Shown one piece after another: positions 1-64,000 of a DNA stretch of 64,000 nucleotides. The notes beneath the pieces are model-generated. The model did no database searches. It had not been told where the DNA came from and was given only the letters and a program-made list of their open reading frames with translations. Origin of the DNA: an uncultured Alphaproteobacteria bacterium (GTDB lineage Bacteria > Pseudomonadota > Alphaproteobacteria > SP197). The DNA lies in assembly GCA_958295695.1 (NCBI GenBank), contig OY282363.1:2732225-2796224 (forward strand), read 5' to 3'. The position numbers were made by a program, and so were the translations under genes. How positions within the stretch are numbered: the stretch's first letter is position 1; every line of letters starts with the position of its first letter.

Positions 1-1
1 T

Positions 2-148
2 CCGGACGTGCTCATCAAGGGCGCCGACTACACCATCGACCGGGTGGTCGGCGCGCGGGAAGTGCAAGCCTATGGCGGCAAGGTGGTCCTGGCCGAGCTG
101 GCCGACGGGCACAGCACCACGACGGTGGCCGCGCGCATGGCGATCTGA
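2..148 (+). CDS. hldE: HldE C-terminal end (partial): heptose-1-phosphate adenylyltransferase
   Basis: Only the last 48 codons are in the window. They read PDVLIKGADY, then VVG, then YGGKVVLAE, and end HSTTTVAARMAI before TGA at 146-148. This matches the C-terminus of the HldE (RfaE) nucleotidyltransferase domain, where a KGGDY-type motif and a G-STT motif are typical. The enzyme transfers AMP to D-glycero-beta-D-manno-heptose 1-phosphate, making ADP-heptose for the lipopolysaccharide inner core in the cytoplasm. The kinase domain, if fused, lies outside the window. A stand-alone RfaE2-type protein cannot be excluded from this fragment. Confidence 0.85.
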   Translation, partial: PDVLIKGADYTIDRVVGAREVQAYGGKVVLAELADGHSTTTVAARMAI

Positions 149-167
149 GGACGCTCGCCCCGGCGGG

Positions 168-347
168 TCAGGCGACGGCCAGCTCGCCCGACGCGCGCGC
201 GATCTCTTCCTTGATTCTCAGCTTCTCCCGCTTGAGCCCGGTAAGGCGGGTCTGGTCGGGCAACGGACGACGCAACTCCTCGTCGATTTCGGTTTCGAGC
301 GCGGCGTGACGCGCCTCGAGTTCCTGCAAATCAACGGTTTCGTTCAT
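168..347 (-). CDS. DUF465 (YdcH-like) small coiled-coil protein
   Basis: A 59-residue protein beginning MNETVDLQEL and ending SGELAVA. It is a short helical hairpin rich in Glu, Arg and Leu, with the LKREKLRIKEEI segment typical of the DUF465/YdcH family, which is usually 55-80 residues. The function of the family is unknown. An open frame continues upstream to about 572 on this strand, but only the ATG at 345-347 gives a protein of family length, and the extension would overlap the start of ubiX on the other strand. It is divergent from ubiX. Confidence 0.8.
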   Translation of the reverse strand: MNETVDLQELEARHAALETEIDEELRRPLPDQTRLTGLKREKLRIKEEIARASGELAVA

Positions 348-459
348 CGACGCCTCCGGCTTAAGGTCCAACCGCGGGCCCGGCGTCACCGGAACGGTCG
401 TCGGCTCGACGCCGGCGAACGCCCGGCCCGCGGGAACACTATACGGAGGCGGCGTCCGC

Positions 460-1068
460 ATGGCGAGCCCCGAACGACTCATCGTGGGGATGAGCGGCGC
501 GTCGGGCGCGGTTCTCGGCGTCCGGCTGCTCCAGGCGCTCGCGGACGCGCCGGTCGAAACGCATCTCGTCATGACCAGGACCGCCGAGGTGACCCTGGCC
601 TACGAGACGGACTTCAAGGCCGCGGCGGTGCGCGAGCTGGCGGACGCGGTCCATCCGGTCGGCGAACTGGGCGCCTCGATCTCCAGCGGGTCGTTCCGCA
701 CCCTCGGCATGATCGTGGCGCCCTGCTCCGTGCGCACGCTCTCGGAGATCGCGACCGGGGCGACGTCCAATCTGCTCACGCGCGCGGCCGATGTCGTGCT
801 CAAGGAGCGCCGAAGGCTCGTGCTGGGCCTGCGCGAAACGCCGCTGCACATCGGACACCTGCGCGGCATGGTCGCGGTCGCCGAGATGGGCGCCATCGTC
901 GCTCCGCCGATGCCGGCGTTCTACGCGAGACCCGGGTCCATCGACGCGATGGTCGACCAGACCGTCGGCCGCTGGCTCGACCTGTTCGGGATCGAGACCC
1001 CGTTCGTCCGGAGATGGGACGAACTGCGCCGGGACCGGAAGGGCGACCGCCAGACCGTCACGACATGA
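460..1068 (+). CDS. ubiX: UbiX flavin prenyltransferase
   Basis: A 202-residue protein of the UbiX/Pad1 flavoprotein family. It joins dimethylallyl phosphate to FMN to make prenylated FMN, the cofactor of UbiD-type decarboxylases in ubiquinone synthesis. The N-terminal FMN/phosphate-binding motif GMSGASGAVLG is at residues 10-20. The mid-protein motifs SSGSFRTLGMIVAPCS and LVLGLRETPLH, then HLRGM, are all family hallmarks. An AGGAGG-like ribosome site (cggaggc) precedes the ATG. Its end overlaps the convergent gene at 1058 by 11 bases. No ubiD is visible in the window. Confidence 0.95.
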   Translation: MASPERLIVGMSGASGAVLGVRLLQALADAPVETHLVMTRTAEVTLAYETDFKAAAVRELADAVHPVGELGASISSGSFRTLGMIVAPCSVRTLSEIATGATSNLLTRAADVVLKERRRLVLGLRETPLHIGHLRGMVAVAEMGAIVAPPMPAFYARPGSIDAMVDQTVGRWLDLFGIETPFVRRWDELRRDRKGDRQTVTT

Positions 1069-1600
1069 CCGTCATTGCCCGGTCGACGGCGCCGGCGTCC
1101 GCGTCGGGGCAGGCCGCCGCGACGAGGGCGCGCAGCGCCGCGACATCGGCGGCGTCGAGGGGACCGTCGCCCAGGACCATCACGGCCGCCAGGTTCGCGG
1201 CGACCGCGGCCGGATCGGCCGCGCCGGCCTTTCGCCCCCGCGCCGACGGATCGGCGGCTTCGATCACGGCCTGCTCCACCCGCTCGGCTTCGATCTCGAG
1301 CTCGAGGGTCCGCTTGCGCAGGCCCTCCGCCTCGTCGCCGGGAACATGCGCGACGCCGCCGCGCAACCCCGTGCGCACCGCCCTGAGCGGTTCGACGACC
1401 GCTTCGCGCCAGGCCCTCACGCGGGAGGCGAGGGCCGCGGCATGGGCGTTGTCGAAGGGCGGCAGGCCCAGGCTCGCGCGCCACATGGCGTAGAGCAAAA
1501 GGTTGACGTCGGCGCCCCTGGCCTCCTGGAGGTGGAGGGCGGAGGGTCGCACCCCCTCGCGTCCGTAGACGCCGAGAGTGAAGGTCCAAAAGGCGCTCAT
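1058..1600 (-). CDS. TIGR02444 family protein
   Basis: A 180-residue protein starting MSAFWTFTLGVYGREGV and containing LHLQEARGADVNLLLY and the WREAVVEPLRAVR segment. These are the recognisable features of the TIGR02444 (DUF2390) family, a proteobacterial family of unknown function and about this length. The C-terminal half is helical and Ala/Arg-rich. The start was set at the ATG at 1598-1600, where family similarity begins; the frame is open for another 122 codons upstream, but that part has no recognisable content. Convergent with ubiX. Confidence 0.8.
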   Translation of the reverse strand: MSAFWTFTLGVYGREGVRPSALHLQEARGADVNLLLYAMWRASLGLPPFDNAHAAALASRVRAWREAVVEPLRAVRTGLRGGVAHVPGDEAEGLRKRTLELEIEAERVEQAVIEAADPSARGRKAGAADPAAVAANLAAVMVLGDGPLDAADVAALRALVAAACPDADAGAVDRAMTVMS

Positions 1601-2087
1601 GCCGGGTTCTCCCGGCCGGGAACCGCCCCGGCCCGCGGCCGCCTCGCGCTGCCGGCCCATGACAAGGGACGCCCGCACGCTTGCATGACGGCGCGGACGG
1701 AACCAGGCTACACGCAACCATGGAGCGATGGTCCATGTCACGTGTTCCCGAGCTCTCGAAGACCGCGCGCGACAAGGTTCGCCGGCGCCGCGCCCAGACT
1801 TGCAAGGCCCGGTCAGGCCCTCATCGACGCTATCGGCGAGAGCGACACCGCGCCCGGCGGCGCGTTTCCGCCGCGCGGCTCGATGCCGTCGACTCGGCGC
1901 CGGACAGGGAGCGGGGCGGCACGATTCACTCTCCCGTTTGTCGTCGCACCGGGAGAGAGTCGCCATGCTCCCGGCTCCAGTTGCACAATCGCGAGAAAAA
2001 ACGGCGCCACATCAACAGGTTGGAATCGAAGGTGTGCGGTAGACGCGGCCCTTCCTCTCGCTTCCGCCGCGTCGCGGCGCGGGCCGT
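1601..2087. other. intergenic region with one hairpin
   Basis: I see no gene in these 487 bases. An 8-base inverted repeat, CTCTCCCG at 1929-1936 and CGGGAGAG at 1950-1957, encloses a 13-base loop. It lies beyond the 3' end of ahcY, but no T-run follows it on that strand, so it is not a standard intrinsic terminator. Short open frames here have random-looking, Arg-rich translations. Confidence 0.4.
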
Positions 2088-3389
2088 TCAGTAGCGGTAT
2101 TCGTCCGGTTTGAACGGGCCTGTCCGGTCGACGCCGATGTAGCTCGCCTGACGGTCGGTCAGTTCGGTGAGCCTGACGCCGACCTTCTCCAGATGGAGCA
2201 TGGCGACCCGCTCGTCGAGGCGCTTGGGCAGGACATGGACCCGCTTGCCGTAGGCGCCCGTGTCGCGGTGGCTCCACAGCTCGATCTGGGCCAGAACCTG
2301 GTTGGTGAAGCTCGCGCTCATCACGAAGCTCGGGTGGCCCGTCGCGCAGCCCAGGTTCACCAGGCGGCCCTCGGCCAGGAGGATGATCTTCTTGCCGTCG
2401 GGGAACTCGATCTCGTCGACCTGCGGCTTGACGTTCGACCACGTGAAGTTCCTGAGAGCCTCGACCTGGATCTCGTTGTCGAAGTGGCCGATGTTGCAGA
2501 CGATGGCGCGGTCCTTCATGGCGCGCATGTGCTCGACGGTGATGACGTCGGTGTTGCCCGTGGCGGTGACGAAGATGTCGGCCCTCGGCGCGGCGTCCTC
2601 CATGGTGACGACCTCGTAGCCGTCCATGGCCGCCTGCAGCGCGCAGATCGGGTCGATCTCCGTCACCATCACCCGCGCCCCGGCGCCCCGCAGCGACTGG
2701 GCCGAACCCTTGCCGACGCCGCCGTAGCCCGCGACCGCGGCCACCTTGCCCGCCATCATCACGTCCGTCGCGCGGCGGAGGCCGTCGGTCAGGCTCTCCC
2801 GGCAGCCGTAGACGTTGTCGAACTTCGACTTGGTCACGGAATCGTTGACGTTGAAGGCCGGGACCCTGAGCTCGCCCCGCTCCGCCATCCGGTAGAGGCG
2901 CGCCACGCCGGTCGTGGTCTCCTCGCTGACGCCGTGGACGTTCTCCAGCAACTCCGGATACTTCTCGTGCATCGCGAGCGTGAGATCGCCGCCGTCGTCC
3001 AGCAGCATGTTGGGCGTCCAGCCGTCCGGGCCGCGGACCGTCCGGTCGATGCACCGCCAATACTCATCCTCGGTCTCGCCCTTCCAGGCGAAAACCGGAA
3101 CGCCAGCGGCGGCGACGGCGGCGGCGGCATGGTCCTGCGTCGAGAAGATGTTGCACGACGACCAGCGGAGCTCCGCGCCCAGGTAGGCCAGCGTCTCGAT
3201 CAGGACCGCGGTCTGGATCGTCATGTGCAGGCAGCCGGCGATACGGGCGCCGATGAGCGGCTTGTCGGCGCCGTAGCCTTCGCGGATCGCCATCAGGCCG
3301 GGCATCTCGACTTCCGCGATCTCGATCTCCTTGCGGCCCCAGTCGGCCAGCCCGATGTCGGCGACCCTGTAGTCCGTGAACTCGCTCAT
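2088..3389 (-). CDS. ahcY: S-adenosyl-L-homocysteine hydrolase
   Basis: A 433-residue cytosolic NAD-dependent enzyme that splits S-adenosylhomocysteine into adenosine and homocysteine in the activated-methyl cycle. Visible hallmarks are [13 protein letters not shown] near residue 55, LDDGGDLT, the catalytic [13 protein letters not shown] segment, the NAD-binding [10 protein letters not shown] motif, [19 protein letters not shown], and the C-terminal KPDEYRY whose Lys and Tyr contact NAD of the partner subunit. The ATG at 3387-3389 gives the normal bacterial start, [12 protein letters not shown]. The frame is open 59 codons further upstream, but those residues look non-coding. The leader does not show a convincing SAH riboswitch. 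Confidence 0.97.
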
Positions 3390-3873
3390 GTCGGCGTCCG
3401 TTGCTGAATGCTGGGGGAGGATGGCGGCCTTGGGATGTCTCGGCGAGTCCGTTGGCCACCGGTTGTCTTTCACTCTCGCGCTTGGACAAGCAGTCTCATG
3501 ACAGCCGTGGTCGCAGTCAACGCCCAGCCGACCGCCTGACTGCCGAAAGAAGGATGTACACAACACCCGCGCCGCCGAGGAGTGTGCGTGTCATCAACCG
3601 ATGACGGCGAACATCCGCCCGCTCGCGAGATTTCAAGATCGCGCGTTGCGTACTCGGCCTGCCGTTTGTCTTGTTCGTCGCTCAACTCCAATGCTTACCG
3701 GGCAAGTTCGGTGCGCCTTTGGTGTTCATCGATCCGACGGTCTTCCAGACCGATGGCTTCGCTGAAAAGCTCCAACCGTACTTCGATCTGCCCCGCATTC
3801 TAGCGCCGGAACCCTTGCGCCGCGGACGCTTACCGCACGTGCTCTGCGCCACCGCGTCCAGCGGGCGCCCGGT
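3390..3873. other. intergenic region with a coding-like, interrupted minus-strand stretch
   Basis: No intact gene is visible in these 484 bases. Composition is less GC-rich than the neighbours. On the minus strand from about 3800 to 3610, one frame reads like a charged helix (GQIEVRLELFSEAIGLEDRR, then a few residues on, ELAR). It meets a TAA at about 3695 and resumes in the same frame as LELSDEQDKRQAEYATRDLE. A TAG lies immediately upstream of it and there is no good start. It may be the remnant of a gene whose family I cannot name. Confidence 0.3.
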
Positions 3874-5640
3874 TCAGGCCAGGGCGTTGAAGTCGTCGAG
3901 CAGGGCGGCGACCATGCCGGAATCGGTCTGTTCCATGATCGTCTGGGCGCGCCGGGCCGCCTCGTTGACGTCCAGCGCCCGGATCCTCTGCTTGACCCGC
4001 GGGACGGCCGCCGAGGCCATGGAGAGGTCGCGGATGCCGAGCCCCAGCAGGATGGCCGTCATGCGTTCGTCGCCGGCCATCTCGCCGCAGACGTTGATGG
4101 GGACGCGCGCCCGCAGCGCCGCCGCGGTGGTGAACTGGATCAGGCGGAGCACCGCGGGGTGAAGCGGGCTGTAGAGATGGGCGACCTGCTCGTCGCCGCG
4201 GTCGATCGCGAGGGTGTACATCGTGAGGTCGTTGGTGCCGATCGAGAAGAACTCGCAATCCCGCGTCAGGCTGTCGGCGGCCAGCGCCGCGCCGGGGATC
4301 TCGATCATCGCGCCGACCGGCGGCGGCGGATCGGCGAAGGCGACCCGCCGCCGGCGCAGCCGCGTCGCCACCGTCTTGAGGACCTGGCGCACCCGGCGGA
4401 CCTCGGACGCGGTCGAGATCATCGGCAGGAGGATGCGCACGGGTCCGTGGGCGCCGGCGCGGAGGATCGCCGCGAGCTGGTTCTCCAGGAGCGCCTCGAC
4501 CTTCAGCAGCAGCCTGGTCGCGCGCAGCCCCATCGCCGGGTTGGCGCCCGCCGTCAGGTGCTCGCCGAGCGAATAGGGCAGCTTGTCGTTGCCGATATCG
4601 AGCGTGCGGATGGTGACCGGACGGCCCGCCATGCCTTCGACGACGTTGCGCAGATGGGCGTACTGCTCGTCTTCCCCCGGCACGTCGTCGCGGTTGAGGA
4701 ACAGGTACTCGGTCCGGTAGAGGCCGATGCCCTCCGCGCCGTGCTCGAGCGCCGGCCCGATCTCGCTGGCGAGGTCGATGTTGGCCTGGAGGCCGATGCG
4801 CACATCGTCGCGCGTGTTGGCGGGCACGTCGCGGAGTCGTTCCAACTTGCGCGCCAGCCGCCCGATCTCGGCCCGCAGGCCCTTGTACTTCCTCAGCGTC
4901 CCGGCGTCCGGGTTGACGATCGCGAGGCCCTGGCGCCCGTCGATGATGACGACATCGCCGGTCCGCACGTGCTGGAGCAGTCCGGGCGCGCCCACGACGG
5001 CCGGGAGGCCCAGGGAGCGCGCCAGGATGCCGGTGTGGTCCTGCGCGCCGCCGACCTCGGCGACGAATCCCGCCACCTTCTCCGGATCGAGCAGGGCCGT
5101 GTCGGCGGGCGTCAGCTCGTCGGCCACCACCACCGTGCCGGCCGCCAGCTCGGTCAGCGCCCTGTAGGGTTCGGCCATCAGGTTGCGGATCAGCCGTTGG
5201 CCCACGTCGCGCACGTCCTTGCCGCGCTCGGCGAGGTAGCTGTCCTCCATCCGCTCGAAGGCGTGGGCGATCTCGCCGACCTCCTGGGAGACCGCCGCCT
5301 CCGCGTTGATGCGCTGTTCGCGGATGCGGTTCTCGACTCCGCGCACGAGCCGCGAACCCTCCAGCATCCGGCCGTGGGCCTCCAGCAGGACCTCGAGCTC
5401 CTCGGCGGCGCTTTCGGGCAGGTCCTTCGCCTTGGCCGCGAGCTTGACGATCTGGTTCCTCGACTTCTCGACCGAGGCGCCGAAACGCGCGATCTCACCG
5501 GCGGTCGCGGAGGCGTCCAAGGCGTAGGTCGGGACGTCCAGCGTCCCGCTCTCGGTCACGAAAGCCGGGCCGATCGCGATTCCCCGCGAGACGCCGAGGC
5601 CCTTGAGCGTCGCGGAAGCGTGCGGGACGGGTCTACTCAT
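3874..5640 (-). CDS. ptsI: PTS enzyme I (phosphoenolpyruvate-protein phosphotransferase)
   Basis: A 588-residue cytosolic enzyme that takes phosphate from phosphoenolpyruvate and passes it to HPr. The N-terminal domain begins KGLGVSRGIAIGPAF. The phospho-His motif is GGAQDHTGILARSLGLPAVV near residue 200. The barrel domain carries GIGLYRTEYLFLNRD, then IGTNDLTMYTLAIDRGD and the PEP-site cysteine motif NVCGEMAGD. There is no N-terminal GAF domain, so it resembles PtsI rather than PtsP. Its ATG overlaps the end of ptsH by 8 bases, which suggests translational coupling. It is the last gene of the PTS block, and no EIIB/EIIC permease accompanies it, so its role is probably regulatory. Confidence 0.95.
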   Translation of the reverse strand: MSRPVPHASATLKGLGVSRGIAIGPAFVTESGTLDVPTYALDASATAGEIARFGASVEKSRNQIVKLAAKAKDLPESAAEELEVLLEAHGRMLEGSRLVRGVENRIREQRINAEAAVSQEVGEIAHAFERMEDSYLAERGKDVRDVGQRLIRNLMAEPYRALTELAAGTVVVADELTPADTALLDPEKVAGFVAEVGGAQDHTGILARSLGLPAVVGAPGLLQHVRTGDVVIIDGRQGLAIVNPDAGTLRKYKGLRAEIGRLARKLERLRDVPANTRDDVRIGLQANIDLASEIGPALEHGAEGIGLYRTEYLFLNRDDVPGEDEQYAHLRNVVEGMAGRPVTIRTLDIGNDKLPYSLGEHLTAGANPAMGLRATRLLLKVEALLENQLAAILRAGAHGPVRILLPMISTASEVRRVRQVLKTVATRLRRRRVAFADPPPPVGAMIEIPGAALAADSLTRDCEFFSIGTNDLTMYTLAIDRGDEQVAHLYSPLHPAVLRLIQFTTAAALRARVPINVCGEMAGDERMTAILLGLGIRDLSMASAAVPRVKQRIRALDVNEAARRAQTIMEQTDSGMVAALLDDFNALA

Positions 5641-5923
5641 CGAACCGGCTCTCCACGAGGCTGGCCAGCCTGCCGACGGCCTCGGCGGCGTCGGCGCCGG
5701 TAGCCTTGACGGCGATGGTCGTCCCCAGGCCCGCGGCCAGCATCATGAGACCCATGATCGAACGGCCCGAGACCTGGACGCCGTCTTTTTCGACGTCGAC
5801 CCGGGCGGAGAGACCGTCGAGGGCCGCGACGAACCTGGCGGCGGCGCGCGCGTGGAGCCCGCGCTCGTTGACGATGACGAGGCGGCGGCTCGCGACATCC
5901 GTCGATGGAGCACGCTCGGACAT
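5633..5923 (-). CDS. ptsH: HPr phosphocarrier protein
   Basis: A 96-residue phosphocarrier. The active-site histidine is in NERGLHARAAARF (His near residue 24). The regulatory serine is in VSGRSIMGLMMLAAG, the region that HPr kinase/phosphorylase modifies (Ser46 of classical HPr). Having both sites together with an hprK gene 1.3 kb upstream indicates dual phosphorylation. HPr receives phosphate from enzyme I, encoded next, and probably passes it to the EIIA(Man)-type protein encoded 7 bases upstream of its start. Confidence 0.95.
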   Translation of the reverse strand: MSERAPSTDVASRRLVIVNERGLHARAAARFVAALDGLSARVDVEKDGVQVSGRSIMGLMMLAAGLGTTIAVKATGADAAEAVGRLASLVESRFDE

Positions 5924-5930
5924 GGAGAGA

Positions 5931-6335
5931 TCAACCCTTGGACTTGAGCAGGCTGCTCGCCACGTTGATGTACTTGCGACCCGACTCCTGGGCGGCCCGC
6001 ACGGCGTCCTCGAGCGCGCCGGTTTCGCGCGCCGACGCCAGCTTGATCAACATGGGCAGATTGACGCCGGCGATCACCTCGACACGGCCGGCCTCCATCA
6101 CCGAGATGGCCAGGTTGGACGGCGTTCCGCCGAACATGTCGGTCAGCACGATCACGCCCGCGCCGCCATCGACGCTCTCGACGGCGTCGATGATGTCGTC
6201 GCGCCGCCGCTCCATGTCGTCGTCGGGCCCGATGCAGATCGAGCGCACGGCCGATTGCTCGCCCACGACATGTTCCGTCGCGGCCACGAACTCCTCGGCC
6301 AGGCGGCCATGGGTCACAAGCACCAGTCCGATCAT
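5931..6335 (-). CDS. PTS EIIA component, mannose/fructose (ManX) type
   Basis: A 134-residue single-domain EIIA protein. The phospho-acceptor histidine is in the N-terminal LVTHGRLAEEF segment (His9), and the family motif TDMFGGTPSN follows in the middle. In this family phosphate arrives from HPr. There is no partner EIIB or EIIC in the window. In alphaproteobacteria such orphan EIIA(Man) proteins lie next to hprK, rapZ and ptsH and are thought to act as regulators rather than in sugar uptake. It is followed by ptsH after 7 bases. Confidence 0.92.
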   Translation of the reverse strand: MIGLVLVTHGRLAEEFVAATEHVVGEQSAVRSICIGPDDDMERRRDDIIDAVESVDGGAGVIVLTDMFGGTPSNLAISVMEAGRVEVIAGVNLPMLIKLASARETGALEDAVRAAQESGRKYINVASSLLKSKG

Positions 6336-6382
6336 GGTTCGCCGCGTGTTCCGGTGCGTCTGGCCGGGCCGCTACAGGCCCG

Positions 6383-7246
6383 TCACGACGACAGCTCGCG
6401 ATGCCGCAAACCGACCCGTCGACCGCCCTCGCTTAACAGAGCGGCCAGCCGTTCGGCAACAAAAACCGAGCGGTGGCGGCCGCCGGTGCAGCCGATCGCG
6501 ATGGTCAGGTAGCTCTTGCCCTCGTCGGCGTAGGACGGGACCAGATCGCGCACGAGGCCGCCGAACCGCTCGAAAAAGGGCGCGAACCGCCGGTCCGCCT
6601 CGATGAACCGCGCCACGCCCGCGTCGCGTCCGGTCTTCTCCCGCAGTCCGTCGACATAGTGGGGATTGTTCAGGAAACGCACGTCGAACACCAGATCCGC
6701 GTTCCGCGGCGTGCCCATGCGGTAGGAGAACGACATGACGAAGACCGACAGCCCGTGCGAGCGGTCGCGCCCGAGGCGCCCGCCGACGTGGCGCCGCAGA
6801 TCGCCGCCGGACATGGTCGTCGTGTCGATCGCCAGGTCCGCCTGCTCCATGACCGGCCGCATCAGGTCGCGTTCGGCCTCGATGCCCTCGGCGACGGGGC
6901 CGTCGCCCGCCAGGGGGTGCGGCCTGCGTGTCTCGGTGAAACGGCGTTGCAGGACATCGGCGTCGCTCGTGAGAAACACCAGTGTCGCCACGAGGTCGTC
7001 GCGCCCGCGCAACCGGTCCATCGTGGCGAGGAAGGACGCCGCGTCGAAACGGCGCTGGCGCACATCGACCGCGATCGCCAGCGCCGCGGCCTCGGTCTCG
7101 TCGAGCAGGGTCTCGACGAGGTGAAGCGGCAGATTGTCGATGGCTTCGTAACCGTCGTCCTCCAGCGCCTTCAACGCGGTGCTGCGCCCGGCCCCGGACA
7201 ATCCGGTGACGAGAACGATGCGTCGGGAACCGCGATCGTCAGTCAA
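6383..7246 (-). CDS. rapZ: RapZ/YvcJ-family nucleotide-binding regulator
   Basis: A 287-residue protein. An N-terminal P-loop-like motif, VTGLSGAGRSTALKALE, has Arg where a classical Walker A has Lys. The DNLPL segment and the C-terminal IGCTGGRHRSVFVAERLA signature are present. RapZ homologues bind nucleotides, and in enterobacteria RapZ is an RNase E adaptor controlling glucosamine-6-phosphate synthase; the target here is unknown. The start is a TTG at 7244-7246, favoured by a strong GAGGAGG six bases before it and by an 8-base overlap with hprK, which implies coupling. EIIA follows after 47 bases. Confidence 0.92.
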   Translation of the reverse strand: MTDDRGSRRIVLVTGLSGAGRSTALKALEDDGYEAIDNLPLHLVETLLDETEAAALAIAVDVRQRRFDAASFLATMDRLRGRDDLVATLVFLTSDADVLQRRFTETRRPHPLAGDGPVAEGIEAERDLMRPVMEQADLAIDTTTMSGGDLRRHVGGRLGRDRSHGLSVFVMSFSYRMGTPRNADLVFDVRFLNNPHYVDGLREKTGRDAGVARFIEADRRFAPFFERFGGLVRDLVPSYADEGKSYLTIAIGCTGGRHRSVFVAERLAALLSEGGRRVGLRHRELSS

Positions 7247-7673
7247 CGGCGGCCTCCTCGCGCCGGCGCATTCCCAGAGCGACGCGGACCTTCGCGGGAG
7301 CGGACGGTTCGCCCGGATCGACCCGGATCAGGGGCAGGCCCACGCCTCCGATCTCGGTCCGGACCGGCTCGGGCATGCGCTCGATCGCGTCCGGAGCGCA
7401 CAGGTCGGCGACAAGGACCAGCGTCGTCGCCTCCACGCGCGCGACCCGGACGATACCGACGCCGCGGACTTCGAGCAGCCCGGCGAGGCGCTTCGGCGCG
7501 CGGGCCGTCAGCCGTCCGCCGCGCGCGGAGACCTCGACCTGGTCGTCGGAGACGAGGCGCGCCCCGCCGCGGTCGAGGAGCCGCAGCGCCAGATCGCTCT
7601 TGCCGCTCCCGGAAGACCCTCTGAGCAGCACGCCGGCGCCGTCGAGATCGACGCAGGTGCCGTGGATGAGCAA
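7239..7673 (-). CDS. hprK: HPr kinase/phosphorylase, short alphaproteobacterial form
   Basis: A 144-residue protein covering only the catalytic domain of HprK/P; full-length Gram-positive forms are about 310 residues with an extra N-terminal domain. The Walker A motif is GSSGSGKSDLALRLL, followed by LVSDDQV and the family signature EVRGVGIVRV. The enzyme phosphorylates and dephosphorylates the regulatory serine of HPr, which is encoded downstream in the same block. The start is a TTG (7671-7673) lying 6 bases after the ptsN stop. Its end overlaps rapZ by 8 bases. Loss of the N-terminal domain is normal in alphaproteobacteria. Confidence 0.93.
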   Translation of the reverse strand: MLIHGTCVDLDGAGVLLRGSSGSGKSDLALRLLDRGGARLVSDDQVEVSARGGRLTARAPKRLAGLLEVRGVGIVRVARVEATTLVLVADLCAPDAIERMPEPVRTEIGGVGLPLIRVDPGEPSAPAKVRVALGMRRREEAAVD

Positions 7674-7679
7674 GGGGCC

Positions 7680-8144
7680 TCAGGCCGCTTGGCTGGCTTC
7701 CGACTCCGTCAGAAGCGCGTAGATCGCCTCGGCGCCGGCGGCGCCGCGCAGCTTCTCGCAGGTGTCGTGGTTGCGCAGCAGCCGCGAGACGCGGGCCAGC
7801 GCCTTCAGGTGGTCGGCGCCCGCCGCCTCCGGGGCCAGCAGAAGAAAGATCAGGTCGACGGGCTGTTCGTCGATCGCGTCGAAGTCGATCGGCGTATCGG
7901 CCCGCGCGAAGAGGCCGTGCAGCCCGGCGAGGCCCGGAAGCTTGGCGTGGGGGATGGCGATGCCCAAGCCGACGCCGGTCGAGCCGAGGCGTTCGCGTTC
8001 CAGCAGGGCGTCGAAGATGGCCCGTTCGTCGATTCCCGAGATTCTCCCGGCGTGCCGCGCCAAGTCCTGCAGCGCCTGCTTCTTGCTGGCCGCGCGCAGA
8101 CGGGGAACGACGCACTTCGGCGTCACAAGGTCCGCAACATCCAT
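7680..8144 (-). CDS. ptsN: EIIA(Ntr), nitrogen PTS regulatory protein
   Basis: A 154-residue EIIA of the fructose/nitrogen type (PtsN). The N-terminus MDVADLVTPKCVVPRL and the active-site histidine motif GLGIAIPHAKLPGLAGL are characteristic, as is VDLIFLLLAPE. In the nitrogen PTS it is phosphorylated through EI and HPr/NPr, and in its different states controls potassium transport and stress or nitrogen responses. It sits between hpf and hprK on the minus strand, so the whole signalling PTS is one transcription direction. Confidence 0.94.
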   Translation of the reverse strand: MDVADLVTPKCVVPRLRAASKKQALQDLARHAGRISGIDERAIFDALLERERLGSTGVGLGIAIPHAKLPGLAGLHGLFARADTPIDFDAIDEQPVDLIFLLLAPEAAGADHLKALARVSRLLRNHDTCEKLRGAAGAEAIYALLTESEASQAA

Positions 8145-8189
8145 GTCCTCACCCCGGACCGGCGTCGTTCCGCGCGCCGGCCGATCCCG

Positions 8190-8486
8190 TCAGTGATGCT
8201 CCCGCAGCTTCCTCTTGCCGCGTCGGAGCCGCTTCTCGACATGCTCTTCCGCTTGGCGGAAGCTTGCATAGGCATCGTCACCGCTGGCGCGGCCCTCGGC
8301 GTGGATGTCGCGTCCGACATGGACCGAGACGTGCGCGTGAATGTCGCTGCCCTCGCGCGAGAAGGTTACATGCGCTTCCATGGGCACGGCAAAGTACTTG
8401 TTGACCCCGCCTTCCAGCTCCCGGGTCACGAAGCCGCGCAGGGCGTCGTCAACGTCGATCTGATGTCCGGTGATGGCGATTTTCAT
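8190..8486 (-). CDS. hpf: Ribosome hibernation promoting factor, short form
   Basis: A 98-residue protein starting [20 protein letters not shown], with [20 protein letters not shown] and a basic C-terminus, [14 protein letters not shown]. This is the HPF/RaiA N-terminal domain, which binds the 30S decoding centre and silences ribosomes. Many alphaproteobacteria have a long form of about 190-200 residues; this one stops after the first domain. The conserved order is usually rpoN-hpf-ptsN. Here hpf precedes ptsN as expected, but an IS remnant, not rpoN, lies upstream. Confidence 0.9.
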
Positions 8487-8564
8487 GCCCTGTCCGTCGA
8501 TCCCGCGCGTCCCGTCGCGGTCGGAACCCTTGGCGCCCGGCCGCCTTTCGCCCGCCACGGTCGG

Positions 8565-8651
8565 GCGCGCCCCTTTCGGGGGCGCGCACCTATATATCCG
8601 ATGCGCCGGCGAGACAAGCCGGCGTCCCCGTCCACGACATACGAGACGGGG
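8565..8651. other. three consecutive stem-loops upstream of hpf
   Basis: Three perfect inverted repeats follow each other. GCGCGCCCC (8565-8573) pairs with GGGGCGCGC (8579-8587) around TTTCG. CGCCGGC (8604-8610) pairs with GCCGGCG (8618-8624). CCCCGTC (8626-8632) pairs with GACGGGG (8645-8651). An AT-rich TATATAT lies between the first two. The first hairpin is terminator-like but has no T-run. They could form a structured leader of the hpf transcript or the end of an older transcript. Confidence 0.4.
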
Positions 8652-8720
8652 AGGGTTCCTGGGCCTGTCGGCGACGAGCTTGTCGAGGGCGATCCCGGAC
8701 CGTGGCCCGGGTGGGGCCGG

Positions 8721-8816
8721 GTCGCGCTCCACAAGACGCTCGAGGGCTCGGCCCACGGCGCTCTCGCTTGCCGTCCAACCCTCGCGGCGCAACAGGACGG
8801 CGAGTTTGGCCTTGCC
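8721..8816 (-). pseudogene. remnant of an IS481-type transposase
   Basis: A 32-codon stretch reads [19 protein letters not shown], then [13 protein letters not shown]. This matches the helix-turn-helix region of IS481/IS3-like transposases, where a segment like LRREGI-VSESTVGRILKRL precedes the DDE core. It has a TGA immediately upstream and loses similarity downstream, with no DDE domain, so it is a short broken fragment. It lies between hpf and the mutase gene and suggests an old insertion there. The family was recognised from memory of the motif, not by a search. Confidence 0.55.
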
Positions 8817-8876
8817 TCATGGGATCGACGGCGCGCGCCGCGCCGGATTGACGGGGCCGAGGGCCGCGTCGGATAC

Positions 8877-8898
8877 TCGTTTCGCAGGTGCGAAACGA
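8877..8898. promoter_or_regulatory. palindromic operator candidate before methylmalonyl-CoA mutase
   Basis: A perfect inverted repeat with 10-base arms, TCGTTTCGCA at 8877-8886 and TGCGAAACGA at 8889-8898, separated by GG. It ends 12 bases before the mutase ATG. A regulator bound here would cover the ribosome-binding/leader region. ScfR-type regulators of propionyl-CoA genes (such as PccR of Rhodobacter) bind TTTGC/GCAAA-type palindromes that look somewhat similar, so such a regulator is a possible but unproven match. Confidence 0.5.
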
Positions 8899-8910
8899 AA
8901 GGTTGCGCCG

Positions 8911-11046
<2,136 letters not shown>

Positions 11047-11057
11047 TCCCCGGCGGC

Positions 11058-12005
11058 ATGTCCGACATCGACGCGATCCGGAGCGGCGACCGACGGGCCC
11101 TGGCGCGCGCCATCACGCTGGCCGAATCGTCCCGCCCGGACGACGAGAGCCGCGCGGCGGCGCTGCTGGAGAAGCTGGACCCGCCCCGGACCGGAAGCTG
11201 GCGGCTCGGCGTCTCCGGAGCGCCGGGCGTCGGCAAGTCGACCTTCATCGAGGCCTTCGGGCTTCACGCGCTCGAGCGGGGACGCAGGGTCGCCGTGCTC
11301 GCGGTCGATCCCTCCTCGTCGCTGGGCGGCGGCTCGATCCTGGGCGACAAGACGCGCATGGAGCGGCTGGCGCGCGATCCGCGAGCCTTCATCCGGCCCT
11401 CGCCCTCCGGCGGGGAACCGGGCGGCGTGGCGCGCCGCACCCGCGACGCCGTCCGTCTCGTCGAGGCGGCGGGCTACGACCTCGTCGTCGTCGAGACGGT
11501 CGGCGCCGGCCAGTCGGAGACGGCCGTCGCCGCGATGACCGACATGTTCCTGCTGTTGCTGGCGCCGGGAACGGGCGACGAGTTGCAGGGGGTCAAGCGC
11601 GGCGCGATGGAGCTCGCCGATCTCGTTCTCGTCAACAAGGCGGATGGCGCGCTCGCCGGCCTGGCCCGCCATGCGGTGTCCGACCACCGCGCAGCGATGG
11701 CGCTGCTGCGCCCCCGCGAGAGCTTCTGGACGCCCCGGGTCGAGACCTGTTCGGCGCTGACCGGCGCGGGCATGGACGCGGTCTGGCGGACGGTCGGCGA
11801 CTACTTCGCCGCCGCCGGCATTCCCGACAAGCGCCGGAGCCAGGTCCGGGCGGCGCTGTGGGACGAGGTCGCGCGGCTGGCGGCCGCCCGGCTGCGCGCC
11901 GACCCGGAAAAACGGGCCCTCCTGACCCGGCTGGAACGGGAGGCGGCCGAGGGCCGGCTCCCCCTCCGCCGGGCGGCGGAGCGGCTGCTCGACGGCGCGC
12001 CGTGA
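11058..12005 (+). CDS. meaB: MeaB/ArgK GTPase, chaperone of methylmalonyl-CoA mutase
   Basis: A 315-residue G3E-family GTPase that loads and protects adenosylcobalamin in the mutase. Walker A is GAPGVGKSTFIEAF near residues 54-67. VDPSSSLGGGSILGDKTRME, ETVGAGQSE and the guanine-specific NKAD motif follow in the expected order. It starts 11 bases after the mutase stop, so the two are almost certainly co-transcribed. Its stop overlaps the GTG of the next gene by 3 bases. Confidence 0.96.
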   Translation: MSDIDAIRSGDRRALARAITLAESSRPDDESRAAALLEKLDPPRTGSWRLGVSGAPGVGKSTFIEAFGLHALERGRRVAVLAVDPSSSLGGGSILGDKTRMERLARDPRAFIRPSPSGGEPGGVARRTRDAVRLVEAAGYDLVVVETVGAGQSETAVAAMTDMFLLLLAPGTGDELQGVKRGAMELADLVLVNKADGALAGLARHAVSDHRAAMALLRPRESFWTPRVETCSALTGAGMDAVWRTVGDYFAAAGIPDKRRSQVRAALWDEVARLAAARLRADPEKRALLTRLEREAAEGRLPLRRAAERLLDGAP

Positions 12006-12364
12006 CGGATAACCCCGAAGACCGGCTGCGCGCCATCCGCCTCGCGCTGCCCGAGGCGGAGGAACGGGAGACGTGGGGCCGCGCCACCTTCCGGGTGCGC
12101 GACAGGATCTTCGCGATCCTCGCCGACCGCGAAGGCGGGCCCGCGGTCTCGCTGAAGGCGCCCAGAGGCAACCAGGCCATCCTGGTGGGCGCCGACCCCG
12201 GACACTTCTTCGTTCCTCCCTATGTCGGCCCCAAGGGCTGGGTCGGCATGCGTCTCGACGACGGTCCCGACTGGGACGAGGCGGCCCTCCTCGTCGCGCG
12301 GAGCTACCGCATGACCGCGCCGAAGAGCCTCGCCGCCCTGGCGCCGGAGCGCGGCCGCGATTGA
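12002..12364 (+). CDS. MmcQ/YjbR family protein
   Basis: A 120-residue protein of the MmcQ/YjbR family, a small double-wing-like fold seen in many bacteria with unclear function. Recognisable parts are LPEAEERETWGRATFRVRDR near the N-terminus, then ILADREGGPAVSLKAP, PPYVGPKGWVGMRLDD and the C-terminal SYRMTAPKSL. The start is taken as the GTG at 12002, which overlaps the meaB stop (GTGA), giving a third gene in the mutase operon. Its role in cobalamin or propionate metabolism is not established. Confidence 0.82.
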   Translation: MTDNPEDRLRAIRLALPEAEERETWGRATFRVRDRIFAILADREGGPAVSLKAPRGNQAILVGADPGHFFVPPYVGPKGWVGMRLDDGPDWDEAALLVARSYRMTAPKSLAALAPERGRD

Positions 12365-12457
12365 CCCGTCCCGCGGCGGGGTGTAGAGAGACCGGCTGAA
12401 ATTTCGGCGGCGAGCCGGGTCGGCGCCGCCGCCATGCGTCTTTCGGGGAGCACCGCG

Positions 12458-12757
12458 ATGTCGCGCACCTGTGAGCTCACGGGCAAGACCGTCATGGCCG
12501 GCAACAACCGCAGCCATGCGGAAAACAAGACGAGGCGCGTCTTCCGCCCGAATCTCGTGAACGTCAGCCTCTACTCCGAGGCGCTCGGCGAAAGCGTGCG
12601 CCTGAGGATTTCGGCCCATGCGCTGCGCACGGTCGAGAAACGCGGCGGCATCGACGCCTTCCTGATGGACGAGCGCGATTCGAAGCTGCCGGCCGGCGCG
12701 CTGCGCCTGAAGCGCCGCATCGGAAGGGCCGCGGCGCGCGGGGCGTCCGCGGCCTGA
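12458..12757 (+). CDS. rpmB: 50S ribosomal protein L28
   Basis: A 99-residue protein beginning [20 protein letters not shown], the classical start of L28 (the C-TGK motif). [19 protein letters not shown] follows, and the C-terminus is basic. A GGGGAG ribosome site at 12445-12450 precedes the ATG by 7 bases. An upstream in-frame ATG at 12434 was rejected because L28 proteins begin at MSR-C. Confidence 0.97.
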
Positions 12758-12795
12758 ACGCTCCCGGGACGATCCGGAACGGGAGCCCGGGGTCC

Positions 12796-13395
12796 ATGGC
12801 CGCGGGCCGCGTGGCGTTCGCCCTGCCGGTCGCCGCGATGGCGTTCGTCGTGGTGGTGTCCAACATCCTGGTCCACTTCCCGATCAGCGACTGGCTGACC
12901 TGGGGCGCCTTCACGTTCCCGGTCGCCTTTCTGGTCACGGACCTCTCCAACCGCGCCTTCGGCCCCGCCAGGGCGGCCGCGGTCGTCTTCGTCGGCTTCG
13001 TCGTCGGCGTCCCGATGTCGGCGGCCTTCTCCGACTGGACGCCCTTCGAGGCGCCGAACGTGCTCTCCCAGCTCGCGATCCTCACGGCGGTGGCCTCGGG
13101 CGCGGCCTTCCTCGGCGGCCAGCTCCTCGACATCGCCATCTTCCAGCGCCTGCGCGAGGGCGTCTGGTGGCGGGCGCCGCTGGTGTCCTCGGCGGTCGCC
13201 TCGGCGCTCGACACGGCGATCTTCTTCTACCTGCTGTTCGGCGCGTTCTACCCGGAATGGGGGCTCGCCTGGTACAAGCTGGGCTTGGGCGACTACACGG
13301 TGAAGGCCGCCATGGCGCTCGGGCTTCTGGCGCCCTACCGGGCCCTGATGGCCCGGTTCGCGCCGCGGCTCTTCCCGGACACCGGCAAGGCGTAG
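12796..13395 (+). CDS. Queuosine precursor transporter (YhhQ/QPT family)
   Basis: A 199-residue membrane protein with about six hydrophobic segments. Motifs of the VUT/QPT (formerly DUF165) family are FPVAFLVTDLSNRAFGP, where the TDL--R-FG core is typical, and SGAAFLGGQLLDIAIFQRLR. The family imports preQ0/preQ1 or queuine-type precursors for tRNA modification across the inner membrane. It lies 38 bases after rpmB and converges on the giant autotransporter gene. The exact substrate cannot be read from sequence. Confidence 0.85.
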   Translation: MAAGRVAFALPVAAMAFVVVVSNILVHFPISDWLTWGAFTFPVAFLVTDLSNRAFGPARAAAVVFVGFVVGVPMSAAFSDWTPFEAPNVLSQLAILTAVASGAAFLGGQLLDIAIFQRLREGVWWRAPLVSSAVASALDTAIFFYLLFGAFYPEWGLAWYKLGLGDYTVKAAMALGLLAPYRALMARFAPRLFPDTGKA

Positions 13396-13521
13396 ACCCG
13401 CGCCCCGTACAAGATCGGTATGGCGCGCCGGCCCGGTCGGCGGGCGTCGTTTTCGCCGGGTTCGGCGGCAAGGCCGAGAGCGCCGCCGCCGGTCGCGGCC
13501 TTTCGGCGCGAACCGAACGCC

Positions 13522-16500
13522 CTACCACCCGATGCGCAGGTCGAGTCCGACGCCGTACCCGGCGTCGGCGGCGTTTTCCCTGCGTTCGACTTCGAGGCCC
13601 AGGTCGAACCCGGTTCCGAGATCGAGGCGGACGCCGACGCGCATGGCGCGCTCGCCGCCTTGCGCCAGACCGAACCCGGCGTAGGGGGTTGTCACTCCGG
13701 CGCCGCCGAACGCGGGCAGCCCGTAGCCCAGGTCCGTCTCCAGCCGCGCCCCGTCGTCGCCGCCGTCCACCGGACCCGCCGCCACGCCCTCGTCCCACAG
13801 CCGCGCCACGCCGCTCCCCGACGCGCCCCAGGAGGGCAGCAGCTGGAACGACAGGCCCAACCCGTCCGCGTCCGGGTCCAGGCGCATCGACCCCGACGCG
13901 CCCCACTCCTCCACGTCGCTGTCGTGGACCAGGAGCGCGCGGCCCTTCGCCTCCACCGTCAGGCCCCGCGCCGGGTCCGTCCAGGAGAGGCCGCCGCCGG
14001 CCTCGAGGCCCATCCCCGTCGCGCCGTCGCCGCCGTCCCAGCGCACGCCCGCCTCCAGCGTCGGCGTCAGGGACGCGCCGCCCGCGAGCGCATAGGCCCG
14101 GCTGCCCTCCGCCGCCAGGCGCAGGCGTCGCGTGTCCACCGACACCGCCGCGATCGCCGCGCCGTTGTCCGACACCCGCCAGCGCGTCGCCTCCGCCGAG
14201 CCCTTCGCCTCCAGAGTCGCGGGGCCTTGCGACCACACCGGAGCCGACCCGCCCACGGCGCCCGCCAGGAACCGGCTGTCCGCCGTCTGCGCCCCGAACC
14301 GATCGCGCAGGTCCCCGTCCACGATCTCGATCTCGCCCCAGCCGTAACCGGCCGCGCCCCACAGCCGCGCCCCGTCGCCCACGGCCCAGCCCACATAGGG
14401 CGTCAACGCCGTCATCCGGCTCTCGTGCGAACCCGCGATCGCTTCGCCCTGGCTCCGGTCCGTGTAGTCCACGTCGCTCGAGAACCACGACGCCGCCAAG
14501 CCGCCCCGAAGGTCCGGACGCAACGCCGCGTCCACGCCCACGTGCGCCGAGAACGCATCCCCCGACCAGTCCAGGGCATCATCGTCCCGCGACAGCTTGC
14601 GCCAGTCGCCCGAGCCCCACGCCACGACGCCGCCGGCGCCCGGACCGTCCGCGCCGGCCAGGCCGAACGCGAAGGACTCAGCCCCCAACAGCTCCTTCCA
14701 GGACACGTCGCCCTCCTCGAGGGCGCCCTCGTGGGCCCGGACGAACCCCGCCGCCGCCTCGAGGCCGCCCGCCGCCGTCGGCGCCGCCGCGTCCGGAGAC
14801 GCCAGACGCCCCGTCACCGCGTCCAGCGCGCTCCCCCACAACGCGCGGGACAACTCCGGCAACACCGACTCGTTGATCGCCTTCAGGCGCGCCCGAGCCT
14901 TCTCCAGGCCGTGCTCCACGGCGATGGTGAACGTCAGCGACGCGGGCCCGTCCGCGTCCCGCGCCGTCCAGGTGTAGGTCGTCTCGGGAAACACCTCCGT
15001 CGGCGTCCCCGACAGCGTCCGCGTCGTCGCGTCGAACGTCAGACCCGCCGGCAGCCGCTCCGGCGTCAGGTCGTGCGTGCAGCACGTCACCGGCGCGTCC
15101 CCCGCGTCCTTCTTCACCGGAGGCAGCACCAAGTCCGCGATCGCCTCGTCCACCGTGTAGACCCGGTTGGAGACCGTTCCCGCGAACTCGACGCTCCTGT
15201 CCGCGTAGCCCAGGGCGAAGGGCGAGAAGTCCGTCACCCCGCTGGCGCACGCCCGCATCTCCGTCGCGTCCCAGACCGAACCCGACACCGCCGTCCACGC
15301 GGTCCCGTCATGGCGCAACAGCACGAGCTCCCGGCCGGGCGACCGGGCCGCCGCGTCCCGTATCCCCTGGGGCCCCGCAAGGCACAGCGTCAGGCCCCCG
15401 GACGGAAGGCCGGAGACCGCCGACACGTCCACCGCGACCCGCGCGTCGCCCTCCCCCAGACCGAACCCCGAACCCGCCGGAGACGGCACGGCGTCGCCCG
15501 CCAGGGGCGTATACCTCACCCGGACCGTCGCGGCGCCGATGCGGTAGACCGCCTCCGTCACCGCCGTCACCGGCGCCGCCAGGACCCGCGTGTCCCCGGT
15601 CTCCGCCACCGCCACCGGCAGCGGCGCCGACACATCGCCGTAGCCGCCGCCCGCCGCGCGGTGCGTCAGCGTCGCCGCGTCGGCGTAGTCGTCACCGTCC
15701 GACGACGCCGACACCGTCACCGGTTGCGGCGTGTCCCAGTTCGACATCGTGAAGGTCAGGCTGGCGGGGTTCGCCGTCACGTCGGCGTTGTCGCTCGCGA
15801 CCGACACCGTCACCGTGTCCGTCGGCTCCGAGGTCAGCGCCGCCGTGTACGAGGCCGAGCTCCCCGCCGTCACGGCCAGATGATCCGAGGGGACGAGCGC
15901 GAGGCCCTTCTCGTCGTCGTCCGTCAGGGTCAACGCCCCGCCGCTCACCGCCATGGTCGTCCCGTCGGCCGTGGCCCGGTCGTTCGTGATCGTCGCCGTC
16001 ACCGTGCCCGCCCGGTTCGGCGCGTTGTCGATGGCGTCGTCCACCGCCGCGATCGTCGCCGTGTCCGTCGCGTTCGACGTCGAACCCGCCGCGATCTCGA
16101 TGGTCGCGTCGCTCACCGTGTAGAAGCCCGCCGCCGGCGTCACCGTCACCGTCGTCGCCGCCCCCGACGCGCGCGACAGCGTCGCCGTCACCGTCGCCAC
16201 GCCCCCGTCCTCCGGGATCGACGACGGAGACAGCGCCAGCGTCACCCCCGGCGCGTCGTCGTCGTCCGTCGTCGTCACCGACACGTCCACGTTCGCCAGC
16301 CCGTTGTAGTTGGCGTCGCCGCTCGACGGATCGAGCCGTACCGCCCAGGTCACCGTGCCGTCGTCGATGGCGTCATCCGCCCCGGTCACCGTCACCGCCT
16401 GCGTCGTGCTCCAGGCCGTCGCCGCGAAGGTCAGCGACGACGGCGAGACCGTTCCCTCGCTCGCATCCAGGCTCGTCACCGATACCGTCACCGCCTGCGA

Positions 16501-19500
16501 CGGCTGCGTTATCAGCGCCACCGTGAACGTCGCCGTCCCGCCCGCCTCCGTCGCCTGGCCCGCCACCGAACCCACGTTCAGCCCGTACTCGTTGTCCGCG
16601 TTCACCGCATGGACCGTGACCGCCGGGAGCGCGTCGTACTTGGTGTCCGCCGTGCTCGGCATGTCCACCGTCAGCGCGACGGTGTAGTCTTGGTCGCCGT
16701 CGGCGTTGGCGGGGGCGTCGTCCACCCCGGTCAGCGTCACCGTTTGCGCCGTGTTCCAGGTCGTCGCCGTGAAGGTCAGCGACGACGCCGACACCGTGCC
16801 TTCCGCCGTGTTCGTACTCAACACGCCGAGCACCACGTCCCCCGTCGGCTCGCTCGTCAGCGCCACCGTGAACGTCGCCGTCCCGCCACTCTCCGTCGTC
16901 CGCAGCCGCGACGATGTCGACGTCGCCGGCGATACCGCGAACCCCGCCGTGTCGTCGTCGGTCACGGTCAGCGTCACGCTCGACGGCGCCGCCACCCCGT
17001 TGCCGCCCGAAGCCGTCCCCGACACCGTCACCGTCTCGTCCGTCTCGTCCACCGCGTCGCCCACCGCCGACACCGTCACCGCGCCCGAACTCGTCGTATC
17101 CCCCGCCGCGATCGTCAGAGTCGTCGCGCTCGACAGACTGAAGTCGCCCGCCACGGCGCCCGTGGACGTCACCGGCGACGCCGACACCGTCACCGTCACC
17201 GCCTCGCTCGACGCACGGTCCAGCGTCGCCGTCACCGTCGTCACCCCGCCCGTCTCCGGGATCGACGTCGGAGACAGCGCCAGCGTCACCGTCGGCGTCG
17301 CCTCGTCGTCGGTCACGGTCAGCGTCGCGTCCGACGGCGCCGCCACCCCGTTGCCGCCCGACACCGTGCCGGAAACCGTCACCGACTTGTCCGGCGCATC
17401 CACCGCGTTCCCGTTCGCCGTCACCGTCACCGCGCCCGAACTCGTCGTATCCCCCGACGCGATCGTCAGCGTCCTCGCGCCCGACAGACTGAAGTCGTCC
17501 GCCGACGCGCCCGCGCCCGCCGCCGCGTCCACCGTCACCGTCACCGCTTCGCTCGACGCACGGTCCAGCGTCGCCGTCACCGTCGAGACCCCGCCCGTCT
17601 CCGAGATCGACGACGGCGACAACGCCAGCGCCACCGTCGGCGTCGCCTCGTCGTCGGTCACGGTCAGCGTCGCGCTCGACGGCGCCGCCACGCCGCTAGA
17701 GCCCGAGACCGCCGCCGTCACCGTCACCTGCTTGTCCGGCGAATCCGTCGCGTTATCGACCGCCGTCACCGTCACCGCGCCCGTGCTCGCCGTGGCCTCC
17801 GCCGCGATCGTCAGCGTCCTCGCGCTCGACAGGCTGAAGTCGCCCGACACGGCGCCCGTGGACGTCACCGGCGACGCCGACACCGTCAGCGTCACCGCCT
17901 CGCTCGACGCACGGTCCAGCGTCGCCGTCACCGTCGAGACCCCGCCGTTCTCCGAGATCGACGACGGCGACAACGCCAGCGCCACCGTCGGCGTACCTTC
18001 GTCGTCGGTCAGCGTCAGCGACGCCCCGGTCAGCGTCCCGATGCCGTGGCCGTTCTCCGCCGTGCCCGTCACCGTCACCGAACGGTTCCCCACGTTGTCG
18101 ATGGCGTCGTTCGCCGCGGTAATCGTTACGCTGTCCGTCGCGTTCGCCGTCTCACCCGCGGCAATCGTGATCGTCGCGTCGGACCCTACCGTGTAGGCGC
18201 CGGTCATCGCCGTCACCGTCACCGTCGTCGCGTGGCTCGACGCACGGTCCAGCGTCGCCGTCACCGTCGAGACCCCGCCGTTCTCCGAGATCGACGACGG
18301 CGACAACGCCAGCGCCACCGTCGGCGTCGCCTCGTCGTCGGTCACGGTCAGCGTCACGCTCGACGGGTTCGCCACGCCGCTAGAGCCCGAGACCGGCGCC
18401 GTCACCGTCACCTGCTTGTCCGGCGAATCCGTCGCGTTGTCGACCGCCGTCACCGTCACCGCGCCCGTGCTCGCCGTCGAACCCGCCGCGATCGTCAGCG
18501 TCGTCGCGCTCGACAGGCTGAAGTCGCCCGCCGCCGCGTTCGTCCCCGCCGCCGCCGACACCGTCAGCGTCACCGCCTCGCTCGACGCGCGGTCCAGCGT
18601 CGCCGTCACCGTCGAGACCCCGCCGTTCTCCGAGATCGACGACGGCGACAACGCCAGCGTCGCCACCGGCGTCGCCTCGTCGTCGGTCAGCGTCAGCGTC
18701 GCTCCCGTCACCGCCACGGTCCGCGAATCGGCCGCCGCCTGGGCGTTGGCCGCCGTGCCCGTCACCGTGACGCCGCGGTTGACGACATTGTCGATGGCGT
18801 CGTCCGCCGCGGTAATCGTTACGCTGTCCGTCGCGTTCGCCGTCTCACCCGCGGCAATCGCGATCGTCGCGTCGGACCCTACCGTGTAGAAGCCCGACGC
18901 CGCCGCCACCGTGATCGTCGTCGCCGCGCTCGACGCATGGCTCAGCGTCGCCGTCACCGTCGAGACCCCGCCGTTCTCCGAGATCGACGACGGCGACAAC
19001 GCCAGCGCCACCGTCGGCGTCGCCTCGTCGTCGGTCACGGTCAGCGTCACGCTCGACGGCGCCGCCACGCCGCTGTCGCCCGAGACCGCCGCCGTCACCG
19101 TCACCTGCTTGTCCGGCGAATCCGTCGCGTTGTCGACCGCCGTCACCGTCACCGCGCCCGTGCTCGCCGTATTCCCGGCGGCGATGGTGAGCGTCTTGTC
19201 CGTGCTCAGCGTGAAGTTCGCCGCGACCGCGTTCGTCCCCGGCGCCGCCGACACCGTCAGCGTCACCGCCTCGCTCGACGCGCGGTCCAGCGTCGCCGTC
19301 ACCGTGCTCGACCCCACGTTCGTCCCGTCGTGCTCGGCGATCGTCGCCGGGCTCAGCGCCAGCGTCGCCACCGGCGTCGCCTCGTCGTCGGTCAGCGTCA
19401 GCGACGCTCCCGTCACCGCGCCCACGCCGTGGCCGTTCTCCGCCGTGCCCGTCACCGTCACCGAACGGTTCCCCACGTTGTCGATGGCGTCGTCCACCGC

Positions 19501-22500
19501 CGTCACCGTCACCGTCCCGGCGCCGCCGGTCGTCCCGGCGGCGATGGTGAGGGTGTTGGACGAACCCACCGTGTAGGACCCCGAGACCGGCGTCACCGTC
19601 ACCGTCGTCGCGTGGCTCGACGCACGGTCCAGCGTCGCCGTCACCGTCGTCGAGCCGCCGTCCTCCGCGATGGCGCTGTCCGACAGCGCCAGCGTCACCC
19701 CCGGCGCCGCGTCGTCGTCCGCGATGGTCAGCGTCACGCTCGACGGCGCCGCCACGCCGTTGCCGCCCGAGACCGTCGCCGACACCGTCGCCTGCTGGTC
19801 CGGCTCGTCGACCGTGTCGTGCGCCGCGGTGACGGTCACCGTCCCGCTGCTCGCCGTATCCCCGGCGGCGATGGTGAGCGTCTTGTCCGTGCTCAGCGTG
19901 AAGTCGCCGGCGGCGGCGTTGTTCTCCGCCACGGCGTCGGTTCCCGGACCCGCCGCCACCGTCAGCGTCACCGCCTCGCTCGACGCCCCCGACAGCGTCG
20001 CCGTCACCGCGCTCGCGTTGTTCGCCCCGCTCTCGTCGATCGTGTCCGGCTGGCCCGCCACCGGGTCCGACAGCGCCAGCGCCACCGTCGGCAACGTCTC
20101 GTCGTCCGTCAGCGTCAGAGGCGCGCCGGTCACCGCCACGGTCGTTCCGTCGGTCGTGGCCCGGGCGTTCGTTATCGTCGCCGTCACCGTCGTCGAGCGC
20201 CCGTCGACGCCCTGGTGAACGTTGTCGTTCGCCGCCGCGATCGTCGCCGTGTCCGTCGCGTTCGCCGTCTCGCCAGCGTCGATCACGATCGTCGCGTCGC
20301 TCACCGTGTAGAAGCCCGCCGCCGCCGTCACCGTCACCGTCGTCGCCGCCCCCGACGCGCGCGACAGCGTCGCCGTCACCGTCGCCACGCCGCCGTTCTC
20401 CGAGATCGACGACGGCGACAGCGACAGCGTCACCCCCGGCGCGTCGTCGTCGTCCGTCGTCGTCACCGACACGTCCACGTTCGCCAGCCCGTTGTAGTTG
20501 GCGTCGCCGCTCGACGGATCCAGCCGCACCGCCCAGGTCACATCGCCGTCGTCGACGTCGTCATCGACCCCGGTCACCGTCACCGTCCGCGCCATGTTCC
20601 AGGCCGTCGTCTCGAAGGTCAGCGACGACGGCGAGACCGTTCCCTCGCCCGTATCCAGGCTCGTCACCGATACCGTCACCGCCTGCGACGGCAGCGACAG
20701 CAGCGCCACCGTGAACGTCGCCGTCCCGCCACCCTCCGTCGCCTGGCCCGTCACCGAGCTCACGTTCAGCCCGTAGTCGTTGTCCGCGTTCACCGCGTAG
20801 ACCGTGACCGGGGAGCTCGCGAGCGCGTCGTAGTTGTCGTCCGCCGTGCTCGTCGCGTTCACCGTCAGCGTGACGGTGTAGTTTTGGTCGCCGTCGGCGT
20901 TGGCGGGGTCGTCGTCCACGCCGGTCAGCGTCACCGTTTGCGCCGTGTTCCAGGTCGTCGCCGTGAAGGTCAGCGACGACGCGGACACCGTCCCTTCCGT
21001 CGCGTCCGAACTCGCCACGCCGAGCACCACGTCCCCCGTCGGCTCGCTCGACAGCGCCACCGTGAACGTCGCCGTCCCGCCCGACTCCGTCGTCCGCAGC
21101 CGCGACGATGTCGACGTCGCCGGCGACACCGCGAACCCCGCCGTGTCGTCGTCGGTCACGGTCAGGGTCACGCTCGACGGGTTCGCCACCCCGTTGCCGC
21201 CCGAAGCCGTCCCCGACACCGTCACCGTCTCGTCCGTCTCGTCCCTCGCGTCGCCCACCGCCGACACCGTCACCGCGCCCGAACTCGTCGTATCCCCCGA
21301 CGCGATCGTCAGAGTCGTCGCGCTCGACAGGCTGAAGTCGCCCGCCACGGCGCCCGTGGACGTCACCGGCGACGCCGACACCGTCACCGTCACCGCCGCG
21401 CTCGACACGCCCGACAGCGTCGCCGTCACCGTCGTCACCCCGCCCGTCTCCGGGATCGACGTCGAAGACAGAACCAGCGTCACCGTCGGCAGGACCTCGT
21501 CGTCGGTCACGGTCAGCGTCGCGGCCGACGGCGCCGCCACCCCGTTGCCGCCCGCCACGGTCGCCGAGACCGTCACCGTCTCGTCCGCCTCGGCCGTCGT
21601 GTCGTCCACCGCCGTCACCGTCACCGCGCCCGAACTCGTCGTATCCCCCGACGCGATCGTCAGCGTCCTCGCGCTCGACAGACTGAAGTCCCCCGCCGAC
21701 GCGGTCGCGCCCGTCGCCGACACCGTCACCGTCACCGCCTCGCTCGACGCCCCCGAAAGCGTCGCCGTCACCGTGCTCGCGGCGCCCGCCCCGCTCTCGG
21801 GGATGGTGTCCGGCTTCGTCGGGTCCGGCTCCGACAGGACCAGCGCCACCGTCGGCGTCGCCTCGTCGTCCGTCAGCGCGATCGTGGCCGCGGTCACCGT
21901 CAGGCCGCCCGACGAGCCGCTCACCGTCACCGTCTCGTCGGTCTCGTCCACCGCGTCGTTCGTCGGCGTCAGCGTGAAGCTCCCGGTCTTGCTCGCCGCC
22001 CCCGCGGCGATCGTGATGTCGAAGTCCGTCACCGCCGCGAAGTCCACCGCCGTCGCCGTGCCGCTACCCCCCACGCTCACGGTCACGGTCGTGGCATCGA
22101 CGAACCGGCTCGCGCCATCCACCGTGGCGGTCACCGCGATCGCGGTCGCCCCGTCGTCCTCGGCCACGCTGTTGTCGTCCACCGTCAGCGTGATCGCGGT
22201 CGGGGCGTCGTCGTCGTCCGTCAACGCGATCGTGGCCGAGCTCACCGTCAGGCCGCCCGACGCGCCGCTCACCGTGATCGTCTCGTTCGTCTCGTCGAAC
22301 GCGTCGTTCGTCGGCGTCAGCGTGAAGTCGGCGGCGCCGCTCGCGTCGCCCGCTTCGATCTCGACGTCGAAGTCCGACACCGCCGCGAAGTCCACCGCCC
22401 CCGCCGCGCCGGTCCCCGCCACGCTCACCGTCACCGTCGTCGCCGTGGCGAACCGCGTCGCGCCGTCCACCGTGGCGGTCACCGTGATCGTGGTCGCCCC

Positions 22501-25500
22501 GTCGTCCTCGGCCACGCTGTTGTCGCTCACCGTCAACGTGATCGCGGTCGGCGTCGCGTCGTCGTCCGTCAACGCGATCGTGGCCGAGCTCACCGTCAGG
22601 CCGCCTGAGGCGCCGTACACCGTGATCGTCTCGTCGTTCTCGTCCACCGCGTCGTTCGTCGGCGTCAGCGTGAAGTTTGCGGTACCGCTCGCGTCGCCCG
22701 CGGCGATCTCGATGTCGAACCCCGACACCGACGCAAAGTCCACCGCGTTCAGCGTCCCGCTGTCCGACCTCACGAGCACGCTCACCGTCGTCGCCGCGGC
22801 GAACCGGGTCGTGCCGTCCACCGTCGCGGTCACCGTGATGGTGGTCGCCCCGTCGCCCTCGCTCACGCTGTTGTCACTCACCGTCAAGGTGATCGAGGTC
22901 GGCGCCGCGTCGTCGTCCGTCAACGCGATCGTGGCCGAGTTCACCGTCAGGCCGCCCGACGAGCCGCTCACCGTCACCGTCTCGTCGGTCTCGTCCACTA
23001 CGTCGTCGGTCGGCGTCAGCGTGAAGCTCCCGGTCTTGCTCGCCGCCCCGGCGGCGATCGTAATGTCGAAGGACGACACCGCCGCGAAGTCCACCGCCGT
23101 CGCCGTGCCGCTCCCCGCCACGCTCACCGTCACCGTCGTGTCCTCGGCGAACCGGGTGGTCCCGTCCACCGTGGCGGTCACCGCGATCGCGGCCGCCCCG
23201 TCGCCCTCGCCCACGCCGGTGTCGTCCACCGTCAGCGTGATCGAGGTCGGCGCCGCGTCGTCGTCCGTCAACGCGATCGTGGCCGAGTTCACCGTCAGAC
23301 CGCCTGACGCGCCGCTCACCGTCACCGTCTCGTCGGTCTCGTCCACCGCGTCGTCCGTCGGCGTCAGCGTGAAGCCCGCGGTGTCGCTCGCCGCCCCCGC
23401 CGCGATCTCGATGTCGAACGCCTCCACCGCGGCGAAGTCCACCGCCCCCGCCGCGCCGCCGCCCGCCACGCTCACCCGCACCGTCTTCGCCTCGGCGAAC
23501 CGGGTCGTTCCGTCCACCGTGGCGGTCACCGTGATCGAGGTCGCCCCGTCGCCCTCGCCCACGCTGCCGTCACTCACCGTCAAGGTGATCGAGGTCGGCG
23601 CCGCGTCGTTGTCCGTCAACGCGATCGTGGCCGAGTTCACCGTCAGGCCGGTCGACGCGCCGCGCACGGTGATGGTCTCGTCGGTCTCGTCCACTACGTC
23701 GTCGGTCGGCGTCAGCGTGAAGTTCGCGGTACCGCTCGCGGCGCCCGCGGCGATCGTAAGGTCGAAGTCCGACACCGCCGCGAAGTCCACCGCCGACGCC
23801 GTGCCGCTCCCCGCCACGCTCACCGTCACCGTCGTGGCCGAGCCGAGCGTCGTCGAGCCGTCCAACGTGGCCGTCACCGCGATCGTGGTGGCCCCGTCCC
23901 CCTCGCCCACGCTGTTGTCGTCCACCGTCAGCGTGATCGAGGTCGGCGTCCCGTCGTCGTCCGTGAGGCCGATCGTGGCCGGGTTCACCGTCAGGCCGGT
24001 CGACGTGCCGCTGACCGTGATGGTCTCGTCGGTCTCGTCCTCCGTGTCGTCCGTTGGCGTCAGCGTGAAGGTTCCGGTACCGCTCGCCGCCCCGGCGGCG
24101 ATCGTGATGTCGAAGGCGGGCACCGCGGCGAAGTCCACCACGTTCCCCGTCGTGCCGCTCGCCGACACGCTCACCCGCACCGTCTTGGCTTCGGCGAACC
24201 GGGTCGCGCCGTCCACCGTGACCGTCACCGCGATCGTCGTCGGCCCGTCGCCCTCGCCCACGTCGTTGTCGTCCACCGTCAGCGCGATCGTGTCCGGCGC
24301 GTCGTCGTTGTCCGCGATCGTCCCCTTAACCCTTAGCCAACCGACGGTGACCCCGCCGAGCGTCGAGATCGTCGCGTTCGTCGCGTCGCTCCACCTCACA
24401 TCCACCGTCTCGTTCGACTCGTCCACCGTGTCGCCCGTCACCGCCACGCTGAAGGTCCGGCTGGTCGTCCCCGCCGCGAAGGTCAGGGCGCCGGCGGCGA
24501 TGGCCGTGTAGTCCGTCCCCGAAGTGGCCGTCCCCGTGCCCGCGTCCGCATACCGCACCGTCACCTCGCGTCCGGAGGCGGCGCTCAGGGTCACCGTATA
24601 CGTCAGCGCCGCGGAGCCGCTGTCGCCCTCCGTCACGCTCGGCGGGACGATCGACAGCGTCGGCGTCGCGTCGTTGTCCGCGATCGTCCCGGTCCCGGCG
24701 CCCGCCGCGGTCGAGACCGCCGCGTTCACCGGATCCTTCAGCCGCACTTTCACCGTCTCGTCCGCTTCGTCCAGGACGTCGCCCGTCACCGCCACGTCGA
24801 AGGTCTGGCCGGTCGTCCCCGCCGCGAAGGTCAGCGTGCCGGCGGTGAGCGCCGTGTAGTCCGTCCCGGACGTCGCGGTGCCGGTCCCGGCGTCGACGTA
24901 GTCCACCGTCACCTCGCGTCCGGAGGCGGCGCTCAGGGTCGCCGTGAAGGTCAGGTCCGTCGAGCCGCTGTCGCCCTCGGTCACGCTCGGCGAGTCGATG
25001 GAGAGTATCGGCGCGGGATCGTCGTCCGCGATCGTCAGCGTCGCGTCCGACGGCGCCGCCACCCCGTTGCCGCCCGAGACCGCCCCCGAGACCGTCACCG
25101 TCTCGTCCGTCTCGTCCGTCGTGTCGTCCATCGCCGTCACCGTCACCGCGCCCGTGCTCGTCGTCTCCTCCGCCGCGATCGTCAGCGTCTTGTCGCTCGA
25201 CAGCGTGAAATCCGTCCCCGACCCCGGCGCCGCCGACACCGTCACCGTCACAGCCGCGCTCGACTTGCCGGAAAGCGTCGCCGTCACCGTCGATATCCCG
25301 CCGTCCTCCGAGATCGACGACGGCGACAGGACCAGCGTCACGGTGGGCGTAGCTTCGTCGTCCGCGATGGTCAGCGTCGCGTCCGACGGCGGCGCCACGC
25401 CGTTGCCGCCCGCCGCCGTCGCCGAGACCGTCACCGACTTGTTCGGCGCATCCGTCGTGTCGTCCGCCGCCGTAATCGTCACCGTCCCCGCGCTCGTCGT

Positions 25501-28500
25501 CGAACCCGCCGCGATGGTCAGCGTGTTCGCGCTCGACAGCGTGAAGTCCGTCCCCGACCCCGGCGAGGCCGACACCGTCAGCGTCACCGCCGCGCTCGAC
25601 GCGCGGTCCAGCGTCGCCGTCACCGTCGAAACGTTCGACGCCCCGCTCTCGTCGATCGACGACGGCGACAACGCCAGCGTCGCCTCCGGCAGGTCCTCGT
25701 CGTCGGTCAGCGTCAGAGCCGCCCCGGTGACGGTCATCGTCTCCGATTCGGCGGTAGCCTGGTCGTTCGATACCGTCGCCGTCACCGTCGTCGAACGACC
25801 GGCCGCCCCCTGGTGAACGTCGTCGTTCGCCGCCGCGATCGGCGCCGTGTCCGCGGCGTTCGCCGTCTGCCCCGCGGCGATGACGATCGTCGAATCGGGA
25901 CCGAGGACCGGAATGCCGTTGATCGTTTGGGCGCGATGGCCGATGGCGTAGAAGCCCGTCACCGCCGACACCGTCACCGTCGTCGCCGCGCTCGACGGAT
26001 GCGAGAGCGTCGCCGTCACCGTCGATACACCGCCGTTCTCCGAGATCGACGACGGCGACAGCGACAGCGTCACCCCCGGCGCCGCGTCGTCGTCGGTCAG
26101 CGTCAGCGTCGCGTCGGACGGCGCCGCCGCCCCGTCGCCGCCCGCGACCGTCGCCGAGACCGTCACCGACTTGTCCGGCGCGTCGGTCGCGTTATCGACC
26201 GCCGCGACCGTCACGGTTCCGGTGCTCGTCGTATCCCCCGTCGCGATGGTGAGCGTCGTCGCGCTCGACAGGCCGAAGTCGCCCGACACCGCCGGGGACA
26301 CCGCCGCCGCCGACACCGTGACCGTCGTCGCCTCGCTCGCCGCCTTGTCCAGCGTCGCCGTCACCGTGGCCACCCCGCCGTTCTCCGAGATCGACGACGC
26401 CGACAGCGCCAGCGACACGACCGGCTTGTCGTCGTCGATGACCGTGACCGTCACCGCGAGCAGGAGCGTCGCAGGCGTGTCCGCCACGTCTCCGACCCCA
26501 TAGTTGGCCACCGAGTATCTGATCTGCTTGGTCTCGTCCTGGAGGTCGCCGTCCCCGAGGGCCGTGACGGTCACCGTCTGCGGCGTGCTCCAGGTCGTCG
26601 GCGTGAACGAGAGGTTGTACGGGTACGTGAGGGCGCTGTTCAGATCGAGCTCGGTGTCGCCGACGGGGCGATTGAGACCGACCCATGTCGTTCCCAATCC
26701 GGGGGCGGGCTCGGAGTCCAGGACCACGGTGAACGTCGCGCCGGTGGTGTCCTGCTCGGTCACCGTGATGGCGGTGGGGTTGAAGGTCACGCCGGCGGTG
26801 TCGTCGTCCGTCAAGGTCAGCGTCGCGTTCGACGGGTCCGCCACGTTGTTGCCGCCCGCCGCCGTCCCCGACACCGTCACCGACTTGTCGGCCACGTCCA
26901 CGTCGTTGTCGGTCGCCGTCACCGTCACCGCGCCGGCGCTGGTCGTCGAACCCGACGCGATGGTGAGCGTCGTCGCCGTGCTCAGCGTGAAGTCGGTCCC
27001 CGACCCCGGCGAGGCCGACACCGTCACCGTCACCGCCTCGCTCGACACCCCCGACAGCGTCGCCGTCACCGTGGAGATCCCGCCGTCCTCCGAGATCGAC
27101 GCCGGCGACAGGACCAGCGTCACGGTGGGCGTAGCTTCGTCGTCCTCGATCGTCAGTGTCGCGTCCGACGGCGCCGCCACCCCGTTACCCCCGGCCGCCG
27201 TCGCCGAGACCGTCACCGACTTGTCCGGCGCATCCGTCGTGTCGTTCACCGCCGTAATCGTCACCGTCCCCGTGCTCGTCGTCGAACCCGCCGCGATGGT
27301 CAGCGTCGTCGCCGTGCTCAGCGTGAAGTCGGTCCCCGACCCCGGCGATGCCGACACCGTGAGCGTCACCGCCGCGCTCGACACACCCGACAGCGTCGCC
27401 GTCACCGTGCTCGACCCGGGGTTCGTCCCGTCGTGCTCGTCGATCGTCGCCGGCGACAGAACCAGCGCCACCGTCGGCAACGCCTCGTCGTCCGCGATGG
27501 TCAGCGTCACGTCCGACGGCGCCGCCACCCCGTTACCCCCGGCCGCCGTCGCCGAGACCGTCACCGACCTGTCCGGCGCATCCGTCGTGTCGTTCACCGC
27601 CGTAATCGTCACCGTCCCCGCGCTCGCCGTCGAACCCGCCGCGATGGTCAACGTGTTCGCGCTCGACAGCGTGAAGTCCGTCCCCGACCCCGGCGAGGCC
27701 GACACCGTCACCGTCACCGCCGCGCTCGACACCCCCGACAGCGTCGCCGTCACCGTGCTCGACCCGGGGTTCGTCCCGTCGTGCTCGTCGATCGTCGCCG
27801 GCGACAACGCCAGCGTCGCCACCGGCAGGTCCTCGTCGTCCGCGATGGTCAGCGTCAGGCTCGACGGGGCCGCCACCCCGTTACCCCCGGCCGCCGTCGC
27901 CGAGACCGTCACCGACTTGTCCGGCGCGTCGGTCGCGTTATCGATCGCCGTCACCGTCACCGCGCCCGTGCTCGTCGTCGAACCCGCCGCGATGGTCAGC
28001 GTCGTCGCCGTGCTCAGCGTGAAGTCGGTCCCCGACCCCGGCGCCGCCGACACCGTGAGCGTCACCGCCGCGCTCGACGCACCCGACAGCGTCGCCGTCA
28101 CCGTCGAGACGTTCGACGCCCCGCTCTCGTCGATCGACGACGACGACAACGCCAGCGTCACCTCCGGCAGGTCCTCGTCGTCGGTAATGGTCAGCGTCAC
28201 GTCCGGCGGCGCCGCCACCCCGTTACCCCCGGCCGCCGTCGCCGAGACCGTCACCGACCTGTCCGGCGCATCCGTCGTGTCGTCCGTCGCCGTAATCGTC
28301 ACCGTGCCGGCGCTCGTCGTGTCCCCCGCCGCGATGGTCAACGTGTTCGCGCTCGACAGCGTGAAGTCGGTCCCCGACCCCGGCGAGGCCGACACCGTGA
28401 GCGTCACCGCCTCGCTCGACGCGCGGTCCAGCGTCGCCGTCACCGTGCTCGACCCGGGGTTCGTCCCGTCGTGCTCGTCGATCGTCGCCGCCGACAACGC

Positions 28501-31500
28501 CAGCGTCGCCTCCGGCAGGTCCTCGTCGTCGGTCAGCGTCAGCGTCAGGCTCGACGGGGCCGTCGCCCCGTTGCCGCCCGCGACCGTCGCCGAGACCGTC
28601 ACCGACTTGTCCGGCGCGTCGGTCGCGTTATCGACCGCCGTCACCGTCACGGTTCCGGTGCTCGTCGTCGAATCCGCCGCGATGGTGAGCGTCGCACCGG
28701 ACAACGTGAAGTCGTCCGCCGCCGCCGGGGCCACCGCCGCCGCCGACACCGTGACCGTCGTCGCCTCGGTGGCCGCCCGGTCCAGCGTCGCCGTCACCGT
28801 GGCCACCCCGCCGTTCTCCGAGATCGACGCTGGCGACAGCGCCAGCGACACGACCGGCTTGTCGTCGTCGATGACCGTGACCGTCACCGCGACCTCGTTC
28901 GTCACCCCGCCCGCGTAGCCGGCCACCGTGTACCTGATCTCCTTGGTGTCGTTCCGGATATCGCTGTCCGCGGAGGCCGTGACGGTCACCGTTTGCGCCG
29001 TGCTCCAGTTCGTCGGGTCGAACGAGAGGTTGTACGGGTACGTGCGGACGCCGTTCAGATCGATCTCGGCGTCGGAGCGACCGAGGCCGACCGTCGTCGT
29101 CCCGGGGGAGGGCTCGGAGTCCAGGACCACGGTGAACGTCGCGCCGGCGGCGTCCTGCTCGGTCACGGTCAGGACGGTGGGGGTGAAGGTCACGCCCGCG
29201 GTGTCGTCGTCCGCGGTGCTCACCCCGACGTTGGCGTTGGGGACGGCGACGTCGCTGCGGTAGTGGGCGTCTCCCGCCGGCCCGCTGTCGGGATTCAAGG
29301 TGACGTTCCAGGTCACGTCGCCGTCGTCGACGTCGTCGTCGACGCCGGTCACCGTCACCGTCCGCGCCGTGTCCCAGACGCCCGGCGCGAAGATCAGCGA
29401 CGACGGCGACACCGTGCCCTCGCTCGCGTCCCCGCCCGTCACCGTCACCGTCACCGCCGCCGTCGGCCGCGTCGCCAGCTTCACCGTGAAGGTCGCCGTC
29501 CCGCCCGCCTCCGTCGCCCGGCCCGTCACCGCGCTCACCGTCAGCCCGGCGGTGTCGTCGTCCGCGTTGGTCGCCGACACGGTCTGGGTAACCACACGGT
29601 TATACGGCAGGTCACTGGCGCCGGTCTCGCCCGGGTCCACCGTCACCCGGCAAATCTGGTTGTGGTCGTCGACATCGTCGTCCTTGCCCCGCACCGTCAC
29701 CGTATGCGCCGAATTCCACAGGCTCGCCGCGGCCGCCGTGGCGTCGCCGCCGGTGGGCGCCATGGCGACGGTCCCGGAGACGCCATACGTCGCGCCGCCG
29801 TCCGCCGACACCTCGCATTCGGAGGTGTCCTGGCTGGTAACCAGTACATTCACGGTCTGGCTCGGGTTGGACGTCAGGCGCACCGTGAAGCTATCCGTGC
29901 CGCCCGCCTCCGTGGTCGCGGTCGAACCGCCGCTCTCGACCACGGTCAGCCCCCCTTCGTCGTCCGTGACGGTCAGCGTCGCGTCGGGCGGCGCCGTCAC
30001 GTCGCCGCTCGCCGTCGCCGAGACCGTGACGGTCTTGTCCGGCGCGTCGGCCGCGTTATCGACCGCCGTCACCGTCACGGTTCCGGTGCTCGTCGTCGAA
30101 CCCGTCGCGATCGTCAGCGTGTTCGCCGTGCTCAGCGTGAAGTCGCCCGACACCGCCGGGGCCACCGCCGCCGCCGACACCGTGAGCGTCGTCGCCGCGC
30201 TCGCCGCCTTGTCCAGCGTCGCCGTCACCGTGGCCACCCCGCCGTTCTCCGAGATCGACGACGGAGACAGCGAGAGCGTCGCCTTGGGCAGCGCTTTGAT
30301 GGGCAACCACTCCGTGTTGTAGTAGATCACCCTGCCAACGCCCCACTCTAACGCGAAGAGGATGACGATGCCGTCGTTGTCGATCATCGCCCGCGTGAGC
30401 TCGATCGTCACGGACCTCCTGGACCCGATGTCGTTGGCGAGTTTCGTGCACTCGGTGCGGCTCGGCTCGGGGGTGCCGGTAAACGCGATCTGGGTGACCT
30501 GCTTGTTGGCGCACGCCCAGACGTCGGTACCCTGTTGCTGGTAGCCTCCCGTGAACGAGATCGTCTGCGAAGTCGTCTTGGCGACCAGCGACGGCGTGGT
30601 GACGTCCCAATTGGTCTGTGTCTGGCCGGGGTTGCGCCACGTCGTATCGCCGCCGGTCGGCACGGAGCCGTCGTTGTCGGTAATGGTCAGCGTCAGGCCC
30701 GCCGGGGCCGACACGCCGTTGCCTCCCGATACCGCGCCCGAGACCGTCACCGTCTTGTCCGCCTCCATCGAGACGTCGTTGTTCACCGCCGTGAGCGTCA
30801 CCGTCCCCGTGCTCGCGGTCGAGCCCGCGGCGATGACCAGCGCCTTGTTCGTGCTCAGCGCGTAGTCGGCCACCGTCGCGCCCGACAACGGCGCCGCCGA
30901 CACCGTGACCGTCACCGCCTCGCTGGATGCGCCCGACAGCGCCGCCGTCACCGTGGTCACGCCGCCGCCCTCGGAAATCGACGACGAAGACAGCGCCAGC
31001 GTCACCATCGGCGTCGCCTCGTCGTCGGTAATGGTCAGCGTCGCGTCCGGCGGCGCCGCCACCCCGTTACCGCCCACCGCCGTGCCGGAAACCGTCACCT
31101 CCTTGTCCGGCGCATCCACCGCGTTCCCTCTCGCCGTCACCGTCACCGCGCCCGTGCTCGTCGTCTGCCCCGACGCGACGGTCAGCGTCGTCGCCGTGCT
31201 CAGCGTGAAGTCGGACCCCGACAACGGCGTCGTCGACACCGTCACCGTCACCGCCTCGCTCGACGCCACCGACAGCGTCGCCGTCACCGTCGCCACGCCG
31301 CCCGTCTCCGGGATCGACGCGGACGACAGGACCAGCGCCACCGTCGGGAACGCCTCGTCGTCGGTCAGCGTCAGCGTCACGTCCGGCGGCGCCGCCACCC
31401 CGTTGCCGCCCGAAGCCGTGCCGGAAACCGTCACCGACTTGTCCGGCGCATCCACCGCGTTCCCGTTCGCCGTCACCGTCACCGCGCCCGAACTCGTCGT

Positions 31501-34500
31501 ATTCCCCGCCGCGATGGTCAGCGTCGTCGCCGTGCTCAGATCGAAGTCCGCCGCGATCGCCCCCGTTCCCGCCGCCGCGTCCACCGTCACCGTCACGGCC
31601 TCGCTCGACCTGACCGACAGCGTCGCCGTCACCGTCGACACCCCGCCCGTCTCCGGGATCGACGCCGGCGACAGGACCAGCGCCACCGTCGGCCGCGTCT
31701 CGTCGTCGGTCAGCGTCAGCGCCGCCCCGGTCACGCTCCCCACCCCCTGGTCGTTGGCCGCCGTCGCCGTCACCGTCGTCGAACGCCCGCCGCTGTGCGC
31801 GGCGTCGTCCCCCGCCGCGACCGGCGCCGTGTCCGCGGCGTTCGCCGTCTCGCCCGCCGCGATCACGATGGTCGCGTCCGAACCCACCGTGTAGAAGCCC
31901 AACGCCGCCATCACCGTCACCGTCGTCGCCGCGCTCGACGGATGCGACAGCGTCGCCGACACCGTCGCCACCCCGCCGTTCTCCGAAATCGACGCCGGCG
32001 ACACCGCCAGCGTCACCCCCGGCGCCCCCTCGTCGTCCTCCAGCGTCAGCGTGGCCCCGGTCACGCTCCCCACCCCCTGGTCGTTGGCCGCCGTCGCCGT
32101 CACCGTCGCCGTCCGGTCCGGCTCGTCCCTCGTGTTGTCCGCCGCCGCGATCGCCACCGTGTCCGTCGCGTTCGCCGTCTCGCCCGCCGCGATCGCGATC
32201 GTCGTGTCCGAACCCACCGTGTAGAAGCCGGAAACCGCCGTCACCGTCACCGTCGTCGCCGCGCTCGACGGGTGCGTCAGCGTCGCCGTCACCGTCGTCG
32301 AGCCGCCGTTCTCCGAAATCGACGACGACGACAACGCCAGCGTCACCCCCGGCGCCGCCTCGTCGTCCTCCAGCGTCAGCGTCACGCTCGACGGCGCCGC
32401 CACGCCGTTGCCGCCCGTGGCCGCGCCCGAGACCGTCACCGACTTGTCCGGCGCGTCGGTCGCGTTGTCGTTCGCCGTCACCGTCACCGCGCCCGTGCTC
32501 GCCGTCTGCCCCGCCGCGATGGTCAGCGTCTTGTCGCTCGACAGGCCGAAGTCGCCCGCCGCCGCGTTCGTCCCCGCCGCCGCCGAGACCGTCACCGTCA
32601 CCGCCTCGCTCGACGCGCCCGACAGCGTCGCCGTCACCGTGGACACCCCGCTACTCTCCGAGATCGACGACGGCGACAGCACCAGCGTCACCGTCGGCAG
32701 ATCCTCGTTGTCCGTCAGCGTCAGCGGCGCCCCGGTCACGCTCCCCACCCCCTGGCCGTTGGCCGCCGTGCCCGTCACCGTCGTCGAACGCCCGGCCGTC
32801 CCCTGGTGCACGTCGTCGTTCACCGCCACGACCAACGCCGTGTCCGAGGCGTTCGCCGTCTCCCCCGCGGCGATCGCGATCGTCGAATCGAGAAAGCTGG
32901 TCAGCTCGCCGTCGACCGTTCGGTAGACCAGGCCGATGGTGTAGAAACCCGCCTTCGGCGTCACCGTGATCCTCGTCTCCGCGCTCGACGGATGCGTGAG
33001 CGTCGCCGTCACCGTCGCCGCGTTACGGTTCTCGGAAATCGAGGCCGGCGATACCGCCAGCGTCACCCCCGGCGCGTCGTCGCCGTCCTCGACGGTAAGC
33101 GTCAGGCTCGCCGGGTTCGCCACCCCGCGCCCGCCCGCGGACGCGCCCGAGACCGTCGTCTCCTTGTCCGGCGCGTCCGCCGGGTCGTCCACCGCCGTGA
33201 TCGTCACGTCACCCGCGCTCGCCGTCGAACCCGCCGCGATGGTCAGGGTGTCCGCCGTGCTCAGCGTGAAGTCGCCGGCCACCGCCGGAAGCGTCGGCGA
33301 AAGCATCACCGCGACCTCCACCGCCTCGCTCGACGGGTGCGAGAGCGCCGCCGTCACCGTCGCCACGTTGCCCGAACCGCTCTCGTCGATGGTCGAGGCC
33401 GACAGCGACAGCGACAGCGTCGGCAGCGCGTCGTCGTCGACGATGGTCAGCGTCGCGTCGGGCGGGGACTCGGCCCCGTTGCCCCCCGACGCCGCGCCCG
33501 AGACCGTCACGCTCTTGTCCGCCGAATCCGTCGTGTCCGGGGCCGCCGTCACCGTGACCGCGCCCGCGCTCGTCGTGTCCCCCGCCGCGACGGTCAGCGT
33601 CGTCCCCGTCAGCGTGAAATCCGTCCCCGACCCCGGCGAGGCCGAAACCGTGATCGTCGTCGCCGCGCTCGACACGCCGGAGAGCGTCGCCGTCACCGTC
33701 GACACCCCGCCCGCCTCCGCGATCGACGACGACGACAGCGCCAGCCGCGTCGTCGGGGTCGCCTCGTCGTCGGCGAGCGTCAGCGTCAGGCTCGCCGGCG
33801 CCGCGATCCCGTTGCCCCCCGTCGCCGCGCCCGAGACCGTCACCGACTTGTCCGGCGAATCCACCCCGTTGTCGTTCGCCGCGATCGTCACCGCGCCCGT
33901 GCTCGCCGTGGCGCTCGCCGCGATCGTCAGCGTCGCCGCGCTCGACAACGAAAAGTCGCCCGCCGCCGCGCCCGTTCCCGCCGCCGCCGACACCGTCACC
34001 GTCACCGCATCGCTCGACGTGCCGTTCAGCGCCGCCGTCACCGTCGCCACCCCCCCGTTCTCCGAGACCGACGACGACGACAGCACCAGCGACACCGTCG
34101 GCGCGCCCTCGTCGTCGCGGACCGTCAGCGTCGCGTCCGGCGGGTCCGCCGCCCCGAGCCCGAGTGTTCCCGACGCCGAACCCGAGACCGTCACGCTCTT
34201 GTCCGGCGCGTCGTCCGCGTTGCCGACGGCCGTCACCGTCACCGTCCCCGCGCTCGCCGTCGCCCCCGCGGCGATCGTCAGCGTGTCCGCCGCGCTCACC
34301 GTGAAGTCGCCCGCCACCGCCGGGGCCACCGGCGCCGCCGACACCGTCACCGTCACCGCGGCGGCCGAGGGGTTCGAGAGCGTCGCCGTCACCGTCGCCA
34401 CGCCGGCGCTCTCCGAGATCGAGGCCGGAGACAGCGCCAGGGCCGAGCTCGGCCGCGCGTCGTCGTCGGCGATCGTCAGCGTCACGCCCGAAGGCGCCGC

Positions 34501-36843
34501 CACCAGACCGTGCCCGCCGGCCACCGTCCCGCCCACCGTCGCGGTCTCGTCCGGCTCGTCCGTCGCGTCGTCCACGGCCGTCACCGTCACCGCGCCCGAA
34601 CTCGTCGTCGCCCCGGCCGCGATCGTCAGCGTCTTGTCGCTCGACAGGCTGAAGTCGCCCGCCGCCGCGGTCGCGTCCGTCGCCGTCACCGTCACCGTGA
34701 TCGCCTCGCCCGAGGTCCCGCCGCTCAGGCTCGCCGTCACCGTCGTCGCATTGCCCGTCCCGCTCTCGGCGATCGTGTCGGGAGTCCCCGCGAGCGGGTC
34801 CGACAGGGCCAGCGCCAGCGTCGGCGTCGGGTCGTCGTCGGTGATCGTCCCCACCCCGGTCGACGCGCTCCCCAGCACCGCCCCGGAGGGGTTGCTCAGA
34901 GCCACCCGCACCGTCTCGTCCGGCTCGTCCAGCGCGTCCCCCTTCACCGTCACGTCGAAGGTCCGGCGCGTCTCCGACGCGGCGAAGGTCAGCGTCCCGC
35001 CCGTGATGGCCGCGTAGTCGGTGTCCGCCTCCGCCGTGCCCGGGTTCGCGGCCGCGGCCCAGTCCACCGTCACCTGCCGCCCCGGCGCCCGATTCAGGGT
35101 CACGGCGTATTTCAGGATCGCCGCCCCGTCCGCCGCGCCTTCCATCGCGCTCGGCGAGGAGATCGAGACCGCGATCTCCTCGATCTCGATGGAGAACCGC
35201 AGCGTCGCCTTGTCGCCGTCCGCGTCCGTCGCCGCCAGCGTGTAGTCCGTCGCCCCTTGCGCCGCCGTCGGCGTCCCGGAAATCGTCCGCGTCGCCGCGG
35301 CGAAGCTCAGCCCGGCCGGCAGGCTCCCCTCGATACTGTAGGTCACGCCGCCGTCGCCGTCCGTCGCCGCCGGAACCGCCGGCAGCGCCTGCGACACCGC
35401 GTTGCCCCTCACCCAGCTATAGACAGGCTTGGCCGTCGAGCCGAAGCTCGGCACGGTCTGCTGCCCGCGCACCTTGTGGTTCGGGTCGTCCGGCGTCGGC
35501 CCGAAGTTCCGGTTCACCCGGTTGTCAGTGCCGACTCCGGTGATGCGGAAACGGAGGCCGCCGTCCTTGCCGGCGCCCATCGGGTTCGTCGGGAAGGAGA
35601 TGCCGTCGCCGTCCCAGTCGCCCGCCTGCACCGCGTAGCTGAAATCGAGCTTGTCCCAGCGGCTGGAGTCCGAGGTGTAACTGGAGGGGTTGCACACCTG
35701 GCGGTTTCGTGGCGTCTGACTCCCGACATGGATGTTCAGGCACACCCTCGACCCGATGACCGTCGTGAGCCGGTGCGTGAAGTCCACCCTCACGGTGATC
35801 GTGTCGTTGGTCCCGAACGGCGCGACCTTGCCGTAGGTCTTGTCCGCGCCCGGGTTCGACGTGATCGAGATCGACTCGATCCCCGCGTCGGCGCTCACCT
35901 CCAGGGTGAAGAGCAGGTCGGCCGTGCGGTTGAACCCGTCCGTCGCCCGCAGCGTGTAGTTGTTCCGCGCCTCCGCGCTGCCATACGATCCCGTGATCGT
36001 CCCCGTGGACGCGTTCAGCGTATAGCCCGTCGGCAGCGGCCGCGCCGACGTCACCGAATAGCTGACGTTGTGCGCCGCGTCCGCGTTCGCCACCGCCGGC
36101 AGCCGGTAGTTCACCGACGCGCCCGCGTAGAAGAGGACGGCCGGGGCCAACACCCCGCTCCAGGTCGGCGCCGGCGTGTCCACCTTGTGGCCGGCCTGGG
36201 CGCTCATCGCGCTGTGGTTCTTGCTGAGGTTCGGGTACCAGGTCCCGCCGACGAACTGGCTGCCGCCGACGTTGGCGCCGATGTTGCCGCCGCCCAGCGC
36301 GTTCGCCGCCACGCTCACCCCGTCGGTGTCGCGGTCCCCCTTCTGCACCGTGTAGCGGAACTCCAGCACGTTGGTGTCCCGCGAGCGGGTCACGGTCTCC
36401 CGGACGTCGCTGTCGTAAAAGCTGTAGGAAAATCGCTGGGACTGGAGGTTCCCGCTCAACGACTTGACGCTACCGCCGACGTTGAGCCCCAGCGTGGGGC
36501 TGTCCGCGCTGGTGATGCTGACCCAGGGCGAGCTCCGGGGCCGCACCTGCACCACGATGGTCTCGCCCGGATAGTAGGTGTTCCCCGACGCCGGGGTGGA
36601 GGTGACGACCGGCCGCTGCAGGCAGTTCGTGCAGCTCGTTTGCGCCCCGGCCGGCGCGGCCGCCACGAGGGCGACGACCAGGAAGGCCGCGGCCCAGAGG
36701 CCCCCGCCAAGCGCGCGCGCCGCGCCGCCGCCTCGCGCGGGGAGGGGAGGGAAACCCTTTATGATGTCCACCCGACGCTCATGGACGCCGCCCAGCCGCT
36801 GTTCGCACCCGATCCATCGTTCGCCACGGCCGCCCGGCCGCAT
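13522..36843 (-). CDS. Giant repeat-rich autotransporter adhesin (7,773 residues)
   Basis: One uninterrupted frame. A long signal peptide has its hydrophobic core near residues 48-66 (LWAAAFLVVALVAAAPAGA). A Cys pair (CTNC) follows. Putative Ig (He_PIG) domains lie near residues 225-320 and 465-557. Then come about 55 beta-sandwich repeats of Calx-beta and related type (about 560-7,085), a third He_PIG domain (about 7,220-7,308), a linker helix (RLKAINESVLPELSRALW) and a type V autotransporter beta-barrel (about 7,384-7,773) ending LDLRIGW. The passenger is rich in Thr, Ser, Ala, Val and Asp; DDE/DDD linkers and DETDET loops resemble Ca2+ sites. The protein should cross the outer membrane and act in adhesion, aggregation or biofilm. 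The start is uncertain: an in-frame GTG at residue 26 is an alternative that keeps the signal. It faces the mannosyltransferase locus upstream. Confidence 0.9.
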   Translation of the reverse strand: MRPGGRGERWIGCEQRLGGVHERRVDIIKGFPPLPARGGGAARALGGGLWAAAFLVVALVAAAPAGAQTSCTNCLQRPVVTSTPASGNTYYPGETIVVQVRPRSSPWVSITSADSPTLGLNVGGSVKSLSGNLQSQRFSYSFYDSDVRETVTRSRDTNVLEFRYTVQKGDRDTDGVSVAANALGGGNIGANVGGSQFVGGTWYPNLSKNHSAMSAQAGHKVDTPAPTWSGVLAPAVLFYAGASVNYRLPAVANADAAHNVSYSVTSARPLPTGYTLNASTGTITGSYGSAEARNNYTLRATDGFNRTADLLFTLEVSADAGIESISITSNPGADKTYGKVAPFGTNDTITVRVDFTHRLTTVIGSRVCLNIHVGSQTPRNRQVCNPSSYTSDSSRWDKLDFSYAVQAGDWDGDGISFPTNPMGAGKDGGLRFRITGVGTDNRVNRNFGPTPDDPNHKVRGQQTVPSFGSTAKPVYSWVRGNAVSQALPAVPAATDGDGGVTYSIEGSLPAGLSFAAATRTISGTPTAAQGATDYTLAATDADGDKATLRFSIEIEEIAVSISSPSAMEGAADGAAILKYAVTLNRAPGRQVTVDWAAAANPGTAEADTDYAAITGGTLTFAASETRRTFDVTVKGDALDEPDETVRVALSNPSGAVLGSASTGVGTITDDDPTPTLALALSDPLAGTPDTIAESGTGNATTVTASLSGGTSGEAITVTVTATDATAAAGDFSLSSDKTLTIAAGATTSSGAVTVTAVDDATDEPDETATVGGTVAGGHGLVAAPSGVTLTIADDDARPSSALALSPASISESAGVATVTATLSNPSAAAVTVTVSAAPVAPAVAGDFTVSAADTLTIAAGATASAGTVTVTAVGNADDAPDKSVTVSGSASGTLGLGAADPPDATLTVRDDEGAPTVSLVLSSSSVSENGGVATVTAALNGTSSDAVTVTVSAAAGTGAAAGDFSLSSAATLTIAASATASTGAVTIAANDNGVDSPDKSVTVSGAATGGNGIAAPASLTLTLADDEATPTTRLALSSSSIAEAGGVSTVTATLSGVSSAATTITVSASPGSGTDFTLTGTTLTVAAGDTTSAGAVTVTAAPDTTDSADKSVTVSGAASGGNGAESPPDATLTIVDDDALPTLSLSLSASTIDESGSGNVATVTAALSHPSSEAVEVAVMLSPTLPAVAGDFTLSTADTLTIAAGSTASAGDVTITAVDDPADAPDKETTVSGASAGGRGVANPASLTLTVEDGDDAPGVTLAVSPASISENRNAATVTATLTHPSSAETRITVTPKAGFYTIGLVYRTVDGELTSFLDSTIAIAAGETANASDTALVVAVNDDVHQGTAGRSTTVTGTAANGQGVGSVTGAPLTLTDNEDLPTVTLVLSPSSISESSGVSTVTATLSGASSEAVTVTVSAAAGTNAAAGDFGLSSDKTLTIAAGQTASTGAVTVTANDNATDAPDKSVTVSGAATGGNGVAAPSSVTLTLEDDEAAPGVTLALSSSSISENGGSTTVTATLTHPSSAATTVTVTAVSGFYTVGSDTTIAIAAGETANATDTVAIAAADNTRDEPDRTATVTATAANDQGVGSVTGATLTLEDDEGAPGVTLAVSPASISENGGVATVSATLSHPSSAATTVTVMAALGFYTVGSDATIVIAAGETANAADTAPVAAGDDAAHSGGRSTTVTATAANDQGVGSVTGAALTLTDDETRPTVALVLSPASIPETGGVSTVTATLSVRSSEAVTVTVDAAAGTGAIAADFDLSTATTLTIAAGNTTSSGAVTVTANGNAVDAPDKSVTVSGTASGGNGVAAPPDVTLTLTDDEAFPTVALVLSSASIPETGGVATVTATLSVASSEAVTVTVSTTPLSGSDFTLSTATTLTVASGQTTSTGAVTVTARGNAVDAPDKEVTVSGTAVGGNGVAAPPDATLTITDDEATPMVTLALSSSSISEGGGVTTVTAALSGASSEAVTVTVSAAPLSGATVADYALSTNKALVIAAGSTASTGTVTLTAVNNDVSMEADKTVTVSGAVSGGNGVSAPAGLTLTITDNDGSVPTGGDTTWRNPGQTQTNWDVTTPSLVAKTTSQTISFTGGYQQQGTDVWACANKQVTQIAFTGTPEPSRTECTKLANDIGSRRSVTIELTRAMIDNDGIVILFALEWGVGRVIYYNTEWLPIKALPKATLSLSPSSISENGGVATVTATLDKAASAATTLTVSAAAVAPAVSGDFTLSTANTLTIATGSTTSTGTVTVTAVDNAADAPDKTVTVSATASGDVTAPPDATLTVTDDEGGLTVVESGGSTATTEAGGTDSFTVRLTSNPSQTVNVLVTSQDTSECEVSADGGATYGVSGTVAMAPTGGDATAAAASLWNSAHTVTVRGKDDDVDDHNQICRVTVDPGETGASDLPYNRVVTQTVSATNADDDTAGLTVSAVTGRATEAGGTATFTVKLATRPTAAVTVTVTGGDASEGTVSPSSLIFAPGVWDTARTVTVTGVDDDVDDGDVTWNVTLNPDSGPAGDAHYRSDVAVPNANVGVSTADDDTAGVTFTPTVLTVTEQDAAGATFTVVLDSEPSPGTTTVGLGRSDAEIDLNGVRTYPYNLSFDPTNWSTAQTVTVTASADSDIRNDTKEIRYTVAGYAGGVTNEVAVTVTVIDDDKPVVSLALSPASISENGGVATVTATLDRAATEATTVTVSAAAVAPAAADDFTLSGATLTIAADSTTSTGTVTVTAVDNATDAPDKSVTVSATVAGGNGATAPSSLTLTLTDDEDLPEATLALSAATIDEHDGTNPGSSTVTATLDRASSEAVTLTVSASPGSGTDFTLSSANTLTIAAGDTTSAGTVTITATDDTTDAPDRSVTVSATAAGGNGVAAPPDVTLTITDDEDLPEVTLALSSSSIDESGASNVSTVTATLSGASSAAVTLTVSAAPGSGTDFTLSTATTLTIAAGSTTSTGAVTVTAIDNATDAPDKSVTVSATAAGGNGVAAPSSLTLTIADDEDLPVATLALSPATIDEHDGTNPGSSTVTATLSGVSSAAVTVTVSASPGSGTDFTLSSANTLTIAAGSTASAGTVTITAVNDTTDAPDRSVTVSATAAGGNGVAAPSDVTLTIADDEALPTVALVLSPATIDEHDGTNPGSSTVTATLSGVSSAAVTLTVSASPGSGTDFTLSTATTLTIAAGSTTSTGTVTITAVNDTTDAPDKSVTVSATAAGGNGVAAPSDATLTIEDDEATPTVTLVLSPASISEDGGISTVTATLSGVSSEAVTVTVSASPGSGTDFTLSTATTLTIASGSTTSAGAVTVTATDNDVDVADKSVTVSGTAAGGNNVADPSNATLTLTDDDTAGVTFNPTAITVTEQDTTGATFTVVLDSEPAPGLGTTWVGLNRPVGDTELDLNSALTYPYNLSFTPTTWSTPQTVTVTALGDGDLQDETKQIRYSVANYGVGDVADTPATLLLAVTVTVIDDDKPVVSLALSASSISENGGVATVTATLDKAASEATTVTVSAAAVSPAVSGDFGLSSATTLTIATGDTTSTGTVTVAAVDNATDAPDKSVTVSATVAGGDGAAAPSDATLTLTDDDAAPGVTLSLSPSSISENGGVSTVTATLSHPSSAATTVTVSAVTGFYAIGHRAQTINGIPVLGPDSTIVIAAGQTANAADTAPIAAANDDVHQGAAGRSTTVTATVSNDQATAESETMTVTGAALTLTDDEDLPEATLALSPSSIDESGASNVSTVTATLDRASSAAVTLTVSASPGSGTDFTLSSANTLTIAAGSTTSAGTVTITAADDTTDAPNKSVTVSATAAGGNGVAPPSDATLTIADDEATPTVTLVLSPSSISEDGGISTVTATLSGKSSAAVTVTVSAAPGSGTDFTLSSDKTLTIAAEETTSTGAVTVTAMDDTTDETDETVTVSGAVSGGNGVAAPSDATLTIADDDPAPILSIDSPSVTEGDSGSTDLTFTATLSAASGREVTVDYVDAGTGTATSGTDYTALTAGTLTFAAGTTGQTFDVAVTGDVLDEADETVKVRLKDPVNAAVSTAAGAGTGTIADNDATPTLSIVPPSVTEGDSGSAALTYTVTLSAASGREVTVRYADAGTGTATSGTDYTAIAAGALTFAAGTTSRTFSVAVTGDTVDESNETVDVRWSDATNATISTLGGVTVGWLRVKGTIADNDDAPDTIALTVDDNDVGEGDGPTTIAVTVTVDGATRFAEAKTVRVSVSASGTTGNVVDFAAVPAFDITIAAGAASGTGTFTLTPTDDTEDETDETITVSGTSTGLTVNPATIGLTDDDGTPTSITLTVDDNSVGEGDGATTIAVTATLDGSTTLGSATTVTVSVAGSGTASAVDFAAVSDFDLTIAAGAASGTANFTLTPTDDVVDETDETITVRGASTGLTVNSATIALTDNDAAPTSITLTVSDGSVGEGDGATSITVTATVDGTTRFAEAKTVRVSVAGGGAAGAVDFAAVEAFDIEIAAGAASDTAGFTLTPTDDAVDETDETVTVSGASGGLTVNSATIALTDDDAAPTSITLTVDDTGVGEGDGAAAIAVTATVDGTTRFAEDTTVTVSVAGSGTATAVDFAAVSSFDITIAAGAASKTGSFTLTPTDDVVDETDETVTVSGSSGGLTVNSATIALTDDDAAPTSITLTVSDNSVSEGDGATTITVTATVDGTTRFAAATTVSVLVRSDSGTLNAVDFASVSGFDIEIAAGDASGTANFTLTPTNDAVDENDETITVYGASGGLTVSSATIALTDDDATPTAITLTVSDNSVAEDDGATTITVTATVDGATRFATATTVTVSVAGTGAAGAVDFAAVSDFDVEIEAGDASGAADFTLTPTNDAFDETNETITVSGASGGLTVSSATIALTDDDDAPTAITLTVDDNSVAEDDGATAIAVTATVDGASRFVDATTVTVSVGGSGTATAVDFAAVTDFDITIAAGAASKTGSFTLTPTNDAVDETDETVTVSGSSGGLTVTAATIALTDDEATPTVALVLSEPDPTKPDTIPESGAGAASTVTATLSGASSEAVTVTVSATGATASAGDFSLSSARTLTIASGDTTSSGAVTVTAVDDTTAEADETVTVSATVAGGNGVAAPSAATLTVTDDEVLPTVTLVLSSTSIPETGGVTTVTATLSGVSSAAVTVTVSASPVTSTGAVAGDFSLSSATTLTIASGDTTSSGAVTVSAVGDARDETDETVTVSGTASGGNGVANPSSVTLTVTDDDTAGFAVSPATSTSSRLRTTESGGTATFTVALSSEPTGDVVLGVASSDATEGTVSASSLTFTATTWNTAQTVTLTGVDDDPANADGDQNYTVTLTVNATSTADDNYDALASSPVTVYAVNADNDYGLNVSSVTGQATEGGGTATFTVALLSLPSQAVTVSVTSLDTGEGTVSPSSLTFETTAWNMARTVTVTGVDDDVDDGDVTWAVRLDPSSGDANYNGLANVDVSVTTTDDDDAPGVTLSLSPSSISENGGVATVTATLSRASGAATTVTVTAAAGFYTVSDATIVIDAGETANATDTATIAAANDNVHQGVDGRSTTVTATITNARATTDGTTVAVTGAPLTLTDDETLPTVALALSDPVAGQPDTIDESGANNASAVTATLSGASSEAVTLTVAAGPGTDAVAENNAAAGDFTLSTDKTLTIAAGDTASSGTVTVTAAHDTVDEPDQQATVSATVSGGNGVAAPSSVTLTIADDDAAPGVTLALSDSAIAEDGGSTTVTATLDRASSHATTVTVTPVSGSYTVGSSNTLTIAAGTTGGAGTVTVTAVDDAIDNVGNRSVTVTGTAENGHGVGAVTGASLTLTDDEATPVATLALSPATIAEHDGTNVGSSTVTATLDRASSEAVTLTVSAAPGTNAVAANFTLSTDKTLTIAAGNTASTGAVTVTAVDNATDSPDKQVTVTAAVSGDSGVAAPSSVTLTVTDDEATPTVALALSPSSISENGGVSTVTATLSHASSAATTITVAAASGFYTVGSDATIAIAAGETANATDSVTITAADDAIDNVVNRGVTVTGTAANAQAAADSRTVAVTGATLTLTDDEATPVATLALSPSSISENGGVSTVTATLDRASSEAVTLTVSAAAGTNAAAGDFSLSSATTLTIAAGSTASTGAVTVTAVDNATDSPDKQVTVTAPVSGSSGVANPSSVTLTVTDDEATPTVALALSPSSISENGGVSTVTATLDRASSHATTVTVTAMTGAYTVGSDATITIAAGETANATDSVTITAANDAIDNVGNRSVTVTGTAENGHGIGTLTGASLTLTDDEGTPTVALALSPSSISENGGVSTVTATLDRASSEAVTLTVSASPVTSTGAVSGDFSLSSARTLTIAAEATASTGAVTVTAVDNATDSPDKQVTVTAAVSGSSGVAAPSSATLTVTDDEATPTVALALSPSSISETGGVSTVTATLDRASSEAVTVTVDAAAGAGASADDFSLSGARTLTIASGDTTSSGAVTVTANGNAVDAPDKSVTVSGTVSGGNGVAAPSDATLTVTDDEATPTVTLALSPTSIPETGGVTTVTATLDRASSEAVTVTVSASPVTSTGAVAGDFSLSSATTLTIAAGDTTSSGAVTVSAVGDAVDETDETVTVSGTASGGNGVAAPSSVTLTVTDDDTAGFAVSPATSTSSRLRTTESGGTATFTVALTSEPTGDVVLGVLSTNTAEGTVSASSLTFTATTWNTAQTVTLTGVDDAPANADGDQDYTVALTVDMPSTADTKYDALPAVTVHAVNADNEYGLNVGSVAGQATEAGGTATFTVALITQPSQAVTVSVTSLDASEGTVSPSSLTFAATAWSTTQAVTVTGADDAIDDGTVTWAVRLDPSSGDANYNGLANVDVSVTTTDDDDAPGVTLALSPSSIPEDGGVATVTATLSRASGAATTVTVTPAAGFYTVSDATIEIAAGSTSNATDTATIAAVDDAIDNAPNRAGTVTATITNDRATADGTTMAVSGGALTLTDDDEKGLALVPSDHLAVTAGSSASYTAALTSEPTDTVTVSVASDNADVTANPASLTFTMSNWDTPQPVTVSASSDGDDYADAATLTHRAAGGGYGDVSAPLPVAVAETGDTRVLAAPVTAVTEAVYRIGAATVRVRYTPLAGDAVPSPAGSGFGLGEGDARVAVDVSAVSGLPSGGLTLCLAGPQGIRDAAARSPGRELVLLRHDGTAWTAVSGSVWDATEMRACASGVTDFSPFALGYADRSVEFAGTVSNRVYTVDEAIADLVLPPVKKDAGDAPVTCCTHDLTPERLPAGLTFDATTRTLSGTPTEVFPETTYTWTARDADGPASLTFTIAVEHGLEKARARLKAINESVLPELSRALWGSALDAVTGRLASPDAAAPTAAGGLEAAAGFVRAHEGALEEGDVSWKELLGAESFAFGLAGADGPGAGGVVAWGSGDWRKLSRDDDALDWSGDAFSAHVGVDAALRPDLRGGLAASWFSSDVDYTDRSQGEAIAGSHESRMTALTPYVGWAVGDGARLWGAAGYGWGEIEIVDGDLRDRFGAQTADSRFLAGAVGGSAPVWSQGPATLEAKGSAEATRWRVSDNGAAIAAVSVDTRRLRLAAEGSRAYALAGGASLTPTLEAGVRWDGGDGATGMGLEAGGGLSWTDPARGLTVEAKGRALLVHDSDVEEWGASGSMRLDPDADGLGLSFQLLPSWGASGSGVARLWDEGVAAGPVDGGDDGARLETDLGYGLPAFGGAGVTTPYAGFGLAQGGERAMRVGVRLDLGTGFDLGLEVERRENAADAGYGVGLDLRIGW
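15930..17300 (-). repeat. copy A of a four-repeat segmental duplication in the giant gene
   Basis: This 1.4 kb block resembles the block at about 20,110-21,500 base for base over long stretches, at an offset of about 4,190. It holds the units beginning GVTLALSPSSIPEDGG, LNVGSVAGQATEAGG, FAVSPATSTSSRLRTTESGG and TVTLALSPTSIPETGG. Boundaries are approximate. Confidence 0.75.
20110..21500 (-). repeat. copy B of the four-repeat segmental duplication
   Basis: Partner of the block at about 15,930-17,300. The units here begin GVTLSLSPSSISENGG, LNVSSVTGQATEGGG, FAVSPATSTSSRLRTTESGG and TVTLVLSSTSIPETGG, in the same order as copy A. The SSRLRTTESGG unit occurs only in these two places, so it marks a block duplication rather than single-unit expansion. 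Confidence 0.75.
30290..30660 (-). other. non-repeat insert domain within the repeat array
   Basis: About 120 codons (residues about 2,061-2,184) break the repeat pattern. They include GDTTWRNPGQTQTNWDV, GGYQQQGTDVWACANKQV, TECTKLANDIGSRRSVTIEL and ILFALEWGVGRVIYYNTEWL. Two Cys, several Trp and an AT-richer base composition set the stretch apart from the repeats around it. The segment is in frame and flanked by normal repeats. I do not recognise the fold; a binding or adhesive module exposed on the stalk is possible. Confidence 0.6.
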
Positions 36844-37007
36844 CGACCGCGCCGCCGAAACGAAACCGTAGTAGCGCGGCGCGCGGAATGCAATCGCGCC
36901 ATTGTTTCGCTATCGCTTCATCCTCGCCGGCGATTCCCGTCGAACCGGCCGATGTCCGCGCCGCCCCCGGACGGGTCGGCGGCGCCGCCGACGCGGGCAT
37001 GGAGGAC

Positions 37008-37150
37008 CCGCGCGGTCGTCTGGCGAACCGCGCCCAACTCGCGACGGACGAACGCAAGGCGTATCCGGAGGCCGTGGAAGGCGCGTTCGGCGGCGACGTG
37101 GACTTCGCCCGGCTCGCGAAGCTCTACGGCGCGGCGGAGGGCAAGGGGAC
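37008..37150 (+). pseudogene. remnant of an IS1-type transposase
   Basis: A plus-strand stretch reads RGRLANRAQLATDERKAY, PEAVEGAFGGDVDFARLAKL, YGAAEGKG. This resembles the central part of IS1-family DDE transposases found in Rhodospirillales and Bradyrhizobium, where LTTDG-KAYLEAVE-AFG-DVDYAQLVKLYG is typical. Neither the N-terminal zinc-binding/HTH part nor the C-terminal ERQNLT-R part can be found around it. It lies between the giant gene and the HEPN remnant. The rest of 36,844-37,615 shows no gene. Recognition is from memory, not a database search. Confidence 0.6.
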
Positions 37151-37615
37151 CGGGAACGCGCCATGCGCCCCGAAAGTCGAACCGAGACACGACCCGGACG
37201 CCATCTTGATCGTGTCGGTCATTGACGTTACGTACGATCGCGGGGTGAACGGTTCGTTGCCGCGATGGAGTCCGCGGCGGCCATGGCGAGGGGACGTTCC
37301 GGGCTGAAGCGCGGGATCGCTGGCGGCGGTTCCGTTGCCCCCCGACACGCTGGCGTGGAACCCGGCCGCGCCGGAGGAGATTGCCGCCGCGCGGGACGCT
37401 CGGTGTGGCTGGCCTCCGCCTCCGATGCGCGCGCGGTCTCGCCGCTCGCCGGGACGGTGGGGGCGACGGGCCGCCTCGCCCCGGACGGCCGCGCCAACCT
37501 GGCTGACGAGGCCGGCGCGACCCGGCTACGGTTCGATGTAATGTCTAAAGCGCGGCGGCATCGGCACTCGGAGAACTTGCGCCGTGAAAGGGATGCGTGT
37601 CGGCACGAGCAGACG

Positions 37616-37837
37616 ATGCGGGAGTTCCCGGAGGAAGTCCGCGACTTCGCCGGAGCGTTCGTCGTGTTGCGGATCGAGCGGCGGCAGGCGGACTACGCGC
37701 TGGACACGGACGCCTACCGGAAGTCCGATGTTCTGGGCTACATCGCTTCCGCGGAGCGCGCCATCGGCCAGTTCGAGCAGGCGGACATCGACGCCAGGCG
37801 CGGTTTCGCCACGCATGTGCCGTTCAGGCAACGGCCA
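37616..37837 (+). pseudogene. C-terminal remnant of a HEPN-like protein
   Basis: The frame reads MREFPEEVRDFAGAFVVL, RIERRQADYALDTDAYRKSD, VLGYIASAERAIGQFEQADI, then RRGFATHVPFRQRP. This looks like the C-terminal half of a family of about 160-residue HEPN-like helical proteins that carry ADYDP and RRAFA motifs. The N-terminal half (with the usual SAYYA-FH segment) is absent, and the stop codon is lost: the frame stays open into the next gene region. A proper start is lacking, so I call it broken. The intact small gene at 37,854 follows directly. Confidence 0.5.
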
Positions 37838-37853
37838 TCGCAGGAGGTTCGAG

Positions 37854-38150
37854 ATGAACGAGCAGCAGGTACGCGAGATCGCGGAGACGGCGTTCAAGGC
37901 CCGCTTCGACGACATCGAGGTCGTCAGCGTCAACGTCAAGCCCGGCTTCGACCACTACGACGACCCCTTGGTGAATGTGAAGACAATCTACGACGGCACG
38001 GTCGAGCAGTTGGGCGGCGAGGGCATATTGCGCGTGCTCTCGGAGATCGTCGAGAAGGTGTGGGAGGAGGCGGAGGACAGCCCCGTCTGGCCGCAAGTCC
38101 ACTTCATCGCCAAGTCCGACATCGGGCGGCGCGACCCGGCGACGGTCTGA
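37854..38150 (+). CDS. conserved hypothetical small protein
   Basis: A 98-residue acidic protein starting MNEQQVREIAETAFKARF, with VNVKPGFDHYDDPLVNVKTI, LLR-type helix LRVLSEIVEKVWEEAEDSP, and the C-terminal VHFIAKSDIGRRDPATV. A strong ribosome site (CAGGAGG, 7 bases before the ATG) and sensible codon use support a real gene. I recall relatives with the same RRDPATV ending encoded directly after HEPN-like proteins, as here, which suggests a two-gene module whose first gene has decayed. The function is unknown. Its coding frame differs from that of the HEPN remnant. Confidence 0.7.
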   Translation: MNEQQVREIAETAFKARFDDIEVVSVNVKPGFDHYDDPLVNVKTIYDGTVEQLGGEGILRVLSEIVEKVWEEAEDSPVWPQVHFIAKSDIGRRDPATV

Positions 38151-38209
38151 CGCCGCTTGCCCCTCCCGCGACAGGAATCGGACCCACCTTGTCCATCGCA
38201 CCGCCGCCG

Positions 38210-39397
38210 ATGATCGAGAGACGCCCTTCCATGGACCCGGCGCATCCGGGGGAAACCCTCCGGGAGGACGCTCCGCCGGCCCTCGCCGCGGGCGGGACCG
38301 GCGTGTGCTTCGTCGTCCCCACGTACAACGAAGCGCCGAACGTCGTCCCGCTGCTGCGGCGCCTGACCGGGCTGTACGCGGACCCGGACGCCGCGTTCCT
38401 CGTCGTCGACGACGAGAGTCCGGACGGCACCGGCCGCCTGGTCCGGGAGTTCGCCGCGACGGATGGCCGCGTCCGCCTGCTCGAGGGTCCGCGGCGCGGG
38501 TTCGGGCAGGCCTATGTGCGGGGGATGACCCATGCCCTGGAGACCCTCGGCGCGGACGCGGTCGTGCAGATCGACGCCGACTTCTCCCACGACCCCGCCG
38601 ACGCGCGGCGGCTGCTGGACCGCCTCGCGGACGGCGCCGACGTGGCGATCGGCAGCCGCTACGTCGCCGGCGGCTCGCTCGACCCGCGCTGGAGCGCCGG
38701 ACGGCGGCTGCTGTCCCGCTGGGGCAACCGCTTCGCCCGGTACATCGCCGATATCCGGGGAGTCCGCGACTGCACCTCGGGCTTCAAGGCGATCCGGGCG
38801 GACGCGCTCGGGGCCGCGAGGGTGGAGGACATCCGGGCGCGGGGCCATACCTTCCAGATCGCGCTCCTGCATCGCCTGATCCACGCCGGCGCGCGGGTCG
38901 TCGAGGAACCGATCCACTTCCGCGAGCGCGAGCGCGGGCGGACGAAGCTCGGCGCCCGGAGCATCCTGGAGTTCTTCCTCGCCGTATGGTGGCTGCGCCT
39001 GACGAGCCACCGGGTGCTCCTCAAGTACGGGCTGACGGGCCTCGTCGGCGTGGCGGTCAACCTCGGGTCGTTCCAGGTCCTGCTCGGGCTCGGGCTGCAC
39101 AAGTTCCTGGCGTCGCCGATCGCCATCGAGCTGTCGATCGTCTCGAACTTCCTGATGCACAACTACTGGACCTTCGCCGGCCGGGTCATGGCCGGCCGCA
39201 AGCGCGTCCGCGGCCTGAAGTACAACGCCGTCTCGCTGGCCACGCTCGCCCTGAGCTACGCCACTTTCGTCGGCCTGTCGGTCCCCTTCCCGCGCGCCTC
39301 GCCGGTGCTGCTCCAGGCCTGCGCCATCGTCCCCGCCGTGGCGCTCAACTACCTCGCGAACGCCTACTGGACGTTCCGCGACACGGCTCCGAAGTGA
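38210..39397 (+). CDS. GT2 polyprenyl-phosphate mannosyl/glucosyl synthase fused to GtrA domain
   Basis: A 395-residue two-domain protein. Residues about 30-250 are a GT2 glycosyltransferase of the dolichol-phosphate mannose synthase (DPM1) type: VPTYNEAPNVVPLL, VVDDESPDGTGRL, the metal-binding QIDADFSHDP, then IGSRYVAGGS and RERERGRTKLG. Residues about 265-390 are a GtrA-like membrane domain with four helices (KYGLTGLVGVAVNLGSF, NYWTF twice). The protein should move mannose or glucose from a nucleotide sugar to polyprenyl phosphate and present or flip it to the periplasm. The first ATG at 38,210 is used; an ATG seven codons later (38,231) is equally possible. It converges on manC, the likely source of its GDP-mannose. 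Confidence 0.9.
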   Translation: MIERRPSMDPAHPGETLREDAPPALAAGGTGVCFVVPTYNEAPNVVPLLRRLTGLYADPDAAFLVVDDESPDGTGRLVREFAATDGRVRLLEGPRRGFGQAYVRGMTHALETLGADAVVQIDADFSHDPADARRLLDRLADGADVAIGSRYVAGGSLDPRWSAGRRLLSRWGNRFARYIADIRGVRDCTSGFKAIRADALGAARVEDIRARGHTFQIALLHRLIHAGARVVEEPIHFRERERGRTKLGARSILEFFLAVWWLRLTSHRVLLKYGLTGLVGVAVNLGSFQVLLGLGLHKFLASPIAIELSIVSNFLMHNYWTFAGRVMAGRKRVRGLKYNAVSLATLALSYATFVGLSVPFPRASPVLLQACAIVPAVALNYLANAYWTFRDTAPK

Positions 39398-39403
39398 CGG
39401 CGG

Positions 39404-39420
39404 CCCGCGGGACGCGCGGG
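39404..39420. terminator. hairpin between convergent genes
   Basis: CCCGCG (39404-39409) pairs with CGCGGG (39415-39420) around five bases. It occupies almost exactly the 24-base gap between the GT2-GtrA gene and manC, which converge. It may act as a bidirectional terminator, but there is no T-run on either side. Confidence 0.3.
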
Positions 39421-39421
39421 A

Positions 39422-40846
39422 TCAGGGGCCGGACGCGCCCCGGGCGAAGTCGTCGTCGAAGCGCACGATGTCGTCCTCGCCGAGGTAGTCCCCGACCTGG
39501 ACCTCGATCACCTCGAGCGGCGTCTCGCCGGGGTTGCCGAGACGGTGCCGGCTGCCGCGCGGGATGTGGATCGACTGGTTCTCCGTCAGGGTCAGCGCGG
39601 ACTCGCCGCGCGTCACCCGCGCGGTTCCGCGCACGACCACCCAGTGCTCCGACCGGCGCCGGTGCGATTGCAGGGAGAGCCGGGCGCCCGGCCCGATCGT
39701 GAGCCGCTTCACCCGGTATCCGTCCCCGGCGTCCACCGTCTCGAACGACCCCCACGGGCGGTAGACCCGCCGGTGGACGCGGTGTTCGGGGCGGGACGAC
39801 GCCTCGATGCGCGCCACGGCCTCCCGCACCCGCTGGGCCGCGTCCCAGGCCGCCACCAGCACCGCGTCCGCGGTCTCGACCACGATCAGGCGGTCGACGC
39901 CCAGCGTCACCACCAGCCGGCTCTCGGCGCGCACCAGCGAGTTGGCGGTGTCCATCGCGACCGCGTCGCCGGACAGGGCGTTGCCGGCGGCGTCCACGGC
40001 GCTCGCCGCGTGCAGCGCCGACCACGAACCCACGTCGCTCCAGCCGGTCTCCAGCGGCGCCACGGCGGCGGCGTCCGTCTTCTCCATGACCGCGCGGTCG
40101 ATCGAGGCCGCCGGCGCGCGGGCGAACGCCGGGCCCGGACGGAAGAAGTCCAGGTCCGCGACGCCCGTCTCGACCGCCTCGCGGCACCGGGCGAGGATCT
40201 CCGGCGCGTGCCGCGAGAGCGCCGCCGCCCAGGCGCTCGCCTTGAACAGGAACATGCCGCTGTTCCACAGGAACTCGCCCGATGCGACGTAGCGCTCCGC
40301 CGCCGCGCGGCCGGGCTTCTCGACGAACCCGGCGACGCGGCGCGCGCCTCCGTCCAGCGCCTCCCCGGGGCGGATGTATCCGTAGCCGGTCTCCGGCGTC
40401 GACGGACGCACGCCGAACGTCACAAGGCTCCCCTTCTCCGCCGCGCCGAGACCGGCGGAGACCGCCTCCCGGAAGCGCCCGACGTCCTCGACATGGCCGT
40501 CGGAGGGCACGACCAGCAACGCCGGGTCCTCGCCGGCGGCAAGGGCGCGGCAGGCCGCGAGCGCGGCCGCGGGCGCCGTGCCGCGGGGCGCCGCCTCCAG
40601 CAGGATGGCGCTCCACGGCCGCCCGATCTCCCGGCACTGCTCGGCCGCCAGGAACCGGTTCTCCTCGTTGCAGACGATGCAGGGATCCAGCGCGCCGTCC
40701 AGCGGGGCGAGGCGCAGCAGCGTCTCCTGCAGCATCGAGCGTGCGCCGGTCAGGGCCAGGAACTGCTTCGGATGGAGGGCGCGGGACAACGGCCAGAGGC
40801 GCGCGCCCGACCCGCCCGCCAGCACCACCGGGAGGATCGGCGTCAT
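39422..40846 (-). CDS. manC: Mannose-1-phosphate guanylyltransferase / mannose-6-phosphate isomerase
   Basis: A 474-residue bifunctional type II enzyme making GDP-mannose. The N-terminal nucleotidyltransferase domain has GGSGARLWPLSRALHPKQF (residues 11-29), GTAPAAALAA, VPSDGHV and the FVEKP motif. The C-terminal cupin (isomerase) domain has RPWGSFETVD, LQSHRRRSEHWVVVRGTARV and ENQSIHIPRGSRHRLGN. It is the last gene of the minus-strand glycosylation operon, 16 bases after the GT22 gene, and would provide the sugar donor for the polyprenyl-phosphate synthase opposite. Confidence 0.95.
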   Translation of the reverse strand: MTPILPVVLAGGSGARLWPLSRALHPKQFLALTGARSMLQETLLRLAPLDGALDPCIVCNEENRFLAAEQCREIGRPWSAILLEAAPRGTAPAAALAACRALAAGEDPALLVVPSDGHVEDVGRFREAVSAGLGAAEKGSLVTFGVRPSTPETGYGYIRPGEALDGGARRVAGFVEKPGRAAAERYVASGEFLWNSGMFLFKASAWAAALSRHAPEILARCREAVETGVADLDFFRPGPAFARAPAASIDRAVMEKTDAAAVAPLETGWSDVGSWSALHAASAVDAAGNALSGDAVAMDTANSLVRAESRLVVTLGVDRLIVVETADAVLVAAWDAAQRVREAVARIEASSRPEHRVHRRVYRPWGSFETVDAGDGYRVKRLTIGPGARLSLQSHRRRSEHWVVVRGTARVTRGESALTLTENQSIHIPRGSRHRLGNPGETPLEVIEVQVGDYLGEDDIVRFDDDFARGASGP

Positions 40847-40862
40847 GGGGACCCTCGCGCCG

Positions 40863-42578
40863 TCATTCCGGAGCGGCGAAGCGGATCCCGAAATCGGCCG
40901 GCGGCGGCGGCGCGTCGGGATAGAGAAGGGGCACGATCCGGCCGGCCGATCCCTCGATCACGGTCGGCGTGAACTCGCGCCAGCGGCGGACGGGAGCGTC
41001 GTTGTCCAGGCGGCGCAGGACGCGGATGTCGCCGAAGATCCGTTCCTCCGCGTAGCCGGGAGCGGAAAGGCCCGGATCCGAGGACAGGATGTGGCTGACC
41101 GAGGCCAGGACCGCCGGCATGTCCGCGCCGACGAGGGCGGCGCCGGTCGCGGCGTCGTAAAGCGGTATCTCGCGGTGCAGGTGGTAGTAGCCGGGAAGGG
41201 CGTGGTAGTGGCGGTCGATGTGCCACACGCCGAGGACGCCGGGCGCCTCGGCGAGGTAGCGGTAGGCGGCGAAGAGGGGATCCCGGTCGCGGACGAACCT
41301 GACGGGGGTCTCCTCCGGCGCGAAGACCAGCCTGTAGGCGTCGTCCTGGCGCGGCAGGGCGTTCAGGAGTCCGGCCAGGGAGACCGCGGCGAACGCGGCG
41401 CCGGCCGCGCCGAGGACCCACGCCCGCCGGCGGGCGGCGAGCCGCGCCGCCACGTCGGCGCCGATCAGCAGCCACAGCGGGACGACGACGAAAACGAAGC
41501 GGTACTCCTTGTGCGCCTCCGCGGAATGGACGGCCAGCGTCAGGACGACGAGCCCGAGGAGAAGCCCGTAGCGGCGCGGGTCGCGCAGCGACGCCGCCAG
41601 GCAGAGCGCGCCCAGCCCCGCCGTGGCGGGCAGGAACCACCACAGGTATTGCCAGGCCGGGCTCGAACCGGCGCGCGCCTCCTCCAGCGCCAGATTGAAC
41701 CGCAGGTTGACGAGATAGGAGTGGAACGGCTCGGCGCCCCACGTCACCGCGTCGAACAGGCCGACCGCGAGGAAGAACAGGATCGCGGCGAGCGCGAGCT
41801 GCGCCCGCGCGCCCCGCCACCGCGCGCCGCCCGGCCCGGACGCCCCGCCGGCGCGCAGGAAGAGCAGGCCGAGCAGCGCCAGCGCCAGCGGGGCGTACTG
41901 CATCCGCACCGCCGCGGCCAGCACCGCCAGGAAGGCCGCCGGCCAGACGACCCCCGGCCGGGCCGGATCCGGGCGCGCGCACAGCGCCAGCAACGCCATC
42001 AGCAGGCCGGTGGCCACGAACTCGGTCATCGGCTTGTGGGCGAAGCCGACCAGCTCGTACCAGAAGGCCCCGGCCACGAGCGCCACCCGGGCCGCGCTCT
42101 CGTCGAAGTGGCGGCGGGCGAAGAAATACATCCCGGCCGGAACCGCCAGGGAAAGGGCGCAGAAGACCAGCTCGACGCCGCCGACGTACCAGACGGGCCG
42201 GTCGAGGCCCACGGCGTCGAACAGCGCCAGGACCCCGGCGACCGGGCCGGGCACCAGCCACGAACGCGCGCCGTAGAAGTGCTCCCAGTGGACGACGCCG
42301 GCGCCGAAGACCAGGCGGTGCGCCTGCTCCAGATACTGCATGATCTCGTCCGGATGCAGCGCGAAGTCGCCGGACAGGGCGACGAAGGCGCGCGCCGCGA
42401 AGGCCAGCGCGAGCACGGACCACAAGTGTTTCCACACCGGCCCGCCGGGCTCGCGCGGGTGCGCCAGGGACGCCAGCGCGGCGCCGAGGGCCGCGCGCGG
42501 GCGCGCCGTCCCGGCCCTCTCCGGCCGGGGCCGCCCGGCGCGGCGCGTCTTCCGCGCCCCCTTCCGCCGCTTCGCCAT
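40863..42578 (-). CDS. GT22 (Alg9/PIG-B-like) mannosyltransferase
   Basis: A 571-residue polytopic membrane protein of the GT-C fold. The hallmark HPDEIMQYLE motif lies just after the first membrane segment (near residue 75), and HKEYRFVFVVVPLWLL is the conserved GT22 segment in the middle. GT22 members use polyprenyl-phosphate mannose to extend mannose chains or anchors on the outer face of the membrane. The C-terminal 170 residues are soluble and periplasmic. The start ATG follows a strong GGAGGAGG; the frame is open upstream, but only as a shadow of the preceding gene. It lies 16 bases after the GT117 gene. Confidence 0.88.
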   Translation of the reverse strand: MAKRRKGARKTRRAGRPRPERAGTARPRAALGAALASLAHPREPGGPVWKHLWSVLALAFAARAFVALSGDFALHPDEIMQYLEQAHRLVFGAGVVHWEHFYGARSWLVPGPVAGVLALFDAVGLDRPVWYVGGVELVFCALSLAVPAGMYFFARRHFDESAARVALVAGAFWYELVGFAHKPMTEFVATGLLMALLALCARPDPARPGVVWPAAFLAVLAAAVRMQYAPLALALLGLLFLRAGGASGPGGARWRGARAQLALAAILFFLAVGLFDAVTWGAEPFHSYLVNLRFNLALEEARAGSSPAWQYLWWFLPATAGLGALCLAASLRDPRRYGLLLGLVVLTLAVHSAEAHKEYRFVFVVVPLWLLIGADVAARLAARRRAWVLGAAGAAFAAVSLAGLLNALPRQDDAYRLVFAPEETPVRFVRDRDPLFAAYRYLAEAPGVLGVWHIDRHYHALPGYYHLHREIPLYDAATGAALVGADMPAVLASVSHILSSDPGLSAPGYAEERIFGDIRVLRRLDNDAPVRRWREFTPTVIEGSAGRIVPLLYPDAPPPPADFGIRFAAPE

Positions 42579-42594
42579 CGCCTCCTCCGAACCC

Positions 42595-44697
42595 TCAACG
42601 GTCGCCGGAAGAATCCAGCCGTTCGAGCGCCTGGCGGGCGTGATTGTCCGCGCCGCGGTCGATCGACAGGGATTCCCGGAACAGCGCCTCCGCCTTGACG
42701 GCGTCGCCCCGGCGCAACGCGATCTGCCCCTCGACGAAGCGTTCCGTCGCCCGGTCCTCCTTGCCGCGGTCGTCCCCGGCCAGCTCCAGGGCCCGCCGCA
42801 GATAGGTTTCCGCCAGCCGCAGAGGCCGCTCGCCCGGCTGGGTCGCGAGCGCCCTGGCCATGCCCATGAGCGACCAGTAGTCGCCTTCCGCCAACGGCAC
42901 GACATCCGCGACGTAGCCGTTTATCGAAGACCGTTCGTCGACCTGCGCCAGACCCAGGTATTCGCCGTAGGCCCTCAGCATCTCGTTGCGGTGAATGGCG
43001 CTCGGCGGGTCCCGCGGCGTCGGCATGGCGATCAGCTTCCCGAAGTACGCCTTGGCCTTGTCGTTGGCCCGGATCTCGATCCGCCCCGGTCCGGCGGCCT
43101 CGTGGACCCGCACGAAGAAACCCAAATGCGCCAGGCCCGCTCCCGAGAAGGCCGGACCGTACCACAGGGAATACACCGGCAGGTCCGTGTTCCGGAGAAA
43201 TTCGGCCCAGCCGGCGGTCTTGCGCCCGGTGGACCACAACGGACGCACGACGCGGTCGTCGATGTAGACGCCGTGATACTCCAGCAACCGCAGGTTCGGG
43301 CGCACCCCCTTCACCCAGTGAAGATAGGACATCGGGCCGACGAACGGATCCGCGTAGAGGACGAAGACTCCGTCCTCCCCGGCGATGTCGAACAACGCCC
43401 GCGCCTGTTCCTCGGCGAAGCGGTCGTGGGGCCGGTAGTTGACCCCGGCGTTCCAGGCGCAGAGGCCCGCCACCAAGAGCGCGCCCGCGGCGTGGAGAAC
43501 GGGACGCGGCGGCGCGCGGCGCGCGCGCGCCCACCGGATCGCCGCGTGCGCGCCGTGGCCCAGCCACAGCGCGAGGACGCCGTAGGCGACCAGCGGATAG
43601 GGGCGGAAGGTGGAAATCCGCAGGGGTTCGTAGTTGAAGCCGAGCATGGCGATGAGCAGGAAGCTGCTGGCCGCGAACGCCAGCGCCTCGCAGGAGAGCC
43701 CGAGACGCCAGCCGCCCCGGAAGGACGCGACCGCGCCCCACAGCGCGACGAGCGTACCGACGACGCCGAACTGGAGCAGCGCCTGCGTCGCGAAGTACCC
43801 GGCGAAGGACAGCTTGTCGGCGAGGCCGGCGTTGGGGTTCCGGTCGATGTGGGAGTAGATGCTGCGGTCGACGAAGGAGAGGAACTCGCCCCAGGACCCG
43901 ATCGGCCCCAGGAAGTTGACCGGCGCCGGCTGGTGGGACCGCCAGACCATCCAGCCGTAGAGGGCGGCCGCGGCCAGCGCGGCGACGGGAACCAGGTAGA
44001 CGAGCCGGCGCCCGAAGTCCCTCCCCGCGCCCACGGCGTAGGCGAGGAACAGGGGACTCGCCAGGATCAGCAGCGGGTAGTGGTTGGCGAGGCCGAGGCC
44101 GTAGACCGCCGCCGCCGCGATCCACAGGCGCGCGCTCCGCGCCGCCGCCGCCTCCTGCGCGAGGGCCAGGGTCAGGAACACCGCCGCGGTGTTGGTGGTG
44201 TAGACGTCGGCGACGATCGCCTGCGACCAGAAGTGCCCGGAGACCGCCAGCGCGGCGCCGGCCAGCCAGGCGGCGGGACGGTCGCCGGTGCGGCGCAGCA
44301 CGAGCCAGGCGACGCTGGCGCAGGTGAGCGCGCCCATCAGGCCGCTCAACGCATGGACCCGCCAGGCGACCTCGCCGAGGGGGACCAGGGAAGCGAGCCG
44401 GCCGAGCAGGATGTAGAGGGGATATCCCGGCGGGTGCGCGACGCCCGCGAACGTCGCGGCGGTGACGAAGAGGCCGTCGTCCTCCAGCATCACGGTGCGC
44501 GGCGTCGAGACGGCGTAGAGCGCGAACGCGCCGACGAAGAGCAGCCCGACGCCGAGAGCGTCCGCCCGCGGCCTGGGCGGATGCAGGCCGGGGAGCGTCG
44601 CGCGGAGCGACGGCCTCCACCGCCGCGCCGGCGGCGGAGGCGGCGGCGGAGACCGCCGCGCCGGCCCGCCGGCCGATCCGCGCTTCTTGCGGCTCAT
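42595..44697 (-). CDS. GT117 (DUF2723) protein O-mannosyltransferase-like enzyme
   Basis: A 700-residue membrane protein. The DUF2723/GT117 signature is visible: MLEDDGLFVTAATFAGVAHP followed by PGYPLYILLGRL near residue 90, within a chain of about ten membrane helices. The C-terminal third is periplasmic and ends in a TPR-like helical part (LAETYLRRALELAGDDRGKE). GT117 includes human TMEM260, an O-mannosyltransferase for IPT (Ig-like) domains, and uncharacterised bacterial proteins. The N-terminus is Arg/Pro-rich and cytoplasmic. It sits between TMTC-like and GT22 genes, so the donor is probably polyprenyl-phosphate mannose. The acceptor is not known. Confidence 0.85.
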   Translation of the reverse strand: MSRKKRGSAGGPARRSPPPPPPPARRWRPSLRATLPGLHPPRPRADALGVGLLFVGAFALYAVSTPRTVMLEDDGLFVTAATFAGVAHPPGYPLYILLGRLASLVPLGEVAWRVHALSGLMGALTCASVAWLVLRRTGDRPAAWLAGAALAVSGHFWSQAIVADVYTTNTAAVFLTLALAQEAAAARSARLWIAAAAVYGLGLANHYPLLILASPLFLAYAVGAGRDFGRRLVYLVPVAALAAAALYGWMVWRSHQPAPVNFLGPIGSWGEFLSFVDRSIYSHIDRNPNAGLADKLSFAGYFATQALLQFGVVGTLVALWGAVASFRGGWRLGLSCEALAFAASSFLLIAMLGFNYEPLRISTFRPYPLVAYGVLALWLGHGAHAAIRWARARRAPPRPVLHAAGALLVAGLCAWNAGVNYRPHDRFAEEQARALFDIAGEDGVFVLYADPFVGPMSYLHWVKGVRPNLRLLEYHGVYIDDRVVRPLWSTGRKTAGWAEFLRNTDLPVYSLWYGPAFSGAGLAHLGFFVRVHEAAGPGRIEIRANDKAKAYFGKLIAMPTPRDPPSAIHRNEMLRAYGEYLGLAQVDERSSINGYVADVVPLAEGDYWSLMGMARALATQPGERPLRLAETYLRRALELAGDDRGKEDRATERFVEGQIALRRGDAVKAEALFRESLSIDRGADNHARQALERLDSSGDR

Positions 44698-44731
44698 CGC
44701 GAAACCGTTCTCCGCCGTCGCCCGCGCCGGA

Positions 44732-46525
44732 TCATCGCGCGAGCCGCTCCAGGGCCGCCAGCGCCTCGTCGCGGTTGGTGCGTATGTCGCCGCGCGCCGG
44801 GTCCAGGGCCAGGGCCCGCTCCAGCGCCTCCAGCGCCTCGGCGGGCCTCCCCAGGAAATACAGCGCGGTGCCCACGCCGTGGTGGGCGCTCGGATTGCGG
44901 GGATCGACCTCGACGAGGCGGCGATAGAGATCGAGCGCTTCGCCGTGGCGCTCCCGCCTGACCGCCAGAGAAGCCATGTTCTGCAAGGCGTAGGCCGACT
45001 TCGGGTCGAGCGACAGGGCGTGGCGGAGCCGTTCCTCCGCCTCGTCGAGCCGGTCCAGCACGACCAGCGCGGCCCCCACGTTCGAGTGGTCGCGGTCGTC
45101 GTCCGGCGCCTGCTCGGCGGCGACGCGAAAGGCGGCCAGCGCCTCGTCCCAGCGGCCTTCCGCGCTCAGGGCCTCGCCCAGATTGCGGTGGGCGAACCGC
45201 GCCGTGGGGTTGTGCGCGACGACGTGGGCGAACAGCGTCACCCCGTCGCGGTAGACCCCGGCGTGCCGCCAGGTCAGAACCGCCAGGACGATCAGCGCCG
45301 CCGCCGCGACGCCCGCGGCGCACCGCCGCCACACAGCCGACGGCAGGCGCTCCGCGCCCACCGCCGCCGCGCCCACGAACACCGCCATCGGCCCCAGCCC
45401 CGCCAGATACTGGTGCCGGTCGGCCACGAACGAGAACTGCATGTAGCCGTAGTCCACGAACCCCAGAACCGGAGACAGCGTGACCGCGAAGAACGACACA
45501 CCCGCCAGAGGACCCCGACCCACGCGGCCCCGCAGGAACCACAACGCCGCCGCCACCGCCGCCCACGCCGCGACGTAACCCCACGCAACCGGGTCCCCGG
45601 CCCCCACCTCCCAATGCGGATAGATCGCCGTCAGACCGTCCGGCCACAGCAGCTTGCCGGCGTAGAACCACAGCGCGTGCGCCGCGATCTGCAACCGCTC
45701 CACCGCCGTGTAGCCGAGGGACAGGGGCTCCCGAGCCTCGTAGAACGACACGTCCGCCACCGCCATGGCCGCGCCCACGACGAAGAACGGCGCCGTCCGC
45801 AGAAGGTCGCCGCCCGTCACCCGGCCCCGCTTCCACCACGACACGATCAGAAACGCCGCCGGCAGCGTCACCGCGATGGACTTGCACAGCATCCCGGCCG
45901 CGAACAGCGCCAGCGCCAGGACGTAATCCCGTCCTCCCCGCCCCCCTCGCGGCGCGTCCGCGAAGCGGAGCCAGGCCAGGAAGGCGGAGAGGTAGAACAG
46001 GCCCGAGAGCAGGTCCTTGCGCTCGATGACCCAGGCGACGGACTCCACGTGCAGGGGATGGACGGCGAACACCGCGGCGACGAGCCACGCGCCGGGGACG
46101 GCCAGCCGTTCGGCCAGGCGCAGGACGAGCAGGGCGTTGACCGCGTGCAGCAGCACGTTGACGGCGTGATAGCCGGCCGGGGCGAAGCCCCACAGCTTGT
46201 GCTCCAGCCAGAAGCTCGTGTAGACCAGCGGCCAGTAATGCCCCTCGTCCTCGATCTCCGAGGGCGAGAACCAGATGCGCCACAGGCCGTCCCAGTCCCG
46301 CACCGCGAGCGCCCGGGCGAAGACCCGGTCGTCCCAGACGAACCCGGCGGACAGGGCGGGGAGGTAGCAACCGACCGCCAGCGCGGCGAGGACCGGGGCG
46401 GCCAGCGCCTCGCGCCGCGCGAACCGGGGTTCGGGAGCGGAAGGGGGGGAAGCGGAGGCGGCCCGCCTCGCCGGCGCGCCGGGCGGCCGTCGTCCCCGCT
46501 TTCGTCCCCGTTTCCCGCGGCTCAT
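44732..46525 (-). CDS. TMTC-like O-mannosyltransferase with TPR domain (copy 1)
   Basis: A 597-residue GT-C membrane enzyme. After the first membrane helix comes the acidic FVWDDRVFARAL motif near residue 65, then HPLHVESVAWVIERKDLLSG, as in metazoan TMTC1-4 and their bacterial relatives. About ten helices reach residue 420. The rest is tetratricopeptide repeats (NLGEALSAEGRWDEALAAF, VLDRLDEAEERLRHALSLDP and others), about four to five units exposed to the periplasm. TMTCs place O-mannose on cadherin domains. The DNA of the membrane part is almost identical to the next gene's, but the TPR part differs. It lies 13 bases after copy 2 and 34 before the GT117 gene. Confidence 0.85.
   Translation of the reverse strand: MSRGKRGRKRGRRPPGAPARRAASASPPSAPEPRFARREALAAPVLAALAVGCYLPALSAGFVWDDRVFARALAVRDWDGLWRIWFSPSEIEDEGHYWPLVYTSFWLEHKLWGFAPAGYHAVNVLLHAVNALLVLRLAERLAVPGAWLVAAVFAVHPLHVESVAWVIERKDLLSGLFYLSAFLAWLRFADAPRGGRGGRDYVLALALFAAGMLCKSIAVTLPAAFLIVSWWKRGRVTGGDLLRTAPFFVVGAAMAVADVSFYEAREPLSLGYTAVERLQIAAHALWFYAGKLLWPDGLTAIYPHWEVGAGDPVAWGYVAAWAAVAAALWFLRGRVGRGPLAGVSFFAVTLSPVLGFVDYGYMQFSFVADRHQYLAGLGPMAVFVGAAAVGAERLPSAVWRRCAAGVAAAALIVLAVLTWRHAGVYRDGVTLFAHVVAHNPTARFAHRNLGEALSAEGRWDEALAAFRVAAEQAPDDDRDHSNVGAALVVLDRLDEAEERLRHALSLDPKSAYALQNMASLAVRRERHGEALDLYRRLVEVDPRNPSAHHGVGTALYFLGRPAEALEALERALALDPARGDIRTNRDEALAALERLAR
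45193..46474 (-). repeat. duplicated 1.28 kb DNA block, copy in TMTC-like gene 1
   Basis: Near-identical to 46,994-48,275 at a fixed offset of 1,801 bases. By eye I found only scattered single changes plus one cluster at about 46,304-46,328. The block covers the membrane domain and ends shortly before the TPR region on one side and near the start codon on the other. Confidence 0.85.
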
Positions 46526-46538
46526 CGCCGTCGCCCTC

Positions 46539-48326
46539 TCAACGATCCCCCAGGCGCGACAGGGCGGAGTCGCGCACGGTCCGCACCGACTCCAGCCCCG
46601 GCGCCAGCACCAGCGCCCGGTCGAGGCTGCGGAGGGCCTCCTCGTACCGCCCGAGGCCGAACAGCGCGTGGCCCATGCCGGCGTGCGGGAGGGCGCTTCC
46701 GGGGTCGGCTTCCATCGCGGCGCGATAGTAGCCGAGCGTCTCGTCCAGCCGCCCCTGCTTTCTCAGGGACTCCGCCAGATTCTGGAGGACGACCGGATGG
46801 CGCGGGTCGAGCGACAGGGCGTGGCGGAGCCGTTCCTCCGCCTCCTCGAGCCGGCCCAGCCTTATGAGCGCGACGCCGGCGTTGGCGTGGGCCTTCACAT
46901 CGTCCGGCGCCTGCCCGGCGGCGGCGCGGGACGCGGCCAGCGCTTCCTCCAGGCGCCCCGCGTCGAGCAGGGCCTTGCCGAGATTCTGTTGGGCGAACCG
47001 CGCCGTGGGGTTGTACGCGACGACATGGGCGAACAGCGTCACCCCGTCGCGGTAGACCCCGGCGTGCCGCCAGGTCAGAGCCGCCAGGACGACCAGCGCC
47101 GCCGCCGCGACGCCCGCGGCGCACCGCCGCCACACAGCCGACGGCAGGCGCTCCGCGCCCACCGCCGCCGCGCCCACGAACACCGCCATCGGCCCCAGCC
47201 CCGCCAGATACTGGTGCCGGTCGGCCACGAACGAGAACTGCATGTAGCCGTAGTCCACGAACCCCAGAACCGGAGACAGCGTGACCGCGAAGAACGACAC
47301 ACCCGCCAGAGGACCCCGACCCACGCGGCCCCGCAGGAACCACAACGCCGCCGCCACCGCCGCCCACGCCGCGACGTAACCCCACGCAACCGGGTCCCCG
47401 GCCCCCACCTCCCAATGCGGATAGATCGCCGTCAGACCGTCCGGCCACAGCAGCTTGCCGGCGTAGAACCACAGCGCGTGCGCCGCGATCTGCAACCGCT
47501 CCACCGCCGTGTAGCCGAGGGACAGAGGCTCCCGAGCCTCGTAGAACGACACGTCCGCCACCGCCATGGCCGCGCCCACGACGAAGAACGGCGCCGTCCG
47601 CAGAAGGTCGCCACCCGTCACCCGGCCCCGCTTCCACCACGACACGATCAGAAACGCCGCCGGCAGCGTCACCGCGATGGACTTGCACAGCATCCCGGCC
47701 GCGAACAGCGCCAGCGCCAGGACGTAATCCCGTCCTCCCCGCCCCCCTCGCGGCGCGTCCGCGAAGCGGAGCCAGGCCAGGAAGGCGGAGAGGTAGAACA
47801 GGCCCGAGAGCAGGTCCTTGCGCTCGATGACCCAGGCGACGGACTCCACGTGCAGGGGATGGACGGCGAACACCGCGGCGACGAGCCACGCGCCGGGGAC
47901 GGCCAACCGTTCGGCCAGGCGCAGGACGAGCAGGGCGTTGACCGCGTGCAGCAGCACGTTGACGGCGTGATAGCCGGCCGGGGCGAAGCCCCACAGCTTG
48001 TGCTCCAGCCAGAAGCTCGTGTAGACCAGCGGCCAGTAATGCCCCTCGTCCTCGATCTCCGAGGGCGAGAACCAGATGCGCCACAGGCCGTCCCAGTCCC
48101 GCACCGCCGCGGCGCCGGTGAACGCTTCGTCGTCCCAGACGAACCCGGCGGACAGGGCGGGGAGGTAGCAACCGACCGCCAGCGCGGCGAGGACCGGGGC
48201 GGCCAGCGCCTCGCGCCGCGCGAACCGGGGTTCGGGAGCGGAAGGGGGGGAAGCGGAGGCGGCCCGCCTCGCCGGCGCCGGCCCGGCGGGCGGACCCCGC
48301 CGGCGCGCTCGCTTCCGGCGGCTCAT
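46539..48326 (-). CDS. TMTC-like O-mannosyltransferase with TPR domain (copy 2)
   Basis: A 595-residue paralogue of the following gene and probably the first gene of the operon. The membrane half (residues about 40-420) is nearly identical to copy 1, except for a patch directly after the catalytic-type acidic motif: FVWDDEAFTGAAAVRDW here, FVWDDRVFARALAVRDW there. The TPR half has diverged (KALLDAGRLEEALAASRAAA, ESLRKQGRLDETLGYYRAAM). The start is the ATG at 48,324-48,326, MSRRKRARRRGPP; a longer open frame upstream reads into the amine oxidase gene in another frame. No promoter is obvious in the 236 bases upstream. Confidence 0.85.
   Translation of the reverse strand: MSRRKRARRRGPPAGPAPARRAASASPPSAPEPRFARREALAAPVLAALAVGCYLPALSAGFVWDDEAFTGAAAVRDWDGLWRIWFSPSEIEDEGHYWPLVYTSFWLEHKLWGFAPAGYHAVNVLLHAVNALLVLRLAERLAVPGAWLVAAVFAVHPLHVESVAWVIERKDLLSGLFYLSAFLAWLRFADAPRGGRGGRDYVLALALFAAGMLCKSIAVTLPAAFLIVSWWKRGRVTGGDLLRTAPFFVVGAAMAVADVSFYEAREPLSLGYTAVERLQIAAHALWFYAGKLLWPDGLTAIYPHWEVGAGDPVAWGYVAAWAAVAAALWFLRGRVGRGPLAGVSFFAVTLSPVLGFVDYGYMQFSFVADRHQYLAGLGPMAVFVGAAAVGAERLPSAVWRRCAAGVAAAALVVLAALTWRHAGVYRDGVTLFAHVVAYNPTARFAQQNLGKALLDAGRLEEALAASRAAAGQAPDDVKAHANAGVALIRLGRLEEAEERLRHALSLDPRHPVVLQNLAESLRKQGRLDETLGYYRAAMEADPGSALPHAGMGHALFGLGRYEEALRSLDRALVLAPGLESVRTVRDSALSRLGDR
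46994..48275 (-). repeat. duplicated 1.28 kb DNA block, copy in TMTC-like gene 2
   Basis: Partner of 45,193-46,474, in the same orientation. Sharp edges at both ends, with divergent TPR codons on one side, suggest recent duplication or gene conversion restricted to the catalytic half. Confidence 0.85.
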
Positions 48327-48562
48327 CGCCGTTCGCGCGGAGAACGTTCGCGACGGCGCGCCGCCGCGAGCGCCCCCGCCGCGTCGGGCGACCCGTCGAA
48401 CACCGGAACTCCCATGGCCCGAACCTTCCGCCGGTCGACGATCCCGCGTTCCTCCACCCGGGGGAACCGTCGAAACGTAGCACGAGAAGGAAACGGGCGC
48501 GCGCCGCCGGGAGACGTCCTCGTCGCGATCGCCATCGCAACCGTCGGAATCGGGCCGCGGAC

Positions 48563-49915
48563 CTACGGGGCCGAGGCCCGATCCAGGACGCCGGCGACGA
48601 CGCGGGCGGTCTCCTCGCCGGAGAGACGGGCTCCGGCGACCGTGGCCCACATGTCGCGGTGGCAGGCTTCGCCGGCGAAGAAGACGCGGTCGCCGACCGG
48701 CTCCCGCAGCACGGACCGCATGGCCGAGGCGCCCGGCTCGGCGGAGGCGTAAGAGCCCAGGGTCAACGGGTCGCGGCCCCATGAGGTGACCGCGCCCTTG
48801 ACGAAGACGCCGTCGATGCCGCTTCCCAGCATGGCGCGCAACTCGCCCATGGCGTAGTCGATGCGGGCCTCGGGCGTCTCCCGCTCCAGCTCGCGCGCCC
48901 ACGATCCGCCCACGTCGCAATAGGCGAGGCCGTGGCCGCCGGCGTTCGTCAGCACGCCGAACCCTTCCCGGTCGTCGCCCATCCTGAACAGCAGGTAGCC
49001 GTCGGGACCCATGCCGAAGACATCCTCGGAGAACTGGAGCGCGATGTGGTTGTAGAGGCCCATGGAGACCTTCTCGAACGATTCCCGCTTCCCGGCCGGC
49101 AGCGCGGGCGTGAAGCCGATGGCGCCGGACGCCAGGACGCCGGTCGAGACCGTGACGATCGCGGCGCGGGCGCGGATCGCGCCCCGGCCGGTCTCGACGG
49201 CGACGCCGTCCCCGCTCCAGTCGATCCGGGTGGCCTCGGTATCCAGCGAAACCGGCACGCCGCCGCCCCAGTGGGCGACCAGCGCGCCGAAGCCCTCGCG
49301 GCAGTACCAGTCCGCGCCGTCGGCGCCGCTCCACCAGTCGACGACGGAGAAGTCCTCGAGGTCCTTGCCCATGCTCCAGGGCCCGACGCCGAAGGCGGCC
49401 GTCGCCGCCCAGGGTCCCTCGACGCCCGCCGCCGCCTCGGCGGCGGAGATGTCGTTGCCCCGGTCGCCCTGGACGCCGATGGCGCCGTACGTGGCGTCCC
49501 ACGCGTTCCAGAACGCGTCCATCCCGTCGTCGTCCACCTCCCGGCCGCCGTCGAACACGCGGTAGTTGTCGGGCGCGCGGTAGACGTCGAAGCCGTGCTC
49601 GCGGCCATGGGCGACGAAGGGGTTGCGAGCGCCGATGTGGAGCCAGTGCGCGCCGGTGTCGAACGGGACGCCGAAGGTCGCCATGTCCGTGTGGGCCCGC
49701 CCGCCGATCCTGCCGGCGGCCTCGACCGACACGACCTCGAAGCCGCGCTCCATGAGCGTCCCGGCGGCGCCCAGTCCCGCGGCGCCGGCGCCGATCACGA
49801 CGACGTCGGGATTGGCCGGAACCTGCGCTCGGAGGAAACGCGGCGCGGCCAGGGTCGCGCCGAGACCGGCGAGGAAACCGCGGCGGCCGAGGCCGGGCCG
49901 GAGAAAGCGGTCCAT
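48563..49915 (-). CDS. Tat-exported flavin amine oxidase (FAD-dependent)
   Basis: A 450-residue flavoprotein. The N-terminus has a twin-arginine-type signal, LGRRGFLAGLGATLAAPRFL, so it probably folds in the cytoplasm with FAD and is exported to the periplasm. The FAD Rossmann motif VVVIGAGAAGLGAAGTL begins near residue 38, followed by GRIGGRAHTD. The C-terminal FAD segment is RVFFAGEACHRDMWATVAGA. It belongs to the monoamine/polyamine oxidase family; the substrate amine cannot be read from sequence. It stands apart, 61 bases before the cobT end and 236 bases from the glycosylation operon. Confidence 0.88.
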   Translation of the reverse strand: MDRFLRPGLGRRGFLAGLGATLAAPRFLRAQVPANPDVVVIGAGAAGLGAAGTLMERGFEVVSVEAAGRIGGRAHTDMATFGVPFDTGAHWLHIGARNPFVAHGREHGFDVYRAPDNYRVFDGGREVDDDGMDAFWNAWDATYGAIGVQGDRGNDISAAEAAAGVEGPWAATAAFGVGPWSMGKDLEDFSVVDWWSGADGADWYCREGFGALVAHWGGGVPVSLDTEATRIDWSGDGVAVETGRGAIRARAAIVTVSTGVLASGAIGFTPALPAGKRESFEKVSMGLYNHIALQFSEDVFGMGPDGYLLFRMGDDREGFGVLTNAGGHGLAYCDVGGSWARELERETPEARIDYAMGELRAMLGSGIDGVFVKGAVTSWGRDPLTLGSYASAEPGASAMRSVLREPVGDRVFFAGEACHRDMWATVAGARLSGEETARVVAGVLDRASAP

Positions 49916-49975
49916 GGACGTGCTCCTTTGCTTCTGCGTTGTAGAGGCGCGACCGCCGGGCCGGAGCGGCGGAAC

Positions 49976-51850
49976 TCAGGCGGCGCGGCGCGAGTTGCGG
50001 GCCGCCAGCGCCCGCATGGCCGGGGTCTCCTCGTCGAACAGGGCGGCCAGCTCGCCCAGGACGGCGCCGCCGAGTTGCTCGACATCGACGAGGGTGACGG
50101 CGCGCCGGTAGTAGCGGGTCACGTCGTGGCCGATGCCGATGGCGATCAGCTCGACCGGCGAGAGGGTCTCGATCCAGCCGATCGCGTCGCGCAGGTGACG
50201 TTCCAGGTAGTTGCCGGAGTTGACCGAGAGCGTGGAGTCGTCCACCGGCGCGCCGTCGGAGATCACCATCAGGATCCTGCGCTGCTCGGACCGGGCCACA
50301 AGGCGCTCATGGGCCCACAGCAGGGCCTCGCCGTCGATGTTCTCCTTCAGCAGTCCCTCGCGCAGCATCAGGCCCAGGCTCTTGCGCGCGCGCCGCCAGG
50401 GCGCGTCGGCGGCCTTGTAGACGATGTGGCGCAGGTCGTTGAGGCGGCCCGGGCCGACGGGCTTGGATTCGGACAGCCACTTCTCGCGGCTGCGGCCGCC
50501 TTTCCAGGTGCGCGTGGTGAAGCCCAGGATCTCGACCTTCACGCCGCAGCGCTCCAGCGTCTGGGCCAGGATGTCCGCGCTCATCGCGGCGATGCCGATG
50601 GGCCGGCCGCGCATGGAGCCGGAGTTGTCGATCAGGAGCGAGACCACGGTGTCGCGGAACTCGGTCTCGTGCTCGATCTTGAAGCTGAGCGGCACGAGCG
50701 GGTCGACGACGACGCGCGCGAGGCGGGAGGAATCGAGCAGCCCCTCCTCCAGGTCGAACTCCCAGGCGCGGTTCTGCTGCGCCATGAGCTTTCTCTGGAG
50801 GCGGTTGGCGAGCCTGGAGGTCACGCCCCTCAGGTGCGCGATCTGGTGGTCGAGCTGGGTCCTGAGCCGGGACAGCTCCTCGGGGTCGCACAGGTCCCGG
50901 GCGTCGACCGTCTCGTCGAACTCCTGGGTGAAGGCCCTGTAGGCCGGATCGCGGCGGTTGCCGAACATGTCCTCGGGACGGCGCATCTGGCCGGACGGGT
51001 CGGTGTCGTCGGCGCCGGACGGCGTCGTCCGGTCGTCGCCGTCCGCGGCCTCCGCGGCCATGGCGTCGTCGTCCGCGGCCTGCTCGTCGAGGCTGTCGGC
51101 GTCGCTCCGGTCGTCGCCGCTTTCGCCGGCCTCGGACTCGGACTCGCCTTCGGGCTTGTCGGGGTCGCTCCGGTCGTCGGCCGCGTCGGGATCGGTCCGG
51201 TCCGTGGCCCGGTCGGTGTCCTCGTCGGGCAGTTCCAGATGCGAGATCAGCTTCCGCATGATCCGCGCGAAGGCGTCCTGGTCGCGGATCGCGTCATGGA
51301 GATTGGCGAGATCCCCGCCGATCTTCTCGTCGAGCCAACCGCGCATCATGTCGACAGCCCCGGCGGCCGAGGGCGGCGGCGCGGCGCCGGTCAGCTTCTC
51401 GCGCACCAGAAGGCCGATGACGTCGGCCAACGGCGCCTCCTCCTGGTCGGCGATCCGGTGCAGGCCCTTGGCGCGGCAGCGCTCCTCCAGCACGACCGCG
51501 ACGTTCTCGGCCACGCCTTTCATACGGTTGACGCCCAGGCTCTCGCAGCGGGCGTCCTCGACCGCGTCGTAGATCGACCGCCCGATCTCGCCCATCGGCC
51601 GCCGCCGCGCGTGGGTTCCGGCGTCGTGGTGACGCATCTTCAGCGCGAGCCGGTCGGCTTCGCCCCGGGTCATCGAGACCGAATGCCGGTCGAGGTCGCG
51701 CGGCGGCTGGGTCAACTGGGCGCTGTGTCCGCTGGCCGACGGCTCCTGGACGCCGTAGCCGACCTCGAGCTCGGGATCGCGCGAGATCGCCCGCATCGCG
51801 CCGGCGACGACCCGTTTGAACGGATCGACGATGTTCTCGTCGCGATGCAC
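49976..51850 (-). CDS. cobT: Aerobic cobaltochelatase subunit CobT
   Basis: A 624-residue subunit of the ATP-dependent chelatase (CobNST) that inserts cobalt into hydrogenobyrinic acid a,c-diamide in aerobic B12 synthesis. It contains a long acidic linker near residues 210-300 ([20 protein letters not shown]), and a C-terminal von Willebrand A-like domain with the MIDAS-type motif [19 protein letters not shown] near residue 405, then LLWAHERL and ISDGAPVDD. The start is a GTG at 51,848-51,850 ([13 protein letters not shown]). It follows cobS by 33 bases. CobN is not in the window. Confidence 0.95.
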
Positions 51851-51883
51851 GCCTCGAGGTCCCCTCCCGCCGTCCGGAAAGGG

Positions 51884-52885
51884 CTATCGGGCCGCGGACT
51901 GCGCGACCGCGGCCTCGGGAAGGTCCGCGCCGAAGCAACGCTGGTAGAATTCGGCGATCTGCGAGCGTTCGGTCTCGTCGCACTTGTTGAGAAACGTCAG
52001 GCGGAAGGCGAAGCCCAGGTCGCCGAAGATCTCGGCGTTCTCGGCCCAGGTAATGACCGTGCGCGGCGACATGACGGTCGAGATGTCCCCGGTCATGAAC
52101 GCGCCGCGGGTCAGCTCGGCCACGGCGACCATCCGCCCGATCGTCTCCCGGCCCTTCCTGTTGTCCATGGCCGGCATCTTCGAGAGCACGATCTTCTCTT
52201 CTTCCCGGTGCTCCAGGTAGTTGAGCGTCGAAACGATCGACCAGCGGTCCATCTGGCCCTGGTTGATCTGCTGGGTGCCATGGTAGAGGCCGGTCGTGTC
52301 GCCGAGGCCGACCGTGTTGGCGGTCGAGAACAGGCGGAACGACCTGTGCGGATGGATCACCTTGTTCTGGTCGAGCAGGGTCATCTTGCCCCGCACCTCC
52401 AGCACGCGCTGGATCACGAACATCACGTCCGGCCGGCCGGCGTCGTACTCGTCGAAGACGAGCGCGATCGGATGCTGGATCGCCCAGGGCAGGATGCCCT
52501 CGCGGAACTCCGTGACCTGCCTGCCGTCGCGCAGGACGATGGCGTCCTTGCCGATCAGGTCGATGCGGCCGATGTGGCTGTCGAGGTTGACGCGGATGCA
52601 CGGCCAGTTGATGCGGGCGGCGACCTGCTCGATGTGGGTCGACTTGCCCGTGCCGTGGTAGCCTTGGATCATGACGCGGCGGTTGAAGGCGAATCCGGCC
52701 AGAATCGCCAGCGTGGTCTGGGGATCGAAGACATAGGCGTCGTCGATGTCCGGCACATGCTCGGTGCGCCTGGAATAGGCCGGGACCTCCATCGCGGTGT
52801 CGATGCCGAAAGACCTGGCGACCTTCAGGGTCGTGTCGGGCTCGCCTTCCGGAAGCAGGCCGATATCGCTGGGTTCTGTCGCCAT
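51884..52885 (-). CDS. cobS: Aerobic cobaltochelatase subunit CobS (AAA+ ATPase)
   Basis: A 333-residue AAA+ ATPase, the motor partner of CobT. Walker A is [19 protein letters not shown] near residue 78. Walker B is [14 protein letters not shown]. The sensor-type segments [20 protein letters not shown] and [11 protein letters not shown] match the family. The start ATG at 52,883-52,885 begins [17 protein letters not shown]; the frame is open far upstream but overlaps the J-domain gene as a shadow. The order J-protein, cobS, cobT on one strand is common in alphaproteobacteria. Confidence 0.96.
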
Positions 52886-53046
52886 CTCTTGCACGTCGTC
52901 ATGGGAGTCTGGACGCGGGCCGGAATCCCCGGTCCCTGCCGCCGGAACCGCGCGCGGCGGCCACGAAGGGCCGGCCGGCGGACGGGCCCGAACGCCGGCT
53001 ACATTGGCACGGCCTCCGGGGCGCTTACAAGCCGTCCGGGATCGAA

Positions 53047-53646
53047 TCAGGCGTGCTGGCGGTCGGTCAGCCGGCGGTAGGCCCAGATGACGTCCCGCAG
53101 CCGGTCCCCGGCCTCCTTGTCGCCGTCGTTGAGGTCGGGGTGGCAGGCCTTCACCTCCTGCTTGAAACGGCGCTTGATCGCGGTTTCGTCCGCGCCGGGC
53201 CTGAGTTTCAGGATGCCGAGGGCGCGCCGTTCCTCCTCGAGCGCGCGGTCCTCCCCGGCCGGGACGCTTCCGCCGCCGGCCCGGCGCCCGGCCCCGTCGT
53301 CGTTCATGAAGCCGAAGGGGTCGCCCAGACCGTCGTTCGCAAGGGCCTCGCGGAAGGCCCGGTTCCGGACCAGACGCTCGTCGGGACGCCACGTGGGCCG
53401 GTGCCAGGTGAGGTCGGCGTGCCGGTAGGCCTCGATCTCGTCCCGGTTCCAGCCCTCGAAGAAGTTCCAGGCGCTGTTGAACGCGCGCACGTGCTCGAGG
53501 CAAAGGTACTGGAACTCATCGACCCGCCGGTGCGACAACGGCGCGCGATGCACGCCCCCGTTCTCGCAACCGGGCCAGTTGCAAGGCCGTTCGGGGGCGG
53601 CGTCCGATCCCTCGTCGAGGGTGCGCCGGGATCGCGGTCGCGCCAT
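53047..53646 (-). CDS. J-domain (DnaJ-like) protein
   Basis: A 199-residue protein. The N-terminal part has a Cys/His-containing segment, [18 protein letters not shown], then [20 protein letters not shown], which may bind a metal. The C-terminal 60 residues are a J domain: [20 protein letters not shown], then the HPD motif in [11 protein letters not shown]. It should stimulate a DnaK-type chaperone. Relatives are regularly encoded beside cobS/cobT and bolA in alphaproteobacteria, though a role in chelatase assembly is unproven. It is divergent from bolA, with 86 bases between their starts. Confidence 0.88.
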
Positions 53647-53732
53647 CGCGGGAGTATGCGAACGTCCCGGAGGGCTTGCAAGGAGCCCCCGGGGCCGGAC
53701 ACATTCGGAACGGGCGGAAACGGGAGCTCGGG

Positions 53733-54023
53733 ATGCGTGTCGCCGCGGCGATCGAAACGAAACTGGAAGCGGCCCTCGAGCCCGAGACGCTGGAGATCGT
53801 CGACGAGTCGCGTCTCCACGCCGGTCACGCCGGCGCCCGGCCCGGGGGAGAGAGCCATTTTCGCGTCCGGGTGGTCTCGGCGGCCTTTGACGGGCTCGGC
53901 CGCGTCGCCCGCCAGCGGCTGGTCTACAGGGCGCTCGCCGAAGAGATGGAAGGCGACATCCACGCGCTCGCGATCGACGCCAGGACGCCGGGCGAGGCGC
54001 GGGACCGATCCCGTCCAGGTTGA
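53733..54023 (+). CDS. bolA: BolA family protein
   Basis: A 96-residue protein. It starts MRVAAAIETKLEAAL, has the LEIVDESRLHAGHAGARPGG segment (the HAGH core with the conserved histidine), GESHFRVRVVSAAFDG, then RQRLVYRALAEEM and a C-terminal IHALAIDARTP. BolA proteins work with monothiol glutaredoxins in iron-sulfur handling and in some bacteria affect morphology. The ATG at 53,733 sits after GGGAGCTCGGG, and family similarity begins there; an in-frame ATG at 53,676 was rejected. Confidence 0.92.
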   Translation: MRVAAAIETKLEAALEPETLEIVDESRLHAGHAGARPGGESHFRVRVVSAAFDGLGRVARQRLVYRALAEEMEGDIHALAIDARTPGEARDRSRPG

Positions 54024-54106
54024 ACCGCCCGCGATCCGCTTCATGGCGTCGCCGTCTTCGACGGGAATCGCCATGGCCTACCCGCCGCTCGCGGCAAGCG
54101 GCCCCG

Positions 54107-54135
54107 GAGCGGTTCCGGCCAAGCCGGAACCGCTC
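54107..54135. other. perfect 13-bp hairpin between bolA and desaturase
   Basis: GAGCGGTTCCGGC (54107-54119) and GCCGGAACCGCTC (54123-54135) form a perfect 13-bp stem with a CAA loop, ending 12 bases before the desaturase ATG. There is no T-run, so it is not a textbook terminator. It could end bolA transcription or, because it adjoins the ribosome-binding region, control desaturase translation. Confidence 0.5.
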
Positions 54136-54147
54136 TAGGCTCCCGGC

Positions 54148-55122
54148 ATGAGCGATGGCGTTCCCACACCGCAGAGTCAGGCGCTCGGGGCCGAGGCGCC
54201 GATCGCGCGGCGCGAGCTGAAGGCCCTGATGAGACGGTCCAACGGCCCCGCGCTGCGCCGGCTGCCGCTGTGGTACGGCGTGCTCGGCGGTACCGGCGCG
54301 CTCGTCTGGCTGGCGCTCGGCACATGGTGGCTCCCACCCGCCATGTTCGTCCACGGCGTGGCGATGGCGCACCACTTCTCCCTGCAGCACGAGTGCATCC
54401 ACTTCACCGCCTTCCGCGACCGTCGGGTCAACACGTGGCTCGCGGCCTGGTGCGGCTTCTGGATCTGCGTGCCGCCGGTCTTCTTCCGCTACGAGCACTG
54501 CGACCATCATACCCACACCCAGATCGTGGGCCGCGACCCCGAACTGATCCCGCTGGCCGGATCCGTCTGGGGCCACCTCGCCTACATCTCCTCGCTGCCC
54601 TACTGGCGCGGCATGCTGGGCGGGCTCGTCGGCCACGCCCTGGGACGGATCGCGCCGGCCGAGAAACGCTTCGTTCCCCCGGAGGAGCGCAAGGCCGTGG
54701 TGGCCGAGGCGCGCGTGTTCCTGGCGCTCTACGCCGGCGTCGCGGCCGCGATGGCCGCGTTCCAGTGGTGGGCGCCGCTCTGGTTCTGGTGGCTGCCGGT
54801 CTTCCTCGGCGAGCCGGTCATGCGCTTCATCCGCATGACCGAGCATGTCGGACGGCCCAACACACGCGACATGACGGCCAACACGCGCACCAGCCTGGTG
54901 TCCTGGCCCTGGCGCTTCCTCGCCTGGAACATGCCCTACCACGCCGAGCACCACTTCGCCGCGTCGGTCCCCTTCCACGCCCTGCCGGCGCTCCACGACA
55001 GGCTCAGGGGCCATCTCCACACGGAGCCGGGAGGGTATCTCGGCGCCCATGCCGACATGCTGGACCAGATCGCCGGGCGACGCGCGCGCCTGGGCGACCG
55101 CGTCGCCGCCGATGCCGGATGA
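54148..55122 (+). CDS. Membrane fatty-acid desaturase/hydroxylase (di-iron)
   Basis: A 324-residue integral membrane di-iron enzyme. The three histidine boxes are HECIH near residue 92, HCDHH near residue 117 and HAEHH near residue 274, with hydrophobic helices between. This is the fatty acid desaturase superfamily; members desaturate or hydroxylate lipids or carotenoids and other hydrophobic substrates. The gene overlaps a Rieske ferredoxin gene by 11 bases, so the ferredoxin is probably its direct electron donor. The particular substrate cannot be predicted. Confidence 0.9.
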   Translation: MSDGVPTPQSQALGAEAPIARRELKALMRRSNGPALRRLPLWYGVLGGTGALVWLALGTWWLPPAMFVHGVAMAHHFSLQHECIHFTAFRDRRVNTWLAAWCGFWICVPPVFFRYEHCDHHTHTQIVGRDPELIPLAGSVWGHLAYISSLPYWRGMLGGLVGHALGRIAPAEKRFVPPEERKAVVAEARVFLALYAGVAAAMAAFQWWAPLWFWWLPVFLGEPVMRFIRMTEHVGRPNTRDMTANTRTSLVSWPWRFLAWNMPYHAEHHFAASVPFHALPALHDRLRGHLHTEPGGYLGAHADMLDQIAGRRARLGDRVAADAG

Positions 55123-55429
55123 GACCTGGGTCGACCTGATCCCCCTCGCCGCGCTGGAGCCGGGCGACGTCACCGCGGCGCGGCGCGGCGGCCGGCCTCT
55201 GGCCGTCCACGATACGCCGGACGGCCCCCATGTCACCGCCGCGCGGTGCAGCCACGGCGGCGCCGACCTCTGCGACGGGTACCTCGACGGCCACCTGATC
55301 GAATGCCCGCTGCACCAGGGCCGCTTCGACGTCCGCACCGGCGAGGCCCGGGGCCGGCCGGCCACGCGCCCGATCGAGGTCTACGCCTGCCGCGTGGCGG
55401 ACGGCATGGTGCGGATCAGGATCGACTGA
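55112..55429 (+). CDS. Rieske-type [2Fe-2S] ferredoxin
   Basis: A 105-residue soluble protein with both cluster-binding motifs, ARCSHGGADLCDG (Cys-X-His) and IECPLHQGRFDVRTGEARG (Cys-X2-His). It ends in a typical short beta-rich tail. It starts inside the end of the desaturase gene (11-base overlap), pointing to coupled translation and a shared electron-transfer system. A reductase with flavin and plant-type iron-sulfur domains is encoded 79 bases away on the other strand. Confidence 0.92.
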   Translation: MPDETWVDLIPLAALEPGDVTAARRGGRPLAVHDTPDGPHVTAARCSHGGADLCDGYLDGHLIECPLHQGRFDVRTGEARGRPATRPIEVYACRVADGMVRIRID

Positions 55430-55508
55430 GGCGTGTCCGTTCTCGACGGGATCGCGAAAAGCCGCGACCGCGGCCCGCCGCTCGCGCGGCGCCTCCGCGG
55501 CGGCCGGC

Positions 55509-56471
55509 TTACAGGTCCAGCGTCAACATGGGAGATTTGGCGCGGCTGCAGCAGACCATGATGAACTCGCCGCGTTCCTTCTCCTCGTCGTCGAGCACGA
55601 AGTCGCGGTGGTCGGGCGCGCCGTCGATCAGGACGGTGGCGCAGGTGCCGCAGATGCCCTCCTCGCACATGGTGTCCACGTCGAGGCCGTTGGCGCGCAG
55701 CACCTCCACGATCGTCCGGTCGGCCGGAACGTCGAACACCTGGCCGGTGCTGTGGATCTTGATCTGGAAGGCCTCGCTCGCCCCGCGGTCGACCGATTCG
55801 TCGACCGAGAAGAACTCGAAGTGCACCGTGCCGACGGGCCAGTGGCTCGTCGCGTTCTCGCAAGCGCGCATGAAGCCCGCCGGCCCGCAGTAGTAGACGT
55901 GGGCGCCCGCGCGCACGTCCCTCAGGAGGCCCTCGATGTCGAGCCCGTCGGCCGGGTCGCCGTTGTCGTGGTGGTAGCGGATCCTGTCGGCGAAGTCCGA
56001 CGCGGCGATCTCCCCCATGAAGGCGGTCTTGGCGGGCGCGCGGGTGCAGTAGTGCATCTCGAAGCTCTCGCCCCGGGCGGAAAGGTCGCGCGCCATGGCC
56101 ATCATGGGCGTCACGCCGATGCCTCCGGCGAGCAGGATGTGGTGCGTGGCCTTGTCCGACAGCGGGAAGTTGTTGCGCGGCGCGTGGACGGTGAGCGTGT
56201 CGCCCTCCCCGACGTTGTCGTGCATGTAGACCGAGCCGCCCCGGCTCTCGGGCTCGCGCAGCACGGCGACGACGTAACGGTCGACGTCGCGCGGGTCGCT
56301 CGATATCGAATACTGGCGCGCGACGCCGTTGGGAAGCTCGACATCGAGATGCGCCCCGGCGGTGAACATCGGCAGCAGGCGGCCGTCCGGGTCGACCAGT
56401 TCGAAGGACCGGATGTCCTCGGCCTCCTGGACGATCCTGTTGACCTTCAGGGACAGCGTCGCGCCGCTCAT
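55509..56471 (-). CDS. Flavin/[2Fe-2S] oxygenase reductase (PDR/VanB-like)
   Basis: A 320-residue three-domain reductase. The FMN-binding beta-barrel has RQYSISSDPRDVDRYVVAVL; the NAD(P)H domain has LLAGGIGVTPMMAMARDL and YYCGPAGFM; the C-terminal plant-type [2Fe-2S] domain has the four-Cys pattern MCEEGICGTCATVLIDGAPD plus MVCCSRAK. The order matches phthalate dioxygenase reductase and vanillate demethylase VanB. It converges on the Rieske gene and is a good candidate to reduce that ferredoxin for the desaturase. The ATG at 56,469-56,471 starts MSGATLSLKVNRIVQEAED. Confidence 0.92.
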   Translation of the reverse strand: MSGATLSLKVNRIVQEAEDIRSFELVDPDGRLLPMFTAGAHLDVELPNGVARQYSISSDPRDVDRYVVAVLREPESRGGSVYMHDNVGEGDTLTVHAPRNNFPLSDKATHHILLAGGIGVTPMMAMARDLSARGESFEMHYCTRAPAKTAFMGEIAASDFADRIRYHHDNGDPADGLDIEGLLRDVRAGAHVYYCGPAGFMRACENATSHWPVGTVHFEFFSVDESVDRGASEAFQIKIHSTGQVFDVPADRTIVEVLRANGLDVDTMCEEGICGTCATVLIDGAPDHRDFVLDDEEKERGEFIMVCCSRAKSPMLTLDL

Positions 56472-56701
56472 CGCCTTCCCTCCGACGCGGGGTCGTAACC
56501 GGCCGGCGCCCGGCCGCGCTCCCCCGGCGCGCCACGGTACGCACATTCGGAACTAACCCACTGATTGAAAACGGTTTTCTCTTCCGCCAGTCCGCGACCG
56601 GGGCGCGAAGAATGCCGCCTCCGGCTCCCCGATGCAACAGGATGCCGGAAGGCGACAACGAAGGGGGTCGCGAGTCGCGCGGGCGAGCCGGCAAGCCGGA
56701 A

Positions 56702-56718
56702 CCGCCCTGTCCGGGCGG
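56702..56718 (-). terminator. hairpin after murJ
   Basis: CCGCCC (56702-56707) pairs with GGGCGG (56713-56718) around five bases, about 43 bases beyond the murJ stop. On the minus strand it is followed by TTCC only, so intrinsic termination would be weak. The surrounding 56,472-56,760 shows no gene. Confidence 0.3.
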
Positions 56719-56760
56719 CCCGCTCGACGCCAAGCCCCCGCCGGAGCCTGACGGAACGCC

Positions 56761-58317
56761 CTATGCGTCGGCTTGGCGGCGCATCATGGCGCCGATCTCG
56801 CTCAGCCGGAACGCGCCCAGGAGCTGGCCGGCGAGCGCGTAGGTCCCGAGCCCCAGCGCCACCGTCGCCGCGAGGCTCGCGGCCTCGGCGGCGTCCCCCG
56901 GAGGCGGCCAGCGTTCCTGCGCGGCGAGCGCGAGCCGCAGCGCGAGCGCCATCGCCGCCGACGCCAAGAGGACGCGGGGCAGGCGCCGGAGCAGACGCGC
57001 GTCGGGCGCGAAGTGGCCGCGCCTGACGAGGATGGCGTACAGCAGGCCCGCGTTGATCCACGCCGCGCCGGCCGTCGCGAGCGCGATGCCGACGTGCCCC
57101 AGGGACCAGATCAGCGAGAGCATGATGACGATGTTGCTCGCCAGCGCCACGACCGCCGTCTTGACCGGCGTCCCGGTGTCCTTGCGAGCGAAGAAGCCGG
57201 GCGCGAAGACCTTGATCAGCACATAGGCCGGCAGCCCCGTGGCGAAGGCGACCAGGGCGGCGGCGCTGGCCGCCGTGTCCGCGGCGTCGAAGGCGCCGCG
57301 CTCGAACAGGACGGCGATGACCGGCTCGGCGATCACCGCGAGCGCCGCGGCGCCGGGCAGGCAGAAGACCATGACGAGCTCGACCGCGCGGCTCTGGCTG
57401 TCGTTCGCGCCCGCCGCGTCGCCGGCCTCGATCTGGCGCGAGAGAAGCGGCAGCAGCGCGGTGCCCACCGCGATCCCGATCACGCCCAGGGGGAGCTGGT
57501 TCACCCGGTCGGCGTAGTAGAGATAGGAGATCGCGCCGGTGGGCAGGAACGAGGCGACCCAGAGGTCGACCACGAGGTTGATCTGCACCGCGCCCGCGCC
57601 GAGCGCCGCCGGGCCGAAAAGCTTGAGGACGCCCTTCACGCCCGCGGTGAGGCGCGGCGGCAGCAGGCGCGGCGGCAGTCCGGCGCGCCTCAGGCCGGCC
57701 ACGAGCAGCAGGAGCTGGGCCACGCCGCCGAGCGTCACGCCCCAGGCCAGCGCGCGGCCCGCGTCGACGTCGTCGGAGGCGGAGGCCATGAGCGCCGCCG
57801 CGATCAGGCTGAGGTTGAGCAGGATGGGCGCCGCGGCGTAGGCGGCGAAACGGCCCGTGGAGTTCAGCATCGCGCCGAACAGGGAGACGAGCGAGATGAG
57901 CAGGAGATAGGGGAAGGTGACGCGGGTGAGTTCGACGGCGAGCGCGAGCTTGTCCGGCTCGTCCGAGAACCCCGGGGCCAGCGCGAGCACGGCCCACGGC
58001 ATGACGATCTCGAACAGCGCGACCAGCGCCGCCAGCGCGAAGAGCAGGACGGCCAGCGTCTCGTCGGCCAGCCGTCTGGCGTCGGCTTCGCCCTCGCCTT
58101 CCAGCTTGCCCGCGAACATCGGGACGAAGGCGGCGTTGAACGCGCCCTCGGCGAACAGGCGGCGGAAGAAGTTCGGCAGCTTGAACGCCACCAGGAAGGC
58201 GTCGGCCGCGAGGCCCGCGCCCAGCGCGGCCGCGAACAGCAGGTCGCGCAGGAACCCGAGCACGCGACTGATCGCGGTCAACCCGCTCACGGTGACGAAG
58301 GCACGGCCAAGGTTCAT
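56761..58317 (-). CDS. murJ: MurJ lipid II flippase
   Basis: A 518-residue MOP-superfamily membrane protein with about fourteen helices. It starts MNLGRAFVTVSGLTAISRVL, followed by GFLRDLLFAAALGAGLAADA and FKLPNFFRRLFAEGAFNAAF, the most conserved part of MurJ, and has FGAMLNSTGRFAAYAAAPIL further on. It flips lipid II across the inner membrane for peptidoglycan synthesis and is normally essential. The two arginines in the N-terminal region match those lining the cavity in characterised MurJ. Confidence 0.95.
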   Translation of the reverse strand: MNLGRAFVTVSGLTAISRVLGFLRDLLFAAALGAGLAADAFLVAFKLPNFFRRLFAEGAFNAAFVPMFAGKLEGEGEADARRLADETLAVLLFALAALVALFEIVMPWAVLALAPGFSDEPDKLALAVELTRVTFPYLLLISLVSLFGAMLNSTGRFAAYAAAPILLNLSLIAAALMASASDDVDAGRALAWGVTLGGVAQLLLLVAGLRRAGLPPRLLPPRLTAGVKGVLKLFGPAALGAGAVQINLVVDLWVASFLPTGAISYLYYADRVNQLPLGVIGIAVGTALLPLLSRQIEAGDAAGANDSQSRAVELVMVFCLPGAAALAVIAEPVIAVLFERGAFDAADTAASAAALVAFATGLPAYVLIKVFAPGFFARKDTGTPVKTAVVALASNIVIMLSLIWSLGHVGIALATAGAAWINAGLLYAILVRRGHFAPDARLLRRLPRVLLASAAMALALRLALAAQERWPPPGDAAEAASLAATVALGLGTYALAGQLLGAFRLSEIGAMMRRQADA

Positions 58318-58614
58318 GCGCGCTCGGTGCGGGACGACGACGGCGGATTCAAGGCGCGGGCGGGTGGACGGGACCGGAACCGCCGAAACGATATCGCAAC
58401 GACGCTATCACGGCGCCCCCGCGCGGTGGAGTCGGCGCGCCGCGGCGTCCGCGCGACCGCCGCGGACCGGGTGGCCGGCGGGCGCGGGAACTCGGTTGTC
58501 CGCCGGCCCGCGGGCTGGACGCCGGACGGCAAGGCGGCATACTGGTCCCGCTCGTTCCGAAAGAGTAAAGAGCGGACGCAGCATGGCGACGCGACGACCG
58601 GAGAGGAGGCCGCG

Positions 58615-58992
58615 ATGAGCGCCGACGGGAGACCGAAACTCGCGGTGGGACATGTGAGCCTGGAGGTGGAGGACGTCGGCGAGGCCCATGCGTTCTTCGT
58701 GCGCCACGGCATGCGCGACATCTTCGAGGGCGACGACTTCGGGGTGCTCGAGCTGCGCGGCGGCACCCATCTGGTGCTCCGCCGCGCCGAGGGAACGGTC
58801 GAGCCGGACAGGACGGCCCCCTTCGATCTCATGGTCGACGACATCGACGCGGCCCGCGCGGAGTTCGCGAGCGCCGGCGTGACCGCCACCGGGATCGCGC
58901 GCGGGCGCATCCACGACACCTTCCATATCGAAGGTCCGGGCGGCTATCGTTTCGCCGTGACCTCGTCCCACGCCGGCGACCGGGCGGTGTGA
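58615..58992 (+). CDS. VOC (glyoxalase-fold) protein
   Basis: A 125-residue single-domain protein of the vicinal oxygen chelate fold. Typical elements are KLAVGHVSLEVEDVGEAHAF near the start, FGVLELRGGTHLVLRR, LMVDDIDAARAEFASAGVT and HDTFHIEGPGGYRFAV near the end. Possible metal ligands include the first His (GHVS) and His/Glu of FHIEGPGG. Members include lyases, dioxygenases and resistance proteins; nothing here decides which. A GAGAGGAGG ribosome site precedes the ATG at 58,615. It is divergent from murJ. Confidence 0.8.
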   Translation: MSADGRPKLAVGHVSLEVEDVGEAHAFFVRHGMRDIFEGDDFGVLELRGGTHLVLRRAEGTVEPDRTAPFDLMVDDIDAARAEFASAGVTATGIARGRIHDTFHIEGPGGYRFAVTSSHAGDRAV

Positions 58993-59124
58993 ACGGCGAC
59001 CGCCCACAATCGTGGGCCGCCTATGCCAGCGGTGAGCCGGAGGCGTCCCGCGCCGGCGCGTCTCGTGGCGGGATCGAGATCGGGAGCAATCCCCGCCTCG
59101 AAAAGGCCCCCGGCGGCGCGGCGG

Positions 59125-59487
59125 TCACAGGATCACGTAGACCTTGGCCACGGCGCGCCTGACATCGCACCGTCCGCTCCATCCCGCCGGGAACCACGCC
59201 GTGTCTCCCCCCGCGATCTCGATCTCGTCGCCGGCGTCGCTGGTGTAGGCGCATTCGCCTTCGAGGAAGTGGCAGAACTCGGGCCGGGCGACCTCGCAGC
59301 GCCAGCTCCCTTCCGTGCAGCGCCAGTAGCCGGCTTCCGGGAAGGTCCCGCCGCCGCCGGTCAGCGTCCGCCCCGACGTGCGGGAGACCGGCTCGCCCAG
59401 GGGTTCGGGCACGGTGCCCCAGTCGCCGAGCTCCCCGTCCGCCAGTCCGGCGGCCCGCCCGAGGAGCGCGACGGCCGGCGCCGTCAT
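59125..59487 (-). CDS. cupin-domain protein
   Basis: A 120-residue protein with a cupin_3-like (DUF861) fold: FPEAGYWRCTEGSWRCEVAR, then EFCHFLEGECAYTSDAGDEI and GGDTAWFPAGWSGRCDVRRA. Such proteins resemble ureidoglycolate/(S)-ureidoglycine cupins and simple metal-binding proteins; the function is not known. Its ATG overlaps the stop of the glycosyltransferase gene (ATGA, 59,484-59,487), so the two are co-translated. Confidence 0.85.
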   Translation of the reverse strand: MTAPAVALLGRAAGLADGELGDWGTVPEPLGEPVSRTSGRTLTGGGGTFPEAGYWRCTEGSWRCEVARPEFCHFLEGECAYTSDAGDEIEIAGGDTAWFPAGWSGRCDVRRAVAKVYVIL

Positions 59488-60776
59488 GCCGCGGTCTTCC
59501 TCAGCAGCCTGTCGAGCTCCTCCGCGCCCTTGCGGCGGCCGTCGGCGGCCTGCATGTGGCGGGCGAGCTTGTCCAGCCTCGCCTTCATCGCGCCGTCGCC
59601 GAGCATGCGCGCAAGGGCGCCGGCGATGTCGGCGTCCGTCCAGGTGTAGCGTTCCAGGGCGAGGCCGTAGCCGCGCTCGTCGATGTGGGTGGCGTTGTCG
59701 TGGCCGTCCCAGCAGTAGGGCATGATGAGCGCCGGCTTGCCGAAATAGAGGCATTCGTTGAAGCTGTTGTTGCCGCCGTGGTGGATCACCGCGTCGACCT
59801 GCTCGATCGCGCTGGGCTGAGGATACCAGCTCTCGACGTGGCAGTTGTCGGGGATGGCGTCGTAGGCATCGCGGTAGTCGCCGACGTTGACCAGCACCCG
59901 GTAGGGCAGCGCGCCGAGCGTCGCCATCAGACGTTTCATGAGGTCCGTGTCGCCCGAACCCAGGCTGCCGAAGCTGACGTAGATCAGCGGCTTGTCGTCG
60001 TGGACCTTGAACCGGGGCGTCTCATAGGCCTCCTCGGCGCGGATGCAGCCCTCCAGGTAGACGAACCTCTCGGGGTCCAGGGGATGGCGCCGGTTGAAGG
60101 CCAGCGGCTTGGGATAGTGCAGCAGGTTGAGCCACGGCGAGGTCTCGAAGAACTGTCCCGTGGGGTAGGGCTCCTCGCCGCGGGACTCCAGGAATTCGTT
60201 GAACCTCGCGTGGATCGGCCCGATCTCGCGCTCGAACGCCTCGCGATAGGCGGCGAAGCCCGCCGGGTCGTCCTCGCGGCAGCCCGAGAGGTGCGGCGGA
60301 ATGTCGGGGTCCTCGATCTCGTTCTCGCTGCACGAGATGATCCGCACCCAGGGTACGCCGTAACGCTTCGCGGCCGGGAACAGGACCACGTTGTCGACGC
60401 AGATCAGGTCCGGCCCGATCTCGTCGAGGGCCCGGGGCAGGTCCTTCTCCGCCCACACGGCGGTCTCCACGATCGCCTCCCAGCACGCCTTGATGTAGGT
60501 CGAGACCTGCTCGATCGGCGGCGTCCTGAAGTTCGGGATCTGCCCGTTGATGAAGTCCGACCAGTAGCGCGCCATGGCCTCCGGCTCCATCGGTTCCGAC
60601 ATGGCGATCAGGCGCTCCTCGAAACCGTAGCCCTCGAAGACGCCGCCGAAGCCGGCGTCGGCCACGAAGACCGGATTGTGCCCCATCTCCCGGCAGACCT
60701 GCGCGATGCCCACGGAGTTCAGCGCCGGTCCGAAGGCGGCTTCCGGAAAGAAGACGATGGTTTTGCCGTCGCTCAT
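59484..60776 (-). CDS. GT1 (UGT/MGT-like) glycosyltransferase
   Basis: A 430-residue GT-B glycosyltransferase. The N-terminal acceptor domain starts IVFFPEAAFGPALNSVGI. The C-terminal donor domain has LIYVSFGSLGSGDTDLMKRL, then ESWYPQPSAIEQVDAVIHHG and GNNSFNECLYFGKPALIMPY, the UGT/MGT signature with the donor-binding HHGG-NS. Such enzymes glycosylate lipids, antibiotics or small hydrophobic molecules in the cytoplasm, using nucleotide sugars. The acceptor is unknown. It is followed by a co-translated cupin and preceded, 48 bases away, by the ABC-like gene. Confidence 0.88.
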   Translation of the reverse strand: MSDGKTIVFFPEAAFGPALNSVGIAQVCREMGHNPVFVADAGFGGVFEGYGFEERLIAMSEPMEPEAMARYWSDFINGQIPNFRTPPIEQVSTYIKACWEAIVETAVWAEKDLPRALDEIGPDLICVDNVVLFPAAKRYGVPWVRIISCSENEIEDPDIPPHLSGCREDDPAGFAAYREAFEREIGPIHARFNEFLESRGEEPYPTGQFFETSPWLNLLHYPKPLAFNRRHPLDPERFVYLEGCIRAEEAYETPRFKVHDDKPLIYVSFGSLGSGDTDLMKRLMATLGALPYRVLVNVGDYRDAYDAIPDNCHVESWYPQPSAIEQVDAVIHHGGNNSFNECLYFGKPALIMPYCWDGHDNATHIDERGYGLALERYTWTDADIAGALARMLGDGAMKARLDKLARHMQAADGRRKGAEELDRLLRKTAA

Positions 60777-60824
60777 GTGTCTGTCCCGTCAGGTTGAAAC
60801 GGCCCGTTTCGGCGGGATCGCCGG

Positions 60825-61901
60825 TCAGAGCGGCACCGGACGCGCCGCCTCGTCGTCCCACGTACACCACACCCGGCGGCCTTCCCGCAAGTCGTCCGCG
60901 TCGAGCTGGGCGGTGTCGACGCGCGCGATCAGGGTCTCGTCCATGCCTTCCAGGCGGATATGCGCGGCCAGCCCGATCACCGAATAGGCGAGGCCCGAGA
61001 CGCGGCCTTCGAGGGCGGGCGCGCCGGGCCGCCGGAGATGGATCCCGACGGCGTCGGGGCGCAGCAGAAGAGCCTGGCGCCCACCGCCCTCGGCCGCGCG
61101 CCGGGCGGCCGGACCGAGCGACGCGGGCGGCAGGGCGCCGAGGGCGCGGCCGGGGACGAGGTTCGCCGGCCCGGTGAGCCGCGCGGTGACGGCGTGGCGC
61201 GGCGAGTCGTAGACCGCGCGCGGGCGGTCCAGTTCGATCATGCGCCCATCGTGCATCACGCCGACCCGGTCGGCGAAGGCCATGGCCGTGGCCCCGTCGC
61301 CGGTCGCCAGCATCAACGTGAACCGGGCTTCGCCCTGCAGGGTCCCGAGACGACCGAGGATCTGGCCAGCCTGCGCGGCGTCGACCATGCCGAGCGCGTC
61401 GTCCATCAGCAGGACCAGGGGCTCGACCGCCAGGGCCCGGGCCAGCGCCGCCCGCTGGCGTTCGCCCGGGTTGAGCGCGCCGGGCCAAGCGTCCTCGCGT
61501 CCGCGGAGCCCGGCCAGGTCCAGCGCGCTCCCGATCCGGCTCTCGAGTTCGGACCGGCCCATGCCGCGCGCGTTCAGCCCATAGGCCACGTTCTTGCCCA
61601 CCGTCATGTGCGGAAACAGGGCGTCCCGCGCGGTCAGCAGGGCGAAGGGCCGCCGCCGCGCGGGGGCCGTCTGGACCTCGTGGCCGTTGAACAGTATCCG
61701 GCCGCCGGTGAGCGTGCCGAAGCCGGCGATCAGCCGCAGCAGGCACCCGCCGCCGGCGGCCGCCTCGCCGAGGAGGACCACCGTCCGCCCGGCCGGGACG
61801 CCGAGCGTGATGTCCGCCACCGGCGGCAGGCGGTCGGCGAAGCCGCTCAGCCCTTGGAGCTCCAGGGTGTTTGTCGCGCCCATGGCCGCGATGGTGCGCA
61901 T
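60825..61901 (-). CDS. Catalytically degenerate ABC-transporter ATPase homologue (PotA/FbpC-like)
   Basis: A 358-residue protein with the layout of a sugar/polyamine-type ABC ATPase plus C-terminal TOBE domain. Each functional motif is altered. Walker A reads GEAAAGGGCLL (no Lys or Ser/Thr); the Q-loop is LLTARDALFPHMTV (Gln to Thr); the signature is LNPGERQRAALARALA instead of LSGGQ; Walker B reads LVLLMDDALGMVD with no catalytic Glu; the switch is ATGDGATAMAFADRV with no His. Lengths between motifs are normal and the frame is intact, so this looks like a preserved non-hydrolysing protein rather than a decayed gene. No permease is nearby. A start at 61,883 (MGATNTLELQ) is an alternative. Confidence 0.8.
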   Translation of the reverse strand: MRTIAAMGATNTLELQGLSGFADRLPPVADITLGVPAGRTVVLLGEAAAGGGCLLRLIAGFGTLTGGRILFNGHEVQTAPARRRPFALLTARDALFPHMTVGKNVAYGLNARGMGRSELESRIGSALDLAGLRGREDAWPGALNPGERQRAALARALAVEPLVLLMDDALGMVDAAQAGQILGRLGTLQGEARFTLMLATGDGATAMAFADRVGVMHDGRMIELDRPRAVYDSPRHAVTARLTGPANLVPGRALGALPPASLGPAARRAAEGGGRQALLLRPDAVGIHLRRPGAPALEGRVSGLAYSVIGLAAHIRLEGMDETLIARVDTAQLDADDLREGRRVWCTWDDEAARPVPL

Positions 61902-62014
61902 TCCGCCGGGCGCGATCAAGCGGCTCCGGCGTTGAAGACAACGGACCGGAACGCCGATATCCTCTCGCCGAAGCGAGTTTACCCTTTCCCGCTTTTCCGG
62001 ACCCGGCCCGACGG

Positions 62015-63994
62015 ATGCCCGACCACGCCGACTTCGCGAACCTGATCTGGCAGATCGCCGACCTGCTGCGCGGCCCATACCGCCCACCGCAATACGAGCG
62101 CGTCATGCTGCCGATGACCGTGCTTCGCCGCTTCGACTGCGTGCTGACCCCTACCAAGGACAAAGTCCTCGCGGAACACGAACGCCTGAAGGGCCGGCTC
62201 GAAGGCAACGCGCTGGAGGCCAGGCTGGACGCGGCGGCGGGCCAGCGTTTCCACAACCGTTCGCCGCTGGATTTCAACCGGCTGAAGGGCGACCCAGACG
62301 GGGTCGCGCGACACCTCGTCGGCTACATCCAGGGCTTTTCGACCGATGTGCGCGACATCTTCGAGTATTTCGAGTTCGAGAACGAGATCGACAAGATGCG
62401 CGAGGCGAACATCCTCTATCTCGTGGTCTCGAAGTTCGCCGATGTCGATCTGCACCCCGATACGGTCCCCAATCCGCAAATGGGCCTCATTTTCGAGAAC
62501 CTGATCCGCCGCTTCAACGAACTGGCGAACGAAACCGCGGGCGACCACTTCACGCCGCGCGACGCGATCCGGCTGATGGTGAACATCCTGTTCATCGACG
62601 ACGACGACCTTCTCGCGGTCCCCGGCACGGCGCGCACGTTGCTGGACCCGGCCTGCGGCACCGGCGGCATGCTGGCCGAGGCGCAGAACTACCTGCGCGA
62701 CCACCACGCGCAGGCTCGGCTCTTCGTCTACGGCCAGGACTACAACCCGCGCGCCTTCGCCACCGCCGCCTCCGACATGCTGATGAAGCAGGTGGACCAC
62801 AACGGCGGCGGCGACAACATCCGCTTCGGCGACAGCTTCACGGAGGACAGGTTCCCGGGAGAGACCTTCGACTATTTCCTCACCAACCCGCCGTTCGGCG
62901 TGGACTGGAAGAAGCAACGGAAGGACATCCGGCGCGAGCATGAGAAGGACGGCTTCGCCGGCCGTTTCGGCGCCGGCCTGCCGCGCGTGAGCGACGGTTC
63001 GCTGCTCTTCCTCCAGCACATGTGGCGCAAGCGCGAGCCCGTGCGCCCCAGGGAACACAAGCACGGCTCGCGCCTCGCCATCGTCCTGAGCGGCTCGCCG
63101 CTCTTCGCCGGCGGCGCGGGCTCGGGCGAGAGCGAGATCCGCCGGTGGTTCATCGAGAACGACTGGCTGGAAGCCATCGTCGCGTTGCCGGAACAGATGT
63201 TCTACAACACCGGCATCGGCACCTATGTCTGGATCGTCGCCAACCGCAAGGAGAAGCGGCGCAAGGGCCGTATCCAGCTCGTCGACGCGCGCGACGTATG
63301 GACCGCCGGCGGCGGCGTGGAGAGCAAGCGCAGCCTCGGCGACAAGCGCCGGCACATCGCCGACGGTCAGATCGAAGAGATTGTGCGCCTCTACGGGCGC
63401 TTCGAGGATGGCGAGCGCTCCAGGCTTTTCGACAATGCCGACTTCGGCTACACCCGCGTTACCGTCGAGCGCCCGCTGCGGCTGCGCTACCGAATGACGG
63501 TCGAGAACAAGGCGCGTTTCCTCGACGCCTGCCCGGAATTGCTCGACGATGTGCAAGCCATCGACACGGCGCTCGGCGGTGAACCCTTGCGGGACTGGAA
63601 CGCCGTCCAGGACCGCGTCCGCGACCTGCTGCGCGAGCGTAGCTCTCGCTGGACGCAGAAAGAGCAGAAGCTCTTTCGCGATGTCTTCACCGAAAAGGAC
63701 CCGGATGCCGTGCCCATCGTGAAGGAAAGTAGCGGACCCGAACCCGACTCGGCGCTGCGCGATTTCGAGAACGTGCCGCTCAAGCAGGACATCGACGCCT
63801 ATTTCGAACGCGAGGTCCGGCCGCACCTGCCCGACGCCTGGATGGACAGGGAGAAAGACAAGATCGGCTACGAGATCGCCTTCAATCGTCACTTCCACAA
63901 GTACACGTCGCCGCGCCCGCTGGAGGAGATCGACGCGGACCTGAAGGCGACCGAGAAAGAGATCGTGCGTCTGTTTCGGGAGGTGGTTGGATGA
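62015..63994 (+). CDS. hsdM: Type I restriction-modification DNA methyltransferase subunit
   Basis: A 659-residue N6-adenine methyltransferase (HsdM). The N-terminal helical domain starts FANLIWQIADLLRGPYRPPQ, then YERVMLPMTVLRRFDCVL. The AdoMet-binding motif I is LLDPACGTGGMLAEA near residue 210, and the catalytic motif IV is NPPFGVDWKK near residue 290. GEFYTPR-like AGDHFTPRDAIRLM and EQMFYNTGIGTYVWIVANRK also fit. The C-terminal 150 residues contain EIAFNRHFHKY and a coiled coil ending LFREVVG. It would pair with a specificity subunit, and the stop overlaps a new ATG (ATGA), the expected hsdS position. Confidence 0.94.
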   Translation: MPDHADFANLIWQIADLLRGPYRPPQYERVMLPMTVLRRFDCVLTPTKDKVLAEHERLKGRLEGNALEARLDAAAGQRFHNRSPLDFNRLKGDPDGVARHLVGYIQGFSTDVRDIFEYFEFENEIDKMREANILYLVVSKFADVDLHPDTVPNPQMGLIFENLIRRFNELANETAGDHFTPRDAIRLMVNILFIDDDDLLAVPGTARTLLDPACGTGGMLAEAQNYLRDHHAQARLFVYGQDYNPRAFATAASDMLMKQVDHNGGGDNIRFGDSFTEDRFPGETFDYFLTNPPFGVDWKKQRKDIRREHEKDGFAGRFGAGLPRVSDGSLLFLQHMWRKREPVRPREHKHGSRLAIVLSGSPLFAGGAGSGESEIRRWFIENDWLEAIVALPEQMFYNTGIGTYVWIVANRKEKRRKGRIQLVDARDVWTAGGGVESKRSLGDKRRHIADGQIEEIVRLYGRFEDGERSRLFDNADFGYTRVTVERPLRLRYRMTVENKARFLDACPELLDDVQAIDTALGGEPLRDWNAVQDRVRDLLRERSSRWTQKEQKLFRDVFTEKDPDAVPIVKESSGPEPDSALRDFENVPLKQDIDAYFEREVRPHLPDAWMDREKDKIGYEIAFNRHFHKYTSPRPLEEIDADLKATEKEIVRLFREVVG

Positions 63995-64000
63995 ACCGGT
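63991..64000 (+). CDS. start of the next gene, probably hsdS (partial)
   Basis: An ATG overlaps the hsdM stop as ATGA and is followed by AACCGG up to the window edge. Position and overlap suit an HsdS specificity subunit, but only three codons are visible, so the identity rests on context alone. Confidence 0.35.

Follow-up and report, generated by a model that had tools for sequence, protein, structure and literature searches.

An orphan PotA-derived ABC pseudo-ATPase under purifying selection beside a GT1 glycosyltransferase gene in an uncultured alphaproteobacterium

The locus and its coding sequences

The window, meaning the whole 64,000-nucleotide stretch of DNA analysed, belongs to a 3.45 Mb genome of an uncultured alphaproteobacterium and carries on its reverse strand a degenerate ABC ATPase gene (the pseudo-ATPase), followed by a glycosyltransferase (GT) and a cupin. 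The genes and the second domain of the pseudo-ATPase are as follows.

60825..61883 (-): PotA-derived pseudo-ATPase, probable true coding sequence, based on ABC_tran and TOBE_2 domains, eight full-length orthologues and a start-codon comparison
60840..61070 (-): TOBE_2 domain, residues 278-354, 25.6 bits (cut-off 21)
59484..60776 (-): GT1-type (MGT/UDPGT-like) glycosyltransferase, 48 nt downstream of the pseudo-ATPase, present in 15/16 family genomes
59125..59487 (-): EutQ-like cupin (Pfam Cupin_3), its start overlapping the GT stop (ATGA; junction GCATGACG)

The open reading frame at 60825-61901 (-) comprises 358 codons without a stop, and Pfam assigns it ABC_tran (68.9 bits) and TOBE_2 (25.6 bits), both exceeding their gathering thresholds. 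The original prediction described this frame, its motif spacing and its TOBE domain as intact. Frame, fold and spacing stand, the motif spacing being undisturbed by any indel relative to the intact ATPase of a second family, f37, but the start is probably displaced, and the TOBE domain, while above its cut-off, scores lower than in the intact f37 relative (25.6 vs 44.3 bits). The true start is probably ATG 61883 rather than the upstream ATG 61901, as judged from a comparison of nine upstream regions in which the site at 61883 is ATG or GTG in 9/9 orthologues, whereas the equivalent of the 61901 codon is missing in genomes G003 and G014 and the upstream codons of G002 and G005 are out of frame. 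Immediately 5' of this start, at about 61884-61925 (-), a CTTGA motif is common to most orthologues, and CGCACSATC follows it by about 20 nt, directly before the start codon; the pair is possibly the gene's own promoter or leader.

The predicted structure comprises a full nucleotide-binding domain (NBD) and a C-terminal domain with a mean pLDDT of 84, and Foldseek matches it to structures of FbpC, CysA, PotA and MalK with query TM values of about 0.74-0.79. Domains and fold identify the protein by descent as an importer ATPase with a TOBE domain, of the PotA/MalK type. It falls short of the PotA subfamily model TIGR01187, scoring 178.3 bits against a cut-off of 355.6, while the intact f37 ATPase passes with 383.9 bits.

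Loss of the catalytic motifs

Motifs were compared with those of the intact f37 ATPase, and the following positions differ or are degenerate in the window.

61743..61769 (-): degenerate Walker A, GEAAAGGGC; Lys to Gly, Thr to Gly (motif comparison)
61629..61631 (-): Q-loop position, Gln to Ala (LLTARD; motif comparison)
61461..61475 (-): degenerate ABC signature, LNPGE for LSGGQ (motif comparison)
61398..61418 (-): Walker B, LVLLMDD; Asp kept, catalytic Glu to Asp (motif comparison)
61299..61301 (-): switch (H-loop) position, His to Gly; replaced in 9/9 orthologues (motif comparison)

Aligned pairwise, the window reads GEAAAGGG against GPSGCGKT of f37 in Walker A, LLTARDALFPH against LMFQSYALFPH in the Q-loop, LLMDD against LLLDE in Walker B, and ATGD against VTHD at the switch. 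The comparison confirms the predicted loss of Walker A Lys and Ser/Thr, Q-loop Gln, LSGGQ, Walker B Glu and switch His, and adds one detail to that list, the retention of the Walker B Asp. None of the residues and motifs needed for catalysis (Walker A Lys, Q-loop Gln, signature, catalytic Glu, switch His) survives, so the protein would not be a working ABC importer ATPase.

Orthologues and the order of motif loss

Full-length orthologues occur in 8/15 other genomes of the family, spanning three genera at 43-60% identity, and are well separated from the other ABC ATPases of these genomes (at least 547 bits vs at most 256 bits). A scan of the genome contigs returned distant ABC proteins only. 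All nine frames, the window's and the eight others, are open.

The original prediction proposed asking whether the same substitutions recur in orthologues. They do, and no close relative with intact motifs was found: 9/9 have a degenerate signature, and in each of them the switch His has given way to G, A, T, S or R. The Q-loop Gln is retained in G002 only. Walker A Lys is kept in 6/9, together with Ser/Thr in 5/9 (G002, G005, G012, G014, G015), and is lost in the window genome (G000), G003 and G009, from which the Thr has gone too; these three form a single clade, G009+(G000,G003), with 97% support in the ABC tree. The Walker B Asp is invariant across the nine. Since signature and switch are lost throughout and Walker A in one clade, the loss of signature and switch would date to the family ancestor or earlier, and that of Walker A would have come afterwards. 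In nineteen columns the pseudo-ATPases all share one residue that none of 15 active relatives has.

Gene neighbourhood and operon ancestry

All nine pseudo-ATPases lie directly upstream of the same GT1 glycosyltransferase, none has been seen without it, and neither permeases nor a binding protein were found in the nine neighbourhoods. The predicted adjacency to a GT1 gene and lack of a permease are thus borne out in 9/9 genomes, and the gene is not part of a working ABC importer with cognate permeases and binding protein. The block shared by the window and its relatives is limited to ATPase-GT-cupin, the MeaB gene and other neighbours found in relatives being absent here. Divergent from the pseudo-ATPase and upstream of it, an HsdM-type type I methylase gene (N6_Mtase, HsdM_N) occupies 62015-63994 (+); its presence where most relatives have MeaB indicates that the block sits in a different place in the window genome.

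In a search across the class the GT also turned up in f37, where an intact ATPase immediately precedes it in an operon encoding a PotD-like binding protein, two permeases, ATPase, GT, cupin, cupin, aldehyde dehydrogenase and FAD oxidoreductase. This arrangement of a PotABCD-type importer with GT1, two cupins, aldehyde dehydrogenase and an FAD amine/amino-acid oxidase is seen at L115 4214-13128 (-) and in relatives. Within the order of f37 (17 genomes), a full ATPase with all motifs intact lies just before the GT in 13/17, a C-terminal ATPase part lies further upstream in 3/17, and none occurs within 1.5 kb in 1/17. A permease hidden elsewhere in the genome was considered and ruled out as a close orthologue, the best matches to f37 PotD and PotC in the window's family reaching 31% and 45%. 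Because the GT follows an intact PotD-permease-permease-PotA series in f37, the pseudo-ATPase would be a leftover of that importer: a Pot-GT-cupin operon likely lost its importer, while ATPase, GT and cupin remained. Loss of an ancestral Pot-type operon explains the missing permease.

Other genomes carry less of the gene. No ATPase before the GT was found in G001, G004, G007, G008, G011 and G013, all of which bear the GT. In G031, of another family, only a C-terminal ATPase fragment lies upstream of the GT; this PotA-like piece, at L117 ~10709-11104 (-), has its switch His intact, adjoins the GT and derives by truncation from the same ancestral gene.

The GT itself is unusually conserved (79-86% identity among the nine and for most family members, roughly 60% between families), and an EutQ-like cupin generally follows it; the GT-cupin pair, 59125-60776 (-) in the window, resembles the central part of an uncharacterised pathway. 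In some genomes (L120 7201-11239; L142-L144) another GT paralogue, less closely related (50-55%), lies nearby, and at L120 the two GTs are convergent and surrounded by cupin, GcvT-like and aldehyde dehydrogenase genes.

A conserved DNA element within the 3' end of the ORF

The 3' end of the pseudo-ATPase ORF contains a further feature.

60863..60892 (-): promoter-like element ACTTGC-N15-TRTGGTSTA, identified by conservation and synonymous constraint

The pattern matches exactly once in each of 11/16 family genomes, and every match lies close upstream of the GT; no control matches were obtained. It is kept upstream of the GT in four ATPase-less genomes despite differing upstream genes; their sequences are unrelated until about 10 nt before the element and then identical at 16-19 of 20 positions, giving a sharp upstream boundary, although shared ancestry of the remnant contributes to this similarity. 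Codons 338-347 show the strongest synonymous constraint in the ORF, a level reached anywhere in the gene by 10/300 simulated genes. The C-terminal peptide DDLPEGRRVWCTW is encoded by near-constant DNA, with TTG for Leu and TGT for Cys in 8/9, and its value as proof of protein function was downgraded, the DNA itself being constrained: with a nested element there, C-terminal conservation is partly not the protein's. A consensus scan of 60700-62100 found no generic sigma-70 promoter, so the element is not of sigma-70 type or spacing. Its position and conservation suggest that it is probably the GT promoter, born in or overlapping the ATPase 3' end, though it could be an operator instead.

Selection on the pseudo-ATPase

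Selection was assessed with a purpose-written MG94-type codon model fitted by maximum likelihood with F3x4 frequencies, preferred because pairwise NG86 dN/dS approaches saturation in the majority of comparisons; for the two closest pairs, NG86 yields 0.12 and 0.065. One-ratio omega was 0.170 for the pseudo-ATPase, compared with 0.077 for the GT and 0.066 for the intact PotA-like paralogue of the same nine genomes, so that constraint is about 2.5 times weaker than on the intact paralogue. On the window branch, omega was 0.173 and omega=1 was rejected by 6.1 lnL (2dlnL 12.2, 1 d.f.). The three Walker-A-less tips jointly gave 0.21, with omega=1 rejected by 70 lnL, while for G009 (0.52) and G014 (0.39) omega=1 was not rejected individually. 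When the last 30 codons were dropped, overall omega was 0.152 and that of the window tip 0.177, with omega=1 rejected weakly (2.6 lnL). Constraint so persisted after Walker A loss, at a level weaker than on a working ATPase.

The intact frame had been read as a sign against decay. It is intact in 9/9, but alone this is weak at the G+C of these genes, the probability of no stop under neutrality being 0.04 for one substitution per codon and 0.0004 for the fitted value of 2.3, and an open frame as proof of function was discarded. The selection tests, and not the open frame, carry the argument against mere decay. The constraint that the original prediction proposed to look for is present, and a dN/dS near 1 was not found. 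With nine open frames and an omega of 0.17, the gene does not show the hallmarks of a pseudogene; purifying selection after loss of catalytic residues, on the window branch (0.17) and on the Walker-A-less tips (0.21), is what a maintained pseudoenzyme would show.

A preserved permease-docking segment

Conservation was measured against 136 positions that are invariant in 15 active relatives. The window retains 8/23 of these in the ATP motifs, 40/83 in the rest of the NBD and 11/21 in the C-terminal part. Faster decay of the ATP motifs than of the rest of the NBD was not significant (p 0.16); the region that stands out instead is the following.

61575..61622 (-): post-Q-loop segment ALFPHMTVGKNVAYGL, the permease-facing part in active importers; 9/9 residues kept, Fisher p 0.003

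This segment, at positions 94-109, is the best-preserved region (Fisher p 0.003, the segment having been picked from prior knowledge of active importers). In importers of the PotA/MalK type, it lines the groove that receives the coupling helix of the permease. Its conservation may be partly structural. Together with the 19 fixed columns specific to the pseudo-ATPases, it points to the keeping of a protein-binding face and not of ATP chemistry.

Interpretation and rival explanations

The favoured reading, to which a probability of roughly 0.55 is given, is that a PotA-type ATPase, deprived first of its transporter and later of its catalytic site, has been retained by selection within a single alphaproteobacterial family as a non-catalytic protein tied to the GT1 and cupin genes. 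In the proposed sequence, the importer ATPase would lose its transporter first and its catalytic site afterwards. The resulting protein would not hydrolyse ATP, and its retained docking face would bind a protein partner, making it a regulator or adaptor; the partner may belong to the GT/cupin pathway, or it may be the coupling loop in the permease of a different importer. A GT promoter in the 3' end of the pseudo-ATPase gene could allow the ATPase and the GT to be transcribed separately. The suggested role as regulator, binding protein or scaffold is plausible, being consistent with the constraint and the permease loss. Because the Walker and signature sides are both degenerate, an inhibitory or structural role would be likelier than an asymmetric motor of the Pdr5 kind. 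As a counterpoint, the pseudo-ATPase evolves much faster than the adjacent GT and the intact paralogue, and its absence from G001/G004/G007/G008 and G011/G013, which retain the GT, indicates that it is dispensable.

Slow decay remains the main rival: the gene would be on its way out under weak residual constraint, losing its catalytic motifs first and, in sister lineages, disappearing whole. The absence of the gene from two family lineages, the C-terminal fragment of G031 with its intact switch His upstream of the GT, the roughly 2.5-fold relaxation of dN/dS and the compatibility of tips G009 and G014 with neutrality all agree with this course, whereas neutrality is rejected on the window branch and on the three Walker-A-less tips, the nine frames are intact at 43-60% identity, and erosion is uneven, sparing the docking segment. 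The codon model rules out simple decay as the sole explanation for the window branch, and slow decay, given the relaxed tips and the losses, is retained as a rival, though rated unlikely on the whole. Retention of the locus for its DNA is far less probable. Here deletions reaching the GT promoter in the 3' end would be harmful and the ORF would persist with it, as the fixed spacing of the element, its occurrence once per genome ahead of the GT whether or not an ATPase is present, and the synonymous constraint at codons 338-347 (10/300 simulations) would lead one to expect; such an element accounts for only about 30-40 nt, however, the rest of the ORF shows an omega of 0.152, and the four ATPase-less genomes demonstrate that it can be kept without the ORF.

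Two further proposals give the protein a definite activity. One narrows the favoured explanation to a dummy or inhibitory subunit, which would pair with an intact PotA-like ATPase or dock on its permeases, tuning polyamine-type import. The retained docking segment, the presence of intact PotA-like paralogues and permeases in the same genomes, and the existence of functional composite degenerate sites in exporters such as Pdr5 (PMC7756269) lend this some appeal, but degeneracy of both the Walker and the signature sides would damage either composite site of a heterodimer and no permease gene is nearby, leaving the proposal rather doubtful. A nucleotide-binding, non-hydrolysing sensor is as improbable as retention for DNA: Walker A Lys and Ser/Thr are intact in G002, G005, G012, G014 and G015 and the Walker B Asp is invariant, yet in the window, G003 and G009 both Walker A residues are gone, which makes binding unlikely there, and constraint persists nonetheless.

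More broadly, and only tentatively, the favoured history of importer loss may be one in which an ABC fold turned into a non-catalytic protein-binding module for a GT1/cupin pathway after collapse of a complete polyamine-type importer operon, with a GT promoter arising from ATPase coding sequence. The intact operon, the orphan with Walker A, the orphan without it, the fragment and the absent gene form a graded series within one bacterial class, so that the route by which a transporter subunit becomes a pseudoenzyme, and the emergence of a promoter in coding sequence, can be tested directly.

Comparison with known systems

PotA, the spermidine/putrescine import ATPase (TIGR01187, PDB 8y5f), and the f37 ATPase share the NBD-TOBE_2 architecture, fold and motif spacing of the pseudo-ATPase, and the PotA-like f37 protein also occupies the same gene position, directly before the same GT. 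Unlike PotA, the pseudo-ATPase lacks Walker A Lys, Q-loop Gln, LSGGQ, catalytic Glu and switch His, as well as the partner genes PotB, PotC and PotD. Pseudoenzymes in general likewise combine a conserved fold, lost catalytic motifs and sequence constraint (PMC10211241), and the main text of that review mentions neither ATPases nor ATP-binding cassette proteins.

Degenerate ATP sites are well known within working ABC transporters; a selected, permease-less NBD without catalytic motifs appears undescribed, a limited search of open-access text having found no paper on a stand-alone ABC pseudo-ATPase. The closest parallel is NBS1 of Pdr5, in which Walker A Lys, Walker B Glu, H-loop His and the signature (LNVEQ) are degenerate, the same set of substitutions as in the pseudo-ATPase, and which is evolutionarily kept and non-catalytic (PMC7756269). 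In heterodimeric and full-size exporters such as Pdr5, the degenerate site is one of two in a working transporter (PMC7756269), whereas both halves of the stand-alone, permease-less NBD described here are degenerate. The pseudo-ATPase is a stand-alone variant of a known phenomenon, that of degenerate NBDs.
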